From Pseudophaeobacter sp. EL27 (lineage in GTDB: Bacteria; Pseudomonadota; Alphaproteobacteria; Rhodobacterales; Rhodobacteraceae): a stretch of 64,000 bases of DNA. Position numbers and translations under genes: made by a program. The stretch lies in NCBI RefSeq assembly GCF_900313025.1, contig NZ_OMPQ01000015.1, positions 257,775-321,774 of the forward strand, read 5' to 3'. Numbering within the stretch: position 1 is the first letter of the stretch; the number at the start of each line of letters is the position of its first letter. Positions 1 through 64,000 of this stretch are shown piece by piece. The notes beneath the pieces are model-generated. The model saw nothing but the letters and a program-made list of their open reading frames with translations, was not told the DNA's origin and searched no databases.

Positions 1-312
1 AACCAGGGCAATCGTGCCGGTGCATTCACCGCCGAAATGCTCGATTTTTTTGAGCGCTTTGATATGGAGAAATACGGCTCCGATGGTGGCCCGCTGCATG
101 ACCCCTGCGTCATCGCCTATCTGATCCAGCCAGATCTGTTTACCGGCCGAAAGATCAACGTCGAGATTGAGACCCAGTCCCACCTGACCCTTGGCATGAC
201 CGTTGCTGATTGGTGGGGCGTTACCAACCGCCCTGCCAATGCGCTCTTCATCGGTGACCTGGATGCGGATGGCTTTTTTGATCTGATCACCGAGAGGCTG
301 GGCCGGTTATGA
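1..312 (+). CDS. Nucleoside hydrolase (IUNH family), C-terminal part
   Basis: The reading frame is open from the first base, so the N-terminus lies outside the window; about 103 residues are visible. Nucleoside hydrolases cleave the N-glycosidic bond of ribonucleosides to give ribose and a free base for purine or pyrimidine salvage in the cytoplasm. The visible part has the family C-terminal block GGPLHDPCVIAYL, whose His-Asp pair belongs to the active site, followed by the usual beta-rich tail with GMTVADWWG. The stop overlaps the next start by four bases (ATGA), which indicates translational coupling to the GNAT gene downstream. The catalytic DxDxxxDD N-terminus cannot be checked here. Substrate preference is unknown. 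Confidence 0.85.
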   Translation, partial: NQGNRAGAFTAEMLDFFERFDMEKYGSDGGPLHDPCVIAYLIQPDLFTGRKINVEIETQSHLTLGMTVADWWGVTNRPANALFIGDLDADGFFDLITERLGRL

Positions 313-758
313 GTGCCGCGCTGCATCTGGCCCGACCTGAGCATCTGGAAAAGCTGCTCACCATGGTGGAGGCCTTCCATGCGGAGGCAGGCCTGAAGAC
401 CAGCCCTGAACAGCGTCGCGCCGGGATTGAGCCCCTGCTGGAGGGTATCCCCTATGGAGCCGTCTACATCATCGGCCCCACCCGCGCGCCCATCGGTTAT
501 ATCGTAGTGACCTTTGGCTGGTCGGTGGAATTTGGCGGCATGGATGGTTTTGTTGACGAGATCTACATCCGCCCGCCGGTGCGCGGACGCGGCCTCGCCA
601 CTGAAGTGCTGATCGAGCTGCCCAAGACCCTGGCCCAGGCCGGAATCAAGGCGCTTCACCTGGAGGTGGACCGCGACAATGCGCAGGCCCAGAGACTGTA
701 CCAGCGCACCAGGTTCCAGCCACGCGACAGATACATGCTGATGACCAAACTCCTGTAA
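309..758 (+). CDS. GNAT family N-acetyltransferase
   Basis: A 149-residue protein of normal single-domain GNAT length. The acetyl-CoA pyrophosphate-binding loop is visible as VRGRGLATEVL (the R/Q-x-x-G-x-G/A pattern) near residues 97-107, preceded by the beta4 strand DEIYIRP and followed by HLEVDRDNAQAQRLYQRTRF, the usual C-terminal segment. It should transfer an acetyl group from acetyl-CoA to an amine, but the acceptor cannot be predicted. The start overlaps the stop of the nucleoside hydrolase gene by four bases, so the two are probably co-translated. It converges on another GNAT gene 20 bp downstream. Confidence 0.85.
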   Translation: MSAALHLARPEHLEKLLTMVEAFHAEAGLKTSPEQRRAGIEPLLEGIPYGAVYIIGPTRAPIGYIVVTFGWSVEFGGMDGFVDEIYIRPPVRGRGLATEVLIELPKTLAQAGIKALHLEVDRDNAQAQRLYQRTRFQPRDRYMLMTKLL

Positions 759-778
759 CTGCATGGAATTCCGCCTAT

Positions 779-1225
779 TCAAAGCAATTGACGCAGCCGC
801 GGCCCAGTGAGTAAAAACCCTTCTCGCTGATAAAATTGCAAGCTACGCTGCCATTGAGGCTGATTTGGTGCGCCAACTTCAAGCCGCTTCCAGCCACGCG
901 CACGGCCCAGGTCCCGCGCCGCAAGCAGAAGTTTCTGTGCCACACCCTTTGATCGCTGGTCCGGCACGACATAGAGCTCGGTAATTTCACCAAAGAGCCC
1001 CCCGGCATAGATAGCCGCACATTGATTGAGCATCATGAGCCCCAGTGGCTGGTCGCCCTCATAGGACAGCAATCCCACCACCTCTTCTCGGGCCAGCAGG
1101 TCAGCAGTAATCTCTAGCAGATCATTTGGATCATAGCGCTCCCCACCCGAGAGTTCCTCCAAGAGCGCAGCCACAAAACCTGCGACCAATCGACAATCAG
1201 CTGTCTCAGCAGTGATGATTTCCAT
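779..1225 (-). CDS. GNAT family N-acetyltransferase
   Basis: A 148-residue GNAT protein. The core motif is ITELYVVPDQRSKGVAQKLL (residues about 80-100), with R-S-K-G-V-A standing for the acetyl-CoA-binding Q/R-x-x-G-x-A loop, followed by a WKRLEVGAPNQPQWQRSLQFYQREGF segment typical of small-molecule acetyltransferases. An excellent ribosome-binding site (GGAGG, five bases before the ATG) fixes the start. It is only distantly similar to the convergent GNAT at 309-758 and does not look like a recent duplicate. The substrate is unknown. Confidence 0.85.
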   Translation of the reverse strand: MEIITAETADCRLVAGFVAALLEELSGGERYDPNDLLEITADLLAREEVVGLLSYEGDQPLGLMMLNQCAAIYAGGLFGEITELYVVPDQRSKGVAQKLLLAARDLGRARGWKRLEVGAPNQPQWQRSLQFYQREGFLLTGPRLRQLL

Positions 1226-1339
1226 ACCGACCTCCGGAATATGATCAAATTTCAGAACGAACGATACAGTGCTTTAGACCAGAGGCAAGCCTGCCAGTTT
1301 CAGATACCCTTCCTAGATATGGGGCCGGGCAAAGGTCAC

Positions 1340-1368
1340 AAAAAAGGGGCAGCTCAAAGAGCTGCCCC
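1340..1368 (-). terminator. Rho-independent terminator of eno
   Basis: A perfect 10-bp stem (GGGGCAGCTC / GAGCTGCCCC) with an AAA loop is followed, on the minus strand, by a run of six T. It lies 40 bp after the enolase stop. Confidence 0.9.
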
Positions 1369-1408
1369 TGTTCACCCTGTCTGAAGCGCCAGCTTCAGCC
1401 ATTATTGC

Positions 1409-2722
<1,314 letters not shown>

Positions 2723-2860
2723 TCATAGCAGCCAAGGGACAAATGTAAACAGTGATCGTTATCGCTAACAGTACTTATTTCACAAGGTTAGGGCTAACAT
2801 ATCGCTGTTTGCGCCAACGGTATCGTTGCCGGTTTTGGCGCGCCTGTGCCTGCCCCTTTG

Positions 2861-3784
2861 TCAGGAGGAGGAAACCGCGGCCTGCCCGGGTGCAGAACTG
2901 GCGCGCAACTGGCGCGCTTCAGCCCGCGCTATGCGCCGTTCCCGTACAAAAGTATACAGCCCCGAAGCAATGATCAGCGCCGCCCCCCCCAGGGTCATCG
3001 CATCAGGGCGTTCACCAAAGACCAGCACACCAATCAGAATGGAGAACAGCAACCTGCTGTAGCGAAACGGAGTGATCGCCGAGGCGTCACCAATGCGCGT
3101 GGCGGTGACAATGGCGTAGTAGCCAGCAACGCCAAAGACGATACCGCCCAGCATCATCGCACCCTGACGTGTATCTACCCCGGATGGCTGCACCCCAGTC
3201 ATCAAGAGCAACACCCCTCCGGCGACGATCAGGGAGGCAAAGGCCTGAAAACTGACCACCGCAGAGGAGACAGAGCTGTCAACCAAACGGGTCAGCAGAT
3301 CCCGCGCGGCAATGGCCAGAACCGCAAAAAGCACCAGAATCACCGAAGGGTCAAACCCTTCCAGCCCGGGGCGCACAATCATCAAAACCCCGACAAAGCC
3401 GACGCAGATGGCGCTCCAGCGCCGCCAGCCGACCTGCTCGCCCAGAAACAGCGCCGCCCCCATGGTGATCACCAGTGGCAGCGCCTGAAACACCGCCGCA
3501 ACGGTCGAGATATCGACCAGCGACAGTGCGGTTGCAAAGGCCATGGCGCCAACCGCCTCGGAGAGGGTGCGCAGGATCGCGGCGCCGCGCCAGGCCCCAG
3601 GCGCAAAAAGATTATCGCCACGGTACAAAGCCACCGCAGCAAACACGGCACCAGAGCCCGCGCCAAGCATGATCAGGATCTGACCAACCGGGATTTCCCC
3701 CGACAGGCGCTTGATAAACATATCTTCCAGAGTGAAGGCGGCCATGGCCGCGATGATGAAGAGAATTCCGTTTAGATTGTTCAC
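2861..3784 (-). CDS. DMT (EamA) family permease
   Basis: A 307-residue integral membrane protein with about ten hydrophobic helices arranged as two EamA repeats, the standard drug/metabolite transporter layout. Examples of membrane segments are NGILFIIAAMAAFTLEDMFIK at the N-terminus and ALPLVITMGAALFLGEQ in the middle, followed by a short basic tail. Such permeases export or import small metabolites, but the substrate cannot be read from sequence. A longer frame starts at 3841, yet the GTG at 3784 has a GGAGGG ribosome-binding site at good distance and removes a non-hydrophobic leader, so I chose it. It shares its family, but little sequence, with the permease at 33688-34668. Confidence 0.85.
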   Translation of the reverse strand: MNNLNGILFIIAAMAAFTLEDMFIKRLSGEIPVGQILIMLGAGSGAVFAAVALYRGDNLFAPGAWRGAAILRTLSEAVGAMAFATALSLVDISTVAAVFQALPLVITMGAALFLGEQVGWRRWSAICVGFVGVLMIVRPGLEGFDPSVILVLFAVLAIAARDLLTRLVDSSVSSAVVSFQAFASLIVAGGVLLLMTGVQPSGVDTRQGAMMLGGIVFGVAGYYAIVTATRIGDASAITPFRYSRLLFSILIGVLVFGERPDAMTLGGAALIIASGLYTFVRERRIARAEARQLRASSAPGQAAVSSS

Positions 3785-3912
3785 GCCTGGCCCTCCGGAG
3801 AAATGCGTGCTGCCCAGGATCCAGAACCTGACTTGACCCACTGCAGCTGCCTCAGTGGATGGGGATCAAAGGAACACCTTGCAAGCATATTTGCGACACG
3901 GACCACAACAGT

Positions 3913-3933
3913 TTGTGAGCAATCTGTTCACAA
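3913..3933. promoter_or_regulatory. Inverted repeat upstream of the DMT permease
   Basis: TTGTGA and TCACAA flank a 9-bp spacer about 130 bp upstream of the permease start, between it and the fur gene. The arrangement is that of a dimeric-regulator operator. No regulator can be assigned, and a chance match of six-base arms is possible. Confidence 0.3.
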
Positions 3934-3986
3934 TAGTTGATAGGTTAAAGGCCGGCGTAAGCTAAGTGCTTTGGCGTGTGGCTATT

Positions 3987-4412
3987 TCAGCCCTGCTCGG
4001 AGATCACGTTCTTTTTCAACGGAACCCCATAAAGCTCCAGCTTATGCCCTTTGAGCTGATATCCCAGCTTGGCCGCGATCTTTTCCTGCAGGGCTTCGAT
4101 TTCAGGGTCACAAAACTCGATCACTTCGCCTGTGTTGATATCAATCAGGTGATCATGGTGATCACGGTCGGCATCCTCGTAGCGGGCGCGCCCATCGCCA
4201 AATTCCAGCCGATCCAGGATCCCGGCTTCCTCGAACAGCTTGACGGTGCGATAGACCGTGGCAAGCGAAATCCCGGCGTCCAGCGCACTGGCACGGGCAT
4301 AAAGCTCCTCGACATCCGGGTGGTCTGCACTCTCCTGCAAGGCACGGGCAATCATCCGGCGCTGGCCGGTCATCCGCAGGCCTTTGGCCTCACATCGAGC
4401 GATAATCGTCAT
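3987..4412 (-). CDS. Fur family metalloregulator (Fur/Mur type)
   Basis: A 141-residue Fur-family repressor. The N-terminal winged helix (RMTGQRRMIARALQESADHPDVEELY, then ISLATVYRTVKLFEEAG) is followed by a dimerisation domain with metal ligands in DRDHHDHLIDINTGEVIEFCDPEIE. The HHDHLI...GEVIEF pattern fits the Fur/Mur branch and not Irr or Zur. In rhizobia and roseobacters this branch often answers to manganese (Mur) as well as, or instead of, iron. It acts as a cytosolic DNA-binding dimer. A GTG precedes the ATG directly, and I used the ATG. No clear Shine-Dalgarno is visible. Calling it strictly fur would overstate what the sequence shows. Confidence 0.88.
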   Translation of the reverse strand: MTIIARCEAKGLRMTGQRRMIARALQESADHPDVEELYARASALDAGISLATVYRTVKLFEEAGILDRLEFGDGRARYEDADRDHHDHLIDINTGEVIEFCDPEIEALQEKIAAKLGYQLKGHKLELYGVPLKKNVISEQG

Positions 4413-4771
4413 CACGTTTTGCTTTCGTCCACTGTCTGGGGTCTCTGTTTAGCCAATCAACGCGCCGACGAAAACCAAAATTCGATCCGAACTCGTCATT
4501 GACTTTATCCACAGAACCGCCCATGTGGGCGGCAGGTATCCTTCCCTGCCGCGTGAGCAGAGACAGGCCGGACGCGCAACACATGCGCGACAGACCCGCT
4601 GTCTAGTGAAGTGCCAAGGTTCCCAAAATCACGCGTGGGGCACTCGCAAATCCCAGCGGACTGGCAGTCGCCAGCCTCCGTTTGAGGGTTTTGCCCCACC
4701 CAAAGCCAGCGCAGCCTGCGACTGGCGCACTCGGGTCGTGCAACATGCACTGAGCCGTGAAAGGACGATAC

Positions 4772-6079
4772 GTGACTGAATTTTCGACAATGGGCCTGCC
4801 CGATCTGGTTCTGGCCCGTCTGGCCGATATGGGTCTGAAGGATCCAACCCCGATCCAGGCCCGCGCCATCCCCCATGCTTTGAACGGCGAAGACGTGCTG
4901 GGCCTGGCCCAGACCGGCACCGGCAAAACCGCGGCCTTTGGTGTGCCGCTGATTTCGCGCATGCTGGACTATGGCCGCAAACCCGCCGCCCATACCGTGC
5001 GCGGTCTGGTGCTGGCCCCCACCCGCGAGCTGGCCAACCAGATTGCCGCCACCCTGAAAGACCTGACCGAAGGCACCCCGATGAAGATCGGCCTGGTGGT
5101 TGGCGGCGTCTCCATCAACCCGCAGATCCAGCGAATTTCTCGCGGCACTGACATCCTGGTGGCCACCCCAGGCCGTCTGCTCGACATTCTGGACCGCAAG
5201 GCGCTGGATCTTGGCTCCTGCGACTTCCTGGTGCTGGATGAGGCCGACCAGATGCTGGACCTGGGCTTCATCCATGCCCTGCGCAAGATCTCATCGCTGC
5301 TGCCCGAAGAGCGCCAGACCATGCTGTTCTCGGCCACCATGCCAAAACAGATGAATGAGATCGCCAATTCCTATCTCAACCGGCCCGTTCGCATCGAAGT
5401 CACCCCTCCGGGCAAGCCTGCCGCCAAGGTGACCCAATCGGTGCATTTCATTGCCAAGGCCGAAAAGCTGAGCCTGTTGAAGGAATTGCTGACCGAGCAC
5501 AAGGACGAGCGGACACTGGTCTTTGGCCGTACCAAACACGGTATGGAAAAACTGATGAAGGTGCTGGAGAAATCCGGTTTTGCCGCTGCGGCCATTCACG
5601 GCAACAAGAGCCAGGGCCAGCGCGAGCGTGCGCTGGCGGCCTTTAAATCCGGTCAGATCAAGGTCCTGGTGGCAACAGATGTTGCGGCCCGTGGGTTGGA
5701 CATCCCGGACGTTAAATACGTTTACAACTACGAGCTGCCCAATGTGCCTGATGCCTATGTGCACCGGATTGGCCGGACTGCCCGTGCCGGCAAGGACGGC
5801 CAGGCCGTCGCCTTTTGCGCGCCAGATGAGATGGAAGAGCTGAAAGCGATCCAAAAAGTGATGAAAATCACCATTCCAACGGCCTCCGGCAGCCCCTGGG
5901 AGCCCATTCCCGGCGCCAGCCCCTCTCGCGGTGGTCGCCCCGGCGGCAAGCCGGGTGGCAAACCCGGTGGCAATCGTCGCCGGGGCGGCGGTGGCGCCCG
6001 CAGTGGTGGCAAACCCGGCGGACCTGGCAGCAGATCCGATGGTGGCAGCGGAAACAACCGACGCCGCCAAGCACGTTAA
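4772..6079 (+). CDS. DEAD-box ATP-dependent RNA helicase (RhlE-like)
   Basis: A 435-residue DEAD-box helicase that unwinds short RNA duplexes using ATP, usually in ribosome assembly, mRNA turnover or cold adaptation. The motifs appear in order: Q-motif FSTMGLPD...PTPIQ, AQTGTGKT (motif I), PTRELA (Ia), TPGRLLD (Ib), VLDEADQML (II), SAT (III), then VATDVAARGLDIPDV and HRIGRTARAG in the second RecA domain. The tail after residue about 375 is a low-complexity, basic Gly/Arg region (GGKPGGKPGG, RRRGGGG) expected to bind RNA. The GTG at 4772 has an AAGGAC site and gives the canonical N-terminus. A good terminator follows. Confidence 0.93.
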   Translation: MTEFSTMGLPDLVLARLADMGLKDPTPIQARAIPHALNGEDVLGLAQTGTGKTAAFGVPLISRMLDYGRKPAAHTVRGLVLAPTRELANQIAATLKDLTEGTPMKIGLVVGGVSINPQIQRISRGTDILVATPGRLLDILDRKALDLGSCDFLVLDEADQMLDLGFIHALRKISSLLPEERQTMLFSATMPKQMNEIANSYLNRPVRIEVTPPGKPAAKVTQSVHFIAKAEKLSLLKELLTEHKDERTLVFGRTKHGMEKLMKVLEKSGFAAAAIHGNKSQGQRERALAAFKSGQIKVLVATDVAARGLDIPDVKYVYNYELPNVPDAYVHRIGRTARAGKDGQAVAFCAPDEMEELKAIQKVMKITIPTASGSPWEPIPGASPSRGGRPGGKPGGKPGGNRRRGGGGARSGGKPGGPGSRSDGGSGNNRRRQAR

Positions 6080-6138
6080 GGTCCGTCAGCCTCGTATATA
6101 AAGCTCTAAACGAGTACTCAAAGCGCGTTTTGCAATTC

Positions 6139-6170
6139 ACGGCGCCCTGTTCCTACAGGGCGCCGTTTTT
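6139..6170 (+). terminator. Rho-independent terminator of the DEAD-box helicase gene
   Basis: A perfect 12-bp stem (ACGGCGCCCTGT / ACAGGGCGCCGT) with a four-base loop runs into TTTTT, 60 bp after the stop codon. Confidence 0.92.
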
Positions 6171-6282
6171 GTCAGCAAAGCCCAGCAGCAAGATAACGAC
6201 GCTCCCCGTTTAAGCTATGTGATCTTTTGGGCACCAAATGCTCCCGCCCACTCCAATTGCATCAAGATGCAACAGGAGCAGT

Positions 6283-6363
6283 TTGGGGGTGGCGCCGTGC
6301 CTCTGGCACGGCGCCACCCCCAACGGGAGAAGAGCTTTGCAAAAGCGCTACGACGGGCGGGAG
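6283..6363 (+). repeat. Family A intergenic repeat, copy 1 (with a 19-bp cruciform)
   Basis: The gap from 6171 to 6600 between two convergent genes contains no gene. It holds a perfect 19-bp inverted repeat (6283-6301 and 6305-6323) with a three-base loop, and then the family A boxes: GCACGGCGCCA...CCCCAACGGGAG (6306-6329), a small variable stem (GCTTT gca AAAGC) and CGGGCGGGAG (6354-6363). The same boxes in the same order occur at 37491-37548 and, more diverged, at 13577-13632. Each copy sits between convergent genes. I see nothing else in this gap. Confidence 0.75.
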
Positions 6364-6600
6364 TTCTCCTCTTACTGATCGCGATTGTTCACCGAGGCGT
6401 TCAGGCTGGTGTTAGGCCGATACCCCATTCCTCTGCATCCCTGCACCCAAAACCACAAAGCGTCCCAGACTAGATGCGGGCCAGGCTTGCTGAATTTCAG
6501 CTGAATCCAGCAAGAGATTGAAGAAAAATAACTTTGCCGCCCTTCAGACTTTCCAAAGGATCAGGATCTTGGCCGCGCAACACTCAGCAGTGTCTCTCAA

Positions 6601-8019
6601 TCAAGTGCCACAGAAGGTTGCCCTAACAACTTCATCAACCTCAGGCGGTCGTCGCAGGTCCTCAGCGCCCGCCTGTTCTGCAAAAGGATCCTGATAAACA
6701 GCGCTCAGACGTTCAAACAGGGTGAAGTCTCCGGCTACCGCAGCGGCAATCATTTCCTCAATCCGGTGATTGCGAGGGATATAGACCGGGTTGCTGGCTC
6801 GCATCAGCGCTTCTGCGTTCTGCTCACTTGCCCGCCGCCGCATCCAGCGGGCCTGCCAGGGCTCAAACGCCTTGGGATCTTGGAATTGATCCGTAGCATT
6901 CCCCTCAGCCAAGGCGCGGAAGGTATTGGTGAAATCCGCATTCTCGTCAGCCATCAGCTGCAACAGATCGGAAATCAGCTCCAGATCCCCTGAGGCCAGG
7001 GTTTCAAGACCAATTTTACGCCGGAACAAACGCAGCCACTCAACCTCAATCAATGAAGGCATAGCATGAATAATGGCTGTGGCCTCTTCCACCGCCTCTT
7101 GTGGGTTATCCAACTGCTGGATCAGAGCGGTGGCAAGTTGAGCAAGATTCCAGACCACAATGCCGGGCTGGTTCGCATAGGCATAGCGCCCCATCCGGTC
7201 AATCGAAGAGAACACCTGCTCAGCCCGGTAATGATCCATAAAGGCACACGGGCCATAGTCGATCGTCTCGCCGGAAATACTGCAGTTGTCGGTGTTCATC
7301 ACCCCGTGAATAAAGCCCACCGACATCCAGGCCGCAATCAGCCGCGCCTGGGCATCCCGCACAGCCCGCAACAACCCCAATGGCCCCTGCGCCTGCGGGT
7401 AATGGCGTTTGATCGCATAGGCCGTGAGCTTCTTTAGCGCCTCGGTCTCACCACGCGCTGCAAAATACTGAAAGCTTCCTACCCGCAAGTGACTGGAGGC
7501 AACCCGGGTTAATACCGCCCCCGGCAGACCGCCCTCGCGCCAGACCGTCTCCCCCGTTGATACGGCAGCCAAGGCCCGCGTTGTGGGAATGCCCAAGGCA
7601 TGCATCGCCTCCGAGACCACATATTCACGCAGAACCGGACCCAACCAGGCCCGGCCGTCTCCCTGTCGAGAATATTGCGTAGGCCCCGCGCCTTTGAGCT
7701 GGATATCGTATCGCCTGCTATCTGTGCCCAATACTTCGCCTAGCAGGATGGCGCGACCATCACCCAACTGGGGATTGAAATTGCCAAATTGATGCCCGGC
7801 ATAGGCCTGCGCCAAAGGTGCAGCCCCTTCAGGTATCTGGTTTCCTGCAAAGACCTGCGCCATCTCCAAAACATCGCCACCCGCAACCTGCAACAGCTCA
7901 GCCAGGGTTTGATTAAAGGCAATCAACTGCGGAGATGCCACCAAGGCAGGGGACTGATTGGTATAGAAGCCGGAGCCCAACCGGGCATATGTATTGTCAA
8001 AGGGGATGTGCAAAACCAT
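6601..8019 (-). CDS. selO: SelO/YdiU family protein AMPylase
   Basis: A 472-residue pseudokinase of the SELO/YdiU family, which transfers AMP from ATP to Ser/Thr/Tyr residues of target proteins, a role linked to redox stress. Family blocks are visible: LAQAYAGHQFGNFNPQLGDGRA near the N-terminus, RYDIQLKGAGPTQYSRQGDGRA, GIPTTRALAAVSTGE, and the metal-binding HGVMNTDNCSISGETIDYGPCAFMD. The C-terminus ends TFCGT, with Cys470 where vertebrate SELENOO carries selenocysteine. The length is normal for bacteria. The gene is divergent from a small cupin gene whose start lies 53 bp away, so the two probably share a regulatory region. Confidence 0.93.
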   Translation of the reverse strand: MVLHIPFDNTYARLGSGFYTNQSPALVASPQLIAFNQTLAELLQVAGGDVLEMAQVFAGNQIPEGAAPLAQAYAGHQFGNFNPQLGDGRAILLGEVLGTDSRRYDIQLKGAGPTQYSRQGDGRAWLGPVLREYVVSEAMHALGIPTTRALAAVSTGETVWREGGLPGAVLTRVASSHLRVGSFQYFAARGETEALKKLTAYAIKRHYPQAQGPLGLLRAVRDAQARLIAAWMSVGFIHGVMNTDNCSISGETIDYGPCAFMDHYRAEQVFSSIDRMGRYAYANQPGIVVWNLAQLATALIQQLDNPQEAVEEATAIIHAMPSLIEVEWLRLFRRKIGLETLASGDLELISDLLQLMADENADFTNTFRALAEGNATDQFQDPKAFEPWQARWMRRRASEQNAEALMRASNPVYIPRNHRIEEMIAAAVAGDFTLFERLSAVYQDPFAEQAGAEDLRRPPEVDEVVRATFCGT

Positions 8020-8072
8020 GGCCTCAAGATATGTCTCAGATACAAGAATACCAGCGTGAAGGTGCTGTCGCG

Positions 8073-8492
8073 ATGACTCCGAATGAAATCATTACAAAAC
8101 TGCAACTCTCCCGCCATCCCGAAGGCGGTTGGTATCGTCAAACCTGGGTGGCTGAAAGTAAGGGCCGCCCCAGCGGCACCTGCATCTACTTCCTGCTGCG
8201 CGGCAATGAGGCCAGTCATTGGCACCGGGTCGATGCCACCGAAATCTGGCTCTATCATTCCGGCGCGCCCCTGATCCTGTCACTTTCGGCAACGGATGAA
8301 GGCCCCGCCGAGGAGCTTTTGCTCACCCCGGACCTCTCCATGGGTCAACCACAGCTCATTGTGCCCGAGGGTCACTGGCAAGCTGCGCGCAGTACTGGGG
8401 ATTACACACTGGTCAGTTGCACCGTCTCGCCAGGTTTCCAGTTTGAAGGCTTTGAGCTGGCTGAGCCGAATTTTGATATTCCGAACAAATGA
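8073..8492 (+). CDS. Cupin family protein (DUF985/Cupin_5)
   Basis: A 139-residue cupin. Recognisable features are LQLSRHPEGGWYRQTW near the N-terminus, the conserved SGTCIYFLLRGNEASHWHRVDATEIWLYHSGAP core, and a C-terminal VSCTVSPGFQFEGFEL. This family (DUF985, like yeast YML079w) has a jelly-roll fold, and its ligand is not established. The ATG at 8073 (GAAGG upstream) gives the family N-terminus, while an in-frame ATG at 8031 would add 14 residues. It is divergent from selO and converges on anmK across a hairpin-rich gap. Confidence 0.85.
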   Translation: MTPNEIITKLQLSRHPEGGWYRQTWVAESKGRPSGTCIYFLLRGNEASHWHRVDATEIWLYHSGAPLILSLSATDEGPAEELLLTPDLSMGQPQLIVPEGHWQAARSTGDYTLVSCTVSPGFQFEGFELAEPNFDIPNK

Positions 8493-8596
8493 ACCTTGCC
8501 CTCTATTGGGCTTGCCATATCCGCCAGAAGATCAAAGTTAAGTTCCGGCAGCTTTTCGACAATCGACCTGAACTTTTTGTCAAACCTTGTCCCCAT

Positions 8597-8713
8597 AGGG
8601 GGCTTTGCCCCCTCGCGCTCAGGGCGCTCACCCCCAGGATATTTCCAGCCAAATGAAAACAGGCTACCCTTTCATTTGGCCAATAATATCCCGGAGCGCG
8701 AGGCAGAGCCTCG
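8597..8713. repeat. Family B intergenic repeat, copy 1 (compound hairpin)
   Basis: The gap between the cupin gene and anmK contains stacked stems and no gene. AGGGGGC ttt GCCCCCT lies at 8597-8613. A long interrupted hairpin follows (GGATATT and GCCAAATGAAA at 8637-8658, pairing with TTTCATTTGGC and AATATCC at 8670-8691). CGAGGC aga GCCTCG is at 8699-8713. The segment 8670-8713 matches copy 2 at 11453-11494 (ATATYCCGGAG then the RGAGGC-aga-GCCTCR stem). It probably terminates both convergent genes. Confidence 0.7.
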
Positions 8714-8783
8714 TATCGGGTTTCTCCACTTATAACCCAAAAGTGTAGAAGAGCGAAGTAATCCGCACCCAACCCACATGAGC

Positions 8784-9896
8784 TCAACAATGTTCCGGCA
8801 CACTAACAACCCCACCACCCACACAGGCGCTGACACCAGTCGTGCCGGGGCAAGAGGTCGGCAGGCCACACGCGACCCGCACGGCCAGAAAGGCAAAAGC
8901 CTGGGCCTCCAGCATATCGCCATCCAACCCGACTTCCTCAATCACCTTAACAGGACAATCCAATGAGACCTCTAGCATCTGCATCAGCACAGGATTGTGC
9001 CGCCCCCCCCCGGTCACTAGAACCGCCGATGGCGGCTCAGGGCAGTGCTCCATCCCCTGCGCCACCGATGCTGCGCACATGGCCGTGAGGGTTGCTGTGG
9101 CATCCGCATCATTCAACTCTGCCACCAAATCAATCATTTCCGAAAAATCGTTTCGATCCAGAGACTTTGGCGGCATTCGGGAGAAATAGGGTTCCGCCAA
9201 AAACAGCTCCAGTGCACCAGTTTCGACCTCTCCGCTTCTGGCGACCTGCCCGTCTTTGTCAAATTCCATCCCCAACCGCGTCTGGAGCAAATCATTTATC
9301 GGTGCATTTGCCGGTCCGGTATCAAAAGCCAAGAGTGCCCCTGGGTCCTCTGGGCTACTATACCGTGGATCGACATAGGTAATATTGCCGACCCCTCCAA
9401 GATTCAGAAAACAAATAGGGCCGCTCGCTTTGATGTATTTGGCACAGGCAAAGTGGAAAAACGGCGCCAACGGAGCCCCCTCGCCGCCCATCGCCACATC
9501 ATCGCTGCGAAAATCCCAAACAACCGGCAGGTCCAGCGCCTCGGCTAGATGTGCACCATCTCCCACCTGCAGGGTGCCTTGCTGGTGCGGAGCATGGGCC
9601 AGGGTCTGGCCATGGAACCCAACCAAGTCAACATCTTCAAACCCGGCAAGCGCCACCACATGCGCCGCCTCAACCACCTCGGCTGCTGCCACCACCTCTG
9701 CCCCATGCCAATGCCCCAGAGCGGCGCGCAAAACCCCTCTCTCCTCTGAGGTAAAAGGGTGGTAGCCACTGGGACCAAAGCCCATGATCTGCTGACCATC
9801 GGTCTCAACCACCGCCACATCCACCCCGTCCAGCGAGGTTCCACTCATCGCACCCAACGCGCGCAAAACTCCGGATTTGGCGACTGCTTTGCTCAT
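8784..9896 (-). CDS. anmK: Anhydro-N-acetylmuramic acid kinase
   Basis: A 370-residue AnmK, the expected length. It hydrolyses and phosphorylates 1,6-anhydro-MurNAc to MurNAc-6-phosphate in peptidoglycan recycling. The N-terminal phosphate-binding motif [19 protein letters not shown] is diagnostic, followed by [12 protein letters not shown], a [21 protein letters not shown] segment and the ASKHA-fold C-terminus with [14 protein letters not shown]. The gene is divergent from tyrS, whose start lies 195 bp away. nagZ, another recycling gene, occurs at 27008-28012 in this window. Confidence 0.96.
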
Positions 9897-10091
9897 CTTC
9901 TGCCTCGTTTTGCTCTAACAGCAAAGCCTCCCTTTGCCGCGCTGCAGCCCCGGATTGCCACCCAGTGCCGTTTCCTCTGCATAACAGCCAACACTCACAC
10001 AGGAAACCGCCGCTTTTGTCTGCAAAACAGGTTCCATGTGGGTGATTTGCGCCTTATACAACAGGTTGCAAACCAAAAGCCGAGGCATGTT

Positions 10092-11348
10092 ATGACCTAT
10101 CACCCCAAATCGGACTTCGTCGCTGTCATGATGGAACGCGGGTTCCTTGCTGATTGCACCGATTATCAAGGCCTTGATGAGGCCCTGATGCAGGGTGTTA
10201 AACCTGCCTATATCGGCTTTGATGCCACTGCAAAATCGCTGCATGTGGGCTCGCTCATTCAGATCATGATGCTGCGCTGGTTCCAGAAAACCGGCCATCA
10301 GCCAATCACCCTGATGGGCGGCGGCACCACCAAGGTGGGCGATCCCTCCTTTCGCGCCGATGAACGCCCGCTGCTGACCGAGGCGCAGATCGACGACAAC
10401 ATCGCCGGCATCAAAAAGGTGTTTTCGGCCTATATCGACTACGACAGTGACGCCCCCAACAAGGCTTTGATGCTGAACAACGCCGAATGGCTGGATGGGC
10501 TCAACTACCTTGAGTTCCTGCGCGACATCGGCCGTCATTTCTCGGTCAACCGTATGCTGGCCTTTGAATCTGTCAAATCGCGGCTGGACCGCGAACAAAG
10601 CCTCAGCTTCCTCGAATTCAACTATATGATCCTGCAGGCCTATGACTTCCTTGAGCTGAACCGCCGCTATGGCTGCATCCTGCAGATGGGCGGCTCGGAT
10701 CAATGGGGCAATATCATCAACGGGATCGACCTTACCCGTCGCGTGCTGGACAATTCGATCTACGGGCTGACCTCGCCTTTGCTGACCACTTCAGACGGCA
10801 AGAAAATGGGCAAAAGCCAGGACGGTGCTGTTTGGCTAAACCCCGACATGCGCTCCCCCTACGAGTTCTGGCAGTTCTGGCGCAATACCACCGATGCTGA
10901 CGTGGGCCGCTTCCTGAAACTCTATACCGAATTGCCCGTCGATGAATGCGACCGCTTAGGCGCACTCAAAGGTTCCGAGGTGAATGCGGCCAAGGTGATC
11001 CTCGCCAATGAGGTCACCAAATTGCTGCACGGATCTGAGGCCGCAGCCACTGCCGAAGCCACCGCGCGCGAAGTCTTTGAAAAGGGCGGCGTCGGCGATG
11101 ACCTTCCCACCCTGACCCTGACGGGGGCAGAGCTTGGCGATGGCATCTCCATCGTTCAGCTGATTGTCAAATCCGGCCTTGCTAAATCAGGCAAGGATGC
11201 CAAGCGTCTGATCAATGAAAACGGCGCCAAACTGGATGACAAACCGCTCAGCGACGCGGGACTGATGATTGACTCCTCGGCACTCTCCAGCCCAATCAAG
11301 CTCAGCGCAGGCAAAAAGCGCCACGCTCTGGTGCAGCTCGCCGACTGA
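10092..11348 (+). CDS. tyrS: Tyrosyl-tRNA synthetase
   Basis: A 418-residue class I aminoacyl-tRNA synthetase that charges tRNA-Tyr. Visible elements are [20 protein letters not shown] with the HIGH-like HVGS, the tyrosine-binding [23 protein letters not shown], the KMSKS-like [14 protein letters not shown] and a C-terminal S4 domain ([31 protein letters not shown]). The frame extends 111 codons further upstream, but that extension has no family similarity and overlaps the divergent anmK promoter. The ATG at 10092 with a GAGG element gives the proper N-terminus. A stem-loop terminator follows. Confidence 0.97.
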
Positions 11349-11369
11349 TCGAGGCTGCCCAACAAAAAC

Positions 11370-11393
11370 AAAAGGGGCTCTCCAGCCCCTTTT
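11370..11393 (+). terminator. Terminator after tyrS
   Basis: AAAAGGGGCT and AGCCCCTTTT form a 10-bp stem with a four-base loop 21 bp after the tyrS stop. A-rich and T-rich flanks could make it work on both strands. Confidence 0.8.
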
Positions 11394-11452
11394 GCGTAAA
11401 CTGATAGCTGCCCCAAATCATCGCACCCGTCCCAGCGCTGACCAGGCCTCAT

Positions 11453-11494
11453 CATCTTTCCAAAAATATTCCGGAGTGTGAGGCAGAGCCTCAC
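11453..11494 (+). repeat. Family B intergenic repeat, copy 2
   Basis: CATCTTTCCAAAAATATTCCGG (11453-11474) is followed by a 7-bp stem GTGAGGC aga GCCTCAC (11478-11494). The first part matches the reverse complement of copy 3 (43440-43460). The second part matches copy 1 at 8693-8713. It lies between tyrS and a convergent small gene. Confidence 0.7.
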
Positions 11495-11506
11495 AAAACC
11501 TGTCCA

Positions 11507-11662
11507 TTACAAAAACAGCCAATCAATCAGACTCAACAGCACAAAAACCGGGACAGACAAAACACTCGCCAAGGCAAAGGCCGCCGACAGGGTTAGCTTG
11601 GGGTTTGGCGCGATATGGCCCAGCACAGAGGTTTGCTTTTTCATCCAGCCATTAACCATCAT
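11507..11662 (-). CDS. Small membrane protein, unknown function
   Basis: A 51-residue open frame. A basic N-terminal part (MKKQTSVLGHIAPNPKL) is followed by one long hydrophobic stretch (SAAFALASVLSVPVFVLLSLIDWLF) ending three residues after an Asp. This is the pattern of a single-pass membrane protein with its N-terminus in the cytoplasm. Three ATG codons are possible (11662, 11659, 11644), and none has a strong ribosome-binding site. It is divergent from the FemAB-like gene, and a family B repeat lies just beyond its stop. I do not recognise the family. The composition argues for a real protein, but it is not proven. Confidence 0.45.
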   Translation of the reverse strand: MMVNGWMKKQTSVLGHIAPNPKLTLSAAFALASVLSVPVFVLLSLIDWLFL

Positions 11663-11689
11663 TTAGGTTTCTGATTGGTAAATGATCCT

Positions 11690-12631
11690 ATGTTGGACTT
11701 TCCCTCTCCTGCGGTGCTTTCTGCTCCCCCGCTGCTACCGGTAAGCGCAGGCTCCCGCCTCCCAGCGCTGGCGCAATCGGACGAATTTCGACGCGCCCTG
11801 ACAGCCCTGGGCCAGGTTTCGGTAACGCTGCCGGAAATGAACAACACCTTGGTCACCACCCGCCGCCTTGCCGCGGGGCTACCACTGGCCATGATCAACC
11901 GCGCAGCCCTGCCGCACCCCTCTCAGCTTCTGGAGGCCCTAAAGAACAACGGGCTTGGGCGCACCCCAATAATCCTCTCCCCAGAACATCCCTGCCCCGA
12001 ACTGGCAGAGATCGGCGCCTTGCCGCTGGTCAGCCCGGCCTTTGTGGCGCGGCTTGATCTCAGCAGATCCACCGAGGCCCGCAAAGCCACCCTGCACCAG
12101 AAGTGGCGCAACCGGCTGACCCGCGCAGAATCAAGCGATCTCAGGGTGAGCCGCCAAAACATGCCACTGGATGCCAGTCACTGGCTCTTTGCTGCGGATC
12201 AGGCTCAGCAGCGGCAGCGGCGCTATCGCAGCTGGCCCATTGGCCTGACCCTCGCCTATGCAAAGGAAAACAAGGGCAAGGCAAAGCTTTTTCAGGCCTT
12301 TCACGGAACAGATCCTGTCGCGGCCATCCTGATCCTGCGCCATGGCTCAGGTGCCACCTACCATATTGCCCATGCCACACAGACCGGCAAAGCCCTCTCG
12401 GCCCATAACCTGTTGATGTGGGACGCCATGAGCTGGCTCGCCGCCAAAGGCTGTCAGCGCTTGGATCTGGGTGTCATCAATACCGAAGAGGCCCCCGGCC
12501 TTGCCCGGTTCAAGCTGGGAACCGGGGCAAATCTATCGCAACTGGGGGGCACCTGGGCGCTCTGGTCGCCGCTGGGGCGGCTGCTCTCGCCCCTGGCCCG
12601 ATGGGACAGGAAACTGATGGGCGCCACGTAG
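11690..12631 (+). CDS. FemAB-like GNAT acyltransferase
   Basis: A 313-residue protein with the GNAT fold of FemAB-related transferases. The C-terminal half is the most telling: TLHQKWRNRLTRAE, then AILILRHGSGATYHIAHATQTGKALSAHNLLMW, and DLGVINTEEAPGLARFKLGTGA, a pattern seen in proteins that add aminoacyl or acyl groups. The donor and acceptor are unknown. A TTG five codons earlier opens the frame, but the ATG at 11690 is the more likely start. The poorly conserved, Pro-rich N-terminal third is usual for this group. Confidence 0.7.
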   Translation: MLDFPSPAVLSAPPLLPVSAGSRLPALAQSDEFRRALTALGQVSVTLPEMNNTLVTTRRLAAGLPLAMINRAALPHPSQLLEALKNNGLGRTPIILSPEHPCPELAEIGALPLVSPAFVARLDLSRSTEARKATLHQKWRNRLTRAESSDLRVSRQNMPLDASHWLFAADQAQQRQRRYRSWPIGLTLAYAKENKGKAKLFQAFHGTDPVAAILILRHGSGATYHIAHATQTGKALSAHNLLMWDAMSWLAAKGCQRLDLGVINTEEAPGLARFKLGTGANLSQLGGTWALWSPLGRLLSPLARWDRKLMGAT

Positions 12632-12699
12632 TGCTAGACAGATCCACTCCATCTGGTAGTTATTGAACGGATGTTCAGATACCCAAAGGACCACCGCTC

Positions 12700-13455
12700 A
12701 TGAAACTTGCCCAGACCTGCGCCATTGTCACCGGCGGCGCCTCCGGCCTTGGAGAGGCCACCGCCCGCCACTTTGCCACAAATGGCGCCACAGTCACCAT
12801 TCTGGACCGCGACGCCGAGCGCGGCCCCAAGATCGCCGCCGAAATCGGCGGGTATTTTGTACAAACCGATGTGACTGATGAGGCCTCGGTGAGCGCAGCC
12901 ATCGCCTTTTCCGTCGAAAAAATGGGCCGTATCACCGCCTGTGTAAACTGTGCTGGCATTGCCTATGGCATCAAAACCATCGGCCGCGATGGTGCCCACC
13001 CTCTGGACGCCTACCAGCGCACCATCGACATCAACCTGGTTGGCACCTTCAATGTCGCGCGCCTTGCCGCTGTTGAAATCGCCAAGAACACGCCCGAATC
13101 CGATGGTGCCCGTGGTGTGATCATCAACACAGCCTCGATTGCAGCCTATGACGGTCAAAAAGGCCAAGCCGCCTATGCTGCCTCCAAAGGTGGCGTTGTC
13201 GGCATGTGCCTGCCCATGGCCCGCGACCTGGCCTCTTCCGGCATTCGGGTCATGACCATCGCCCCTGGCATTTTCATGACTCCCATGCTGGCAGGCCTGC
13301 CAGAAGAGGTGCAGCAGCAACTTGCAGCAGATGTGCCCAACCCGGCACGTCTCGGTGATCCTGCAGAATACGGCCAACTGGCAGGTTTCATCACCGAGGC
13401 TGGCTACCTCAACGGCGAAGTCATTCGCATTGACGGCGCCCTGCGCATGCGCTGA
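12700..13455 (+). CDS. Short-chain dehydrogenase, 3-hydroxyacyl-CoA dehydrogenase type 2-like
   Basis: A 251-residue classical SDR. It has the cofactor motif TGGASGLG (residues 11-18), an acidic residue after beta2 (LDRD) pointing to NAD(H), NCAG, and the catalytic Ser-Tyr-Lys set (TASIAAYDGQKGQAAYAASKGG). The ending RIDGALRMR and the overall sequence resemble HSD17B10/3-hydroxyacyl-CoA dehydrogenase type 2 proteins, which act in fatty-acid or branched-chain acyl-CoA oxidation. The substrate is inferred only by resemblance. An AAAGGA site lies nine bases before the ATG. Confidence 0.85.
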   Translation: MKLAQTCAIVTGGASGLGEATARHFATNGATVTILDRDAERGPKIAAEIGGYFVQTDVTDEASVSAAIAFSVEKMGRITACVNCAGIAYGIKTIGRDGAHPLDAYQRTIDINLVGTFNVARLAAVEIAKNTPESDGARGVIINTASIAAYDGQKGQAAYAASKGGVVGMCLPMARDLASSGIRVMTIAPGIFMTPMLAGLPEEVQQQLAADVPNPARLGDPAEYGQLAGFITEAGYLNGEVIRIDGALRMR

Positions 13456-13576
13456 GGCCTATCCGACCCTGCCGCCACCCCATAAATCTTTGACAAAACA
13501 ACGCAGAGGCGTGGGAAACTGATCCTGCGCCTCTTTGCTATGGGCCCGCATCTTGCGCCAACCGCACCGCGTCAGC

Positions 13577-13641
13577 GGTGCCGGGCCCAAGGCCGCATAA
13601 AGACGCCGATCAGGCGTCTGTGGGCGCGGGAGCCCCCCCCC
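13577..13641 (+). repeat. Family A intergenic repeat, copy 3 (diverged)
   Basis: GGTGCCGGGCCCAAGG (13577-13592) is followed by a 7-bp stem AGACGCC gatca GGCGTCT (13601-13619), then GGGCGCGGGAG and a run of nine C. It matches the box-stem-box order of the copies at 6.3 and 37.5 kb but with a different stem sequence. The gap 13456-13767 lies between convergent SDR and ABC-F genes and holds no gene. A weak second stem (CAGAGGCG / CGCCTCTTTG, 13504-13537) may terminate the SDR gene. Confidence 0.6.
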
Positions 13642-13767
13642 CTCTGTGCATGTGCAGCAACAACAGCACAAACCAAATCTGCGGAGCAATTGTTGAGCAG
13701 AGACCATGCGCCGAATTACTGAAAGTTCGACCCTTAATCTGTTGTAAGGTTTTACGAATACAGAAAC

Positions 13768-15591
13768 CTAGCCCTCGGCCTTCTCCTCCAGCTCCAGCCA
13801 TTCCTCCTCTGCAGCAGCAAGTTTTTCCTGCCGTTCCACCAGGGCTTCAGTGGCCTTTTTGAATTTGACAGGCTCCCGTGTGAACAGATCCGGGTCAGCC
13901 ATCAATTCTTGCAGCTTGGCAATCTCCTGTTCCAACCGTTCCATCTCAGCGGGGAGTGCCTCAAGCCGGTGCTTCTCTTTGAAGCTCAGTTTCTCCTGGG
14001 CAGGCGGGCTTTCAACGGCTTTAGCCTTTGCCTGTTGTTGTTTGATTATTTTGGTTTTTTCACCCTTTTGAACTTCGGGCAATCCACCGCGTTGACTGAT
14101 GTAATCACTCCAGCCGCCAGCATAGGCCGTCACCTTGCCGTTGCCCTCCATGGCGATGGTTGTGGTCGCAACCCGGTCCAGAAAGTCCCGATCATGGCTG
14201 ACCAAAAGCACGGTTCCGTCATAAGAATCCAGCAGCTCCTGCAACAGATCCAGCGTTTCCACATCCAGATCATTGGTCGGTTCATCCAGCACCAGGAGGT
14301 TGCTTTCGCGGGCCATCAACCGCGCCAGAAGCAGGCGCGCCTTTTCACCCCCCGAAAGAGATCTGACTGGTGCCCGCGCCTGGCGCTCATCAAACAGGAA
14401 TTCCTTGAGATAGCCCACCACATGTTTCGGGTTGCCCCGAACCATGACCTGATCCGCCTTTCCGGAAATCCCCAGCAAAGGATCCGATGTCAGGTTTTCC
14501 CAAAGGCTGGCATTGGGATCCAGCTGGTCGCGGGTCTGGTCAAACAGCGCGATCTCCAGATTGGTGCCCAGCTTGATCGTGCCGGCATCCGGTTCGACCT
14601 GCCCCAGCATCAGCTTAAGCAGGGTGGTCTTACCCGCGCCATTCGGTCCGACAAAGGCCACCCGGTCACTGCGTTGAACTTTCAGGGAAAAGTTCTCCAC
14701 AATCGGCTTGTCGCCATAGCTCTTGCTCAGCCCTTCGACCTCGATCACCTTACGGCCGGATTTTGGACCTGCCTCCAGAGCCAGTTCCGCTGCGCCCTGG
14801 CGTTTGATCTGACCGGCGCGTTGATCCTTCAGCTCATGCAGGGCACGCACCCGGCCCATATTGCGCTTGCGTCGGGCCGAGATACCTTCAACCGCCCAGC
14901 GGCTTTCGCTCTTGATCAGACGGTTCAGCTTGTGGCGTTGTTGATCCTCTTCTTCCCAGATCTTGTCGCGCCAGGCTTCAAACCCTTCAAAGCCTTTTTC
15001 TTGTCGGCGCACTTGACCGCGATCCACCCAGAGGGTGGCGCGGGTCAGGGCCCGCAAAAAGGCCCGGTCGTGGGAGATCAATACATAGGCAGCACGGGTG
15101 GAATTGAGCTCAGATTCCAGCCAGGTGATGGCCTCGATGTCGAGATGGTTTGTTGGCTCGTCCAGCAGCATCAGGTCGGGGGCTTCTGCCATCAGCTTGG
15201 CCAGCGCAGCGCGGCGCCGCTCTCCGCCAGAGGCGGTGGCAACGGGGCGGTCGGGGTCGAATTTCAGCCCCTCACCGGCGCGCTCCACTTTGTAGAGCTC
15301 ACCCGGGTCCAGCTCACTGGCGGCAAAATCGCCCAAGGTCGCAAAGCCGCTCATTTGCGGATCCTGCTCCATATAGCCAACCGAACGCCCAGAGGGCACT
15401 ACCAGGCTGCCGGTATCGGCTTCAACAAGCCCCGCCATCACCTTCATAAGGGTGGATTTTCCGGAACCATTACGCCCTACAAGGGCGACCCGGTCACCAG
15501 GTTGCACCACCAGATCGAGATCTGAAAAGATGGGATCGCCGCCAAAGGTGAGGGAGATACCGGTCATCTGCAAAAGAGGAATACGTGCCAT
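13768..15591 (-). CDS. ABC-F family ATPase (Uup-like)
   Basis: A 607-residue protein with two ABC ATPase domains and no membrane segments, the ABC-F architecture. Walker A motifs are GRNGSGKS (near residue 40) and GPNGAGKT (near 325). Signature motifs are ASGGERRR and LSGGEKAR, and both domains carry LLDEPTNHLD or VLDEPTNDLD. The linker is rich in Arg/Lys, and a charged C-terminal coiled coil (EKHRLEALPAEMERLEQEIAKLQ) is characteristic of Uup. ABC-F proteins act on ribosomes; Uup has been linked to ribosome function and to suppression of transposon precise excision. Subfamily assignment rests on the C-terminal extension. Confidence 0.9.
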   Translation of the reverse strand: MARIPLLQMTGISLTFGGDPIFSDLDLVVQPGDRVALVGRNGSGKSTLMKVMAGLVEADTGSLVVPSGRSVGYMEQDPQMSGFATLGDFAASELDPGELYKVERAGEGLKFDPDRPVATASGGERRRAALAKLMAEAPDLMLLDEPTNHLDIEAITWLESELNSTRAAYVLISHDRAFLRALTRATLWVDRGQVRRQEKGFEGFEAWRDKIWEEEDQQRHKLNRLIKSESRWAVEGISARRKRNMGRVRALHELKDQRAGQIKRQGAAELALEAGPKSGRKVIEVEGLSKSYGDKPIVENFSLKVQRSDRVAFVGPNGAGKTTLLKLMLGQVEPDAGTIKLGTNLEIALFDQTRDQLDPNASLWENLTSDPLLGISGKADQVMVRGNPKHVVGYLKEFLFDERQARAPVRSLSGGEKARLLLARLMARESNLLVLDEPTNDLDVETLDLLQELLDSYDGTVLLVSHDRDFLDRVATTTIAMEGNGKVTAYAGGWSDYISQRGGLPEVQKGEKTKIIKQQQAKAKAVESPPAQEKLSFKEKHRLEALPAEMERLEQEIAKLQELMADPDLFTREPVKFKKATEALVERQEKLAAAEEEWLELEEKAEG

Positions 15592-15629
15592 GGGAGCCAG
15601 CTAAACCGCGCAGGCAATAAGGTCAACGC

Positions 15630-16427
15630 TCAGCGCGGCTCTGCAACGCCCCGCAACAGACGTTTACGCACGGCGGGAATGGTGCTGACCCCAAGTCCGG
15701 TAAAAACATGGCATGTGTTGAGGTCCGCATCAATCACCACATGGTCGCTCACCCAACCGCCCATCGCCAGATAGCTGCGCAACAGCGGTGGCAACTGAGC
15801 CTGGGCTTGTTTCAAATCCGGTTTTTGCCCTGCCCTCCGGTTGCGCAACAGGTCCTCAAGCAACCTTACGCTCTTTGCCTTGGCTCCCGGGCGCCATGGT
15901 TCAGGCGCCAGATGGCGGCGGTGCAACAGGGCAAAGGCCTCGAGGTAGGCATCTGGGCTGGTTCCAGCAAATGACGAGCAGCCAAACAGCAACTCGGTTC
16001 CGCTTTGATCCACCAACGCCGTAACCGCCCCCCAGGCAAGACGCAAAACGCCAGCATCCTTGCAATCCGGATCAATACAGAATCGGCCAAGCTCCATCAG
16101 GTGGCCAGGGAATGTGGAAAGATGTGAAAGATCATAAAACTGGAAAGAGTAGCTCTCCTCCAGCTGCCCTCCGTTCTGCAACAGCATGAGCCGGAAACAC
16201 CCAACAACCCTGCCGCAGGTGACGGTCTCAATCAGCACATGCAGACAGGCTGCATCAAATTTGTCCTGATCAAGGGGGTCAGTTCGGAAACAGCGCGCCC
16301 GCAATCGTTGCGCTGCCAACACATCATCAGCCCCCGACGCAATCCGCGCCCGGTATCCGCCCTTTTGCAACAGCAAGCCCGAAACGGGCATCCCTGCCAG
16401 CACCATCCCCTTGCTTGTGCCTATCAC
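15630..16427 (-). CDS. Ornithine-acyl[ACP] N-acyltransferase-like GNAT (OlsB-like)
   Basis: A 265-residue member of the hemolysin/OlsB group. OlsB adds a 3-hydroxy-acyl chain from acyl-ACP to the alpha-amino group of ornithine, the first step of ornithine-lipid synthesis. Visible traits are YRARIASGADDVLAAQRLRARCFRTD at the N-terminus, VGCFRLMLL, MELGRFCIDP and ELLFGCSSFAGTSPDAY, which match the family core. The frame opens upstream with TTG, but GTG at 16427 has a perfect AAGGAGG site seven bases before it, so I chose it. No olsA acyltransferase is adjacent in this window. A related GlsB-type enzyme using glutamine is an alternative. Confidence 0.8.
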   Translation of the reverse strand: MIGTSKGMVLAGMPVSGLLLQKGGYRARIASGADDVLAAQRLRARCFRTDPLDQDKFDAACLHVLIETVTCGRVVGCFRLMLLQNGGQLEESYSFQFYDLSHLSTFPGHLMELGRFCIDPDCKDAGVLRLAWGAVTALVDQSGTELLFGCSSFAGTSPDAYLEAFALLHRRHLAPEPWRPGAKAKSVRLLEDLLRNRRAGQKPDLKQAQAQLPPLLRSYLAMGGWVSDHVVIDADLNTCHVFTGLGVSTIPAVRKRLLRGVAEPR

Positions 16428-16535
16428 TTCCAGCCCTCCTTGCCCATCGGAGTCGCCGCTCCACGCGACCAATCCCTCACAATTCAGACAATTCTGCCCG
16501 GAGCTGACCCCTGACTACGGGCAGTTTCCCGCCAT

Positions 16536-17006
16536 TTATTCCTCCAGCAAGGAGCCAGGATTAAAGTTGCCTAGGCTGCCAAGAAGCTGACGGACAAATG
16601 TTTTGTCCTCAACACTAGAGCTGGTCACCCGGCGTTCCAGGGGAATCACCCTGCCATCTTCCAGGCTGTAACGTTCAACGCCTGAAACCACATCACGAGA
16701 GTCAAAGCTGATAGCAACCAAGGTCCGCGAGACTGGTTTGGTAGCTCCGGCGCCGCGGGTGCGCATCAAGGTGGAGACATAGTAGTATCCGCCATCATTC
16801 AAAACTCCCGAAGCTGTGGGGACACCAACGGTCTCGGCAACCGAATCCTTGGTATCAACACCAACAACAACTTCAGCCAATTCCTCTTCGGTGGGGACAT
16901 AACCGTGCTTCTGGTAGATGGCACTACATCCGGCCAATGCCGCCGCAGCAACCGCCCAGGCAGCATATTTCACCGCTGCTTTCAGCTGGTCTTTTTGTGC
17001 ATTCAT
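16536..17006 (-). CDS. bamE: BamE/SmpA-OmlA family outer-membrane lipoprotein
   Basis: A 156-residue lipoprotein. The N-terminal signal (AAVKYAAWAVAAAALAGCS) ends in a lipobox with Cys27. The mature part begins YQKHGYVPTEEELAEVVVGVDTKDSVAETVGVPT, the helix-helix signature of the SmpA/OmlA domain, followed by beta strands (YYYVST, TLVAISFDSRDVVSGVERY). BamE supports the BAM complex that folds beta-barrel proteins into the outer membrane. The ATG at 17006 follows a GGGG element, and a GTG four codons upstream is the alternative. It is divergent from yceD, with 98 bp between the starts. Confidence 0.88.
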   Translation of the reverse strand: MNAQKDQLKAAVKYAAWAVAAAALAGCSAIYQKHGYVPTEEELAEVVVGVDTKDSVAETVGVPTASGVLNDGGYYYVSTLMRTRGAGATKPVSRTLVAISFDSRDVVSGVERYSLEDGRVIPLERRVTSSSVEDKTFVRQLLGSLGNFNPGSLLEE

Positions 17007-17104
17007 GATGATCCCCACAACACTGCATTGCCTCTGGCTTGAACACGCCTTTGAACCCGATTACCTAATGCAGGCGTCCGGTTCAAGAAACGAAAGTAGC
17101 CAAC

Positions 17105-17647
17105 ATGACTGACAGCACCACCCTAAAGGTGTCCGATCTGCCACAGAACAGGGCAACTTCCTTTGATCTGCAACCTGATGCAAAGACCCTTGAAACGCTG
17201 GCACAGGAGCTGGATATCAAGGGTTTGCGCAAGCTTCGCTTTACTGGAAGTGTCAGCACCAAGGGCCGTCGCGACTGGCAGCTTTCTGCTACTTTGGGCG
17301 CGACAGTTTTGCAGGACTGCGTGGTGACGCTGGAACCGATGACCACACGAATCGATGAAAAGGTTGAACGGATCTTTGTTTCCGAGCTGTCGGAATCTGA
17401 TGACCCGGAGGTGGAAATGGATGCGGATGAGCGTATCGAACCGCTGCAGGACACCATCGATCCGTCAGTTGTGATGATCGAAGCCCTGTCTCTGCTGATC
17501 CCTACATATCCGAGAAAAGACGGCGCAGAACTGGGCGAGGCAGTCTACAGCCAGCCGGGCGTTGCCCCGATGCGGGAAGAAGATACCAAACCCTTTGCAG
17601 GTTTGGCTGCCTTGAAGGAACAGCTCAACCAGGACAATGAGAGTTAA
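17105..17647 (+). CDS. YceD family protein (DUF177)
   Basis: A 180-residue YceD/DUF177 protein. Conserved parts are the RFTGSVSTKGRRDWQLSATLGATVLQDCVVTLEP core, with the Cys of the family C-x-R/V-T-L pattern, and the acidic ERIEPLQDTIDPSVVMIEALSLLIPTYP block. In many bacteria it lies directly before rpmF, as here (222 bp downstream), and its product is linked to 23S rRNA/ribosome assembly. The gap to rpmF has no open frame; it may carry the rpmF-plsX promoter. Confidence 0.9.
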   Translation: MTDSTTLKVSDLPQNRATSFDLQPDAKTLETLAQELDIKGLRKLRFTGSVSTKGRRDWQLSATLGATVLQDCVVTLEPMTTRIDEKVERIFVSELSESDDPEVEMDADERIEPLQDTIDPSVVMIEALSLLIPTYPRKDGAELGEAVYSQPGVAPMREEDTKPFAGLAALKEQLNQDNES

Positions 17648-17869
17648 AAAACTCTTGAAATGTCGGTTTTCCGGGTGGTAACGCCGGGCAGCCTAGCTTA
17701 AAAAAACGCTTGCGCAGACGGAGATTCTCAGTATTTTCGCGCGCTCATCGGAATTTTTGGTTGGACATCGGAGAGGCTGCGGCCTAAACGCTCGCCTACC
17801 GATCTAACGAACGAATGTGAAACGCGCCGCGGGCAGAACCCCAAGGCCCCAAAATACGAAGGTTGAGAC

Positions 17870-18076
17870 ATGGCCGTCCAACAGAATAAAGTATCCAAGT
17901 CGCGCCGTAACAACCGCCGCGCGCACGACGCTCTGGTTGCTGCAAACCCGAACGAATGCTCGAACTGCGGTGAGTTGAAGCGCCCCCACCACGTGTGCCC
18001 CTCCTGTGGTCACTATGACAGCAAAGAAATTGTTGCTGTAAACGACGAAGTCGAAATCGACGAAGACGCGGCATAA
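17870..18076 (+). CDS. rpmF: 50S ribosomal protein L32
   Basis: A 68-residue L32. The basic N-terminus [21 protein letters not shown] and the zinc-type pattern [18 protein letters not shown] (four cysteines) are both present, followed by a short acidic tail. L32 is a late-assembling large-subunit protein near the exit tunnel. It is followed by plsX after 39 bp, the usual rpmF-plsX-fabH arrangement that ties ribosome production to fatty-acid and phospholipid synthesis. Confidence 0.98.
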
Positions 18077-18115
18077 GATCGCGACGATCACACAATTTGC
18101 GGGGCGGATTTTTGT

Positions 18116-19222
18116 ATGACGGGTAAACCCGATCAATCAGTGACAAAATCCGACCGCATTGTGATCTCGGTTGACGCCATGGGCGGAGACGCCGGCCCTG
18201 CTGTTGTAGTGGCCGGTCTTGCCATGTCTGCAAAGAAGAATCCCCAATTGGGGTTCTTGCTGCATGGTCCTACCCAAGAATTGACCGCCCTGGTGGCCAA
18301 ACGCCGGATCCTCGACGGGCGTGTCGAAATTCGTGACGCCCAAAAGGTTGTCACCATGGAAGACAAACCTAGCCAGGTCATGCGCAACGGCAAGGGCACT
18401 TCGATGTGGTCCACCCTGGATGCGGTCAAAAAAGGCGAAGCTGCCGGCGCCGTCTCCTGCGGCAACACAGGCGCCTTGATGGCGCTGTCGATGCTGCGTC
18501 TGCGCAAAGTGCCCGGTGTGAACCGCCCGGCAATTGCGATTCTCTGGCCTTCGCGCAACCCGCAGGGGTTCAACGTGATGCTGGACGTTGGCGCCGATGT
18601 ACGGGCCGATGCGCAAGACCTCTTGCAATATGCCCTGATGGGCACCTCTTATATCCGCAATTCCATGGATATTCGCCGCCCTCGGGTTGGCCTGCTGAAT
18701 GTGGGTACCGAAGAACACAAGGGACACGCTGAGCTAAAAGAAGCCCATGCGTTGATTGCAGCCCAGGCGGAGAAGGCAGATTACGAATTTGTCGGCTTTG
18801 TGGAAGGGAGTGACATACCCGGCGATGCGGTCGACCTTATCGTCACCGATGGCTTTACCGGCAATGTCGCAATCAAGACAGGCGAAGGCACCGCCAGCAT
18901 GTTGCGCACAACCCTGCGCGAAGCCTTTGAATATTCAGTTCTTTCTCGCATTGCAGCCATTCTGGCCTATACCTCGCTCTCACGGCTTGCAAAACGCATT
19001 GACCCCCGCCGGGTCAACGGTGGGGTGTTCCTTGGGCTGAATGGGACTGTGGTCAAATCTCACGGTGGCGCCGACGCCACCGGCATCTCAGCTGCGGTCA
19101 AGCTCGCCTTTCTGTTGGCTCAGCAAGGCTTTGCCGAAAAGCTGGCTGCACGGGTTGCATCTGTCGTCGAGCTTACCCAAGATGACGTAGCTTCCCAGGA
19201 TGCTGAGCATCCCATCAAATAA
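18116..19222 (+). CDS. plsX: Phosphate acyltransferase PlsX
   Basis: A 368-residue peripheral membrane enzyme that converts acyl-ACP to acyl-phosphate, the donor used by PlsY in phosphatidic acid synthesis. Family motifs are ISVDAMGGDAGP at the N-terminus, AVSCGNTGALMALS, LLNVGTEEHKG, VDLIVTDGFTGNVAIKTGEG and FLGLNGTVVKSHGGAD. The position between rpmF and fabH is conserved across proteobacteria. The N-terminal 15 residues before IVISVDAMGG are variable in the family. Confidence 0.97.
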   Translation: MTGKPDQSVTKSDRIVISVDAMGGDAGPAVVVAGLAMSAKKNPQLGFLLHGPTQELTALVAKRRILDGRVEIRDAQKVVTMEDKPSQVMRNGKGTSMWSTLDAVKKGEAAGAVSCGNTGALMALSMLRLRKVPGVNRPAIAILWPSRNPQGFNVMLDVGADVRADAQDLLQYALMGTSYIRNSMDIRRPRVGLLNVGTEEHKGHAELKEAHALIAAQAEKADYEFVGFVEGSDIPGDAVDLIVTDGFTGNVAIKTGEGTASMLRTTLREAFEYSVLSRIAAILAYTSLSRLAKRIDPRRVNGGVFLGLNGTVVKSHGGADATGISAAVKLAFLLAQQGFAEKLAARVASVVELTQDDVASQDAEHPIK

Positions 19223-19242
19223 CTCCAAAAGGCAGGCATAGA

Positions 19243-20214
19243 ATGACGCGACGTGCAGTAGTGGTTGGCACAGGACATTATCTCCCCAATCGGGTAGTGG
19301 AAAACGCGGAATTTGAAGCCTCTCTGGAAACAAGCGACGAGTGGATTCGCTCACGCTCCGGAATCGAGCGGCGCCACTTTGCCGCCGAGGGCGAAACCAC
19401 CTCGGATATGGCAACAGCTGCGGCTCAGGCCGCGCTGGACGATGCCGGGCTGGAAGCCAAGGACATCGACGCGATTGTGCTTGCCACCTCCACTGCCGAT
19501 ATGACCTTCCCCTCCGCCGCGACCATGGTGCAGGCCAAACTGGGCATGACCAATGGCTTTGCTTTTGATGTGCAGGCCGTTTGCGCCGGTTTCGTCTACG
19601 CCCTGACCAATGCCAATGCGCTCCTTCTATCCGGTCAGGCAGAGCGCGTCTTGGTGATTGGTGCGGAAACCTTTAGCCGGATTATGGATTGGACAGATCG
19701 CTCCACCTGTGTGCTGTTTGGCGATGGCGCCGGGGCGCTGGTGCTGGAGGCACAGACCCAGAGCGGCAGCAAAGAGGATCGCGGCATTCTCGCCACCGAT
19801 CTCAATTCTGACGGGCGATACCGAGACCTGCTCTATGTGGATGGCGGCGTAGCCACACAAAACACCGGCCATCTGCGCATGCAGGGCAACCAGGTGTTCC
19901 GCCATGCCGTGGAAAAACTTGCCAAAACCGCAAATACAGCGCTGGAACGCGCCGAGTTGAGTACCGATGATGTCGATTGGATCGTGCCGCATCAGGCCAA
20001 TATCCGCATCATTCAGGGCACTGCCAAAAAGATGGGTCTGTCGATGGACAACGTGGTTGTCACGGTCCAGGACCACGGCAATACCTCTGCCGCCTCAATC
20101 CCGCTGGCACTTTCTGTTGGAAAATCGCGTGGTCAGATTAAGCCCGGGGACCTAATTGTGACCGAAGCCATCGGCGGCGGCCTGGCCTGGGGCGCAGTAG
20201 TGTTGCGCTGGTAG
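19243..20214 (+). CDS. fabH: 3-oxoacyl-[ACP] synthase III
   Basis: A 323-residue KASIII that condenses acetyl-CoA with malonyl-ACP to start type II fatty-acid synthesis. The catalytic triad is visible: Cys114 in QAVCAGF, His in VPHQANIRI, and Asn in DHGNTSAAS. The N-terminal GTGHYLPNRVVEN and the SDEWIRSRSGIERRHFA loop are typical. It follows plsX by 20 bp, so the two are almost certainly in one operon. Confidence 0.97.
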   Translation: MTRRAVVVGTGHYLPNRVVENAEFEASLETSDEWIRSRSGIERRHFAAEGETTSDMATAAAQAALDDAGLEAKDIDAIVLATSTADMTFPSAATMVQAKLGMTNGFAFDVQAVCAGFVYALTNANALLLSGQAERVLVIGAETFSRIMDWTDRSTCVLFGDGAGALVLEAQTQSGSKEDRGILATDLNSDGRYRDLLYVDGGVATQNTGHLRMQGNQVFRHAVEKLAKTANTALERAELSTDDVDWIVPHQANIRIIQGTAKKMGLSMDNVVVTVQDHGNTSAASIPLALSVGKSRGQIKPGDLIVTEAIGGGLAWGAVVLRW

Positions 20215-20307
20215 CTACGAAGCCAGGAAACAGGCCACTTGCAATTCATTGATATTGACAGGGAAATTCCCCTGCCCCTATGATTTGACAAACAATGGGG
20301 ATTTAGC

Positions 20308-20610
20308 ATGAGCGAAAAAACTCTTACACGCATGGATCTGAGCGAAGCCGTCTTCCGTGAGGTCGGCCTGTCTCGAAACGAAAGCGCCCAGCTGGTAGAG
20401 AGCATGTTGCAGCACATGTCCGATGCTCTTGTGCAGGGAGAGCAGGTTAAAATCTCGTCCTTTGGCACCTTTAGTGTCCGCGACAAATCTGCTCGTGTGG
20501 GCCGCAATCCCAAGACCGGGGAGGAAGTTCCAATCCAGCCCCGTCGTGTTTTGACCTTCCGCCCCTCACATTTGATGAAAGATCGGGTGGCCGAGGGAAA
20601 CCGCAAGTAA
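20308..20610 (+). CDS. ihfA: Integration host factor subunit alpha
   Basis: A 100-residue DNA-bending protein of the HU/IHF family. Residues 1-40 form the dimerisation helices ([28 protein letters not shown]), then [30 protein letters not shown] with the beta arm carrying the intercalating proline (RNPKTG). The C-terminal [13 protein letters not shown] completes the fold. IHF-alpha pairs with IHF-beta, encoded elsewhere. The fabH-ihfA-merR order recurs in Rhodobacteraceae. Confidence 0.95.
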
Positions 20611-20736
20611 TACGGCACACTCCTCTTCTACCCCAGCCTGACTGGCCCTACTCCGGCTCTGCCTGAGATCTTGACGTTTGCCTTTGGGCCAGCAAACCCC
20701 AGCTCTTCCCAGAGCAAGATCATTGGAACAATTACG

Positions 20737-22017
20737 ATGTCAAAATCAGCAGACGCCTTTCGCACCATCAGCGAAGTTGCGGACTGGCTCGGCGTGCAGG
20801 CCCATGTTCTGCGCTTTTGGGAAAGCAAATTTACGCAGATCAAGCCGGTAAAACGGGCGGGGGGTCGGCGCTATTACCGCCCCGCAGATATGCTTCTGTT
20901 GGGCGGCATCACCAAGCTGTTGCACAAAGACGGGCTGTCGATCAAAGAGGTTCAGGCGATTCTCCGCGATCAGGGCATTTCTCATGTGAGTCAGCTGTCT
21001 CATGACCTGGATTCCGATGGTCCGCCGTCCGATGAAGTCCCCCCAGATTTTCATGAAAAATCCACCGAAATCATAGACATACCCCCGGCCGCAGAGCCCA
21101 TTGCAGAAGCATCAATGCCTCCCGGTTTGAGTAGCAAGCCCTCCACCCAATCTCCGGAAGAGTCCCCGCCAGAGACGCAGGTCACCACGCTCGCAGATCC
21201 CGTGGAGAGCGAAGCGCTTGAAGAAATTCAAACCGATTCATCCTCAGGTGCAGAGCTGGATCAGGTCGTAAATCAGGTACAAGAGCCAGTTGTTGAGAAT
21301 GCTGAGGTATCTGAGGTTCCTCAACCTGCCGAAGTCACCGCGGCCGAACCAGCACCTGAACCTGAGCCCACCCCCACAGATCCAGTTGCACCAATCACGC
21401 CAGAGGCGACCCCAACAGCGCAGCACGAACGCGCCACCGCTCCGACCTCGGCGGCGGAGCCCGAACAGATGGATATGCTGCTCGACACTCCGGCAGAGCC
21501 CTCCCCAATAGCTGAGCCCCAACCTGAGCCCCAACCTGAGCCACAGCCTGAAAGCCTGGAACCGGAGACTGAAGCCGCCGCTATTGCTCCTCTTCAGGAT
21601 CTCGCTGAACCTGTCGAGACCACAGCAGTCGAAACAGTTCCGGTGGATGCCGACCCTGTACAGCCCGCGCCCGTAGAGAGCCCCCAGGCAGACCCTGCAC
21701 CGGTTGAGACTGGACCGGCTGAAACTGTGGCTGTCGAGGTTGGCCCAGTTGAAGTCACCCCTCAGGAGAGCGCTACCCAATCGGCGCCGACCTTTGAAGA
21801 AGAGAATCATCTGGCTGCCACACTGGTCGAGACCTCTGAAGAACAGGCACAGGGCGCAGAACCGACACCGGAGCAACCAGCCACCACCTCAAATGCAGCT
21901 GCCACCCCGGCGACAGTCCTGTCGCTGCTTGAGCGGACCACTAGCCTGCCTGCGCATCTCAAGGCGGATGTCGCTGGCTGTGCGGCTGAATTGCGTGCAA
22001 TCTTGGCTGCGGGCTAA
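20737..22017 (+). CDS. MerR family regulator with long Pro/Glu-rich tail
   Basis: A 426-residue protein. Residues 8-80 are a MerR helix-turn-helix ([48 protein letters not shown]), followed by [20 protein letters not shown]. Residues about 95-385 form a low-complexity acidic and proline-rich region with repeated PEPQ units. A short C-terminal block ([31 protein letters not shown]) looks folded. It lacks the cysteines of metal-sensing MerR proteins. A frame opens 22 codons upstream, but MSKSADAF at 20737 is the likely start. Its position after ihfA is conserved in the family, and its target is unknown. Confidence 0.85.
21514..21549 (+). repeat. 12-bp tandem repeat coding for PEPQ units
   Basis: Three consecutive units of GAGCCCCAACCT (the third diverged) encode Glu-Pro-Gln-Pro within the acidic tail of the MerR-family protein. 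Slippage here would change tail length without shifting the frame. Confidence 0.85.
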
Positions 22018-22093
22018 AATATTCACCGCCACTGAAAAAAACCGGAAATACCCCCTTGCCCCCGCTGGGAAATACAGTAGAACCCGTCATCAG

Positions 22094-22170
22094 CGGGCTA
22101 TGGCGCAGCCTGGTAGCGCGTCCGTCTGGGGGACGGAAGGTCGCAGGTTCGAGTCCTGCTAGCCCGACCA
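22094..22170 (+). tRNA. tRNA-Pro (anticodon GGG)
   Basis: A 77-nt tRNA with encoded CCA. The acceptor stem is CGGGCTA / TAGCCCG with discriminator A. The anticodon stem TCCGT / ACGGA encloses the loop CTGGGGG, giving anticodon GGG. The T-arm is GCAGG TTCGAGT CCTGC. A terminator hairpin starts at the next base. Confidence 0.97.
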
Positions 22171-22209
22171 AAAAACTGTTTGAGTGCTTTGCATTCAAAC
22201 AGTTTTTTT
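22171..22209 (+). terminator. Rho-independent terminator of tRNA-Pro
   Basis: A 17-bp stem with one G-T pair (AAAAACTGTTTGAGTGC / GCATTCAAACAGTTTTT) with a TTT loop ends in seven T. It begins at the first base after the CCA of the tRNA. Confidence 0.93.
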
Positions 22210-22304
22210 GCATTTGGGCAGTCGCACTTGCTGTTTTGCCAAAACATCAAAGAGATGATAACGGTCACCCTTATCGGCACTTCCAAGCCAGAGGATAATG
22301 GATC

Positions 22305-23384
22305 ATGACCGGCGTTCTACCCAGCCAAGCTATTGAAAAAATGTTCGATCGTGGTGAGATCACCCTCACCGAACCTCTGGTCGATGGTCAGGTCCAACCC
22401 GCCAGTCTGGATCTGCGACTTGGCACCGTTGCTTACCGTGTTCGCGCCTCCTTCCTGGCGGGGCATGAGTGCAGCGTGGCCGACCGGATCAGCGAATTTG
22501 AAATGCACCGCATCGATTTGACCGATGGGGCCGTTTTGGAAAAGGGCTGTGTCTATCTGGTGCCTCTGATGGAGGGGCTGGCGCTGCCTCAGGACGTCTC
22601 AGCGGTGGCAAATGCCAAAAGCTCAACCGGGCGCCTTGATCTGCTGACCCGGACAATCACCGATGGCGGGGTGGAATTTGACCGAATCAAGCCCGGCTAT
22701 AGCGGCCCGCTCTATGCCGAGATCTGCCCGCGCTCCTTTTCAGTGCTGGTGCGCCCCGGCATGCGCTTGAATCAGATCCGCTTTCGTCAGGGTCAGGCTG
22801 TGCTCAGCGATGCAGAGCTCACCGACCTGCACCAGCAAAGCCCGCTGGTCGATGGCCAGGCCGTGATCGAAGACGGGCTGGGGTTTTCTGTTGATCTGCG
22901 CCTGCCCGGCTCTGATCTGGTGGGCTATCGCGCCAAGCCGCACACCGGGGTGATTGATCTGGATCGTATCGGAGAATATGACCCGCAGGACTATTGGGAA
23001 GAAGTGCACAGCACCTCTGGTCGCATTATCCTCGACCCCGGTGCCTTCTATATTCTGGTGAGCCGTGAAGCGGTTCAAATTCCCCCCGCCTATGCGGCTG
23101 AAATGGCCCCCTATCTTGCCATGGTCGGGGAATTCCGGGTGCATTACGCCGGCTTCTTTGATCCCGGCTTTGGCCATGATGCCGCCGGCGGATCTGGGTC
23201 ACGTGGCGTGTTGGAAGTACGCTGCCATGAGGCCCCCTTTGTGCTCGAGCACGGTCAGGTCGTGGGTCGCCTCGTCTATGAGCGCATGAGCGAGTTACCA
23301 GAGCAGCTATACGGTGTAGGAATTGCCTCCAACTATCAAGGTCAGGGGCTTAAACTCTCCAAACACTTCAAAACCCCCGCTTGA
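22305..23384 (+). CDS. dcd: 2'-deoxycytidine 5'-triphosphate deaminase, long alphaproteobacterial form
   Basis: A 359-residue protein, about twice the length of E. coli Dcd (193 residues). It matches the alphaproteobacterial long type (DCD_N family) in which two deaminase/dUTPase-like units occur in one chain. Conserved parts are LPSQAIEKMFDRGEI, QVQPASLDLRLGTVAYRVRASFL, VANAKSSTGRLDLLTRTITDGGVEFDRIKPGYSGPLYAEICPRSFSVLVRPG and, in the second half, DYWEEV...FYILVSREAVQIPPAYAAEM and HYAGFFDPGFGHD. It deaminates dCTP to dUTP for dTMP synthesis. It lies alone between tRNA-Pro and a convergent Lrp gene. Confidence 0.9.
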   Translation: MTGVLPSQAIEKMFDRGEITLTEPLVDGQVQPASLDLRLGTVAYRVRASFLAGHECSVADRISEFEMHRIDLTDGAVLEKGCVYLVPLMEGLALPQDVSAVANAKSSTGRLDLLTRTITDGGVEFDRIKPGYSGPLYAEICPRSFSVLVRPGMRLNQIRFRQGQAVLSDAELTDLHQQSPLVDGQAVIEDGLGFSVDLRLPGSDLVGYRAKPHTGVIDLDRIGEYDPQDYWEEVHSTSGRIILDPGAFYILVSREAVQIPPAYAAEMAPYLAMVGEFRVHYAGFFDPGFGHDAAGGSGSRGVLEVRCHEAPFVLEHGQVVGRLVYERMSELPEQLYGVGIASNYQGQGLKLSKHFKTPA

Positions 23385-23409
23385 CGCTTTACCGATTCTG
23401 CACAGGGCG

Positions 23410-23886
23410 CTATTTCACATAGGGGCCTTCGGCCAAATCCACTGAGACCTCTGCCTGCACCGTCCGCTCCAGATGCGTGGAGAGCGCCATATAGGTGCGG
23501 GTGCCGCGTACACCCTCGACGTCATAGATCTGTGCCAACAGCCCCTCCAGCGCCGGCGGCGAAGCCACCCGCACCTTGAGAATCAGGCAGGCGTCGCCGG
23601 TTGCGGTATGGATCTCTTCAACTTCTGGCCAATCCTCCATTGCCAGCATTGGCCCGGTCTTGCCCCAGCCCACGGTATCCACATGAATAAAGGCCAGCAA
23701 TGGTTTGCCCATCGCAGCGCCATCAAGCTGCGCGACAGTGGATTTGATCACCCCAGCAGCCCGCAACCTCTTGACCCTCTCATGAACCGCCGGAGCCGAG
23801 AGGCCAACCGCAGCGCTGATCTTGGCATAGGATTGGCCGGCATCGCGACATAGCTCACCTAATATTCTTCGGTCCAAAGCATCCAT
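23410..23886 (-). CDS. Lrp/AsnC family transcriptional regulator
   Basis: A 158-residue Lrp/AsnC protein. The N-terminal helix-turn-helix is MDALDRRILGELCRDAGQSYAKISAAVGLSAPAVHERVKRLRAAGVI, and the C-terminal RAM domain (LLAFIHVDTV...EEIHTATGDACLILKVRVASPPALEGLLAQIYDVEGVRGTRTYMALS) binds an amino acid or related effector. The frame starts 16 codons earlier, but the ATG at 23886 with GGGAG upstream gives the family N-terminus. It is divergent from an MFS transporter 125 bp away, which is its most likely target. Confidence 0.9.
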   Translation of the reverse strand: MDALDRRILGELCRDAGQSYAKISAAVGLSAPAVHERVKRLRAAGVIKSTVAQLDGAAMGKPLLAFIHVDTVGWGKTGPMLAMEDWPEVEEIHTATGDACLILKVRVASPPALEGLLAQIYDVEGVRGTRTYMALSTHLERTVQAEVSVDLAEGPYVK

Positions 23887-24011
23887 TTTCCCACTCCCAA
23901 CTACAGTTTCTGAATAATGTCTGTTTCTTTCCATAAACCCTCTGCCAGGGGTTCACGGAACATCCTTCTGAGATTATCTGCATCTACGGAACAAAAATCA
24001 AAGGCTATGAG

Positions 24012-25214
24012 ATGTCCCATCAGGCAGTAACACATCAGCAACCGCTCTGGGCCTCAATCCTGGTCCTGATGAGCGCCATTGGCATTATCGGCTCAAACTC
24101 GCTGTTGCTGTCACCGCTGGTTCTGGCTGTGGGAAATGATCTGGGCACCGATCCGGCCGGGGTGATGCAGGCTGCCAGTGCCTATGGGCTGGGTGTGGCG
24201 GCCGCCGCCCTGACCCTGGCCCCGCTGGGCGACCGTATCGGCGCAGGACGGCTGCTGCGTATCGCCCTGCTGGTGCTGACACTTGGCTTGGGCGCCAGTG
24301 CGGCTGCGCCGGGCCTATGGGGCTTGATCGCCGCGCAGGTTCTTTGCGGTCTGGCAGGCGGCGCTGCCCTGCCATCAATCTACACCCTCGCGGCGGTGAT
24401 TGCCCCACGAGGGCGCGAAGCCCGCATCGTGGGGCTGGTCCTGACGGGCTGGACCCTATCCATGGTGCTGGGCGTTAGCCTGAGCGCATGGCTAGCCGAT
24501 CTGGCCGGCTGGCGACTGGTCTATCTGGCACTGGCGGTACTGGCAGCGGGGCTCTGGCTCGGCTCTGCGGGGATGGCCCGGATTGCCTCCGGCTCTACCG
24601 GACAGGCCAGCTCGCCACTGACGGCACTGCGCGTCCCTGGCATTCGGCGTGGCCTTTTGGCTTCCTGCCTCTTGATGCTGAGCTTTTACACCACCTATTT
24701 CTTCACCGGCGCCCATGTGACCCTCACCCTGGGCCTCAGCACCGCGCAGGCGGGGCTGCTACCGCTGTTTTACGGCATTGGATTTGGCCTGGCGGTGATC
24801 TTTGATCCACTGTTGGACCGGCTGGGGCTGTCGCGCGCGACGCCGCCCGTCTTTGTGTTGATTGCCCTCACCTATCTGGTGATGCTCTCCTTTGCAGCCG
24901 ACTACACATTACTGCTGTTATTCTCGCTGGTCTGGGGCATTTTCCAACATCTCGGGCTCAACCTATTGGTGGCGCGGCTTACCGCGCTGGACCCGAGACA
25001 ACGCGGCGCCATCATGGGGCTTTACAGCACCATTACCTATCTCTGCGTCTTTGCCGCCCCCTTTGCCGGAGCTCTGCTCTTTCCGCTCTGGGGACTGGTG
25101 GGCTGTCTGGCGCTTTCGGCGCTGCTATGCCTGCTGGAAGCCATCGAGGCCGCGATCAGCCTGCGCCAAACCTCGAGTACTACTGATCCCGCTTCGCCCG
25201 GCGCGCCTGTCTGA
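24012..25214 (+). CDS. MFS transporter
   Basis: A 400-residue, 12-helix major facilitator protein resembling AraJ-type or drug exporters. The loop 2-3 motif is LAPLGDRIGAGRLLRIAL (residues about 73-90), a variant of the MFS motif A. Hydrophobic segments continue at regular spacing to LWGLVGCLALSALLCLLEAIEAA near the end. The substrate is unknown. The Lrp regulator is divergent from it, so amino-acid export or uptake is a reasonable guess. The last 35 bp overlap a convergent small gene. Confidence 0.88.
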   Translation: MSHQAVTHQQPLWASILVLMSAIGIIGSNSLLLSPLVLAVGNDLGTDPAGVMQAASAYGLGVAAAALTLAPLGDRIGAGRLLRIALLVLTLGLGASAAAPGLWGLIAAQVLCGLAGGAALPSIYTLAAVIAPRGREARIVGLVLTGWTLSMVLGVSLSAWLADLAGWRLVYLALAVLAAGLWLGSAGMARIASGSTGQASSPLTALRVPGIRRGLLASCLLMLSFYTTYFFTGAHVTLTLGLSTAQAGLLPLFYGIGFGLAVIFDPLLDRLGLSRATPPVFVLIALTYLVMLSFAADYTLLLLFSLVWGIFQHLGLNLLVARLTALDPRQRGAIMGLYSTITYLCVFAAPFAGALLFPLWGLVGCLALSALLCLLEAIEAAISLRQTSSTTDPASPGAPV

Positions 25215-25410
25215 TTGCCCGGATACGCTCTCGTTCTGAGCGGGCTTCAGCCTCAGCTGGGGTCTCTGCTGCGGCCTCCTGATGGCGGCCTCTGCCTGCG
25301 CCGCGGGATTTGCGGCCCGACAGGGCCCCAAGCCCGGCATCAACGCCCGCATTCACCGCCTTGCCCAGCAAACGCCGCATCACCAGCTTAACAATCATAT
25401 CGAGGTTCAT
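25180..25410 (-). CDS. Conserved-looking small protein, unknown function
   Basis: A 76-residue protein starting MNLDMIVKLVMRRLLGKAVNAGVDAGLGALSGRKS, an amphipathic helix with a glycine-rich end, followed by a highly charged Arg/Glu/Ala tail (EAEARSERERIRAIRQARRAKRDQ) likely to be helical. A GGGAGAAAC ribosome-binding site precedes the ATG. It lies 133 bp downstream of scpB on the same strand, so it may be the last gene of that operon. Its 3' end overlaps the MFS gene. I do not recognise a function. Confidence 0.6.
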   Translation of the reverse strand: MNLDMIVKLVMRRLLGKAVNAGVDAGLGALSGRKSRGAGRGRHQEAAAETPAEAEARSERERIRAIRQARRAKRDQ

Positions 25411-25543
25411 CACGTTTCTCCCAGGGCCTCAGGCACCGATCTCACAGAGGGCACTGCTCAAGAGCTGCACTCACCCTCAAGCTTCTAGCAGCAGAATTGG
25501 GCAATTCCTTGACGGATACAGGCTCCCCGAACTCTGAAACGCA

Positions 25544-26218
25544 TCAGTCGCCAAACAGTTCGGGCTGTTCACCCACCTCATCACTGTCTTCACCGCCCTG
25601 CCCCAGCGGCAGGCTGCCCGGCGGAGGTCTGTTTTCCAGCAGGCCCGCAGCACGCAGCTCTTTCAGCCCCGGCAAATCACGGGCGCTTTCCAAGCCAAAA
25701 TGATCCAAGAATACCGGCGTCACCACAAAGGTCACAGGCCGTCCCGGCGTCATCCGCCGCCGCCCAATACGAATCCACTCCATCTCCAGCAGCTGATCCA
25801 CCGTGCCACGCGACACCGAGACGCCGCGAATTTCCTCGATCTCAGCCCGGGTGACCGGCTGATGATAGGCAATGATCGCCAGGGTTTCGATGGCCGCCCG
25901 GCTGAGCTTGCGGGTTTCAACAATCTCTTTTTGCATCAGGAAACCAAGGTCGGGCGCGGTACGGATTGCCCAGGCCTCGCCAACCTGCACCACCCGGACA
26001 CCACGCCCCTCGTAGCGTTTGCGCAGGTGTTCCAATGCCGCAGCCGGATTGCAGCCATGCGGCATCCGCCCTTCGAGATCGCGCAGGGTGACAGGCGTGG
26101 CACTGGCAAAGAGTACCGCCTCGACCATGCGCTCCTGCTCGGCAATGGGCGGCGCATCAAACAGGCTCTCACTGGTGCCATGCTGTTCATTCGCGGGGGG
26201 GGCGTTTGGGGGCTGCAT
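25544..26218 (-). CDS. scpB: Segregation and condensation protein B
   Basis: A 224-residue ScpB with two winged-helix domains. The core EQERMVEAVLFASATPVTLRDLEGRMP, LSRAAIETLAIIAYHQPVTRAEIEEIRGVSVSRGTVDQLLEMEWIRIGRR and GRPVTFVVTPVFLDHFGLESARDLP match the family. ScpB binds the ScpA kleisin and SMC to form the bacterial condensin complex. The start overlaps the stop of scpA by one base. The N-terminal 30 residues and the acidic C-terminal tail are variable. Confidence 0.95.
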   Translation of the reverse strand: MQPPNAPPANEQHGTSESLFDAPPIAEQERMVEAVLFASATPVTLRDLEGRMPHGCNPAAALEHLRKRYEGRGVRVVQVGEAWAIRTAPDLGFLMQKEIVETRKLSRAAIETLAIIAYHQPVTRAEIEEIRGVSVSRGTVDQLLEMEWIRIGRRRMTPGRPVTFVVTPVFLDHFGLESARDLPGLKELRAAGLLENRPPPGSLPLGQGGEDSDEVGEQPELFGD

Positions 26219-27015
26219 CAGCTCTCCTCATCCAGACTGCGCAGCTGAATGGGCGCAAAATTATCGCTTTGGCGAATTTCTAGCCGCCCTTCCTTGACCA
26301 GCTGCAAAGAGGCCGCAAAGGTCGCCGCCGTGGCAGAGCGCCGTTTCACCGGATCCTTGTGCCAGCCATCCGGCAGATAGCTGAGCATATCAGTCCAACT
26401 GCCTGTAAACCCGATCAAACTGCGCATCCGCTCCAGCGCCTCTTCCATGGTGAAAACGCTGTCGCGATCCATCACAAAGGGGCGGAAGTCATCCTTGGTA
26501 CGGATCCGGGCATAGCCCTGCATCAGGTCCAGAAGATTGGCGGAATAGGTCACGGTCCTGATCCGCTGAATGTTTTCATCCTGGCCGCGCACAAAGAAGT
26601 CACGCCCCAGCTGATCGCGCCCCATCAGACGGGCTGCGGCATCGCGCATGGCCTGCAACCGCTCCAGCTGAAAGGCCAGATGTGCCGCCAGCTCGGCCCC
26701 CGAGGGTCCCTCCTCAGCTGGATCCGGCGGCAGCAACAGCCGTGATTTCAGATAGGCAAGCCAGGCCGCCATAACCAGGTAATCCGCTGCCAGCTCGATG
26801 CGCAGCTCCTTGGCGTGTTCCACAAAGGTCAAATACTGCCGGGCCAGCTCCAACACCGAGATACGGCGCAGATCGACCTTTTGCGTGCGCGATAGCGTCA
26901 GCAACAGGTCGAGCGGCCCTTCAAAGCCGTCGACATCGATAATCAGAGCCTCCGCCGCCAGCCGGTCTTCGACGGACTGGGCGGTGACTTCGTGAAACAG
27001 GTTTTGCTCAGACAT
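26218..27015 (-). CDS. scpA: Segregation and condensation protein A
   Basis: A 265-residue kleisin. The N-terminal DVDGFEGPLDLLLTLSRTQKVDLRRISVLELARQYL is the SMC-neck-binding segment of ScpA, followed by ELAADYLVMAAWLAYLKSRLLLP. The C-terminal winged helix that binds the SMC head includes ATAATFAASLQLVKEGRLEIRQSDNFAPI. It overlaps nagZ by 8 bp and scpB by 1 bp, so the three genes are translationally linked in the order nagZ-scpA-scpB. Confidence 0.95.
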   Translation of the reverse strand: MSEQNLFHEVTAQSVEDRLAAEALIIDVDGFEGPLDLLLTLSRTQKVDLRRISVLELARQYLTFVEHAKELRIELAADYLVMAAWLAYLKSRLLLPPDPAEEGPSGAELAAHLAFQLERLQAMRDAAARLMGRDQLGRDFFVRGQDENIQRIRTVTYSANLLDLMQGYARIRTKDDFRPFVMDRDSVFTMEEALERMRSLIGFTGSWTDMLSYLPDGWHKDPVKRRSATAATFAASLQLVKEGRLEIRQSDNFAPIQLRSLDEES

Positions 27016-28012
27016 AGACCTTTCCGCCCATCAAGGCGGTAAGTTCGGCCTCGGCGGCCTCGGTGTCAAGCGGCAGGGGCGCATGCCGCTGCGCCAGGGC
27101 TGCCTCAGCGCGGGCCAGTCCTGCCGTATCCATTGCGCCTGCGGCCTCTGCCACGGCGCGACGATCTGCGAGGGAGGCATTGCAAAACAGAACTAGATCA
27201 CAGCCTGCGCGGCGGGCCGCTTCGGCTTTTTGCGCCGGGGTTCCGTCCAGTGCCTTCATCGAAATATCATCAGTCATGACCAAGCCGCCAAAGCCAATCT
27301 CTTGGCGGATCATCGCCATGACCCTGTCCGAGATCGTGGCGGGCTGATCATCTAAGGCCTCGTAAACCAGATGCGCGGTCATCCCGAGCGGCAGATCATT
27401 CAGGGCCGCAAAAACGGCAAAATCCTGCGCCTCAAGTGTGTCCAAAGGTGCTGTGACCTGCGGCAGATCCTTGTGGCTGTCCACCTGAGCGCGGCCATGG
27501 CCCGGAATATGTTTGAGAACTGGCAGCACGCCCCCGTCCAGATGCGCCTGAGCTACCGCCCGTGCCAATGAGACAACCTGTTCAAGGCTATCCCCGTAGC
27601 AGCGGTTCTTCAAAAATGGATGGGTATCCGGCGTCACAAGATCGCCAACCGGGGCGCAATTGCTATCAATGCCAAGATCCAGCAATTCCTGGGAAATGAG
27701 GCGATAGCGCAGATACATGGCACGTTCGGCCTGATCACCCGCCTGACCGACATGGTCCAGTGGCGCCATCCAGTCGCGCGCAAGCGGGCTGCGCAGACGC
27801 TGAACCCGACCGCCCTCCTGATCGATGGTGATCAGACAATCACGACCAACAGCCTCGCGCAGCTCAGCGCAGAGCGCGCGGGTTTGGGCGGCGCTTTGGA
27901 TATTGCGAGCAAAGAGGATAAAGCCAAAGGGATCCGCATCACGGAAAAACGCCTTTTCCTCCGGTGTCAGGACCAGCCCTTCGGCATCCAGAATGGCAGC
28001 TCCGCAGGTCAT
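27008..28012 (-). CDS. nagZ: Beta-N-acetylhexosaminidase (glycoside hydrolase family 3)
   Basis: A 334-residue cytosolic GH3 enzyme that removes N-acetylglucosamine from anhydromuropeptides in cell-wall recycling. The diagnostic loop KHIPGHGRAQVDSHKDLP carries the catalytic His and Asp of NagZ. The nucleophile Asp is in VMTDDISMKAL, and the N-terminal DPFGFILFARNI and TIDQEGGRVQRL blocks are also present. Its start overlaps the SPOR gene stop by one base. Together with anmK at 8784-9896 it gives two steps of the recycling pathway in this window. Confidence 0.96.
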   Translation of the reverse strand: MTCGAAILDAEGLVLTPEEKAFFRDADPFGFILFARNIQSAAQTRALCAELREAVGRDCLITIDQEGGRVQRLRSPLARDWMAPLDHVGQAGDQAERAMYLRYRLISQELLDLGIDSNCAPVGDLVTPDTHPFLKNRCYGDSLEQVVSLARAVAQAHLDGGVLPVLKHIPGHGRAQVDSHKDLPQVTAPLDTLEAQDFAVFAALNDLPLGMTAHLVYEALDDQPATISDRVMAMIRQEIGFGGLVMTDDISMKALDGTPAQKAEAARRAGCDLVLFCNASLADRRAVAEAAGAMDTAGLARAEAALAQRHAPLPLDTEAAEAELTALMGGKVYV

Positions 28013-29622
28013 TAGCGGGTTGTCACCGGGATACAGTCGGCCTTACCAGCAACCAAAGTGGAGCAGAACCGGCGGGCATCCGAGAGCCCGTCAAAGCCCA
28101 TGGCGCGCAGACGGTAGAAAGTTCGCCCACCGCTTTCAGCCCGTTGGATTACCCGGGTTTTGCCCTCCAGGTAGTCTTCAAAGCGGCTATAGATCCGATC
28201 CCATTCGGCGCGGGCAACTTCGGCGCTTTCATAGGCGCCCAGCTGCGCCAGACGGGTGCCTGCAGGCAAGCTGTTGGGGTCAACTTCCAGTGTCGCCCGA
28301 CCAGTGCCGGGAGAGGTCTGTGCAACGGCAGGGCTAAAGCGTGCCGGACGCAGGTTGGGGCGCAGAGAAATTTTGACGCCGGGGGCACTACGCAGCGCAG
28401 AAGAGGGGGCGGTTGCCGCACCAATCGCGGCGATTTCAATAGGTTGCAACGGTTCGGGCTGCACGATCGAGGGCGCCACGCTAGGTTGCTCCTGGACGCT
28501 GCCCTGATCTGGCTCAATTGGTGTCACTCCATCGGTGAGCTCAGCAACCAAGGCGTCGATATCGCCGTTGCGATAGGCCGACACGGAGGCCTCGGAAATC
28601 TGCGGTGCGGCTGCCTGGCTCCCCTGATTGATAACCTGCGGTGGCAGGTCAGCCTCTGGCGTGGTGAGACGGGACATCGGTTGGTCATCCTGTGACAGCT
28701 CGATGGGCTGCGGCGCCAGGGTCACGCGATCCGCTGCCGCTTCGGCGGTGCCATTGGCCGCAACTGAATTCACCGCCAGGCCCTGATGATCCGCCTGGCT
28801 GCCGCCTGGGTTTTCAGGCTGTGCGCGCATTGGTCCTTCTACAGCCCGCACAACCGGAACACCGCTGACGTCCCGCATGACCAGCTGATAGCCCCAGACG
28901 CCCAGTCCGATCACCAGCGCCAGAGAGGCCGCAGCCCCCGCCAGGCCAGCAGCACGGGCAAAACCCGTAGCGGCAATCGGCGTCGCGTAGCTGCTGTCGT
29001 CATCATAGCCGTAGTCAGTGAGTTCTTCTTGCGCCTGATAGCCATAGCTCTGCGCCGCCGCAGCACCATAGACCGCTCCGTAGGCACCATCGCTGGCGCC
29101 AGCCTCAGGAGCGGGGGTTGCTTCGACAGCCCCTGCATATGTTGCAGCGGGCTCAGCCGCATAGCTATCCGAGTTAAATTCCTGTGCGGCATAGCTCTGC
29201 GCGCCAATCCCAGGCACGCCGTAGTCCTCGCTCACATAGTCCTGCAGCTTTGCCTGATGCAGCGGCGCTGTCGCGGTGGGAGCCGCAGCAAAGGCAATCG
29301 GCGCGGCTTCAGCCTCGCTTTCAGATTGGCGCGGCTGGTAATTTGCGTAGAGATCAGGGCCTTCCGAGGGGAATGGGCTCACCACGCGGGGGGCTTGCGG
29401 CTGAACAGCTGGCTGAGCGACCTGCGGTTGGGGGGAATGCTGAAAACCCTGAGCTTGCGCCGCCGGAATGGGGCGCGCCATCACATGCGGGTTCACAGTC
29501 ACCTTGGGGCCTGCAACTTTGGGACCAGGTGCCCCCTGCCCCAAATGATCAGTAGCCCCCTCGTTTTGGGAACCATTATGGGAATGGGACTGACCAGAGC
29601 CCGCCTGCGCAAAATACGCCAT
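28012..29622 (-). CDS. SPOR domain-containing membrane protein
   Basis: A 536-residue protein with one membrane helix (AGLAGAAASLALVIGLGVWGYQLV) in the middle of the chain. It is preceded by a Pro/Gln/Ala-rich cytoplasmic part and followed by a long disordered periplasmic linker. The C-terminal 80 residues (TRLAQLGAYESAEVARAEWDRIYSRFEDYL...GGRTFYRLRAMGFDGLSDARRFCSTLVAGKADCIPV) form a SPOR domain that binds denuded peptidoglycan, usually at division sites. The order SPOR-nagZ-scpA-scpB recurs in Rhodobacteraceae. The ATG at 29622 follows AAGGCGG; an earlier ATG at 29646 is less likely. Confidence 0.9.
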   Translation of the reverse strand: MAYFAQAGSGQSHSHNGSQNEGATDHLGQGAPGPKVAGPKVTVNPHVMARPIPAAQAQGFQHSPQPQVAQPAVQPQAPRVVSPFPSEGPDLYANYQPRQSESEAEAAPIAFAAAPTATAPLHQAKLQDYVSEDYGVPGIGAQSYAAQEFNSDSYAAEPAATYAGAVEATPAPEAGASDGAYGAVYGAAAAQSYGYQAQEELTDYGYDDDSSYATPIAATGFARAAGLAGAAASLALVIGLGVWGYQLVMRDVSGVPVVRAVEGPMRAQPENPGGSQADHQGLAVNSVAANGTAEAAADRVTLAPQPIELSQDDQPMSRLTTPEADLPPQVINQGSQAAAPQISEASVSAYRNGDIDALVAELTDGVTPIEPDQGSVQEQPSVAPSIVQPEPLQPIEIAAIGAATAPSSALRSAPGVKISLRPNLRPARFSPAVAQTSPGTGRATLEVDPNSLPAGTRLAQLGAYESAEVARAEWDRIYSRFEDYLEGKTRVIQRAESGGRTFYRLRAMGFDGLSDARRFCSTLVAGKADCIPVTTR

Positions 29623-29720
29623 AATCCGCCTTACTGCCCTTAGCATCAGGCGAGATCTCCCTCACCTGACTGCTATTAGGTCTCTTGAACTGCCTCAGTC
29701 CGACGGTTGTGCGCGGTTTT

Positions 29721-31466
29721 TTACCGCATCTCCTGCGCCGGTTTCACCCCTAGAATACCAAGACCGGCGGAAATAACAATGGAAACGCTGCGCGCCAGCG
29801 CCAAATTGGCATGTGTTGCCGTTTCGCTGCTCTCGTTAACAAAACGTAAACCAAACTCCGTTTTGCCAAGATGGTAGAGCCCGTGCAGCTCCGACGCCAG
29901 ATCATAGAGGTAGAAGGCGACGCGATGCGGCTCGTTTGTGCGGGCGGCAATTTCAATCTGACGTGGCCATTCTGCCAGCTTCTTGACCACAGCCAGCTGC
30001 GCCGGATGGGAGACCTGAGCCAGATCAGCAGCGCCAAGCACCCCATCATCGGTGGCGATATCGGCCTCACCCGCCTTGCGCAGGGTCGAGCAGATCCGCG
30101 CATTGGCATATTGCACATAGAAGATCGGGTTGTCCTTGGATTGCTCCAGCGCCTTATCGAGATCAAAGTCAAAACCCTGATCGTTCTTGCGGGTGAGCAG
30201 CATAAAGCGAGTCACATCCGGGCCCACCGCATCAACCACATCGCGCAGGGTGACAAAGGTCCCTGCCCGTTTCGACATCTTGAATTCCTGACCATCCTTG
30301 AACAGCTTGACCAGCTGGCAGAGCTTGATGTCCAGCGGCACCTTGCCGTCCGACAGCGCCGATACAGCCGCCTTCATCCGTTTGACATAGCCACCATGGT
30401 CGGCGCCAAAGATATCGATCAGCTCATCAAAGCCACGGCTGACCTTGTCGTAGTGATAGGCAATATCCGGGGCAAAATAGGTCCAGGCGCCATCGGATTT
30501 TTTCACAGCCCGATCAACATCATCGCCATGGTCGGTAGATTTGAACAAGGTCTGCTCGCGTGGTTCCCAATCATCAGGCTTCTTGCCCTTTGGTGGCTCC
30601 AGCACGCCCTGATAGATCAGCCCCTTGCCTTCCAGCTCCGTCAAGGCAGCCTCGATCCGGCCCGTGCCATAGAGCGACTTTTCCGAATAGAAGACATCCA
30701 TCTTGATGCCGAGCATCGCCAAGTCTTCCCGGATCAGCTCCATCATCGCATCGGTGGAGAATTCCCGCACCTCAGCCAGCCAGGCATCCTCGGGCCGGTC
30801 GAGATAGGCATCACCGACCTTGTCTTTCAGCGCCTCGCCCACGGGGACCAGATAGTCACCGGGATAGGTGCCATCGGCAAAGGCGATTTCCTGACCATGT
30901 GCCTCCAGGTAACGCAGGTAGACCGAGCGCGCCAGGACGTCGACCTGACCACCGCCATCGTTGATGTAATACTCGCGGGTGACGTCATAGCCCGCATAGC
31001 TCAGCAAAGAGGCCAATGCGTCGCCAAACACTGCGCCCCGGGTGTGCCCCACGTGCAGAGGTCCGGTGGGGTTCGCCGACACATATTCGACGTTGACCCG
31101 CTTGCCCCTCCCCAGATCGGCGCGCCCATAGTCGAGCCCGCCGTCCAGAACCGCGCCCAGAACCGATTGCCAGACCACGGGTGCCAGCCGCAGGTTCAAA
31201 AACCCAGGGCCTGCGACCTCAGCCGAAGTGATCCGCGCATCATCGCCCAGCTTGGCAGCCAGGGCATCGGCAATATCACGGGGTTTCATCTTGGCGGGTT
31301 TGGCCAGCACCATGGCGGCATTGGTTGCCATATCCCCATGCGCCGAATCGCGCGGCGGCTCTACCGCAACATTTGCAAAATCGAGCCCCTCGGGCAGAGC
31401 GCCCTCGGTGGTCATTGCAGTGAGGCTGTCGATGACAAGCGCGCGGATCTCGGAAAAAAGGTTCAT
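29721..31466 (-). CDS. argS: Arginyl-tRNA synthetase
   Basis: A 581-residue class I synthetase. The N-terminal Add1 domain ([15 protein letters not shown]) is followed by the HIGH region [21 protein letters not shown], the [16 protein letters not shown] block, and [15 protein letters not shown] (KMSKS-like). The C-terminal anticodon-binding part contains [18 protein letters not shown] and [24 protein letters not shown]. It charges tRNA-Arg. It lies upstream of the SPOR gene on the same strand, 98 bp away, and may be cotranscribed with it. Confidence 0.97.
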
Positions 31467-31607
31467 CTCTGGCGTCCCATTGGTTCGGCTTTGCGGCTTA
31501 TCATGCCTAGCTCAATGGTCAACCATTCTATGCGGCAAGACCAGCGCAGAAGCAGACCAACCGCCTATTGCAGGCGCATCTTCTGGCTAAAACCAGCCAT
31601 CAGGCCA

Positions 31608-31904
31608 TCAAATCGCGGCCTGATCCACAGCAGCATCGCCCCAGGCGCTGACCTTGTAGCGGCGCAGAGAGGCGACATAGTATGGGTCCGACAGGATGAG
31701 CCGTTCGACATCAGCCCGGGTTTCCGCCTGAACCGTCCAGATGGCGCCGGGAAAATCCTGCATGGGCACCATCGCCAGTGGTCCGCCAATCTGCAACTCG
31801 GGGCGCCCTCGCACAAAGGCAATATGCGCGTTGCGCCGCGCCCTATCGCTGCGGATGCGAGACATGCCTGGGGCATCGAGAAAAGTAACAGTCCATTGTT
31901 TCAT
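31608..31904 (-). CDS. YciI-like (YCII domain) protein
   Basis: A 98-residue protein with the YCII pattern: MKQWTVTFLDAPGMSRIRSDRARRNAHIAFV, then LQIGGPLAMVPMQDFPGAIWTVQAETRADVERLILSDPYYVASLRRYKVSAWGDAAV. The conserved His (residue 27) and the GG-x-L turn followed by a DPY loop fit the fold of YciI and muconolactone-isomerase-like dimers. The function is not established for most members. A longer frame runs up to 32006, but the ATG at 31904 gives the family N-terminus. It lies between dgt and argS on the same strand. Confidence 0.8.
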   Translation of the reverse strand: MKQWTVTFLDAPGMSRIRSDRARRNAHIAFVRGRPELQIGGPLAMVPMQDFPGAIWTVQAETRADVERLILSDPYYVASLRRYKVSAWGDAAVDQAAI

Positions 31905-32036
31905 AGCGCGCCCCGGCCTTGTCCTGCGATGTCCCAAAGAAAAGGCCACAGCACGCCGGAGCATAGGGCCAGATTGCAGCAGAAATACAGCCAGAGACCG
32001 AGCCAAGAGTTAACAGCGGCAGCTTCCCCCCCTGGA

Positions 32037-33188
32037 TCACGCGAGTTTTCCCTCTCTTGTCAGCTGCTCGTGCTGTTGCAGTGCAAACCTGTCGGTCATG
32101 CCGGCAATGTAATCAGAGGTAATCCGCGCCAGGGTGGTCTGATCAGATGCCGCCTTGATTTCCTCATGCCAACGGTCCGGCATTTGCAGTGGATTGGCCA
32201 AAAAGTAGGGGAACAGATCCTCGACAATGGCGGCCATACGAATACGCACCTCCATAACCGAGGGCGCGCGGTACATATGGCGGAACAAAAAGGCGCGGAT
32301 CTCTTTCAGATCGCGCCACAGGTCGGGCGAAAAAGCCACCACGGGACGTCCCAGCGCCCGCACCTCTTCGACGCTTTGAACACTGCTATCGCGCAGGTTG
32401 GCATGGGCTGTGTCGATCACATCCCCAACCATGACGCCAAAGACCCGACGCAGGGCCTCATGGCGGCGACGCAGCGGGTCAAGGCCCGGGTATTTGCCAT
32501 CCACTTGCGCATAGGCGCCACCAATGATGGGCAGATGGGTGATATCCTCATCCCTGAACAGCCCGGCGCGCAGACCATCGTGCAGATCGTGATTGTTATA
32601 GGCGATATCATCCGACAGGGCCGCAACCTGTGCCTCGGCACTGGCATGGGTATGCAGCTCCAGATCCATCGCCGCGTTGCATTCTGCGAGCGCCCAGGGC
32701 AGCTCGCCCACCACAGGTCCATTGTGCTTGGCAATGGCTTCCAGGGTCTCCCAGGTAAGGTTCAGCCCGTCAAATTCGGCGTAATGGCGCTCGAGATTGG
32801 TCACGATGCGGATGGCCTGGGCATTGTGGTCAAAGCCCCCATGGGGCGCCATCAGCGCATGTAAGGCGTCTTCGCCGGTATGACCAAAGGGCGTGTGCCC
32901 TAGATCATGCGCCAGGGCCACCGCCTCGGTCAGTTCCTGATTGAGCCCCAAAGCTGCGGCAATGGTCCGCCCGACCTGTCCCACCTCGATCGAATGGGTC
33001 AGGCGGGTGCGGTAATTGTCGCCCTCATGTTCGACAAAAACCTGGGTCTTGTGTTTGAGCCGCCGAAAAGCGCTGGCATGGATGATACGATCACGGTCGC
33101 GTTGGTAGGGAGAGCGAAAGCTGCTTTCCTCTTCATCAATCAGCCTGCCCCGGCTTTGATCCGGTTTAGTGGCATAAGAGGCATGCAT
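32037..33188 (-). CDS. dgt: Deoxyguanosinetriphosphate triphosphohydrolase-like protein
   Basis: A 383-residue HD-domain dNTPase. Visible are FRSPYQRDRDRIIHASAFRRLKHKTQVFV, RTRLTHSIEVGQVGRTIA (first metal His), ALAHDLGHTPFGHTGEDAL (the HD pair) and a later SDDIAYNNHDLHDGLRAGL with the last metal Asp. Members cleave dNTPs to deoxynucleosides and triphosphate; the dGTP preference of E. coli Dgt need not hold for this shorter type. The start at MHASYATK has GGGAGAAAG upstream. It is divergent from the A-type Fe-S carrier gene. Confidence 0.93.
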   Translation of the reverse strand: MHASYATKPDQSRGRLIDEEESSFRSPYQRDRDRIIHASAFRRLKHKTQVFVEHEGDNYRTRLTHSIEVGQVGRTIAAALGLNQELTEAVALAHDLGHTPFGHTGEDALHALMAPHGGFDHNAQAIRIVTNLERHYAEFDGLNLTWETLEAIAKHNGPVVGELPWALAECNAAMDLELHTHASAEAQVAALSDDIAYNNHDLHDGLRAGLFRDEDITHLPIIGGAYAQVDGKYPGLDPLRRRHEALRRVFGVMVGDVIDTAHANLRDSSVQSVEEVRALGRPVVAFSPDLWRDLKEIRAFLFRHMYRAPSVMEVRIRMAAIVEDLFPYFLANPLQMPDRWHEEIKAASDQTTLARITSDYIAGMTDRFALQQHEQLTREGKLA

Positions 33189-33278
33189 GATTAATCTTTC
33201 TCCCATGAAATCTTGTCGTTCTGCCTGCACCTTTCTATATAATGGAATGCGCTGCAATACAGCATCGGGAGAGACCAG

Positions 33279-33602
33279 ATGAACCTGCCACCAAAAGTGA
33301 CCGACCGGGCCTTTGCCCGACTGACCGAAATCGGCGCTGCGGCCCAGGGTCAAGCCCTGCGCATTGCGGTCGAAGGCGGCGGTTGCTCAGGCTTTCAATA
33401 TGAAATCGCTCTGGATGCACCAGCCGCAGATGACCTGGTGCTTGAAGGTCAGGGCGAAAAGGTGGTGGTTGATACCGTCTCGCTGCCCTTCCTAAAAAAC
33501 GCGGTGATTGATTTCACCGAAGAGCTGATTGGGGCGCGATTCACCATTGAGAACCCCAATGCCTCCTCCAGCTGCGGCTGCGGCACCTCGTTCTCTATGT
33601 GA
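33279..33602 (+). CDS. erpA: A-type iron-sulfur cluster carrier (HesB/ErpA-like)
   Basis: A 107-residue A-type carrier. The three cluster-binding cysteines are Cys36 (GGGCSGFQY), Cys99 and Cys101 (SSSCGCGTSFS). The fold-typical ALRIAVEGGGCSGFQYEIAL and FLKNAVIDFTEELIGARFTIENPNA are present. Such proteins pass [4Fe-4S] or [2Fe-2S] clusters from the assembly machinery to target enzymes. The gene stands alone, divergent from dgt, outside the suf operon, which favours the ErpA type over SufA, though the symbol is a best guess. Confidence 0.85.
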   Translation: MNLPPKVTDRAFARLTEIGAAAQGQALRIAVEGGGCSGFQYEIALDAPAADDLVLEGQGEKVVVDTVSLPFLKNAVIDFTEELIGARFTIENPNASSSCGCGTSFSM

Positions 33603-33687
33603 TGAAACAACGGCCAGCCTGACGCAGCATTCAAACCTGCATTCTGCCCGCCAGTTCAGCCCGCAGAATAGGGGTTTGAGCGTCACG

Positions 33688-34668
33688 CTAGGCGGTTAGG
33701 CGTTGTCTGACTGTTGGCCGCAGCACCTGCCCCCAAAGCAGGAAGGCACCGGACCCGATCACGATACAGCCGCCTATCCAGGTGCCCTGGGTTGGCATTT
33801 CGCCAAAAATCCAGGCCCCGATAGTCAGCATCCAGACAAATTGCAGGTTCATCAACGGTGTCACCACATAGGCAGGCAGCAGACGAAGGGCCGAAACTGC
33901 GAGCCAGCGGGCGGCAAAAAGCAGCACGGCATATCCCAAGACCCAGACCAGATCGCTCAGCGGCATCGGCTGCCAGACAAAGGGAAATAGCGGCAGCATC
34001 GCAAGACAGAGCAGCAGGTTTGGATAAAAAACCTGCGGCAGAAGATTTGTATCATAGCGACTGATGTAACGCGCCATCACCATGGAGAATGTCCCCCACG
34101 CCGCCCCCGATAGCGCCAGAACATGCCCTCCCGATACGGAAGAGACGCCGCTGGGAAACAAAAACAACACTCCAACAAAGCCCAACCCCAGGGCTATCCA
34201 GGCCCAAAAACTGATCCGCTCTTTCAGAATCAGCCCCGACATAACCCCTGCCAGCAGCGGCATAAGGCCGATAAACAGAAAGACCTGCGCAAAGGGCAGC
34301 AGTCGAAAGGCGTAAAAAAAGCAAATGGCCCCCAGAAGGGCCGCAAAGCTTCGCAAGGTCATGGCCCGCGGGCAAGCGGTTCGCCAGGGAATAATCCCGG
34401 TTTGGGCCGCCTGCCCAGATGGCGACACCTGCCGCTCTAGGGGGGCGCTCCCCATGGTCCGCATTTTGCCCCGAGCAGCCTCCCGAGATATGCAGCCCCA
34501 GCTGACCAGCACCGACAGCAAAGCTACAGCACCACCTGAAATCACATAGATCTGCGCCGCCTCGTAGCCCCCTGACAGCAGTTTGATGATGCCATCGGCA
34601 GAGGAGACAAAGCCCGTATAGCCCACGATCATTAGTGCGCCCAAAACCGGAGTTGACAGCCCCCTCAT
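33688..34668 (-). CDS. DMT (EamA) family permease, coupled to the repeat-peptide unit
   Basis: A 326-residue membrane protein with about ten hydrophobic segments in two EamA halves (LGALMIVGYTGFVSSADGIIKLL; FLFIGLMPLLAGVMSGLILKERISFWAWIALGLGFVGVLFLF; TQGTWIGGCIVIGSGAFLLWGQ). A basic, less hydrophobic stretch of about 45 residues follows the second helix. Its ATG (34666-34668) overlaps the TGA of the upstream 384-residue gene (34665-34667) as ATGA, so the two are translationally coupled. That context suggests it exports, or otherwise handles, a product of this unit, which is inference only. A hydrophobic count alone cannot tell import from export. Confidence 0.85.
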   Translation of the reverse strand: MRGLSTPVLGALMIVGYTGFVSSADGIIKLLSGGYEAAQIYVISGGAVALLSVLVSWGCISREAARGKMRTMGSAPLERQVSPSGQAAQTGIIPWRTACPRAMTLRSFAALLGAICFFYAFRLLPFAQVFLFIGLMPLLAGVMSGLILKERISFWAWIALGLGFVGVLFLFPSGVSSVSGGHVLALSGAAWGTFSMVMARYISRYDTNLLPQVFYPNLLLCLAMLPLFPFVWQPMPLSDLVWVLGYAVLLFAARWLAVSALRLLPAYVVTPLMNLQFVWMLTIGAWIFGEMPTQGTWIGGCIVIGSGAFLLWGQVLRPTVRQRLTA

Positions 34669-35819
34669 CCGTTGTTCACCCGCATAAATGGCTGCTGCTG
34701 GATGGTGCCCCTGCGGGCAAAGCCATCAAAGAAAGTGCCAAACCTATCAAAGCTCTTCTCGGCTTCACAGAGAAGCCTGTAGTCGCCCTCGCTGAACCCG
34801 TCAGAGATCTGCGGCCGCAGCTTTTGCCAATCCCCGGATCGCCCCTCCAGCTGATAAGCTGCGTGGGACAGGTGATGCAGAATTCCCTGGCGGGCCGGGC
34901 GCTGAAACCGCAGCGCGCCTGTTGGAACCCTTTGATGAAAAGACGCCTCCCCAGTTAGCGCCTGATGCCAACTGCTCACCAGGAACATATGATAGTCGTC
35001 ACGGTGCAGCGCAGGCGCGCCGGCGCGCCCCGCCTCGATCAGCGCAAATCCCTGATGATGCAGTTGCAACCAATCCTCCCACACCTTTGAGGGCATCTCG
35101 CTGCAATAGCGCAGCGACACACAGACCTCAGACAACAGATCAGCGTCTTGATCCAAAAAGGCCAGCAGCCCGACATGGTTGAGGCTGTGCACGGCAGTAG
35201 CCGACAGCCCCGGATCACGGCGGCCATAATCGCTCAGATAAAAGACAATATGTGTCAGCTCATAGGCTGCCTTACGGTTGGGCACAGCAAACTGAGCTGT
35301 ATTGTCGACAAACCCATGCAGCCTGTCATCCAAACCGGGAAAATCCCCCACCAGCCCGCGCCGCGCCAACAGACGGCGCGCTTCGGCGCGCTGCAGGTCA
35401 GATAATTCATGCCCCGGCAGATCCTGTTGCATCACCCAATGGGCCAGATCCTCGCCCCTGCCAGGGGTGCCAGCCAGTCCAAGATCCTCAAGATCCATAC
35501 AGATGGACAGGATAAACCGGTAATACTGCCTGAAAAAGCAAAGGTGGCGGTCAGCATCCTTGTAAAAGCTCCGAAGCGGGGCCAGTGCGTCCGGGCATAG
35601 CTCAGCAGCAAGCTCGCTCAAATCGCCCGCACCAGCCCCCGTGGCACCCGTGGATTCTCCCGTACATTCGAGCACATTCAACAGTTCAGCATTCTCTTTC
35701 AACCAGTAGACATCTTCCCGTGAGTGGCGATGCTTAGACAGGGCTGAAATCAGGTGAGACAAGTTGTCGACACGGCGCAACGGCAACCTGGAATTGGGAA
35801 ATTTCAGAATCTGCGCCAT
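34665..35819 (-). CDS. Uncharacterised 384-residue protein beside the repeat peptide (probably DUF6902)
   Basis: A soluble, mostly helical protein of 384 residues with no signal peptide and no membrane segment. Noticeable parts are a basic N-terminus (MAQILKFPNSRLPLRRVDNLSHLISALSKH), an aromatic/His stretch (DADRHLCFFRQYYRFILSICMDLEDLGL), AYELTHIVFYLSDYGRRDP, SLNHVGLLAFLDQDADLLSEVCVSLRYCSEMP and HRDDYHMFLVSSWHQALTG. The many His, Asp and Glu residues could bind a metal, but no known catalytic motif is obvious. From memory it resembles a Rhodobacterales-restricted family named DUF6902, and I cannot verify this. It sits 105 bp after the repeat peptide and is ATGA-coupled to the permease, so it may modify, bind or mature the peptide. 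Confidence 0.75.
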   Translation of the reverse strand: MAQILKFPNSRLPLRRVDNLSHLISALSKHRHSREDVYWLKENAELLNVLECTGESTGATGAGAGDLSELAAELCPDALAPLRSFYKDADRHLCFFRQYYRFILSICMDLEDLGLAGTPGRGEDLAHWVMQQDLPGHELSDLQRAEARRLLARRGLVGDFPGLDDRLHGFVDNTAQFAVPNRKAAYELTHIVFYLSDYGRRDPGLSATAVHSLNHVGLLAFLDQDADLLSEVCVSLRYCSEMPSKVWEDWLQLHHQGFALIEAGRAGAPALHRDDYHMFLVSSWHQALTGEASFHQRVPTGALRFQRPARQGILHHLSHAAYQLEGRSGDWQKLRPQISDGFSEGDYRLLCEAEKSFDRFGTFFDGFARRGTIQQQPFMRVNNG

Positions 35820-35889
35820 GTATTTCTCTCCCTAGACCTCGCCTACAGGGGCCTGCCCTGGCCCCAGTGCCTTACCACCGCCCCAAAGA

Positions 35890-35912
35890 GGCGCGCTCGC
35901 AAAGAGCGCGCC
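35890..35912. terminator. Stem-loop between the repeat-peptide gene and the next gene
   Basis: A perfect 9-bp stem (GGCGCGCTC / GAGCGCGCC) with a five-base loop lies 12 bp after the peptide stop. On the minus strand it is followed by CTCTTTGG, too poor in T for a full terminator. It would suit partial termination or 3'-end protection that makes the peptide mRNA more abundant than the downstream genes. Confidence 0.6.
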
Positions 35913-35924
35913 ATAGCTTTTGTT

Positions 35925-36236
35925 TTAGCTGCCCGAAGAGAACAGCCCAGACAGATCACCCCGCACAACAGAGGTCTCTGCTGTCGGCGCCGACCCGGAT
36001 GAGAACAGCCCAACCAATGCGCCGGAGGTTTGATCACCGCGCGCCTGAGGCGCAGAGCCAGAGGAGAACAGCGCTGAGTTCTCACCGCTCCAACAGCTAT
36101 TCATTTCAGGTGCAGAGCCGGACGAAAAAAGCTCAACCCCATCACCACGGAACAGGCTGCATCCTTGTCCTTCCGCCTCAACCTCTGTCAGAGCCGGGGA
36201 AAAAGTCGCCGTGTGAGTTTTATGCAAAGCAGTCAT
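35925..36236 (-). CDS. Repeat peptide with four LFSSGS motifs (candidate multi-core precursor)
   Basis: A 103-residue protein. Residues 1-25 (MTALHKTHTATFSPALTEVEAEGQG) are non-repetitive. The rest is four units of variable sequence, each ending in LFSSGS at residues 36-41, 56-61, 77-82 and 98-103 (spacing 20, 21, 21). The first three are followed by Ala-Pro, while the fourth ends at the stop codon. GD or RGD-like turns precede several repeats, and there are only two cysteines (26 and 48). There is no signal peptide and no membrane helix. A GGAGG site five bases before the ATG fixes the start, dropping 15 codons of a longer frame. The layout suggests a leader plus repeated cores processed from one chain. 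A structural or surface repeat protein is the alternative. I know of no established function. Confidence 0.8.
   Translation of the reverse strand: MTALHKTHTATFSPALTEVEAEGQGCSLFRGDGVELFSSGSAPEMNSCWSGENSALFSSGSAPQARGDQTSGALVGLFSSGSAPTAETSVVRGDLSGLFSSGS
35928..36131 (-). repeat. Four in-gene repeats encoding x(14-15)-LFSSGS
   Basis: The four repeats share the six-residue LFSSGS motif exactly, while the 14-15 residues between motifs vary freely in sequence. Such a contrast points to selection on the motif rather than recent tandem duplication. Confidence 0.85.
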
Positions 36237-36302
36237 TGGAACCTCCGTTGGAAATGAATAGTCACCCCCAAAGGCTTGCACGGCTTTTCCTGTCTGAAAA
36301 CA

Positions 36303-36331
36303 GCGTAATTCAATTTCAGGTTGCCAGTCAA
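36303..36331 (-). promoter_or_regulatory. Possible promoter of the repeat-peptide gene
   Basis: On the minus strand TTGACT is followed after 17 bp by TTACGC, about 70 bp before the peptide start. The -35 element is good and the -10 is poor. The surrounding DNA is AT-rich compared with the rest of the window. Confidence 0.3.
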
Positions 36332-36384
36332 AGGATACTCACCTTAACTTAGGAATAGATTTAACTGTTCCTTTTCAGATAACT

Positions 36385-36413
36385 AAATCGATCCCCATGC
36401 TGCGGGTCGATTT
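36385..36413. promoter_or_regulatory. Inverted repeat between the repeat-peptide gene and xthA
   Basis: AAATCGA and TCGATTT (36385-36391 and 36407-36413) flank a 15-bp centre that itself pairs CCC with GGG, giving a near-continuous 10-bp dyad. It lies about 150 bp upstream of the peptide start in a 368-bp divergent gap that has no gene. It could be an operator for either gene. Confidence 0.35.
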
Positions 36414-36604
36414 ATCCACAGCCATGTAGATGCAAGGCAATACCCTCACGCCAAGATTGCACCCCGCAGCCCTGCAAAACCTCCAGTTCTTTTGCGAAAA
36501 AAAGTCACTTACTGATTCGTGTTTTCACCCCGCACTTGCTCCAGCCTCCTACTTCGGCGATAGATCAGCCCAAGCACTCAAATCGCCGTGGCAGGAGAGA
36601 CCCC

Positions 36605-37411
36605 ATGAAGATCGCCAGTTTCAACATCAACGGCATCAAGGCCCGCGCCGCTGCCCTCCCGCAGTGGCTTGATGAGGCCAATCCGGATGTTGTTCTGCTA
36701 CAGGAGGTCAAATCTGTCGATGAAGCCTTCCCGCGGGAGCTGTTTGAAGATCGCGGCTATGCCGTCGAAACCCACGGACAAAAGGGTTTTAACGGGGTGG
36801 CGATCCTGTCCAAGCTGCCATTGGAGGACGTGAGCCGGGGTCTGCCTGGCGATGATGAGGACCTGCAGGCCCGTTGGATCGAAGCAACTGTGGTTGGCAA
36901 GCAGGCCCTGCGCATCTGTGGCCTCTATTTGCCCAATGGCAACCCGGTTGAACTCACCGAGGATGGCAGCCCGGTTCCAGGCGGGAAATACGCCTATAAG
37001 CTGGCCTGGATGGAGCGGTTAAAGGCCCGCGCACAGGACCTGTTGGAAAGCGAGATGCCCGCCCTGATGGCGGGGGACTACAATATCATTCCCCAGGCCG
37101 AAGATGCCAAGCGCCCAGAGGCCTGGCGAGAGGATGCCCTACACCGCCCCGAAAGCCGCGCTGCCTATCAGCGCATCGTCAACCTCGGCTTCACCGAGGC
37201 CTATCGAGCGCGCCACCAGGGGCCAGGGCATTATTCCTTTTGGGACTATCAGGCGGGGGCTTGGAATCGGGATGATGGCATCCGCATCGATCACTTCCTG
37301 CTCAGCCCGCAAGCGGCAGATCTTTTGCAGGACTGCCAGATCGACAAAGAAATCCGCGGCCGCGACAAACCCTCCGACCACGTGCCAATCTGGGTTGAGC
37401 TGGACCTCTAG
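36605..37411 (+). CDS. xthA: Exodeoxyribonuclease III
   Basis: A 268-residue AP endonuclease/3'-exonuclease of the EEP fold used in base-excision repair. Motifs in order are MKIASFNINGIKARAAALPQWL (Asn of the active site), VVLLQEVKSVD (catalytic Glu), GFNGVAILSK, LYLPNGNPV, LMAGDYNIIPQ (Asp/Asn), RIDHFLLSP and the terminal SDHVPIWVEL (Asp-His pair). The frame opens 23 codons upstream, but the ATG at 36605 with AGGAGAG upstream matches the family start. Confidence 0.96.
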   Translation: MKIASFNINGIKARAAALPQWLDEANPDVVLLQEVKSVDEAFPRELFEDRGYAVETHGQKGFNGVAILSKLPLEDVSRGLPGDDEDLQARWIEATVVGKQALRICGLYLPNGNPVELTEDGSPVPGGKYAYKLAWMERLKARAQDLLESEMPALMAGDYNIIPQAEDAKRPEAWREDALHRPESRAAYQRIVNLGFTEAYRARHQGPGHYSFWDYQAGAWNRDDGIRIDHFLLSPQAADLLQDCQIDKEIRGRDKPSDHVPIWVELDL

Positions 37412-37474
37412 CCCCCTGATGGAGGGTCCAAGTTTCGAGCCAATCGAGGGGCCGCGTTCCAGATCAGGATCAAT

Positions 37475-37554
37475 CCGCGCCGCGCGGTAGCACGGCGCCA
37501 GACCCAACGGGAGGCCGGGCCGCCAGGCGGCCCAACTCCGGGCGGGAGCCCCCC
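37475..37554 (+). repeat. Family A intergenic repeat, copy 2
   Basis: CCGCGCCGCGCGG is followed by CACGGCGCCAGACCCAACGGGAG (37491-37513), an 8-bp stem GGGCCGCC a GGCGGCCC (37517-37533) and CGGGCGGGAGCCCCCC (37539-37554). The outer boxes match copy 1 at 6.3 kb almost base for base, but the stem between them is different. The gap 37412-37596 between convergent genes holds only this element. Confidence 0.8.
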
Positions 37555-37596
37555 GTTACTTTGCTTGATGATCAGCTAGGGGCGGTCGCCCAAGAA

Positions 37597-38772
37597 TCAC
37601 GCCTGGCGGGTCACATCGTGGCGATAGATCCAGTCAAACTGCGCCACCATACGCTGGGGAGCCAGCCGCCCTCCCAGTTTCAGAACCTGGTGCGCGGGCC
37701 AGCTCAGAGGGGCGCGCAGATGATATTTCCAAGCATTGCGGCTGGCAGCATCAACCACCCTAACCGCCCGATCCCGCCGCTGGAGTTGATAACCTGCCAG
37801 AGCCGCCGGTATATCTTCCGGCTGCGCCTCCAGCGCCTCCCCCAGCAGCCAGGCATCTTCCAGGGCCAGATTTCCGCCCTGCGCCATAAAGGGCAGCGTG
37901 GGATGCGCCGCGTCCCCAAGCAGGGCAACGGCCCCCTTGTGCCAATGCTTGGCAACGGGGTGACGGAACAGCCCCCAAAGGGCGCAGTCTTGTACCTGAG
38001 ACAACAGGTGATGTGCCTCACCGCCAAATCCCGCAAAGGCCCGGCGCAGGTTCTCCGGATCATCCGGCAAATGCCACCCCTCTTCTGCCCAGGCGCGACG
38101 CTCCTGCGCCGCAACCAGATTGACCATCGAACCGTCGCGCAGCGGATAGGCCACCAGATGCTGTCCCGGTCCCATAAAGACCTGCACCTCGGCTGGCAGC
38201 TTGCCGTGGTTTGGCACAATCGCCCGCCAGGCCACCTGGCCGGTGAAAAACGGCTGACTGGTCTCGTTCAGCGCCCGCCGGGCCTGCGAGTGCAACCCAT
38301 CAGCGCCGATCACCAGATCGCCGCCGCATTGGGCACCATTGGCAAGATGCACCACAGGATTTGGCCCAGTGTCGACCCGCTCCACTTTCTGCAACAGCCG
38401 AACCTGAACCCCGGCTTCCCGGGCGGCATCGGCCAAGATCTTGATCAGATCCGCACGATGGACAAAATAGTAGCGCAGATCGGCGGCGTATTGGTCCAGA
38501 TCCAACCGCAACACCGCGCTGCCATCCCCATGCCGCCGCAACACCACCGCCTTGGCCCGTTGCGATGACCAGGCCAGCGCATCACTCAACTCCAACGCTG
38601 TCAGAACCGCCATGCCATTCGGGGTGATCTGCAACCCGGCCCCGACCTCCGAAACAGCCTCGGTCTGTTCCAACACCGTGACCTGGGCGCCTCGGCGTTG
38701 CAAAACCAAAGCCGCCGCCAGGCCGCCGATACCTGCCCCGATAATGGTTACATTGAGATGTTTCAGTGTCAT
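37597..38772 (-). CDS. FAD-dependent monooxygenase (salicylate hydroxylase-like)
   Basis: A 391-residue class A flavoprotein monooxygenase. The N-terminal VTIIGAGIGGLAAALVLQRRGAQVTVLEQ binds the ADP part of FAD. The DG motif appears in LVIGADGLHSQARRAL and the GD motif in VALLGDAAHPTLPFMAQGGNLALEDAWLLG. The GAGLQITPNGMAVL segment is typical of the salicylate/3-hydroxybenzoate hydroxylase group. The aromatic substrate is unknown, and no ring-cleavage gene is nearby. An ATG eight codons upstream (38796) is possible; neither start has a clear ribosome-binding site. Confidence 0.88.
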   Translation of the reverse strand: MTLKHLNVTIIGAGIGGLAAALVLQRRGAQVTVLEQTEAVSEVGAGLQITPNGMAVLTALELSDALAWSSQRAKAVVLRRHGDGSAVLRLDLDQYAADLRYYFVHRADLIKILADAAREAGVQVRLLQKVERVDTGPNPVVHLANGAQCGGDLVIGADGLHSQARRALNETSQPFFTGQVAWRAIVPNHGKLPAEVQVFMGPGQHLVAYPLRDGSMVNLVAAQERRAWAEEGWHLPDDPENLRRAFAGFGGEAHHLLSQVQDCALWGLFRHPVAKHWHKGAVALLGDAAHPTLPFMAQGGNLALEDAWLLGEALEAQPEDIPAALAGYQLQRRDRAVRVVDAASRNAWKYHLRAPLSWPAHQVLKLGGRLAPQRMVAQFDWIYRHDVTRQA

Positions 38773-38867
38773 TGCGACCCGCTGTGTTGCGCTCATAAAC
38801 AGTGCATAAACGAAAATCGCCGGAGCAACAGGCCCCGGCGGAATGGTTTTTCAATTTTACTCGGGAA

Positions 38868-39290
38868 TCAATCGTCGCGGTGTACTTTTTCGCGGCGCTC
38901 GTGACGTTCCTGCGCTTCCAGGCTCATGGTCGCATTGGGACGCGCATCCAGCCGTTTCAGCGAAATCGGCTCCCCGGTGACTTCGCAGTAACCGTATTCC
39001 CCCTCATCGATCCGGCGGATCGCCGCGTCGATTTTGGAAACCAGCTTGCGCTGACGGTCTCTGGTCCGCAGTTCCAGGGCCCGGTCAGTTTCTTCGCTGG
39101 CCCGATCCGCAACATCTGGAATATTGCGGGTATTGTCTTGCAGCCCTTCAATGGTATCGCGGCTTTCAGCGAGCAGATCCTGCTTCCAATTCAGAAGTTT
39201 ACGACGGAAATACTCAAGCTGCCGATCATTCATGAAAGGCTCGTCTTCGGCCGGACGGTAATCTTCCGGCAGAAACATTTCTTGTTTCAT
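38868..39290 (-). CDS. dksA: DksA, RNA polymerase-binding transcription factor (one-cysteine form)
   Basis: A 140-residue DksA. The N-terminal helices and coiled coil (NDRQLEYFRRKLLNWKQDLLAESRDTIEGLQDN...DVADRASEETDRALELRTRDRQRKLVSKIDAAIRRID) include the Asp-Ala/Asp-x-x-D tip region, with DVADRAS in the expected place. The zinc-finger region reads GYCEVTGEPISLKRLDARPNATMSLEAQERHE, with only one of the usual four cysteines. DksA works with ppGpp in the RNA polymerase secondary channel to adjust rRNA and stress promoters. An AAGGAGCC site sets the start at 39290. It is divergent from moxR. Confidence 0.93.
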   Translation of the reverse strand: MKQEMFLPEDYRPAEDEPFMNDRQLEYFRRKLLNWKQDLLAESRDTIEGLQDNTRNIPDVADRASEETDRALELRTRDRQRKLVSKIDAAIRRIDEGEYGYCEVTGEPISLKRLDARPNATMSLEAQERHERREKVHRDD

Positions 39291-39476
39291 TTCGGCTCCT
39301 TCGGTCTCGCCCATTCTGTAGGTCTCTTTAATTATCGCCATACATCCTGGCTCCCCATGCCGCTGCGTTTATCCCCTGACAGTCCGATTGTCACTACACA
39401 ATAGTAAAGAGACCGGGTTAAAACCGTGCTAAATGCGCCAGATCGCAAGTTAGCAAGCAGGGGATGTATATAAACT

Positions 39477-40316
39477 ATGCAGTTTCAAGGCACTAAAGAC
39501 TACGTCGCCACCGACGACCTGAAAATAGCCGTCAATGCGGCCGTCACCCTGGAGCGCCCGCTTCTGGTCAAGGGCGAGCCCGGCACCGGCAAGACGGAAT
39601 TGGCCCGCCAGGTGGCAGAGTCCCTGGGGCTGAAAATGATTGAGTGGAACGTAAAATCCACCACCCGTGCCCAGCAGGGTCTCTATGAATATGATGCGGT
39701 CAGCCGGCTGCGCGACAGTCAGCTTGGCGAAGAGCGCGTGCATGACGTCAAGAACTACATCAAAAAGGGCAAGCTCTGGGAAGCCTTTGAAGCAGATGAA
39801 AAAGTTGTTTTGCTGATCGATGAGATCGACAAAGCGGATATCGAATTCCCCAACGATCTGTTGCAGGAACTCGATAAGATGGAATTCCACGTCTATGAGA
39901 CAGGCGAGACCATTCGTGCGGTGAACCGCCCTATCATGATCATCACTTCCAACAACGAAAAAGAGCTGCCCGACGCCTTTTTGCGCCGCTGTTTCTTCCA
40001 CTACATCCAGTTCCCGGATGCGGCGACCATGAAAAAAATCGTTGCCGTACATCACCCCGACATCAAGGAAGCCCTGCTGACTACGGCGCTCACCCAATTT
40101 TATGAGATCCGCGACACCGCTGGTCTGAAGAAAAAGCCCTCGACCTCTGAGGTCCTGGATTGGCTGAAGCTGCTATTGGCCGAAGACCTGACCCCAGAAG
40201 ATCTGGCTCGTGACGGTGCAGATGCCCTGCCAAAACTGCATGGTGCGCTGCTTAAGAATGAACAGGATGTGCATCTGTTCGAACGGCTTGCCTTTATGGC
40301 TCGCGGGCGCCGATAA
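39477..40316 (+). CDS. MoxR family AAA+ ATPase
   Basis: A 279-residue AAA+ ATPase. Walker A is GEPGTGKT (residues 33-40), Walker B VVLLIDEIDKAD, sensor 1 IMIITSNNEKELPDAFLRRC, and the RCFFHYIQFPD segment follows. It is close to the CoxD-like branch of MoxR proteins. MoxR ATPases act as chaperones that mature protein complexes together with a VWA partner; the VWA protein at 42177-43361 is the evident partner here. Between them lie a DUF2927 lipoprotein and a small membrane protein, all on the same strand. Confidence 0.92.
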   Translation: MQFQGTKDYVATDDLKIAVNAAVTLERPLLVKGEPGTGKTELARQVAESLGLKMIEWNVKSTTRAQQGLYEYDAVSRLRDSQLGEERVHDVKNYIKKGKLWEAFEADEKVVLLIDEIDKADIEFPNDLLQELDKMEFHVYETGETIRAVNRPIMIITSNNEKELPDAFLRRCFFHYIQFPDAATMKKIVAVHHPDIKEALLTTALTQFYEIRDTAGLKKKPSTSEVLDWLKLLLAEDLTPEDLARDGADALPKLHGALLKNEQDVHLFERLAFMARGRR

Positions 40317-40494
40317 CCGCAATCTTTGCTGGCGGCACCCGCGGGTCGCCGCCAGCAAAAGACCAATGATTGGTCAGACACAACCAACAAGTTTCTCTCG
40401 ACTGCCTCCGTCTCTTCAAATTTGCGCCCCATTGCCCTATCACTGATATAACGGATCTATCGAGCGGTGCCGTTTCGCGCCGAGTTTTTGACGC

Positions 40495-41937
40495 ATGCCG
40501 GAGCCACAACTGTTGCCTTTAAGATTTCAAATCGGCCCCGTTTCAGGAACCCGACGCCCCGCGGTTCTGACCCGTTTGCGCCGCGCTGCGCTGCCGCTTG
40601 GCCTTGCAGCGCTGCTCTCGGCCTGCGCCCTTCCGGACAGTCAAAAATCCACCAGTCGCGCGGCCCTGGCCAGCAGCAGCCTGCCAGCCGCCAAGGCCTT
40701 TTCAGCGCCACGCCCGCAGGCGCCGCAACGCTCCAACCGCGATATCGCCCGTGATTTTCTCGATCTGCATTTCCGCCTCGAAGGCGGCACCAACCTGCCT
40801 GTCTTTACCCGTTTTGAGCGCCCCATCCGCCTCAGGGTGACCGGCAACCCCAGCGCCGGCTTTCAAAGAGACCTCACCCAATTGTTGCACCGTTTCAAAC
40901 AGGAGGCCGGGATCGACATCCAGCGGGTGAATAGCGGCCCGGTCGAGATCACCGTTCAGGCGGTCTCCAGCCGCGCGATCCATCGCGCCCTGCCCAAAGC
41001 AGCCTGTTTTGTTGTTCCAAATGTCGACTCGCTTTCCGAACTACGCCGCAAACGGCGCAGCCCCGACACCGATTGGTCGCGCCTGCGCAGCCGCGAACGA
41101 CTGGCCGTGTTTGTCCCCAATGACATCAGCCCCCAAGAGGCCCGCGATTGCCTGCATGAGGAGCTGGCCCAGGCCATTGGCCCGCTTAATGATCTGTATC
41201 GGCTCTCTGATTCCGTCTTTAACGACGACAATATCCATACGGTGCTCACCGGGTTTGATATGCTGGTATTGCGCGCCACCTATGCGCCAGAGCTGCGCAC
41301 CGGCATGAGCCGCAGCGAAGTCGCCGCTTTGTTGCCGGGACTGTTGTCGCGGTTAAACCCTGCGGGCAATTCGATTGCCTCGCGGGCCCTGCCCGCAACG
41401 CCGCGCAGCTGGATCACCGCGATAGAAACGGCACTTGGCCCCGGCAGCAGTCTCAGCAGCCGCAAACGGGCGGCAAACCAGGCTGTTGTTCAGGCGCGCA
41501 ACCTTGGCTGGTCCGATCATCGCCGCGCCTATAGCCACTATGTTCTGGGGCGGATGATTCAGGCAGGTGAACCGGATCTTGCGCAACGCCACTTTCAGAC
41601 GGCGATTGATTTCCTCAGCCAGGTGCCTGGCAGTGAGCTGCATCAGGCGATTATCCGGCCGCGCATGGCCGCCTATCAGATTGCCCATGGCGCTGGCGAA
41701 GCCGCACTGCAGCAAATCAACCCCGCGCTGCCTGTTGCCAGCCGTTATGAAAATGCCGCCCTGTTGGCGACCTCCTTGCTGATCAAGGCCGAAGCCCTGG
41801 ATCTGTTGGGCCAATTTGCCACTGCAAATACGGTCAGGCTGGACAGCCTGGGATGGGCGCGCTACGGGTTTGGCCCGGATTGGGCGGTACATGCCAAGAT
41901 CCGCGAAGTCGCGGAACTACGTCCCGCATCCAACTGA
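40495..41937 (+). CDS. DUF2927 lipoprotein
   Basis: A 480-residue predicted lipoprotein. The N-terminus has basic residues, then LPLGLAALLSACALP with lipobox Cys44. The DUF2927 domain spans about residues 95-305. It contains RPIRLRVTGNPSAGFQRDLTQLL, CFVVPN, the HEELAQAIGPLNDLY motif at 221-235 and DSVFNDDNIHTVLTGFDMLVLRATYAPELRTGM. The HEELAQ pattern is reminiscent of a degenerate zinc-peptidase helix. The C-terminal third is helical, with TPR-like spacing. Function is unknown. It sits between moxR and its VWA partner, so a periplasmic client or helper of that pair is a reasonable inference. Confidence 0.82.
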   Translation: MPEPQLLPLRFQIGPVSGTRRPAVLTRLRRAALPLGLAALLSACALPDSQKSTSRAALASSSLPAAKAFSAPRPQAPQRSNRDIARDFLDLHFRLEGGTNLPVFTRFERPIRLRVTGNPSAGFQRDLTQLLHRFKQEAGIDIQRVNSGPVEITVQAVSSRAIHRALPKAACFVVPNVDSLSELRRKRRSPDTDWSRLRSRERLAVFVPNDISPQEARDCLHEELAQAIGPLNDLYRLSDSVFNDDNIHTVLTGFDMLVLRATYAPELRTGMSRSEVAALLPGLLSRLNPAGNSIASRALPATPRSWITAIETALGPGSSLSSRKRAANQAVVQARNLGWSDHRRAYSHYVLGRMIQAGEPDLAQRHFQTAIDFLSQVPGSELHQAIIRPRMAAYQIAHGAGEAALQQINPALPVASRYENAALLATSLLIKAEALDLLGQFATANTVRLDSLGWARYGFGPDWAVHAKIREVAELRPASN

Positions 41938-41987
41938 CAGGTACAAATAGTGGCGCAGGAAGTTGCGCATAGACAGGCGGAAAAATC

Positions 41988-42155
41988 ATGATCGTAATTG
42001 GCGCAGTCCTGCTGGGCATTCTGTTGGGCCTCTACACGGCACGAAAACGTGGCGGCAATACAGCCGATTTGCTGCAATATGGCGCTGTCTATGCCATCGC
42101 CTTTGGTATTGTGGGTGTCATCGCCACCATCGTGATCCATCGCATGCTGGCCTAA
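41988..42155 (+). CDS. Small two-helix membrane protein in the moxR-VWA operon
   Basis: A 55-residue frame with two hydrophobic helices, MIVIGAVLLGILLGLYTA and AVYAIAFGIVGVIATIVIH, joined by a basic loop (RKRGGNTADLLQYG). The glycine-rich first helix and positively charged loop suggest both ends face the periplasm. It starts 50 bp after the DUF2927 stop and ends 21 bp before the VWA gene, which argues for membership of the operon. I do not recognise a named family. Confidence 0.7.
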   Translation: MIVIGAVLLGILLGLYTARKRGGNTADLLQYGAVYAIAFGIVGVIATIVIHRMLA

Positions 42156-42176
42156 CCGCCGCGAAAGGCCCTCTCT

Positions 42177-43361
42177 ATGTTTCAGCCCTTTTTTGAGAAT
42201 CTGCGCAAGGCCGCAATCCCGGTCTCGCTGCGCGAGTACCTCACCTTTCTGGAGGGCATGAAAAAGGGTCTGGTGACCTATGACATCGAGGCCTTCTACT
42301 TCCTGGCCCGCGCTGCCATGGTCAAGGATGAGCGCAATATCGACAAATTCGACCGCGCCTTCTCGGCCACGTTCAAAGGTCTGGAATCCATCCCGAATTC
42401 GGCTGTGATGGATGCGGTAGACATTCCCGAGGAATGGCTGCGCAAGATGGCTGAAAAGCACATGACGCCGGAAGAAAAGGCCGAGATTGAGGCCATGGGT
42501 GGCTTTGAGAAGCTGATGGAGACGCTGAAAGAGCGGCTGGAAGAGCAAAAGGGCCGCCATCAGGGCGGCAGTAAGTGGGTCGGCACGGCTGGCACTTCGC
42601 CTTTTGGCGCCTATGGCTACAATCCCGAAGGCGTACGCATCGGTCAGAAAGAAAGCCGTCATCAGCGGGCGGTCAAGGTCTGGGATAAACGTGAATTCAA
42701 AAACCTTGATGGCGATGTCGAACTGGGCACCCGCAACATCAAAGTGGCGCTAAAGCGCCTACGCCGCTGGGTCCGCGAGGGCGCCCATGAGGAGCTGGAC
42801 CTCGACAACACCATCCGCGCCACTGCCGAGCATGGGTATCTGGATGTAAAAACCCGGCCAGAGCGGCATAATGCCGTCAAGGTTCTGCTGTTTCTGGATG
42901 TGGGGGGATCAATGGACCCCCATATCAAAGTTGTGGAAGAGCTGTTTTCGGCCGCCCGCAGTGAATTCAAGCACTTGGAATATTTCTACTTTCACAACTG
43001 CCTCTATGAAGGGGTCTGGCGTGATAACCGGCGGCGCTGGGATGCGCAGCTGCCCACCCATGAGGTGCTGCGCACCTATGGTCCGGATTACAAATGTATC
43101 TTTGTCGGCGATGCCTCAATGTCACCTTATGAGATTGCCTATCCAGGCGGCGCCAATGAGCATTGGAACCAAGAGGCCGGCCAGGTCTGGCTGCAGCGCG
43201 CCCGAGATCAGTGGCAAAGCCATCTCTGGATCAACCCGGTGCCGCAGATGCACTGGGACTATACCCATTCCATCGGTATGGTCCGCGAGATCTTTGAGGA
43301 CCGCATGGTACCGATGACCCTGGACGGGTTGGAAAGCGGCATGAAAGAGTTGACGCGTTAG
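42177..43361 (+). CDS. VWA domain protein (CoxE-like), MoxR partner
   Basis: A 394-residue protein. Residues 1-130 are helical (FQPFFENLRKAAIPVSLREYLTFLEGMKKGL). The VWA-type fold begins near 230 (HNAVKVLLFLDVGGSMDPHIKVVEELFSAAR). The metal-ion site reads DVGGSM (241-246), in place of the canonical DxSxS. Downstream are FYFHNCLYEGVW, CIFVGDASMSPYEIAYPGG and WINPVPQMHWDYTHSIGMV. With MoxR, such proteins assist cofactor insertion or complex assembly (CoxD/CoxE for the molybdenum CO dehydrogenase). No molybdenum enzyme is encoded here, so the client is unknown. Confidence 0.88.
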   Translation: MFQPFFENLRKAAIPVSLREYLTFLEGMKKGLVTYDIEAFYFLARAAMVKDERNIDKFDRAFSATFKGLESIPNSAVMDAVDIPEEWLRKMAEKHMTPEEKAEIEAMGGFEKLMETLKERLEEQKGRHQGGSKWVGTAGTSPFGAYGYNPEGVRIGQKESRHQRAVKVWDKREFKNLDGDVELGTRNIKVALKRLRRWVREGAHEELDLDNTIRATAEHGYLDVKTRPERHNAVKVLLFLDVGGSMDPHIKVVEELFSAARSEFKHLEYFYFHNCLYEGVWRDNRRRWDAQLPTHEVLRTYGPDYKCIFVGDASMSPYEIAYPGGANEHWNQEAGQVWLQRARDQWQSHLWINPVPQMHWDYTHSIGMVREIFEDRMVPMTLDGLESGMKELTR

Positions 43362-43411
43362 AAACTCAAAAACCACTGGCCCGCATTGTTGGAAACCGTC
43401 TCCTAAAGGGA

Positions 43412-43478
43412 TTGCCCTTTGGGCAAGGCCTCCGGCGGGAATATTTTTAGAAAGATGAAGTCGGCAAACCCCTAGGGG
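43412..43478 (-). repeat. Family B intergenic repeat, copy 3
   Basis: Read on the minus strand: CTTCATCTTTCTAAAAATATTCC matches copy 2 at 11453-11474 with one change, and it is followed by CCGGAGGCC and the stem TTGCCC / GGGCAA (43412-43426). A CCCCTAGGGG palindrome (43469-43478) lies on the other side. It sits between the convergent VWA and DUF4389 genes, and no gene is present in 43362-43524. Confidence 0.7.
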
Positions 43479-43524
43479 GCAGCTTTGTCAGTCTTCTGCA
43501 ATGTGAGAGGGCCGCAGGGTTCCT

Positions 43525-43824
43525 TTAGTCCAGTTCAGTCCAGGGCCAGGGTTTGACGTTGCTGGCCGCCATTTGATAGCGCGCGGCCTTGGCGATCCAA
43601 ATACCCAGATCGGTGCCAAAATCTGCCAGCCGCTCGTTTGGCTCCTTGCTGATCGCCATGACAATGAACTGCAGCACCGTGGCGGTTGCCAGCACCGTCT
43701 GGGCGAAAGAAATCATCACCGCGATCAGGATCATATAGATCAGCCGCGTCAGCAGATTGTCCTTTTCCTCAGGCTCAAACTGGTCGCCGTGTAGACGGCC
43801 ATCGATGTTTTTAGGGTCTGACAC
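43525..43824 (-). CDS. DUF4389 membrane protein
   Basis: A 99-residue protein with a hydrophilic, acidic N-terminal part and a hydrophobic core (NLLTRLIYMILIAVMISFAQTVLATATVLQFIVMAI), followed by EPNERLADFGTDLGIWIAKAARYQMAAS. That last segment is the conserved signature of DUF4389 proteins (F-G-x-x-L-x-x-Y/W). The function is not known. The frame opens with TTG at 43845; GTG at 43824 gives the more usual start. It is divergent from the M48 protease gene. Confidence 0.82.
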   Translation of the reverse strand: MSDPKNIDGRLHGDQFEPEEKDNLLTRLIYMILIAVMISFAQTVLATATVLQFIVMAISKEPNERLADFGTDLGIWIAKAARYQMAASNVKPWPWTELD

Positions 43825-43981
43825 TGTATTCTCACGATCTGGCAATTTCCCCTATCCTGAAACACCGAAGGGATATCTGCAACCAGAGAACGACAAGAGG
43901 AGCATCGTTTTGATCGCCATTCGCCTTGTGTCCCGACAAAGCTCCCTTGCCCTACCGCCCAATCCGCCCCATATCTGAGAG

Positions 43982-44668
43982 ATGTTGCGCTTTACCCCCA
44001 TCCTGCTGGCTGTGATCTATGGCCTTATCTCTTACCGGATTTCTGTCTGGCGCACTCACCGCGAGCTGGATGCGCGCTCAACCGAGCTGGCGGATGCAAA
44101 ACTGCGGCGCCTCACCGATCGCATGGCGGCTGCGCTGGAGATCGAGCGCATTCCGGTCTTTATCTATGAGGTCGACCCGGTGAATGGGCTGGCGGCACCT
44201 GATGGGCGTATCTTCATCACCCGTGGATTTTATCGCAAATACCAAAACTGCGAGGTCACAGAGGCCGAGTTGGCCTCTGTTATTGCTCATGAGCTGGGCC
44301 ATGTGGCGCTGGGGCATGCCAAGAAACGTATCATTGATTTTTCAGGCCAGAATGCCCTGCGGACAGCGTTGATGATGATCCTGGGGCGCTATATTCCCAT
44401 TGTCGGCCCCTGGATTGCGGGACTGCTGGCCAATCTGCTGGCGGCGCGTCTGTCGCGCAGTGACGAATATGAGGCCGATGAATATGCCGCCGCTTTGCTG
44501 GCCAAGTCCGGTATCGGACTGGAGCCGCAGAAGAGCCTGTTTCTTAAACTCGAAGAGTTGACACAGGCTCGCGCCGGCATGGCCCCTGCCTGGTTGATGT
44601 CACATCCCAAAACAGAAGAGCGCATTGCCGCGCTGGAGCGACTGGAAGCGAGCTGGCACGGCACCTGA
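43982..44668 (+). CDS. M48 family zinc metalloprotease
   Basis: A 228-residue membrane-anchored protease. One N-terminal hydrophobic helix (FTPILLAVIYGLISY) is followed by a soluble domain containing HELGH at residues 103-107 and the third ligand Glu in SRSDEYEADEYAA. Other family parts are VNGLAAPDGRIFITRGF and SHPKTEERIAALE. It resembles HtpX/YggG-type peptidases that degrade damaged membrane or periplasmic proteins. No chaperone partner is encoded next to it. The next gene follows after 93 bp. Confidence 0.92.
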   Translation: MLRFTPILLAVIYGLISYRISVWRTHRELDARSTELADAKLRRLTDRMAAALEIERIPVFIYEVDPVNGLAAPDGRIFITRGFYRKYQNCEVTEAELASVIAHELGHVALGHAKKRIIDFSGQNALRTALMMILGRYIPIVGPWIAGLLANLLAARLSRSDEYEADEYAAALLAKSGIGLEPQKSLFLKLEELTQARAGMAPAWLMSHPKTEERIAALERLEASWHGT

Positions 44669-44761
44669 CATGACGTCATTTTTCCAAGCCCCCCTTGCCA
44701 ATCCTGCCCTGCGTGCCCACATCAAAACTTCCCGTGACTGGAAGCCTGATTGGACCCATTG

Positions 44762-45751
44762 ATGCGCTACTCTCTTCTTGACCTTGCCCCGGTACCCGAG
44801 GGCAGCGAAATCCCCCAGTCCTTTCAAAACAGTGCCGATCTGGCACGTCAGGCCGAAGGCTGGGGCTATCATCGTTACTGGCTGGCAGAGCATCACAATA
44901 TGCCCGGTATTGCCTCTGCTGCCACGGCAGTGTTGATCGGACATATCGCCAGCCAGACCTCGTCAATTCGCGTTGGCGCTGGCGGGATCATGCTGCCCAA
45001 CCATGCGCCCTATATGGTGGCTGAGGCCTTTGGCACACTTGCAGCCCTTTATGGTGATCGAATTGATCTGGGGCTGGGCCGTGCACCGGGCACGGATATG
45101 GCGACCGCCCGCGCCCTACGGCGGGGCATGGCACCGGGTGCTGGGGACAGCTTCCCACAGGATGTGATTGATCTTATGGGTTTTCTTGGTCCACTGGATC
45201 CGGAGGCAAAGGTGCGTGCCTTTCCCGGGCAAGGCAGCAATGTGCCTGTCTGGATCCTCGGCTCCAGCCTCTACGGCGCACAGTTGGCGGCGCAACTGGG
45301 GCTGCCCTATGCCTTTGCCTCTCACTTTGCGCCCCAGGCACTGGAACAGGCGCTTGAGGTCTACCGCCGCACCTTCCGCCCCTCGACCAATCTGGAAAAA
45401 CCCCATGCCATGGTGGCAGTGAATGTCTTTGGCGCCGAGAGCGACGCCGAGGGCATCCGGCTGCGGACCACCATGCAGCAAGCCTTTGCCCGGCTGCGGT
45501 TGGGTCAGCCCGGCAAACTGCCGCGCCCGGTGGAGGATATCAACGATCACCTGTCGCCATCGGTGCTGGCCGGGGTGAACGAGGCCCTGACGGTTTCAGC
45601 CACCGGCAGCCCTGAAACGGTCAAGCGTGAGCTTTCGGAAATACTGCAACGTTACACCCCGGATGAGGTGATCATTACTGGACAAATTCACGATCATGCT
45701 GCCCGGCTTCGCTCGTTCAAAATTGCTGCTGAGGCGCTCAAAACACTGTAA
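44762..45751 (+). CDS. LLM class flavin-dependent oxidoreductase (luciferase-like)
   Basis: A 329-residue TIM-barrel protein of the bacterial luciferase-like group. Typical stretches are [107 protein letters not shown], and [27 protein letters not shown]. This is the MsnO8-like single-component subgroup using FMN or F420-like flavins. The substrate is unknown. The ATG at 44762 is the probable start; a TTG four codons earlier is possible. It converges on the PIN gene. Confidence 0.9.
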
Positions 45752-45774
45752 TTCCCAACGAGGTCGCAGCCCCG

Positions 45775-46320
45775 TTACAGACCCGCAAGGGCCTTGGCCA
45801 GCCTCGGCAGTCGGGCCTTTTTCAGCAGGGGCCGGATTTCCCAGCCGCCACCTGACAGGCGGTTGGCCTCAGCCAATACCCGTGCCCCCAGGGCTTCCAT
45901 CCCGGCATTGTCTTTGAGCCAAAGATCATACAGAAACTGATCCGGACCAATGCGCTCCAGCCCTTCCTCCGCCAATGTATGACGGGGGAAGTCCTTGTTA
46001 TTGACGGTGACAATGGCGTCGGCATGACCGGTGATAGCCGCAGCGAGCACATGCACATCCGCAGCGTCCGGCAGCCAGAGCCGGGCCTCCACTCCCGGGG
46101 CCGGGGCCATAATCGCCCCCGGCCAGTTGGCTTTCAGCAATGCCACCTCTGAGCGCGCCTGCGCCGCCCCAACGGGGCCGAGTTTCAGCGCCGCCCGGCT
46201 CCACTCTTCCAGAATGCGCGCAGACCACAGCGGTGTGAAAGCGCCCTGTGCTGCCGCGCCGATCAGCATTTCCCGCATCACGGTCGGGTAAAGCACACAG
46301 GTGTCCAGAAGCAGCTTCAT
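45775..46320 (-). CDS. PIN domain protein without an adjacent antitoxin
   Basis: A 181-residue protein with a PIN nuclease fold. It starts MKLLLDTCVLYP (Asp6 of the acidic site), with Glu in ILEEWSRAAL and acidic residues in LPDAADVHVLAAAI and VTVNNKDFP, all in the order expected for PIN domains. The C-terminal 55 residues form an extra helical part. PIN proteins are usually RNases, often toxins, but no antitoxin-like frame lies on either side. The start lies 9 bp after the rlmI stop, so it appears cotranscribed with a 23S rRNA methyltransferase, which hints at an RNA-processing role instead. Confidence 0.82.
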   Translation of the reverse strand: MKLLLDTCVLYPTVMREMLIGAAAQGAFTPLWSARILEEWSRAALKLGPVGAAQARSEVALLKANWPGAIMAPAPGVEARLWLPDAADVHVLAAAITGHADAIVTVNNKDFPRHTLAEEGLERIGPDQFLYDLWLKDNAGMEALGARVLAEANRLSGGGWEIRPLLKKARLPRLAKALAGL

Positions 46321-46329
46321 CGCAGGGGC

Positions 46330-47544
46330 TCAGTCCAGACGGAAGAAGACGGACTTCAGATAGCCGCTTTCCGCCAGTTGTGGCAATTGCGGATGGTCCG
46401 CGCCTGCATAGCCCGTGTGGATCAACTGCCCGCGCCGCCCGGCCCGACCAATGCCACGCGCCGAAGCATTGCGGAACCGCGCCAGATCAGCGGCATGTGA
46501 ACAAGAGCACAGCCCCAGATAGCCACCCGGTTTGACCAGCGGCGCTGCCAGCTTAGCAATCCGCTCATAGGCGCGTAAGCCCGCCTCCAGCGCCTGTTTC
46601 GATGGGGCAAAGGCCGGGGGATCACAGATCACCACGTCAAAGCTGCGCCCTTCCTCGGTCAGGGCTGCCAATTGATCAAAGGCATCGCCCTGACGGGCGG
46701 TGAAACTATCACCAAAGCCAGAGGCTTCAGCCCCCTGCCCGGCCAGTTCCAGCGCCGCGGCAGAACCATCAACGCAGGTGACGCTGCCAGCGCCAGCTGC
46801 GCGCATCGCCAGGCCAAAACCGCCAACATGGGAAAACACGTCCAATACATCACCGCCCTGGGGCACCAGACGGGCGGCAAAAGCGTGATTGTCACGCTGA
46901 TCATAAAACAGTCCGGTTTTCTGCCCGCCGGTCAGATCCGCCATATAGGTGGCCCCGTTCATTTGAACCGGCACCGGCGCGCTAGGTGTTTCGCCCAACA
47001 GAGTGAGGCTCTCGTCGTCCAGCCCTTCCAGCCCACGGGTCCGCCCGGAGGCGTTTTTCAAAATAATGCTACAGCCGGTGACCTCAGCCAGGGCAGCTGT
47101 TAGGGGCTCCAAATGGGCCTCGGCCCAGGCGGCATTGGGCTGCACCACGCAGGCCTCGCCAAAACGGTCAATCACCACCCCGGGCAACCCGTCGGCCTCG
47201 GCATGAACCAGGCGATAGAAAGGCGCATCATAGAGCTGCTCGCGCAGGGCAAAGGCCTGGGAGATCCGGGCCTGAAACCAGGCCTGATCAATCACCGCCT
47301 CTGGGTCGCGGTCCAGCATCCGGCAGATGATCTTGCTGGTTGGGTTCACCGCAACGGTGCCCATTGGCGTCTGCGCCTCGTCCAGCAGCACGGCGAGGCT
47401 GCCCGGCTCCAGCTTGCGGGTGCGCCGATCAGTGACCAGCTCGTTGGAATAGACCCAGGGAAAGCCATGGCGCAGGGCGCGGGCATTGGCTTTGGGCAGG
47501 AGTTTTACGCGGGGGCGCTCTGGCGCGGGGGATGTGGCTGTCAT
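46330..47544 (-). CDS. rlmI: Class I SAM-dependent rRNA large-subunit methyltransferase (RlmI-like)
   Basis: A 404-residue protein. The N-terminal PUA-like domain includes RVKLLPKANARALRHGFPWVYSNEL. The Rossmann-type methyltransferase has GLFYDQRDNH, DVLDVFSHVGGFGLAMRAAGAGSVTCVDGSAAAL (SAM loop), the catalytic CDPPAFAPSK and LGLCSCSHAADL. E. coli RlmI makes 5-methylcytosine at position 1962 of 23S rRNA; the same role is likely but not certain. The start at MTATSPAPERP (47544) follows GAGGGG and discards 25 codons of the longer frame. The PIN gene follows after 9 bp. Confidence 0.88.
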   Translation of the reverse strand: MTATSPAPERPRVKLLPKANARALRHGFPWVYSNELVTDRRTRKLEPGSLAVLLDEAQTPMGTVAVNPTSKIICRMLDRDPEAVIDQAWFQARISQAFALREQLYDAPFYRLVHAEADGLPGVVIDRFGEACVVQPNAAWAEAHLEPLTAALAEVTGCSIILKNASGRTRGLEGLDDESLTLLGETPSAPVPVQMNGATYMADLTGGQKTGLFYDQRDNHAFAARLVPQGGDVLDVFSHVGGFGLAMRAAGAGSVTCVDGSAAALELAGQGAEASGFGDSFTARQGDAFDQLAALTEEGRSFDVVICDPPAFAPSKQALEAGLRAYERIAKLAAPLVKPGGYLGLCSCSHAADLARFRNASARGIGRAGRRGQLIHTGYAGADHPQLPQLAESGYLKSVFFRLD

Positions 47545-47634
47545 AGGCCCCTCATAGACCCATCGTGGCAACAGGGAAAGGGGCCAGCACATCCCATGCG
47601 GCCCCCAAAACCTCTGCAAGGTTGATAATCTGCT

Positions 47635-48408
47635 CTAGAGCTTGTTCAGAGCCTGGATCAGCCCCCCCCGACGTGGCGCCCGGCTGCCGGGGGCCAGGAT
47701 TTCCTGCTGGATCACCTTAGCCAAAAACCCAGTGATCCGCACTTTCTGGGTGTTGCCTTCGGCAATGGCGACTAGGGCACGACGCCCCCCATAGGCCGTC
47801 AAATCCGCCTCGATCTCTCGCACTTCGGTGAGCGCTTCACCGGTCTGAGCGTCACGCAGCACCATGGTAAAGGAAATCGAGTGCACCCCACCAGTGGTAT
47901 AGCGCGCCTTTTGGGTCAGGGCGTGGAACCGCAGGACTTCAACATCCAGCTCGGCCTGAACTGGTCCGGACAAGGGGCGCACCCCGGCTTCGAGCGCATT
48001 TTGCACAATCGCCTGAACCTGCGCATGACGGTTGCCCAGAGGATCTTCACGCCAAACGATATCTCCCTGAGGAAGGTAGCGGTTGGCCTCTGACGCCTTC
48101 AGGGTGCGGGGCACCCGCACAGTGACTTTGGTGATCGACATGTCAGAGCCTGCAACACTCCCGAGTGCCCCAAGGGCCTGTGGGTTGTAGGCATTACCGT
48201 CCAGGGTATCAACAGCAACTACCGGCGTGACGAACTCCGGCTGCAGTTGCAAAACCGAGCGCTCAAGAGGTTCATAGCCCTGCGCAACAGCGCCATGGCT
48301 TTCAGGCAAAGACTCAAACGGCGCATTACGGGAAGGAATGTCCACTGTGGCACAGGCCGAAAGGCTACAGCCCAATGCGGTGAGGAAAAGTCTGCGAAGG
48401 GTCATCAT
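47635..48408 (-). CDS. Lipoprotein of unknown function (DUF6778-like)
   Basis: A 257-residue lipoprotein. MMTLRRLFLTALGCSLSACATVD has a lipobox with Cys19. The mature part contains DIPSRNAPFESLPE, VTKVTVRVPRTLKASEANRYLPQGDIVWREDPLGNRHAQVQAIVQNALEAGV, LDVEVLRFHALTQKARYTTGGVHSISFTMVLRDAQTGE and a basic end. From memory it resembles a Rhodobacteraceae family annotated DUF6778; I cannot confirm that. The AAGGAGC site 7 bp before the ATG fixes the start. It probably sits in the periplasm, anchored to a membrane, but its role is unknown. Confidence 0.8.
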   Translation of the reverse strand: MMTLRRLFLTALGCSLSACATVDIPSRNAPFESLPESHGAVAQGYEPLERSVLQLQPEFVTPVVAVDTLDGNAYNPQALGALGSVAGSDMSITKVTVRVPRTLKASEANRYLPQGDIVWREDPLGNRHAQVQAIVQNALEAGVRPLSGPVQAELDVEVLRFHALTQKARYTTGGVHSISFTMVLRDAQTGEALTEVREIEADLTAYGGRRALVAIAEGNTQKVRITGFLAKVIQQEILAPGSRAPRRGGLIQALNKL

Positions 48409-48618
48409 TGCTCTGCTCCTTGCCAATTGCCGGTAAGGCCCGGCACTGCTGGTTCAAAGCCAACCTGATCCGCAATCAGGGCAGGATTGAGACAAATTTA
48501 GTCCAATTTAACGAAATCGAAATCTATTTGCAGGTCTCGAGCCGCTGTCCCTCCAGACCTTTCCGGGTCAGATCCGGAAAGGAACAGAGCCAAGCCGAGC
48601 AATACCTCAGCTGCGCAA

Positions 48619-48891
48619 TCAGTCTCGCGGCCGGGAGCGCCATCCGCCACGTCGGCGCGGATTGACGGTTTCGTTCAACCCCTGTTGCAGCACCGCAGTC
48701 ATTGGATGATCTGCCGGTTCATCCCTGTAGTGTTCCAGTAATTGGGCGATCGCAGACCGGTTTTCCATCTGGACAGGCAGGCTCAGCGCCCAGTCCAGAA
48801 AGATGCTGCGACATTGGCTCGCGGTGATGCCCTCGATCCGGTAAGCCTCCCGGATCAGCTGTTTATGGTCCAGTTCCGCCAGCGTCTGCAT
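48619..48891 (-). CDS. Conserved-looking small protein overlapping the glnE end
   Basis: A 90-residue protein beginning MQTLAELDHKQLIREAYRIEGITASQCRSIFLDWALSLPVQMENRSAIAQLLEHY, with predicted helices throughout and a basic Arg-rich end (NPRRRGGWRSRPRD). An AGGAG site eight bases before the ATG at 48891 supports the start. The first 29 bp lie inside the 3' end of glnE in another frame, so it is translationally linked to glnE. It has no signal peptide. I do not recognise a function; the coupling suggests a role near nitrogen control or simple co-expression. Confidence 0.7.
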   Translation of the reverse strand: MQTLAELDHKQLIREAYRIEGITASQCRSIFLDWALSLPVQMENRSAIAQLLEHYRDEPADHPMTAVLQQGLNETVNPRRRGGWRSRPRD

Positions 48892-51673
48892 GCGCCGTCT
48901 CCTTCTGCAGGGTCTGCGAAATGATCGCAGCGCAATTCCCATAGGCCGCTTCCAGGGCCTGTTCCAAGTCTTGCAAGCTTCCATAGTCGGCACTGCGGCT
49001 CAGGAACTGTGCACCGCCCTCTCCCAGGGCCTCTTGCTCCAGAGAACCGCCAGACAGCAGGCGGGCAGCGGTTTGTACCGACCAATATAGGGCGTAGCCG
49101 TTTTGCAAAACCAGCGCATCTGCGGCATCCAGCCAGCCACCAGCGACAGCCTGCTGCAGTCCGCTGGCCACGTCCCGCTGTGGCGACTGCGCCAACAACG
49201 CCCCCGACTGGGACAACAGCTCGATATCCATCATCCGCCCGGCGCCAGTTTTGGCATCCCAAACCCCAGAGGGGGTCTTGGCCGCTGCCAGCCTGTCGCG
49301 CATATGAGCGACCTCTCCCAGCACCACTTCTTTTTCCCGCTGGCGCGAAAGCACACCTCGCCGGAAACTCTCAAACTCCTGCATCAAGCCCGGCTCACCG
49401 GCAATCACCCGCGCCCGTGTCAGCGCCAGGTGCTCCCAGACCCAGGCCTCATTCTCCTGATAATGGGTAAAGGCCGCCCAGCTGGTGGCCACTGGCCCCT
49501 TGTTGCCCGAGGGGCGCAGCCGCATGTCCACTTCGTAAAGACGCCCCTGCGACATTGGCGCCGAAAGCGCCGTAATCAGCGCCTGAGTCAAACGGGCATA
49601 ATAGGGACGCGTCGCCAGCGACTTGCGCCCCTGTGACATCTCCACGTCCTGCGGGTCATAGACCACAATGATATCAAGATCGGACTGCGCATTGATCTGC
49701 CCTGCCCCCAGAGACCCCATGGCAATCACAATGGGTCCAGAACCGGGAGGTGGCCCATGTTTGATGGAGAACTGAGCAACCACCCGTGGGAAAAGCGCCT
49801 GGATGACGGCCTCTGCCAGTTCACTATACTGAGCACCCGCAGCTTTGGCGTCGATCAATCCACGCAGATGATGCACGCCGATGCCGAAATGCCATTCCTT
49901 GCACCAGCGTCGCGCAGCATCCAGCTGGCTCTCGTAATCCTCTTCCAGTGCCAGAACTGATTCCAGTTCTTGCTGCAGCGCCGCGCCGCCTGGCCAGTCC
50001 TCAAAGAAACTACCGCCAATCACTGCATCAAATACGCTGGAGTTGCGTGACAGAAACCCGGCCAGCGCATGAGAAGTCCCCACAATATCCACCAATAGAT
50101 CCATCAGATGTGGGTTTGCCTCAAACAGGGAAAACAACTGCACCCCCGCAGGCAGACCTGCCAGAAACCCATCCAGTGCCAGCAGCGCCTCGGCTGGTTT
50201 TGCGGTACGGGAAAGGCGGCTCAGCAGTTCCGGTTTGAGCCGGTTAAAGATCTGTGCGCCGCGTTCAGAACGCAGGGCGGGATAGCCGCGCCAACGGGCA
50301 ATAACGCTTTTATCAAATCCCTCTGGAATGGTCGCTTTGGGCTGCGCCGCTGCGTCCGGGGCAAAAAAGTCTTCAGTCATGCCGTGGACTTCGACCAGGC
50401 GGCTGCGGATTTTTGCCTGCAGATCCGCCGGGTCCTCTCCCATCAGGCAGGCCACACGCGCAATACCTTCGGCCGAATTTGGCATCTTGTGGGTCTGAGC
50501 GTCATGCACCATCTGAATGCGATGCTCCACCTCGCGGTGCGCCCGGTAATGATCGCTCAGCCGCTCCGCGACATCCGCAGGGATCCAGTCCCTCTGGGCA
50601 AGAGCAGCAAGCCCCTCAACAGTGCCACGCAAGCGCAACCCCTCGTCGCGACCGCCTGCAATCAGCTGCCGCGTCTGGGTAAAGAACTCGATCTCACGAA
50701 TGCCACCACGCCCCAGTTTCATATCATGGCCGGGCACGGTAATCGGGCCACCGGTGCCCTTGTTTTCACGGATCCGCAGCCGCATGTCATGGGCATCCTG
50801 AATGGCGGCAAAATCCAGATGGCGACGCCAGACAAAGGGCCGCAGGGTTTTGAGGAAGGCCTCACCCGCAGCGATATCCCCGGCGCAGGGGCGCGCCTTG
50901 ATATAGGCGGCCCGCTCCCAGGTCCGTCCCAGGCTTTCATAGTAACGCTCTGCAGCCTCCATCGCGAGACAGGCCGGGGTCACCGCCGGGTCAGGTCGCA
51001 GCCGCAGATCGGTGCGAAAGACATAGCCATCGGCAGTGCGCTCGCTCAATGTTGTGCACATGTTTCGGGTCGCCCGCGCCATGCCCTGGCGCGCCTCGAA
51101 AAAGTCATCGGGGTCAAAACGAGTCTCGTCAAACAGGCAGATCAGGTCGATATCGGAACTGTAGTTCAGCTCATAAGCGCCCATTTTCCCCATAGCGAGA
51201 ATGGAAAGCCCCCCGGCGGTCTCAATATCCGCCTCCGTCAGGCCCGGCAGTTTCTTGCGCCGAATGAGTGTGGCAATTTCCGCCTTGATCGCCACATCCG
51301 CGCTGAGTGCGCCAAAATTTGTAAGCGCCGTCGTGACCTCTTCCAGTGACCAGCCACCAGAGAGATCGCAGAGCGCCGTCAAAAGCGCGACACGGCGCTT
51401 TGCCTTCCGCAGCCCCGGCTTCAGCTGATCAGGTGCCAGGGCACGACAGTCCTCAAATACTGCCGCCAAAGCCCGTTGGGGATCACTCAGCGCCTCGCCA
51501 ATCCATGCCGCCTCTTGTTCGACCAAACTGCGCAGATAAGGGCTGGAGCCGGCTGCTCCGGCGATAAGTTGCCCTGTTTCCTGATTAAGCCCAGCAACAA
51601 GATCGCGGGATTCGGCACCAAGATCGGGGTCATAGGCGATGGGAAGGCGGGTGATTTGCAGGTGATCAGACAT
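48863..51673 (-). CDS. glnE: Bifunctional glutamine synthetase adenylyltransferase/adenylyl-removing enzyme
   Basis: A 936-residue GlnE. It adenylylates or deadenylylates glutamine synthetase in response to PII and glutamine. Both nucleotidyltransferase sites are present: YSSDIDLICLFDE in the N-terminal half and SDLDIIVVYDPQ in the C-terminal half, each with the G-x-x-S/Q-D-x-D pattern. GKMGAYELNY precedes the first and GSLGAGQINAQ the second. The helical GlnD-PII-uridylyltransferase-type domains (DLRLRPDPAV...; EVDMRLRPSGNKGPVATS) complete each half. The frame is open to 51748, but MSDHLQITRLPIAYD at 51673 looks like the family start. glnA is not in the window. Confidence 0.95.
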   Translation of the reverse strand: MSDHLQITRLPIAYDPDLGAESRDLVAGLNQETGQLIAGAAGSSPYLRSLVEQEAAWIGEALSDPQRALAAVFEDCRALAPDQLKPGLRKAKRRVALLTALCDLSGGWSLEEVTTALTNFGALSADVAIKAEIATLIRRKKLPGLTEADIETAGGLSILAMGKMGAYELNYSSDIDLICLFDETRFDPDDFFEARQGMARATRNMCTTLSERTADGYVFRTDLRLRPDPAVTPACLAMEAAERYYESLGRTWERAAYIKARPCAGDIAAGEAFLKTLRPFVWRRHLDFAAIQDAHDMRLRIRENKGTGGPITVPGHDMKLGRGGIREIEFFTQTRQLIAGGRDEGLRLRGTVEGLAALAQRDWIPADVAERLSDHYRAHREVEHRIQMVHDAQTHKMPNSAEGIARVACLMGEDPADLQAKIRSRLVEVHGMTEDFFAPDAAAQPKATIPEGFDKSVIARWRGYPALRSERGAQIFNRLKPELLSRLSRTAKPAEALLALDGFLAGLPAGVQLFSLFEANPHLMDLLVDIVGTSHALAGFLSRNSSVFDAVIGGSFFEDWPGGAALQQELESVLALEEDYESQLDAARRWCKEWHFGIGVHHLRGLIDAKAAGAQYSELAEAVIQALFPRVVAQFSIKHGPPPGSGPIVIAMGSLGAGQINAQSDLDIIVVYDPQDVEMSQGRKSLATRPYYARLTQALITALSAPMSQGRLYEVDMRLRPSGNKGPVATSWAAFTHYQENEAWVWEHLALTRARVIAGEPGLMQEFESFRRGVLSRQREKEVVLGEVAHMRDRLAAAKTPSGVWDAKTGAGRMMDIELLSQSGALLAQSPQRDVASGLQQAVAGGWLDAADALVLQNGYALYWSVQTAARLLSGGSLEQEALGEGGAQFLSRSADYGSLQDLEQALEAAYGNCAAIISQTLQKETAHADAGGTGP

Positions 51674-52235
51674 GGCGAAACACTGTTCTGCCTGACCAGC
51701 GGCGTCAATCCGCGAACCGCCCAAACGTGGCAAGAAAGCGCGGATCATAACCCAAAATGACGCCTATGAGGTAAGGAATTCCAGCCTCCTCATTTCCGAT
51801 CACAACCGTTAAGGTAGTCTTGCTGCTATGCTCTTCCATTTGTTTGTTTTTTGATGGTTCACGAGTGAAAGTGTTTTGGCTTTTCCAGTCAGGGATATTT
51901 TCCTTGGCCCTGTGGCAAAGTCGGTGTTTTGTTTAGGTGTTTGTCAGTCGGCGGATCATAGCAGCGCTCCTCTCTCCTCCCAAAAAAACCAGTTCTGCCA
52001 ATCAGTTGTCAGCCTGCCCTAATCAACCGATCTTAATGGTAGTGACAAAAGCGTGAACAGCGCCACCTTTACCTCAACTCATGCTTCACCTATCTAGATT
52101 TCACCTACCTACTGGTAGATAGAATTCCAGCATGCTAACCGCTCACATGCAGCGCCAGTGAACACCAAACCGCTTGCGCCATCATTTCACAGCAGCCAGA
52201 GAGGCTGGCCAGCTTTAACAACCGGAGACAAGTTA
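51674..52235. other. Gene-free intergenic region upstream of the cupin-FAD-tetR unit
   Basis: This 560-bp stretch contains no convincing reading frame. It is rich in T runs and has only weak promoter-like matches. The only structured element is the palindrome at 52103-52122. Confidence 0.6.
52103..52122 (+). promoter_or_regulatory. TetR-type operator candidate
   Basis: ACCTACCTACTGGTAGATAG contains the dyad CTACC-TACT-GGTAG. A wider pair, CTATCTA (52090-52096) and TAGATAG (52116-52122), overlaps it. It lies about 115 bp upstream of the cupin start, at the head of the unit that ends with a TetR-family gene. TetR proteins usually bind this kind of short palindrome near their own operon. Confidence 0.5.
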
Positions 52236-52904
52236 ATGGAAGTCAATGCAGATTTCACCAAACGCGCGCTGGTTCATTCCACTGATGAGCCCTGGATTGC
52301 CTCTCCGATGGCGGGGGTTGACCGCCGAATGCTCGACCGGATTGGCGATGAGGTGGCCCGCGCCACCTCAATTGTCAGATATGCCCCCGGCAGTCATTTT
52401 TCCCCGCACACCCACACCGGCGGCGAAGAGTTCATAGTTCTGGAGGGCGTATTTCAGGATGAACATGGCGACTATCCCGCAGGCAGCTATGTCCGCAACC
52501 CGCCCACCACCAGCCACACACCAGGCTCCGACGAAGGCTGCACCATTTTTGTGAAACTCTGGCAGTTCGATATGGAGGACCGCACCCAGTTCCGCAAACA
52601 AATGACCCTGGAACCAGGGTCCGAACAAGATGGCGTTGCCACGCTCGAGCTATATCGCGACGCCCGCGAAGTCGTGCGCTATCACCAGATCGCAGCCGAT
52701 ACCCCGTTTGAGATCACCGCCCCCGGTGGCATTGAGATTCTGGTTCTCGACGGCAGTCTCAGCGAAGGCGGCGACCAGCTCAAAACCGGCTCCTGGCTGC
52801 GCCTTCCCGAAGGCGAGACGCTCGAGGCCGTAACCGGGCAGAACGGTGCACGGGTCTGGGTAAAAACCGGCCACCTGCCCTTTGCCAAACCTCCGGCCGC
52901 CTGA
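52236..52904 (+). CDS. ChrR-like double cupin protein
   Basis: A 222-residue protein with two cupin halves resembling the C-terminal cupin of the anti-sigma factor ChrR. The first half has [45 protein letters not shown] with the metal-binding His/Glu set. The second has [30 protein letters not shown]. No zinc-finger ASD domain or sigma factor is present, so it is not a typical anti-sigma factor. The frame can start at GTG 52158, but the ATG at 52236 with CGGAGA is better. The next gene starts on its last base, giving an overlapping operon with an FAD oxidoreductase. Confidence 0.85.
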
Positions 52905-54004
52905 TGCACACCGATATTGCCATCATCGGCGGCGGGCTCGCTGGCCTGTCCCTTGCCCGGCAACTTACCCTGGCGGGGCGGGATTTTCAGCTGTTTGAGG
53001 CCCGCGACCGCCTTGGTGGGCGGATCGCTTCAGTGCAGCACCCGGCACAGCAAGAAAGGTCACTGGGGCTGGAGGGCTATGATCTCGGCCCCTCCTGGTT
53101 TTGGCCGGGCCAGCACCGGATGGAGCGCCTTGTTCAGGACCTTGGCTTGGCCAAGTTTGACCAATATGCCAGCGGCGCGATCCTGTTTGAGACCGAAACC
53201 GGGGAAGTTCTGCGCAATCTTGGGTTTGCTTCGATGCAGGGGGCATGGCGGCTACAATCCGGCATGCGTGGGCTGATTGATGGGATTGCACAGCAGTTGC
53301 CGCCGGAGCGATTGCACCTGAATCATGCGGTTACAAAGCTGACCCAGGATGGCAAGCTTACCTTCAAAGATGGCTCCAGCTGTCAGGCAGAGCGGATCAT
53401 CCTGGCGCTGCCACCGCGCCTTGCGGCTGAGTTGTCTTTCGCCCCCCCGCTCAGCAGGGCGCAGCTTCAGGCCCTTACCGCAATCCCCACCTGGATGGGA
53501 GGCCAGGCCAAATTTGTGGCACTTTATGATCAGCCCTTTTGGCGCGAGGATGGGTTCTCCGGCGATGCGATAAGCCAGTCAGGTCCACTTGCCGAAATCC
53601 ACGATGCCTCGCCACCACAGACCGCCCTGAGCAGTGGTGCCCCTGCGGCCCTGTTTGGTTTTCTCGGCCTGCCTGCGCCGACACGTCAGGGAAAAGCGGA
53701 GGCGATCACCCGCGCCGCTATAGCCCAGCTCACCCGCCTATTTGGACCAAAGGCGGCTCAGCCCATCAGGGTCGCCTATCAGGACTGGGCGCAGGAGCGC
53801 TACACCGCTGCGCCTATGGATCAGTCCGCCGCAGGTCAACATCCCGCCTATAGCCTGCCCGCGGCCTTGCAAGATATCTGGCATGGGCGGATCTCCCTTT
53901 GTGTGAGCGAAGTGGCCTCAGAGATGGGCGGATATCTGGAAGGTGCTCTGGCTGCGGCCGAGGAGCAGACAGAACTCTTACAGAAAGAGCGGGTAGATGA
54001 GTAA
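52904..54004 (+). CDS. FAD-dependent amine oxidase-like protein
   Basis: A 366-residue flavoprotein of the amine oxidase/protoporphyrinogen oxidase group. The N-terminus DIAIIGGGLAGLSLARQL is the dinucleotide fold, followed by FQLFEARDRLGGRIAS, the second FAD motif. The C-terminal FAD signature is weaker here. The substrate is unknown; similar proteins oxidise amines, polyamines or carotenoid-like compounds. Its start overlaps the upstream cupin stop, and its end overlaps the tetR start by 8 bp, so the three genes form one operon. Confidence 0.85.
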   Translation: MHTDIAIIGGGLAGLSLARQLTLAGRDFQLFEARDRLGGRIASVQHPAQQERSLGLEGYDLGPSWFWPGQHRMERLVQDLGLAKFDQYASGAILFETETGEVLRNLGFASMQGAWRLQSGMRGLIDGIAQQLPPERLHLNHAVTKLTQDGKLTFKDGSSCQAERIILALPPRLAAELSFAPPLSRAQLQALTAIPTWMGGQAKFVALYDQPFWREDGFSGDAISQSGPLAEIHDASPPQTALSSGAPAALFGFLGLPAPTRQGKAEAITRAAIAQLTRLFGPKAAQPIRVAYQDWAQERYTAAPMDQSAAGQHPAYSLPAALQDIWHGRISLCVSEVASEMGGYLEGALAAAEEQTELLQKERVDE

Positions 54005-54575
54005 AGCTGACACCAAGACCAAGCTGATGGATGCCGCCGAACATCAAGTCCGCCAAAAGGGCGCCGATGGGTTCAGCTATTCAGACCTGAGCGCCGAGGT
54101 AGGCATCCGCAAGGCCAGCATTCACTATCACTTTCCCGCCAAATCCGATCTTCTGACGGCGATCATGGCGCGATACGCGCAGCAGGTCCTGGCAACTCTG
54201 GAAGGCTATGCCGATCAGCGCCCCACCCCTGAGGAACAGCTGACTGCCTTTGTTGGCTTTTATCGCGATGCCTTGCAACAGGGCAGTCGGCTTTGTCTTT
54301 GCGTTGCTTTCACGGTGGGCCGGGACGGTCTCTCGCCAGACACCCGCCAAGAGATCAGCCGCTTTCGCGATGCTGTGCAAAACTGGCTGCAACACCGCTT
54401 TGAGCAGATGCAATCAGAAGGCAGTTATACCAGCTGGACTGGCGATCCAAAGGCAGAGGCCGCCGCGACGCTTGCCCTGGTGGAGGGCGCGCAGCTTGCA
54501 GCCCGCAGCACCGCTGATCTCAGCCGTTATGATGCGGCCACCCAGGGTCTGTTGGAACGGCTCCACGTCGCCTGA
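53997..54575 (+). CDS. TetR/AcrR family transcriptional regulator
   Basis: A 192-residue TetR repressor. The helix-turn-helix is TKLMDAAEHQVRQKGADGFSYSDLSAEVGIRKASIHYHFPAKSDLLTAIMARY. The ligand-binding part contains SRLCLCVAFTVGRDGLSPDTRQEISRF, with a Cys pair near residues 100-102 that could respond to electrophiles. It resembles the AcuR/NemR-like group of TetR proteins with an SRLCLC segment. It is the third gene of the cupin-FAD unit and probably controls it through the palindrome at 52103-52122. Confidence 0.9.
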   Translation: MSKADTKTKLMDAAEHQVRQKGADGFSYSDLSAEVGIRKASIHYHFPAKSDLLTAIMARYAQQVLATLEGYADQRPTPEEQLTAFVGFYRDALQQGSRLCLCVAFTVGRDGLSPDTRQEISRFRDAVQNWLQHRFEQMQSEGSYTSWTGDPKAEAAATLALVEGAQLAARSTADLSRYDAATQGLLERLHVA

Positions 54576-54647
54576 CCGCTGGGTTCAGCCAGCCTCCTAT
54601 CGCAATATGCCTGTTACAGTCCCTGCCCGCCCTTTGAATCACACAAC

Positions 54648-54666
54648 ATGTGCCGCTGCGGCACAT
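54648..54666. promoter_or_regulatory. Perfect 9-bp dyad upstream of the nitroreductase gene
   Basis: ATGTGCCGC-T-GCGGCACAT is a perfect palindrome around one base, 150 bp before the nitroreductase start and 70 bp after tetR. It could be an operator or a transcript hairpin. The rest of 54576-54814 holds no gene. Confidence 0.45.
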
Positions 54667-54814
54667 CTGGCAAAACCATCTATAAAGCAAAGACCTAGAG
54701 ACCTAAGATCATGACTGAACGTGCTTTACCCTCGCGGCAAAGCACCAAGGCTTCCTGAGACCAGGCCCTATCCGGCAGGCCGAACGGAGGTCAGGCAAAC
54801 AAAAAGGGCATGTG

Positions 54815-55492
54815 ATGGAACTCAAACAGGCAATTCAAGAGCGGCGCTCAATCCGGGGCTTTACCAAGGAGCCGATCTCAAAAGAGATCCTGCAAGAGAT
54901 CATTGCGCTCGCCAACCGCGCCCCCTCCTCCATGAATACCCAGCCCTGGCACCTGCATGTGCTGACCGGAGACCCCCTGGAACAGGTACGCCGTGGCAAT
55001 ACAGAACGGATGCTGGATGGCACGCCGCCGACCCGCGACATCGAGGACTACGCCGCCTATGAGGGCGAGCACCGCGCCCGTCAGATTGAAATTGCAGTGC
55101 AATTGTTTGAGGCCATGGGGATCGAGCGTCACGACAAGGAACGCCGTCAGGATTGGGTGATGCGAGGGTTTCGTCAGTTTGATGCCCCGGTTTCCATTGT
55201 GGTCTGTTTTGACCGGGCGCTCTTGGACAATACGATTGCCCATTTTGACACTGGTGCGATGACCTACGGACTGGTGCTGGCCGCCTGGAGCAAGGGGATT
55301 GGCGCGGTGATCAATGGCCAAGGCATCATGCAGAGCCCGGTTGTGCGGGAGGTTGCCAATATCCCCGAGGATCAGATTATCCTGACCTGTGTGGCCCTGG
55401 GCTGGCCGGATGAGGATTTTATCGCCAATTCAGTTGTCTCGCGCCGCCGACCGCTGGAAAACACCACGCGTTTTCTGGGCTTTGAGGACTAA
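54815..55492 (+). CDS. Nitroreductase family protein
   Basis: A 225-residue FMN-dependent nitroreductase. Typical parts are MELKQAIQERRSIRGFTKEPISKEILQEIIALANRAPSSMNTQPWHLHVLTG (FMN-phosphate-binding Arg residues and the SSMNTQPW loop) and the C-terminal GIGAVINGQGIMQSPVVREVANIPEDQIILTCVALGWPDED. The middle segment, LDGTPPTRDIEDYAAYEGEHRARQIEIAVQLFEAMGI, is longer than in NfsB. It uses NAD(P)H to reduce nitroaromatics, quinones or similar compounds. It follows the tetR gene on the same strand but has its own upstream region. GTG directly precedes the ATG. Confidence 0.9.
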   Translation: MELKQAIQERRSIRGFTKEPISKEILQEIIALANRAPSSMNTQPWHLHVLTGDPLEQVRRGNTERMLDGTPPTRDIEDYAAYEGEHRARQIEIAVQLFEAMGIERHDKERRQDWVMRGFRQFDAPVSIVVCFDRALLDNTIAHFDTGAMTYGLVLAAWSKGIGAVINGQGIMQSPVVREVANIPEDQIILTCVALGWPDEDFIANSVVSRRRPLENTTRFLGFED

Positions 55493-55564
55493 CCGACGTC
55501 CAACAAGTCTCGCTTGCCGCCATCAAGACTGACTGTAGCCCTGGGGAGCTCCCCTGCCCTGTAG

Positions 55565-55593
55565 AAAAAGGCCGACCCAATTGGGTCGGCCTT
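55565..55593 (-). terminator. Terminator of the amidinotransferase gene
   Basis: A perfect 13-bp palindrome (AAGGCCGACCCAA / TTGGGTCGGCCTT) is followed on the minus strand by a T run. It sits between two convergent genes and may serve both. Confidence 0.93.
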
Positions 55594-55611
55594 GAAGAGT
55601 TTTTTCGAGGC

Positions 55612-56733
55612 TTAAAGGTTCGGGAAGTAGTCTTCACATTCGCCGTCGCGGTAAACATCCGCAGTACAGCAATGCAAACCACCGCCAAAGGCATAGGCGT
55701 CGCGCAGCTCAACTTCGACGACCTCCATACCCAGCTTGTCCATCTGCTCAGCCTGATAGACTTCGGACTTTTCAACACAGACGGTTTTGGGGTCCAGAAC
55801 CAGCACGTTCATCGACAACCAGGTTGAGGAATAGCACAGCGGCGGCGGTGTGTTGTGGGCAGGCTGTGCCGCATCCACGATCTCCCAGCCGTTTTTCTCA
55901 AACATGCCGCGCTGCTCTTCGGGCAATCTGCGTTGAGGGTTGTTGAGGATCAGCCCAGGACGCAGGGGGGTGAACGTGGCGTCGATATGGATCGGATAGG
56001 GATCGCCGGGGAAGTTCACGGTGTGCACACGGTGGTCGGGGAAGTGACGGCGCAGCCATTCGATCCCTTTGAGGTTGGTGGTAAACCCATGCTGCACGAC
56101 CAGATCACGGCCAAAACGCAGCACATCAGCCGCATCAAACAGCGGCTCTTCTTCGGTGGTGACAAAGAACTTCTCTGCCGCCCATTCCAGGCGCTTGGCC
56201 TCGCCGATCTTGTCGCTGAGATAATCCGGATGATAATCGGCATCGGTCAGGCGCGGCTTGGGCGCAGCCTCGTGGCGGAACTTGGGATCCTCATCCCAAT
56301 ATTGCTGCAACAAAGGACGGTAGTTCAGATACTCAAACCAACGGCACCGATAAGACATCGTCGCCTCAAGCATCTCATGCCCGACAGTCAACAATACATC
56401 GCGTGGCGGCATGCAGCCAAATTGGCTGTCGGTGTGAAAATCCGGGGTCGTGGCCGGCTGAGAGTGATCAATGGATGTCGGACGATCAACCCGAATACCG
56501 CGACCGCGCAGCTGATTGGCAAAATTGTCGAGCAGCTCATTGGCGCGATCGATTGTCTCTTGCGGGCGGCGCCCCCATTGGCCACGCATATCGCTGTCTT
56601 CTGGAACCTTGGCTTCCAGCGCGGGCTCTTCAGGTGGAATGTGGCAATCATCCGCACGGCCCACAATGACGTGGCGCAGCGTGTCCCATTCGTTCCAGCT
56701 TTTGATTTCGGTTTTATCTGGTGACCAGGCCAT
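55612..56733 (-). CDS. Amidinotransferase (glycine amidinotransferase-like)
   Basis: A 373-residue member of the arginine:glycine amidinotransferase/arginine deiminase fold. MAWSPDKTEIKSWNEWDTLRHVIVGRADDCHIPPEEPA is the family N-terminus. PARD-type residues appear in FDAADVLRFGRDLVVQ, VHTVNFPGDPYPIHIDATFTPLRPGLIL and the terminal FGGGLHCCTADVYRDGECEDYF, where Cys355 matches the catalytic Cys. Such enzymes move an amidino group from arginine to glycine or another amine. The acceptor is unknown; glycine and inosamine are both known in the family. It stands alone, with a strong terminator. Confidence 0.9.
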   Translation of the reverse strand: MAWSPDKTEIKSWNEWDTLRHVIVGRADDCHIPPEEPALEAKVPEDSDMRGQWGRRPQETIDRANELLDNFANQLRGRGIRVDRPTSIDHSQPATTPDFHTDSQFGCMPPRDVLLTVGHEMLEATMSYRCRWFEYLNYRPLLQQYWDEDPKFRHEAAPKPRLTDADYHPDYLSDKIGEAKRLEWAAEKFFVTTEEEPLFDAADVLRFGRDLVVQHGFTTNLKGIEWLRRHFPDHRVHTVNFPGDPYPIHIDATFTPLRPGLILNNPQRRLPEEQRGMFEKNGWEIVDAAQPAHNTPPPLCYSSTWLSMNVLVLDPKTVCVEKSEVYQAEQMDKLGMEVVEVELRDAYAFGGGLHCCTADVYRDGECEDYFPNL

Positions 56734-57239
56734 GACCGTCTCCTGTTGTGAGGGAGATAAGGCAGGGCCTTCAACCTCCCGATTGAAAGTCCCGGCGTAC
56801 AGGATCTGGGGTTAGGCAATAACAATCCCCGCGCGACGCCATCGCCAGAGTGCCTTATGAGCGGCATATCATTGCACAGGGACATTGGGAAGAAGCGGAT
56901 TAAAAGGAGTAGTTTTACCGAATTTGGCAACCTGACACGCCACTAAGGGCACCTCTCGTTGGTTCATCGCAATCAAAAGTCGATTTGACTGATCAGCCTG
57001 ACCTAAGTGATCGATGATGAAAGTTGGTGCCAAAACAGAGAAATAAACCTGGTGTTCACCGCGAAACGATAAGCTGTAGCTGTGCGCCTTGCGACGAGGA
57101 TGCAACCCAGAAATGAATGCCAAACTGCGACGTCAGGAGGGCTTGCTAGGTTTAGGATTTTTCCTGTTAAACTGAGTATGCTGAACCTCTGCCCACATAG
57201 GAGTGTTCTGAAGAATCTATCTGCGACGAAAGGAAAAAG
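56734..57239. other. Gene-poor start of the accessory patch
   Basis: No convincing gene is seen. An 84-codon frame on the minus strand (56869-57123) has no recognisable domain or ribosome-binding site. The DNA is more AT-rich than the flanking core genes. It leads into the histidine kinase gene, whose AAAGGAAAAAG site is at 57229-57239. Confidence 0.5.
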
Positions 57240-59141
57240 ATGAAAGGTCGTAGTGAGATTGAACTGCAGCAGGTGTTTGAACAGGCAGGCGAGGCGATCT
57301 ACGTCATCGATGCCAAAACGGGCTTTGTTGACCAGGTTAACGAGCAAGCCGTACTGGATTTAGGATACAGTCGAGAAGAACTCTACTCAATGACCGCAGC
57401 CGACTTGGTCGGCCTGGACGAAGGAGAGGTTATCTTCAAGTCATTGCTCAGTATGAAGATGGGCGAAAAGAGAACTCGTCGGGGTTTCCACAAAAGAAAA
57501 GACGGGTCGATCTTCCCCGTTGAGGTGCGTGTGGGAAAAATTGAAATCGGCGGAGCAGCTAAGCTTCTGTCGCTTGCGCGAGACATGACGGAACAAGTTC
57601 AGGTTCTCGAGCAAAAAGCTGTGAGTGACGCGAACTTTCGCCTGCTGATCGACAACTCGGTCCAAGGTGTAGCGATCGCTAATTCGAAACGTCAAATTGT
57701 ATATGCGAATGCAAAGTTCGCCGAAACCTTTGGCTATGCCAATGAACAAGAGATTCTCTCGGCAAAAGGCACACCTAATTTTATCTCTGAAAAAGATCAG
57801 GCCTTGGTCAATGATATTCGCAAGAGAGTTCTCTCTGGTGAATCTGAACCGACGACTTTTGAGTTCGACGGTATCAAAAGAGACGGAAGTGTCGTCAACC
57901 TAGAGTGCACTCTCGGGCGGGCAACCTGGAACAACGAGACAGCAACTTTAACAACATTCAGGGATGTTACCGAGGAAAAGCAGGCCAAAATCAGGCTTCA
58001 GCAAGCGCAGAAAGTAGAAGCCATTGGGCAAATGACCGGAGGCGTGGCACATGACTTCAACAATTTGCTGGCTGTCATTTTGGGCAATCTAGAGCTGCTG
58101 AATGAAGACTTGGCAGATGAGGCACAAAAAAAACTGGTGGGGAAGTGCATTTCCGCGACTGCCAGAGGCGCAGACCTTACTCGCAACATGCTCGCGTTTG
58201 CCAAACAAGCGCAACTCCAGCCTGTGGTCTTGGACGCGAACCAAACAGTGATGGATGTTCGGAGCTGGGCTGGTCGAACGCTTCCGGCATCCATTAAGCT
58301 TGAGTGCTCCCTGAAGAATGGGCTTTGGAGCGTAAAAGCTGACAAGCCATCGTTGGAAAGCGCTTTGTTGAACCTAATTCTGAATGCCAAGGACGCTCAA
58401 CCAGAAGGGGGCGAAATTTCGGTTACTACGGAAAACGTGATAATCGAGGGTACCGACGTTGGATCAAATGACCTCGAACTTCCTTCTGGGCGCTATGTCA
58501 AACTGTCTGTGAGCGATACAGGAAACGGAATTGCAGATCAGAATCTACCGTCCATTTTTGATCCTTTCTTCACTACAAAACCCCCTGGAACTGGTTCAGG
58601 CCTTGGTCTCTCCATGGTTCAAGGGTTTATCCACCAATCCGGCGGTGCTGTTCAGGTTTTTTCTGAACAAGGCAAGGGGACACAAATAAATCTCTTTTTT
58701 CCAGCGGTTTCATTGGAAGCTAAACAACCTGTCTCCCCAACAGATGACAAGGTTTTCACTTCTGGTGCGGCAAAATCAATCCTTGTCGTCGAGGACCAGG
58801 AAGAAGTCAGAGATGTTGTTGTCGCGACACTAGAACGGGCTGGTTACAGTATAACAGCAGCCATATCAGGAGATGCCGCCAACGCGCTCTTTGGAGACGG
58901 CGGGGGTTTCGACTTGTTAGTGACCGACATTGTCATGCCCGGCCACCTACAAGGTCCCACTCTAGCCCAGGCGCTAAGGGAAAAGAAGCCCGATTTACCT
59001 GTCGTTTTCATGTCAGGTTATGCTTCGGAAACCATTGACGCAGAAGACGGCATTCATGCCGATGATATTCGGCTTTCAAAGCCGGTGCTTCGCCAGGATT
59101 TGCTTCATGCAGTTGAGACGGCTCTCAGCAAAGTTCGATAG
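57240..59141 (+). CDS. PAS-PAS hybrid histidine kinase with receiver domain
   Basis: A 633-residue sensor kinase with no membrane segment. Two PAS domains lie at about 8-120 and 125-250, each with a PAC-like end (ARDMTEQV; FRDVTEEK). The dimerisation domain carries the phosphorylation site His271 in GGVAHDFNNLL. The ATPase domain has the N box (Asn382 in LLNLILNAKDA), SDTGNGIAD and GTGSGLGLSM. A receiver domain follows with ILVVEDQEEV, the phosphoacceptor Asp563 in VTDIVMPG and Lys614. There is no DNA-binding output domain or partner gene nearby. Codon use looks more AT-rich than in the neighbours, and it adjoins insertion-sequence remnants, which suggests acquisition. Confidence 0.92.
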   Translation: MKGRSEIELQQVFEQAGEAIYVIDAKTGFVDQVNEQAVLDLGYSREELYSMTAADLVGLDEGEVIFKSLLSMKMGEKRTRRGFHKRKDGSIFPVEVRVGKIEIGGAAKLLSLARDMTEQVQVLEQKAVSDANFRLLIDNSVQGVAIANSKRQIVYANAKFAETFGYANEQEILSAKGTPNFISEKDQALVNDIRKRVLSGESEPTTFEFDGIKRDGSVVNLECTLGRATWNNETATLTTFRDVTEEKQAKIRLQQAQKVEAIGQMTGGVAHDFNNLLAVILGNLELLNEDLADEAQKKLVGKCISATARGADLTRNMLAFAKQAQLQPVVLDANQTVMDVRSWAGRTLPASIKLECSLKNGLWSVKADKPSLESALLNLILNAKDAQPEGGEISVTTENVIIEGTDVGSNDLELPSGRYVKLSVSDTGNGIADQNLPSIFDPFFTTKPPGTGSGLGLSMVQGFIHQSGGAVQVFSEQGKGTQINLFFPAVSLEAKQPVSPTDDKVFTSGAAKSILVVEDQEEVRDVVVATLERAGYSITAAISGDAANALFGDGGGFDLLVTDIVMPGHLQGPTLAQALREKKPDLPVVFMSGYASETIDAEDGIHADDIRLSKPVLRQDLLHAVETALSKVR

Positions 59142-59639
59142 TTTTCCTCCTGCCCGGCCTCAGCGAGTCCGTGGTCAGGGTTTTGGAACAAAAAGCAGCC
59201 TAAACTCAGAGAGTGTATGGCTCATCTGGGAGGGTGTAAAAGTTCTGTTGAGGTCATTTACGCGAATACAGATACTTAACGCGGGGAATCCAGTGAGTGA
59301 ACTGCCTGGGTGATCAACCATGGCTCATCAACATAGGACTGGAAATTGCGAGGGATTAGCCGCGCCTCGGCCTTAGCCTCGGGGTTCCCCTTCAGCTGAT
59401 CGACAGAGACCGCCCTGCCCGCTTCAACCGGCTAAGCTCGGAGTCCGCTGACTTTTGGGCAGCTGCCTTGTTCGGGAACCTGCGCTTGAGGCGCAGAACT
59501 TGGGCTGGGCAGCCTTATCTGACTGGTCCAATTTGATTGTTAGTGCATGATCGGCCTGGGTTCCATTGGGACAATGTGTATTGGTTCAGATGTGATCTGA
59601 CAGTTGTCCGTTTTTCTGGCGGCGTCTGTCAGGCGAAGT
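59142..59639. other. Gene-free stretch with possible insertion-sequence remains
   Basis: No coding region is seen. Around 59591 the sequence TGTGATCTGACAG could be the terminal repeat of the IS481-type element whose transposase stops at 59640, but a matching left end is missing. The remainder looks like decayed mobile DNA. Confidence 0.4.
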
Positions 59640-60113
59640 TCAGCTCACGAACTTTTCCATCCAGATTTCTTTCCCGTCGATCATAGTTTCGATGGATGTT
59701 CTGCCGCAACACATTTTGCCCTGATGTGTGCGCTCGTGGTTGTAGTGATGCAGCCATTCGTCGAGATCAGCTTGTAACGCGTCGATGCTGTCGTAGAGCT
59801 TCTTGCGGAACGCGACCTGATAGAACTCCTGTAGGATCGTCTTATGGAACCGCTCGCAGATGCCGTTGGTCTGGGGTGACTTCACCTTGGTTTTGGTGTG
59901 GTCGATATCATTGATTGCCAAGAAGAGCTGGAAATCGTGTTTGTCGACGCGCCCACAATATTCCGTGCCCCGATCCGTCATGATCCGCAGCACCGGCAGG
60001 TCGTGTTCCTCGTAGAATGGCAGCACCCGGTCATTGAGTAGATCAGCTGCCGTGATGGGGGGCTTAGTGGTGTAAGCAGCAGGACGCCATGGTTGAGAGA
60101 TTGGTTGAAACAT
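59640..60113 (-). pseudogene. IS481-family transposase, 5'-truncated
   Basis: The frame encodes the C-terminal part of an rve-type DDE transposase. LRIMTDRGTEYCGRVDKHDFQLFLAINDIDHTKTKVKSPQTNGICERFHKTILQEFYQ contains the second Asp and the catalytic Glu (in NGICERFHK), and DEWLHHYNHERTHQGKMCCGRTS is the typical end. The N-terminal helix-turn-helix domain and the first catalytic Asp are absent. Recognisable similarity begins near YTTKPPITAADLLNDRVL (about 60080), right where a serine-recombinase fragment starts on the other strand. The element is therefore broken and cannot move by itself. Confidence 0.85.
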
Positions 60114-60391
60114 CTAACCCGAAGGTCATTGCAGCACTCGAAACAAAGATTGCCAAGCTGGATGAAGACAAGCTCCGCCTGAGTGACAAAATCACGCAAA
60201 ACACCAAACTGAAGGCCAGCATGGGTCAGATTTTCGAACTTTTGCGCGAGTTCCTGTCAAACCCTTGGAATATCCACGATAAAGGGCCTTTGGCAGTGAA
60301 GAAAACCATCATCAAAACGGCATTCAAAGCACCTTTGGCCTATGACCGCAAAAACGGATTTCGAACTCCGCAAGTGTCTGTAATATTTTAG
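60083..60391 (+). pseudogene. C-terminal fragment of a large serine recombinase
   Basis: About 100 residues (MVERLVETSNPKVIAALETKIAKLDEDKLRLSDKI...MGQIFELLREFLSNPWNIHDKGPLAVKKTIIKTAFKAPLAYDRKNGFRTP) match the coiled-coil and terminal part of resolvase-type large serine recombinases. The catalytic Ser domain and the recombinase core are missing. The fragment's 5' end abuts the truncated transposase. It ends 32 bp before tRNA-Leu, so it is probably the remainder of an integrative element lost from this site. Confidence 0.8.
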
Positions 60392-60422
60392 TTTTTGGGA
60401 TTTTTTACGTCTGAATGTAAAA

Positions 60423-60509
60423 TGGTGCGGGCGGTGGGACTCGAACCCACACGGGCACAAGGCCCAACAGATTTTAAGTCTGGTATGTCTACCATTCCAT
60501 CACGCCCGC
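60423..60509 (-). tRNA. tRNA-Leu (anticodon UAA)
   Basis: An 87-nt tRNA with a long variable arm. The acceptor stem is GCGGGCG / CGCCCGC, with discriminator A and encoded CCA. The anticodon loop is CTTAAAA, giving anticodon TAA. The T-arm GTGGG TTCGAGT CCCAC is canonical, and the variable arm is TTGGGCCTTGTGCCCGT-like, as expected for class II tRNAs. Mobile-element fragments lie 32 bp to its left. Confidence 0.95.
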
Positions 60510-60664
60510 AACCAAGGCAGGGTTTCACCACGCCTTAGGACAGTTGTCTAGCCGCCCAAGTCTCAGGGTTCAATCGATTTTCGCGCCTTAAAGGGGTTTC
60601 TCTGGCTTTCTGCAGAAACGACGAGACCACCAGCTGGAAACCTGTGCCCTTCCCCAAAGAACAA

Positions 60665-61294
60665 CTAGAGATCCTGGCCTGATGAAGGAGGGCTTGCCGG
60701 AGGTTGCGGGGACAACGGGCCGCCAGGGGTGGCGAGCCCACGCTCTGGCAGCCAAGGGTTTAGCGTCAGGGCTTCGCCAAGCGCCAATCGGGCTTCGCCG
60801 AGCCGATTCAATCCATAAAGCGCCAGTGCCCGCCCGCTCAGGGCTGCCACATGTCGGGGCGACAGGGCCACAGCCTGATCAAGATCCTTCAGCGCCGTCT
60901 CATAGTCCTGGCGCAGATAATGCACAAAGGCGCGCTGATTGTAGCCCTCGGCATAGTGCGGACAATAGGCGATCAACTGGTCAAAATCTTCCAAGGCACC
61001 AAGAAAGTCATAAGAAGAGCGCCGGGTCATGCCACGATCCAGGATCGCTTGCGCCTGATCATCTGGCGCATCAGCCCAGAATTCCCACATCTGATTAGAC
61101 AGATGGCGCGCCGCGTTCTCATCCGGGGCGCGTTGAACCTGGGTGATCAGCACCTCAAGGGCTTCGGAATGGTCCTGAGATGGGGGGCAGACCTCTTGAG
61201 CCGCAGCTTGTTGAACCGCTGATGCAGTCGACAGAGGCAAAGACAACAAGATTCCAGCACCAAGAGGGCGGAGATTGGAGAATATACTGGTCAT
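60665..61294 (-). CDS. TPR-repeat protein with signal peptide
   Basis: A 209-residue protein. An N-terminal signal (MTSIFSNLRPLGAGILLSLPLSTASAVQQAAA) suggests export to the periplasm, with AVA-like cleavage near residue 28. Tetratricopeptide units follow (ARHLSNQMWEFWADAPDDQAQAILDRG; SYDFLGALEDFDQLIAYCPHYAEGYNQRAFVHYLRQDYETALKDLDQAVALSPRHVAALSGRALALYGL), forming a helical scaffold for protein binding. The C-terminus is Pro-rich and disordered. The start was set at 61294, inside a longer frame. It is upstream of nothing obviously related and has no named function. Confidence 0.8.
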   Translation of the reverse strand: MTSIFSNLRPLGAGILLSLPLSTASAVQQAAAQEVCPPSQDHSEALEVLITQVQRAPDENAARHLSNQMWEFWADAPDDQAQAILDRGMTRRSSYDFLGALEDFDQLIAYCPHYAEGYNQRAFVHYLRQDYETALKDLDQAVALSPRHVAALSGRALALYGLNRLGEARLALGEALTLNPWLPERGLATPGGPLSPQPPASPPSSGQDL

Positions 61295-61385
61295 AAGTAG
61301 ATGCTGCGTGACTTTGCCACCCGCTGGCAAATCAACTTTTTGCGTGCCTCCCCTACCCCGACCTCACCTGAACACTCCCCGAGCC

Positions 61386-61856
61386 TTAGACCGGTGCCAG
61401 TCCTGCGTCCTCTTTGACGGCCTGCATCGCCACATAGGTCGAGGTGGCCGAGACATGCGGCAGTGAGGAGATTTTCTCGCCCAGCACCTGCCGATAGGCC
61501 GACATCGACCGGGTGCGCACCTTGAGCAGATAGTCAAAATGCGACGCCATCATATGGGCCTGCTCGATCTCGGGGATCCGTGCCACGGCGGCGTTGAACT
61601 TGGATAAGGCCGCCTCGCGGGTATCTTCCAGTTTGACCTCAACAAAGGCGACATGGTCGAGGCCCAGACGGATGGGATCAATCAGAGCACGGTAACCGGT
61701 GATGATCCCAGCGCTCTCCAGTCGGCGCAATCTTGTCTGGGTCGGGGATTTTGACAACCCAATGCGGCGGGCCAGATCCGCGATGGAAATCCGACCATCC
61801 TCTCCCAATACGTTGAGAATCTTTCGATCAAAATCATCCAGCTCTGAAAAATCCAT
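61386..61856 (-). CDS. putR: Lrp/AsnC-family proline utilisation regulator (PutR)
   Basis: A 156-residue Lrp protein. The helix-turn-helix MDFSELDDFDRKILNVLGEDGRISIADLARRIGLSKSPTQTRLRRLESAGIITGYRA is followed by a RAM effector domain (HVAFVEVKLEDTREAALSKF...EIEQAHMMASHFDYLLKVRTRSMSAYRQVL). It is divergent from putA, the arrangement of the proline-responsive activator PutR described in alphaproteobacteria. The start was set at the ATG 61856 after GGCGAGGC. Proline sensing is inferred from position. Confidence 0.9.
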   Translation of the reverse strand: MDFSELDDFDRKILNVLGEDGRISIADLARRIGLSKSPTQTRLRRLESAGIITGYRALIDPIRLGLDHVAFVEVKLEDTREAALSKFNAAVARIPEIEQAHMMASHFDYLLKVRTRSMSAYRQVLGEKISSLPHVSATSTYVAMQAVKEDAGLAPV

Positions 61857-61918
61857 TTGCCTCGCCACTTTGGTAAAAATCCACCCATATGGACCACCAT
61901 ACCCTATAATTCAGGTGA

Positions 61919-61931
61919 TTGTCCCGGACAA
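61919..61931 (+). promoter_or_regulatory. Short palindrome in the putR-putA intergenic region
   Basis: TTGTCC-C-GGACAA is a perfect 6-bp dyad 51 bp before the putA start. It is a plausible PutR or polymerase-proximal control site in the 125-bp divergent region. No longer Lrp consensus is evident. Confidence 0.35.
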
Positions 61932-61981
61932 AAGCCGATAATCTAATCAAAACGCCCTCCTCATAGCATTGGAGCCAGACC

Positions 61982-64000
61982 ATGACCCTGCACCGCAAAC
62001 TGCGTGACCGGATTGATGCCGGAACCTATGTCGATCAACAGGCGATGTTCGCCCAGCTCTGCGACACGGCTGCGCTGGATGAAACCGATCGCGCCAAGAT
62101 TTGCACCAGAGCCGCCAACCTGGTGCGCGACATCCGGGGCCATTCCAATCCCGGCCTGATGGAGGTTTTCCTGGCGGAATACGGTCTCTCCACCGATGAG
62201 GGCGTTGCGCTCATGTGTCTGGCCGAAGCACTGCTGCGGGTGCCGGATGCCGATACCATTGATGCCTTGATCGAAGACAAGATCGCCCCCTCGGACTGGG
62301 GCAAGCACCTCGGTCGGTCCTCCTCCTCGCTGGTCAATGCCTCGACCTGGGCCTTGATGCTCACCGGGCGGGTTCTGGACGAGGATCGCAGCCCGGTGGG
62401 GGCCCTGCGCGGCGCCATCAAACGGCTGGGGGAGCCGGTCATCCGCACCGCTGTGGGGCGGGCGATGAAGGAGATGGGGCGCCAGTTTGTACTGGGCGAG
62501 AGCATCGAAAGCGCCATGAAGCGCGCCGCGGGAATGGAAGCCAAGGGCTATACCTACTCCTATGACATGCTGGGCGAAGCCGCCCGCACCGAGGCAGACG
62601 CGGCCCGCTATCATCTAGCCTATTCCAAGGCGATTTCGGCCATTGCCGTTGGCTGTACGGATAATGACATCCGCAAAAACCCCGGCATCTCGATCAAGCT
62701 CTCGGCGTTGCACCCACGCTATGAGCTGGCGCAGGAGGCCCGCGTCATGGAGGAGCTGGTACCGCGCATCAAGGCGCTGGCGCTGCTGGCAAAATCCGCC
62801 AAGATGGGCCTGAACATCGATGCGGAAGAGGCCGATCGTCTGTCGCTATCGCTGGAGGTCATTGAGGAGGTGGTCTCTGATCCCTCCCTGGCCGGCTGGG
62901 AGGGCTTTGGCGTTGTGGTGCAGGCCTATGGGCCACGCACCGGGCTGGCGCTGGACGCGCTGTATGAGATGGCCGAGAAATACGACCGCCGGTTCATGGT
63001 CCGTCTGGTCAAGGGCGCCTATTGGGATACAGAGGTAAAACTGGCGCAGGTCGAAGGCGTTGATGGCTTCCCTGTCTTCACCAACAAATCCCTGACGGAC
63101 GTTTCCTATATCGCCAATGCCCGCAAATTGCTGCAGATGACCGATCGGATCTACCCGCAGTTTGCCACCCATAACGCCCATACCGTCAGCGCCATTCTGC
63201 ATATGGCAGACGATAAAGAGGCCTATGAGTTCCAGCGCCTGCATGGCATGGGCGAGACCCTGCACAATATGGTGCTGGAGCAAAACCAGACCCGCTGCCG
63301 TATCTATGCGCCAGTGGGCGCGCATAGTGATCTGTTGGCCTATCTGGTGCGCCGCCTGCTGGAAAACGGCGCCAACAGCTCCTTTGTGAACCAGATCGTT
63401 GACGAGGAGGTAGCCCCTGAGGTTGTCGCTGCGGATCCCTTTATCGCCGCCGCAGATTGCGCCAATAAGATCCCAACCGGACCAGAGCTCTATGCGCCGG
63501 AACGGCCCAATTCCAAAGGCTTTGACCTGGGCCATGCTCCCACCCTTTCCCGGATTGAAGAAGCCCGCGCGCCCTGGCGGCAGCACAGCTGGCAGGCAGG
63601 ACCACTGATCGCAGGTGAGGCCACGCCAGAGGCGCCTCAGGATGTGATCAACCCCTCTGATCTAACCACCATTGGCCAGGTCACCCCCGCCAGCGCTGCA
63701 GATGTCGAACTGGCGCTGGCCTCTGCCCAGCCCTGGGACGCTCCTGCCGCCGAACGCGCAGCTGCATTGAACAAGGCTGCTGATCTTTATGAAGAACATT
63801 TTGGTGAGCTATTTGCCATTCTGGCACGCGAAGCGGGCAAGAGCATCCCAGACGCCGTCGCAGAGCTGCGCGAGGCCGTGGACTTTATGCGCTACTACGC
63901 CGCCAATATCCCCGATGCAGCCCCAGCTGGGGTCTTCACCTGCATCTCGCCTTGGAACTTCCCGCTGGCGATCTTCTCCGGTCAGATTTCTGCCGGGCTG
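61982..64000 (+). CDS. putA: Bifunctional proline dehydrogenase/delta-1-pyrroline-5-carboxylate dehydrogenase PutA, 5' part
   Basis: The gene starts at the ATG 61982 and runs past the end of the window; 673 residues are seen. The N-terminal PRODH part includes the helical arm (HRKLRDRIDAGTYVDQQAMFAQLC), PGISIKLSALHPRYE, MVRLVKGAYWDTEVKLAQVEG, FATHNAHTVSAIL, the FAD-domain RLHGMGETLHNMVL and RCRIYAPVGAHSDLLAYLVRRLLENGANSSFV. The aldehyde dehydrogenase part begins near residue 560 and reaches FTCISPWNFPLAIFSGQISAGL. There is no N-terminal ribbon-helix-helix domain, so this PutA is not its own repressor; the divergent PutR takes that part. It oxidises proline to glutamate. Confidence 0.96.
   Translation, partial: MTLHRKLRDRIDAGTYVDQQAMFAQLCDTAALDETDRAKICTRAANLVRDIRGHSNPGLMEVFLAEYGLSTDEGVALMCLAEALLRVPDADTIDALIEDKIAPSDWGKHLGRSSSSLVNASTWALMLTGRVLDEDRSPVGALRGAIKRLGEPVIRTAVGRAMKEMGRQFVLGESIESAMKRAAGMEAKGYTYSYDMLGEAARTEADAARYHLAYSKAISAIAVGCTDNDIRKNPGISIKLSALHPRYELAQEARVMEELVPRIKALALLAKSAKMGLNIDAEEADRLSLSLEVIEEVVSDPSLAGWEGFGVVVQAYGPRTGLALDALYEMAEKYDRRFMVRLVKGAYWDTEVKLAQVEGVDGFPVFTNKSLTDVSYIANARKLLQMTDRIYPQFATHNAHTVSAILHMADDKEAYEFQRLHGMGETLHNMVLEQNQTRCRIYAPVGAHSDLLAYLVRRLLENGANSSFVNQIVDEEVAPEVVAADPFIAAADCANKIPTGPELYAPERPNSKGFDLGHAPTLSRIEEARAPWRQHSWQAGPLIAGEATPEAPQDVINPSDLTTIGQVTPASAADVELALASAQPWDAPAAERAAALNKAADLYEEHFGELFAILAREAGKSIPDAVAELREAVDFMRYYAANIPDAAPAGVFTCISPWNFPLAIFSGQISAGL

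Follow-up and report, generated by a model that had tools for sequence, protein, structure and literature searches.

What is made by a short gene that encodes the hexapeptide LFSSGS four times and is followed by genes for a 384-residue protein and a permease? This arrangement lies in the window, a 64,000-nucleotide stretch of the Pseudophaeobacter sp. EL27 genome. We propose that the three genes probably form a RiPP-type pathway of a new kind, in which a multi-core precursor is joined by a modifying enzyme of the family DUF6902, for which epimerisation is the likeliest chemistry, and usually by an EamA exporter. The support is computed and consists of the anatomy of the locus, the linkage of the genes, their joint absence, their joint decay, purifying selection on the cores, whole-array change of the core between lineages, and homology with DUF6895. 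Judged by its genes, the locus is of the RiPP kind, as an encoded precursor with leader and core stands beside a dedicated enzyme that would modify it. Its product seems to belong to a class of bacterial peptide that has not been described.

Anatomy and linkage of the cassette

The three genes are all on the minus strand (Table 1). The 103-residue frame was confirmed with its GGAGG site and four LFSSGS copies, as the earlier note had described them. The copies start at residues 36, 56, 77, and 98 (spacing 20, 21, and 21), and TAA follows the last. The stem-loop (9 bp, GC-rich), the 384-residue open reading frame, and the 4-nt ATGA overlap between its stop and the start of the DMT permease also agreed with the coordinates. 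The permease matched Pfam EamA (PF00892) in two stretches with 68.7 bits versus 28.2.

Table 1. Features of the repeat-peptide locus in the window.
Feature	Position	Strand	Basis
Repeat precursor peptide gene, 103 aa	35925..36236	-	Sequence; homologous arrays beside DUF6902 in related genomes
GGAGG ribosome-binding site of precursor gene, before ATG	36242..36246	-	Sequence
Leader, residues 1-26 (M-T-A-L-H-K...)	36159..36236	-	Genus-copy comparison; exact end inferred
Core copy 1, LFSSGS, residues 36-41	36114..36131	-	Sequence
Core copy 2, LFSSGS, residues 56-61	36054..36071	-	Sequence
Core copy 3, LFSSGS, residues 77-82	35991..36008	-	Sequence
Core copy 4, LFSSGS, residues 98-103, then stop codon at once	35928..35945	-	Sequence
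Intergenic stem-loop (precursor/DUF6902), weakly supported as an attenuator	35890..35912	.	Window intergenic z −1.72
DUF6902 protein, 384 aa, all-helical by prediction; candidate epimerase-like enzyme for peptide modification	34665..35819	-	Profiles, model
EamA/DMT-family permease, 326 aa; proposed exporter	33688..34668	-	ATGA overlap with DUF6902, Pfam, linkage

The same cassette is present in dozens of marine bacteria, each with its own motif running through the whole peptide. A repeat peptide was found upstream of DUF6902 in 86 of the 89 loci of related genomes; 85 of these were read cleanly, and the peptide of L108, counted in the 86, is interrupted by Ns. The remaining three comprised one decayed locus and two in which no peptide was found, L064 (a divergent DUF6902) and L135. 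The peptide was farther upstream in L110 (491 bp) and L089 (342 bp). A named locus set, which partly overlaps the 89, contained the peptide in 75 of 80. The best 80 DUF6902 loci from a search within the window's family belonged to named Rhodobacterales or to unplaced alphaproteobacteria, and the window DUF6902 protein (P0002) had no match in plasmids.

The earlier note had named a repeat protein without the 384-residue gene as an argument against its model, and no clear case appeared. When 295 genomes of the family were searched with an array from another genus, 61 gave a match and 58 of these were DUF6902-positive; the other three were marginal matches (E from 2.6e-4 to 7.7e-4) interrupted by stops. 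This search found arrays in 58 of the 82 DUF6902-positive genomes, and therefore may overlook orphan arrays whose core is very different.

Precursor, DUF6902, and EamA all went undetected between the flanking genes in 20 of 20 DUF6902-less regions by tblastn with the window proteins, where the query was the window's short precursor and a very different array could be missed. Both flanks were visible in 17 of the 20, and a genome of the same genus has an 80-bp gap. These 20 genomes, drawn from 213 DUF6902-negative ones, remained from 22 that were searched (G004, which had no dGTPase match, and G023 were left out). In one congener the precursor, DUF6902, and permease genes are all broken. The permease adjoined DUF6902 in 69 of 88 loci and was not adjacent in 19 (in L104, one of these, only 73 bases of contig remain), so it usually belongs to the cassette.

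Purifying selection on the repeated cores

A four-fold hexapeptide arose in none of 20,000 shuffles of the 103-residue protein; 19,964 of them had no repeated hexapeptide, 34 had two copies, and two had three. The FSSGS codons of copies 1 to 4 are TTT TCG TCC GGC TCT, TTC TCC TCT GGC TCT, TTC TCA TCC GGG TCG, and TTC TCT TCG GGC AGC, respectively. Because the codons differ between copies, the four LFSSGS copies are not a fresh DNA duplication.

Cores were nearly uniform within a precursor, the majority core making up a mean of 90.5% of units, and majority cores differed between genomes (37 in 83 precursors). The within-protein entropy of the four positions after F was 2–5% of the between-protein value, which is conditional on the unit pattern because this pattern fixes G and restricts residue classes at several positions. 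Diverged unit pairs showed 2483 synonymous and 355 nonsynonymous differences in the core, and 1488 and 3527, respectively, in the upstream prefix. At genus level, dN/dS was 0.011/0.72 (about 0.015) for cores, 0.12/1.04 for spacers, and 0.19/0.60 for the leader, which bears out the expectation that LFSSGS is the most conserved part and the spacers are variable. These results show that the core is under purifying selection and that the repeats are not recent duplication.

Slippage can yield repeats of this period, and the four-fold repeat might then be a low-complexity or duplication artefact without function. This is vanishingly improbable, as synonymous codons vary between copies while the residues stay fixed, core dN/dS is so low, and the arrays adjoin 86 of 89 DUF6902 genes. 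The shuffles, the codon differences, and dN/dS rule out an origin by chance or slippage.

In the family, a proposed recognition stretch (G-D/E-x-V/T-x-L/M/A) precedes the core, which is (L)FSSGS in the window. Internal core copies are mostly followed by x-Pro and the last copy by the stop codon; the array ends exactly at the core in 55 of 83. The leader had the highest amino-acid change among genus copies and is not hydrophobic. Its motif count is inflated, since the choice of start codon favoured M-S/T-A/S/T-L-like starts. Sec export of the precursor was rejected, as none of 78 leaders exceeded a Kyte-Doolittle value of 1.6 over any 14 residues.

Near lineages can differ in their core throughout the array, as in L080 (FSSGS) and L089 (FCSAS), with a branch support of 91. 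Mapped onto a quick tree built from 81 DUF6902 proteins, the core labels needed 48 changes, whereas 100 shuffles averaged 56.2 with a minimum of 53. Core position 9 tracked this tree most clearly (21 changes versus 34.1 shuffled, minimum 29), and positions 7 and 10 merely equalled the lowest shuffle (29 versus 36.4 and 24 versus 26.9, respectively).

The arrays might also act unmodified, as a multivalent binding or regulatory protein (scaffold, decoy, or anti-factor) for DUF6902 or another partner. A repeated binding motif would likewise stay uniform within a protein, and inspection by eye of the neighbour clusters common to at least eight loci showed neither a protease nor a known RiPP enzyme, the lack of a protease being in keeping with this role. 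We nevertheless regard it as quite improbable, because the core changes through whole arrays, as between L080 and L089, while DUF6902 keeps invariant, often polar columns; the frequent ending of arrays exactly at a core and the linked permease also argue for a precursor.

In a Pfam scan of ten precursors, several matches scored over a cut-off (UBA_HYPK, DUF7372, DUF6284, and Herpes_UL35), all to unrelated families. These matches were rejected, as no single stretch passes and the scores behave as summed repeat scores. A CRAM_rpt match (one short stretch, 20.4 bits versus 19.8) was of the same kind, and the profile search of the precursors gave no match between DUF6749 and the repeats.

The DUF6902 protein and its candidate chemistry

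The 384-residue protein, uncharacterised in the earlier note, is a member of Pfam DUF6902 (PF21843). The match had an E-value of 2.5e-128 and 428.3 bits versus a gathering cut-off of 27, and spanned residues 1–369 and profile positions 1–350 of 351. The protein also passed DUF6895 (PF21836) over residues 29–250 (E 3.3e-23, 82.9 bits versus 23.8). Because the DUF6902 match is far better, the window protein is a sister branch of DUF6895 and not a core member. Profile-profile comparison of the two families gave a probability of 95.8 and an E-value of 6.9e-9, and the alignment pairs their H, D-E, and YH motifs. As the profiles have only 16% identity, the DUF6902 reaction may differ from that of DUF6895.

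A DUF6895 lasso-peptide epimerase has been reported (Shi et al., ACS Catal. 2026, ref. 371 in the available part of PMC13352647). The earlier note saw no recognised modification enzyme at the locus, but the 384-residue protein is homologous to a family with a reported peptide epimerase. The small set of DUF6895 loci read, from Streptomyces and Proteobacteria, had an upstream small peptide gene with a common aromatic motif in five of nine, and no such peptide was recognised in the other four (the marginal regions L227 and L228 are outside this count).

The DUF6895 protein P0007 has the invariants E43, Y176, H180, G189, D219, E223, Y271, and H272 (8 sequences), and the corresponding residues of the window protein are E45, Y186, H190, G199, D227, E231, Y276, and H277, respectively. 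The correspondence from Y186 to H277 is taken from the profile-profile alignment and that of E45 was made by eye. In the DUF6902 alignment (A1), Y186 and Y276 fall just short of invariance. Invariant columns number 60 across 73 DUF6902 sequences and 38 across a more varied set of 44, and many of them are polar.

The DUF6902 model is all-helical with a pLDDT of 90.4. It had no Foldseek match in the PDB at E ≤ 0.001, and the protein had no relative among the sequences of solved structures. A structural comparison (VIA) with Foldseek's own candidates gave alpha/alpha toroids with Z of 8–12 (drimenol synthase, farnesyltransferase beta, complement C3/C4, and terpene cyclases), which possibly reflect just a common arrangement of helical proteins.

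We consider the repeat peptide the likely substrate of DUF6902, and put epimerisation as its reaction at somewhat below an even chance. With the same precursor logic, DUF6902 could carry out other chemistry, e.g., dehydration, cyclisation, or cross-linking at core Ser/Thr/Cys, which is possible but less likely. At core position 8, 527 of 542 units have Ser, Thr, or Cys (459 S, 51 T, and 17 C), a count that reflects in part a search pattern allowing only S, T, C, N, A, F, G, and P, and lyases, cyclases, and a transferase are among the toroid candidates. However, some cores have hardly any hydroxyl or thiol groups (YIAGL), and the superfamily offers a single clue to function, the DUF6895 epimerase cited in PMC13352647.

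Proposed pathway and known peptide systems

In the epimerase pathway that we propose, the 103-residue protein would be a precursor located in the cytoplasm and built from a short leader plus four units, each a recognition stretch and then a core. DUF6902 would bind the precursor and modify the cores one after another. By homology with DUF6895, the likeliest chemistry would be the inversion of one residue from L to D, using E45, H190, D227, E231, and H277, which are common to both families. A housekeeping protease would release the cores, and the small product would leave the cell through the EamA permease in cassettes that have one. The multi-core precursor model of the earlier note has passed the tests of co-occurrence and core conservation and is partly supported; the peptide modification, the modified residue, cleavage, export, and the biological role are what we infer.

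DUF6902 resembles DUF6895 in being a homologous family with common E, H, D, E, and YH motifs, and in the small upstream peptide gene seen at five of nine DUF6895 loci. It differs in its pairing with multi-core arrays, and no lasso cyclase or leader peptidase was seen by eye among the same shared neighbour clusters. The two His/Asp pairs of MslH, the epimerase of the lasso peptide MS-271, may be comparable with the two conserved His and the acids of DUF6902. However, MslH has a calcineurin-like fold according to the accessible part of PMC10406935, whereas DUF6902 is predicted to be all-helical, so DUF6902 is not an MslH homologue.

The FxSxx-COOH systems of Actinobacteria also have a small fast-evolving precursor with a conserved C-terminal F-x-S-x-x, but carry a metallopeptidase and a radical SAM/SPASM enzyme (PMC7159879, available portion). 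None of 20 genomes, of which 19 are DUF6902-positive, had FxsB (TIGR04269) above the cut-off; weak sub-threshold matches occurred in 16 of the 20 versus 11 of 14 controls. NCBIfam gave no match for the window precursor (P0001) at E ≤ 1 or for two further precursors at E ≤ 0.1. Membership in FxSxx-COOH was ruled out on these two results. Multi-core microviridin (AMdnA) likewise has one precursor, several cores, and one enzyme, but uses ATP-grasp macrolactonisation, and its enzyme and cores are unrelated to the DUF6902 cassette (accessible text of PMC5934393). The literature matches listed, in which subscription journals are mostly uncovered, held no description of the repeat-peptide/DUF6902 cassette.

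A wider reading, which we rate as rather unlikely in full, is that the cassette makes lineage-specific D-residue mini-peptides of about five residues (e.g., FSSGS, FSTSC, FTSGL, or FTSWS) by which related marine bacteria would signal recognition to one another. All core copies of a lineage, up to 20 per gene, would be rewritten together, leaving one "word" only; DUF6902/DUF6895 would be a broad and little explored toroidal peptide epimerase family with cognate precursors in several phyla. If the proposed pathway itself is right, two families of unknown or barely known function would become a peptide-modifying superfamily with substrates in hand, and ocean bacteria would gain a natural-product pathway undescribed among the literature matches listed. 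The repeated core, uniform inside a gene and changing between lineages, would be a natural experiment. The two- or three-gene minimal form and the many natural core variants make testing easy, and the cassette is possibly useful for placing D-residues in peptides.

Terminator-like sites over the whole region numbered 5 versus a shuffle mean of 4.6, which is not more than chance. Intergenic hairpins were weakly enriched, with z < −2 in 18 of 78 loci (median −0.76) versus 6 of 60 in-ORF controls of 75 nt (median −0.12).

The cassette and its family assignment

A new RiPP-type pathway is the best reading of this cassette. Epimerisation is its likely chemistry, given the homology of the 384-aa protein to a family that has a peptide epimerase reported among its members. 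This relationship is the main addition to the earlier note, which had proposed a multi-core precursor beside an unknown 384-aa protein and a DMT permease; the precursor model was right in outline and is well supported.

The three genes run on the minus strand from the repeat ORF through the 384-aa ORF to the permease. GGAGG precedes the ATG of the repeat ORF, and LFSSGS was confirmed at residues 36, 56, 77, and 98, with TAA directly after the final copy; none of 20,000 shuffles contained a hexapeptide four times. The ATGA overlap between the second and third genes was likewise confirmed. The flanks look like housekeeping genes, which from their sequences we take to be exonuclease III (exoIII) upstream and HesB, dGTPase, and ArgS downstream.

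The protein first called unknown falls in Pfam DUF6902 (PF21843; 428 bits, E 2.5e-128) and also exceeded the cut-off of the homologous DUF6895 (PF21836; 83 bits, E 3.3e-23). The permease belongs to EamA, and the repeat ORF showed no match in Pfam or NCBIfam. DUF6902 was present in 82 of 295 sampled genomes of the window's family, in 0 of 14 control genomes, and in 10 of 12 genomes of the window's genus, including G009 with broken pieces only. The 89 loci analyzed comprised 80 of the 82 and nine more from the genus, omitting the window's own genome and a contig-edge fragment (G174). At the congener locus L047, the DUF6902 match was split into two pieces that overlap and occupy different open frames, possibly a frameshift, and the precursor was intact.

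Coordinates of the window's genes and of individual DUF6902 and DUF6895 loci
Feature	Position	Strand	Detail
Repeat ORF, 103 aa	36236-35925	minus	sequence
384-aa ORF	35819-34665	minus	sequence
Permease, 326 aa	34668-33688	minus	ATGA overlap with 384-aa ORF
L047 (G001:C64)	28308-29463		DUF6902
L055 (G009:C14), broken precursor, DUF6902, and EamA	84116-86507		DUF6902
L278, Streptomyces sp. NBC_01243	6747-7825		LIGPWYAYH
L226	9922-7955	minus	GPWYIYK, GPWFVLK
L225	8050-9738	plus	LVGPWFVL
L276	5295-3481	minus	VAGYVFVW, VAGYIYTE
L280	6548-8674		VAGYVLAW
L279	5607-7888		two DUF6895-like genes

Linkage of the repeat peptide, DUF6902, and EamA

The supposed co-occurrence of the repeat peptide with the 384-aa protein was borne out. 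An upstream same-strand repeat or short multi-motif peptide was found at 85 of the 89 loci. The L108 array was visible but broken by Ns, L055 (window's genus) was decayed, and no upstream repeat peptide was found at L064, a very divergent DUF6902, or L135, neither of which had an adjacent EamA. The gap between peptide and DUF6902 was below 200 bp in most loci, and was 342 bp at L089 and 491 bp at L110. In a second named set from another collection, with genomes partly shared, 75 of 80 loci had an array. L181 had an array with varied copies, L212 was the N-interrupted L108 again, L208 was unread as its enzyme was not picked up by the motif used, and no array was seen at L169 and L185.

One precursor queried against the 295 family genomes matched 61, of which 58 were DUF6902-positive; since it failed to detect an array in 24 of the 82 DUF6902-positive genomes, this search is blind to distant cores. 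Matches without DUF6902 (G027, G075, G300) were all marginal with internal stops, and equally marginal matches occurred in G091, G233, and G245 among the 58. The matches listed for the 58 lay at the DUF6902 locus. The exceptions were fragments on separate contigs in G062 and G088; in these two genomes the array at the DUF6902 locus runs off the contig end.

Precursor, DUF6902, and EamA behave as a module. At 88 loci (all but L055, contig ends included), exoIII was upstream in 82, HesB was a neighbour in 76, and dGTPase in 77; EamA was adjacent in 69 and is therefore a usual yet dispensable part of the unit. A tblastn search with the proteins of the window detected no precursor, DUF6902, or EamA in 20 regions taken from genomes lacking DUF6902; exoIII and HesB were both visible in 17, with gaps of 14 to about 1,350 bp (only 80 bp in the congener G010). 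EamA relatives listed for DUF6902-less genomes had about 22-35% identity, and congener G009 carried a broken EamA copy (57-62%) beside a broken DUF6902 and precursor. All three genes at this locus, L055, were disrupted by stops or frame changes, which reads as a cassette in decay.

Array anatomy and selection on the cores

A loose unit pattern, outside which L055, L070, and L133 fell (the latter two nonetheless repetitive), gave 542 units in 86 readable precursors, with at least two units in 83, eight congeners of the window among them. Unit spacing was 20-21 residues in 406 of 459, x-Pro (AP, GP, SP, TP, EP) followed at least 375 of 459 internal cores, and the C-terminus was exactly the core end in 55 of 83. 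Leaders started with M-x-A-L/Q in 51 of 80 and had Lys at position 6 in 62 of 80, both conditional on a start-codon choice that favoured such starts; 0 of 78 examined were hydrophobic.

The family-wide unit frame was G-D/E-x-V/T-x-L/M/A-F. Entropy of the four residues after F was 0.04-0.07 bits within proteins (precursors with at least four units) versus 0.92-1.98 bits between them. The 83 precursors had 37 majority cores (FSSGS 23, FTSWS 9, FTSGS 5, FTSGL 4, and 33 others). Mean identity within versus between proteins was 94% versus 52% for cores, 60% versus 43% for prefixes, and 31% versus 14% for linkers. Unusual cores replaced the F-led core at L065, L087, L126, and L133 (SYIAGL/AYIAGL, MMCCS, MMSCS, and ALSPSC), natural variants of use in substrate tests.

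Codon differences point to selection, not fresh duplication, behind core uniformity. Among unit pairs with prefixes differing at two or more positions, non-independent within a protein, cores showed 2483 synonymous versus 355 nonsynonymous differences and prefixes 1488 versus 3527. The synonymous mismatch rate was similar (core 0.47, prefix 0.49 per protein; 78 precursors, Wilcoxon p 0.20). In six equal-length precursors of the window's genus the core was the most conserved part, with dN/dS of 0.011/0.72 (8 nonsynonymous differences in 15 pairs) versus 0.12/1.04 for spacers and 0.19/0.60 for the leader. Between the close DUF6902 relatives L080 (FSSGS) and L089 (FCSAS; branch support 91), the core was replaced throughout the array. 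Such uniformity within lineages, combined with divergence from one lineage to another, would fit a possible role as a signal or a specific toxin.

DUF6902 structure and DUF6895 relatives

AlphaFold2 (73 sequences) gave a confident, all-helical DUF6902 model (pLDDT 90.4, pTM 0.89). The closest shapes among Foldseek candidates were alpha/alpha toroids (Z about 8-12), a likeness that in helical proteins may reflect common arrangement only. Many invariant polar residues lie close to where alternate helices begin (K41/E42/E45, Y99-R101, E138-R144, N181-H190, D227/E231, D274/H277) and would face one mouth if the fold is a toroid.

The DUF6902 and DUF6895 profiles aligned with probability 95.8 (E 6.9e-9), and DUF6902 had E, H, D, E, and YH in common with eight DUF6895 proteins, drawn from Streptomyces, Bacillota, Gemmatimonadota, and further genomes within the window's phylum. 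For this homologous family, a lasso-peptide epimerase is named in the title of a work cited as reference 371 in PMC13352647. The peptide epimerase MslH, unrelated to DUF6902, is reported to use a pair of His/Asp dyads close to Ca(II) (PMC10406935); its mechanism is a plausible analogue for the two conserved His and acids of DUF6902. FxSxx-COOH precursors of Actinobacteria, with an ending similar to the arrays here, are reported to pair with a radical SAM enzyme and a metallopeptidase (PMC7159879). Among 20 genomes searched, all of them DUF6902-positive except G087, none had FxsB above its cut-off. Microviridins offer a reported precedent for multi-core processing (PMC5934393).

Nine DUF6895 loci were read. 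L277 (P0005), L275, and L281 had a small upstream ORF without the aromatic motif, and no peptide was identified on the upstream side of the tandem DUF6895 genes at L279. These two adjoining genes lie, without annotation, on a Streptomyces chartreusis plasmid. At the other five, all outside the window's family, a small peptide gene carrying an aromatic motif of the form GPW[YF] or VAGY[VI] lay upstream, with duplication at two of them. None of those peptides that were scanned passed a Pfam or NCBIfam cut-off. The peptides of these five loci are probably further substrates of the superfamily.
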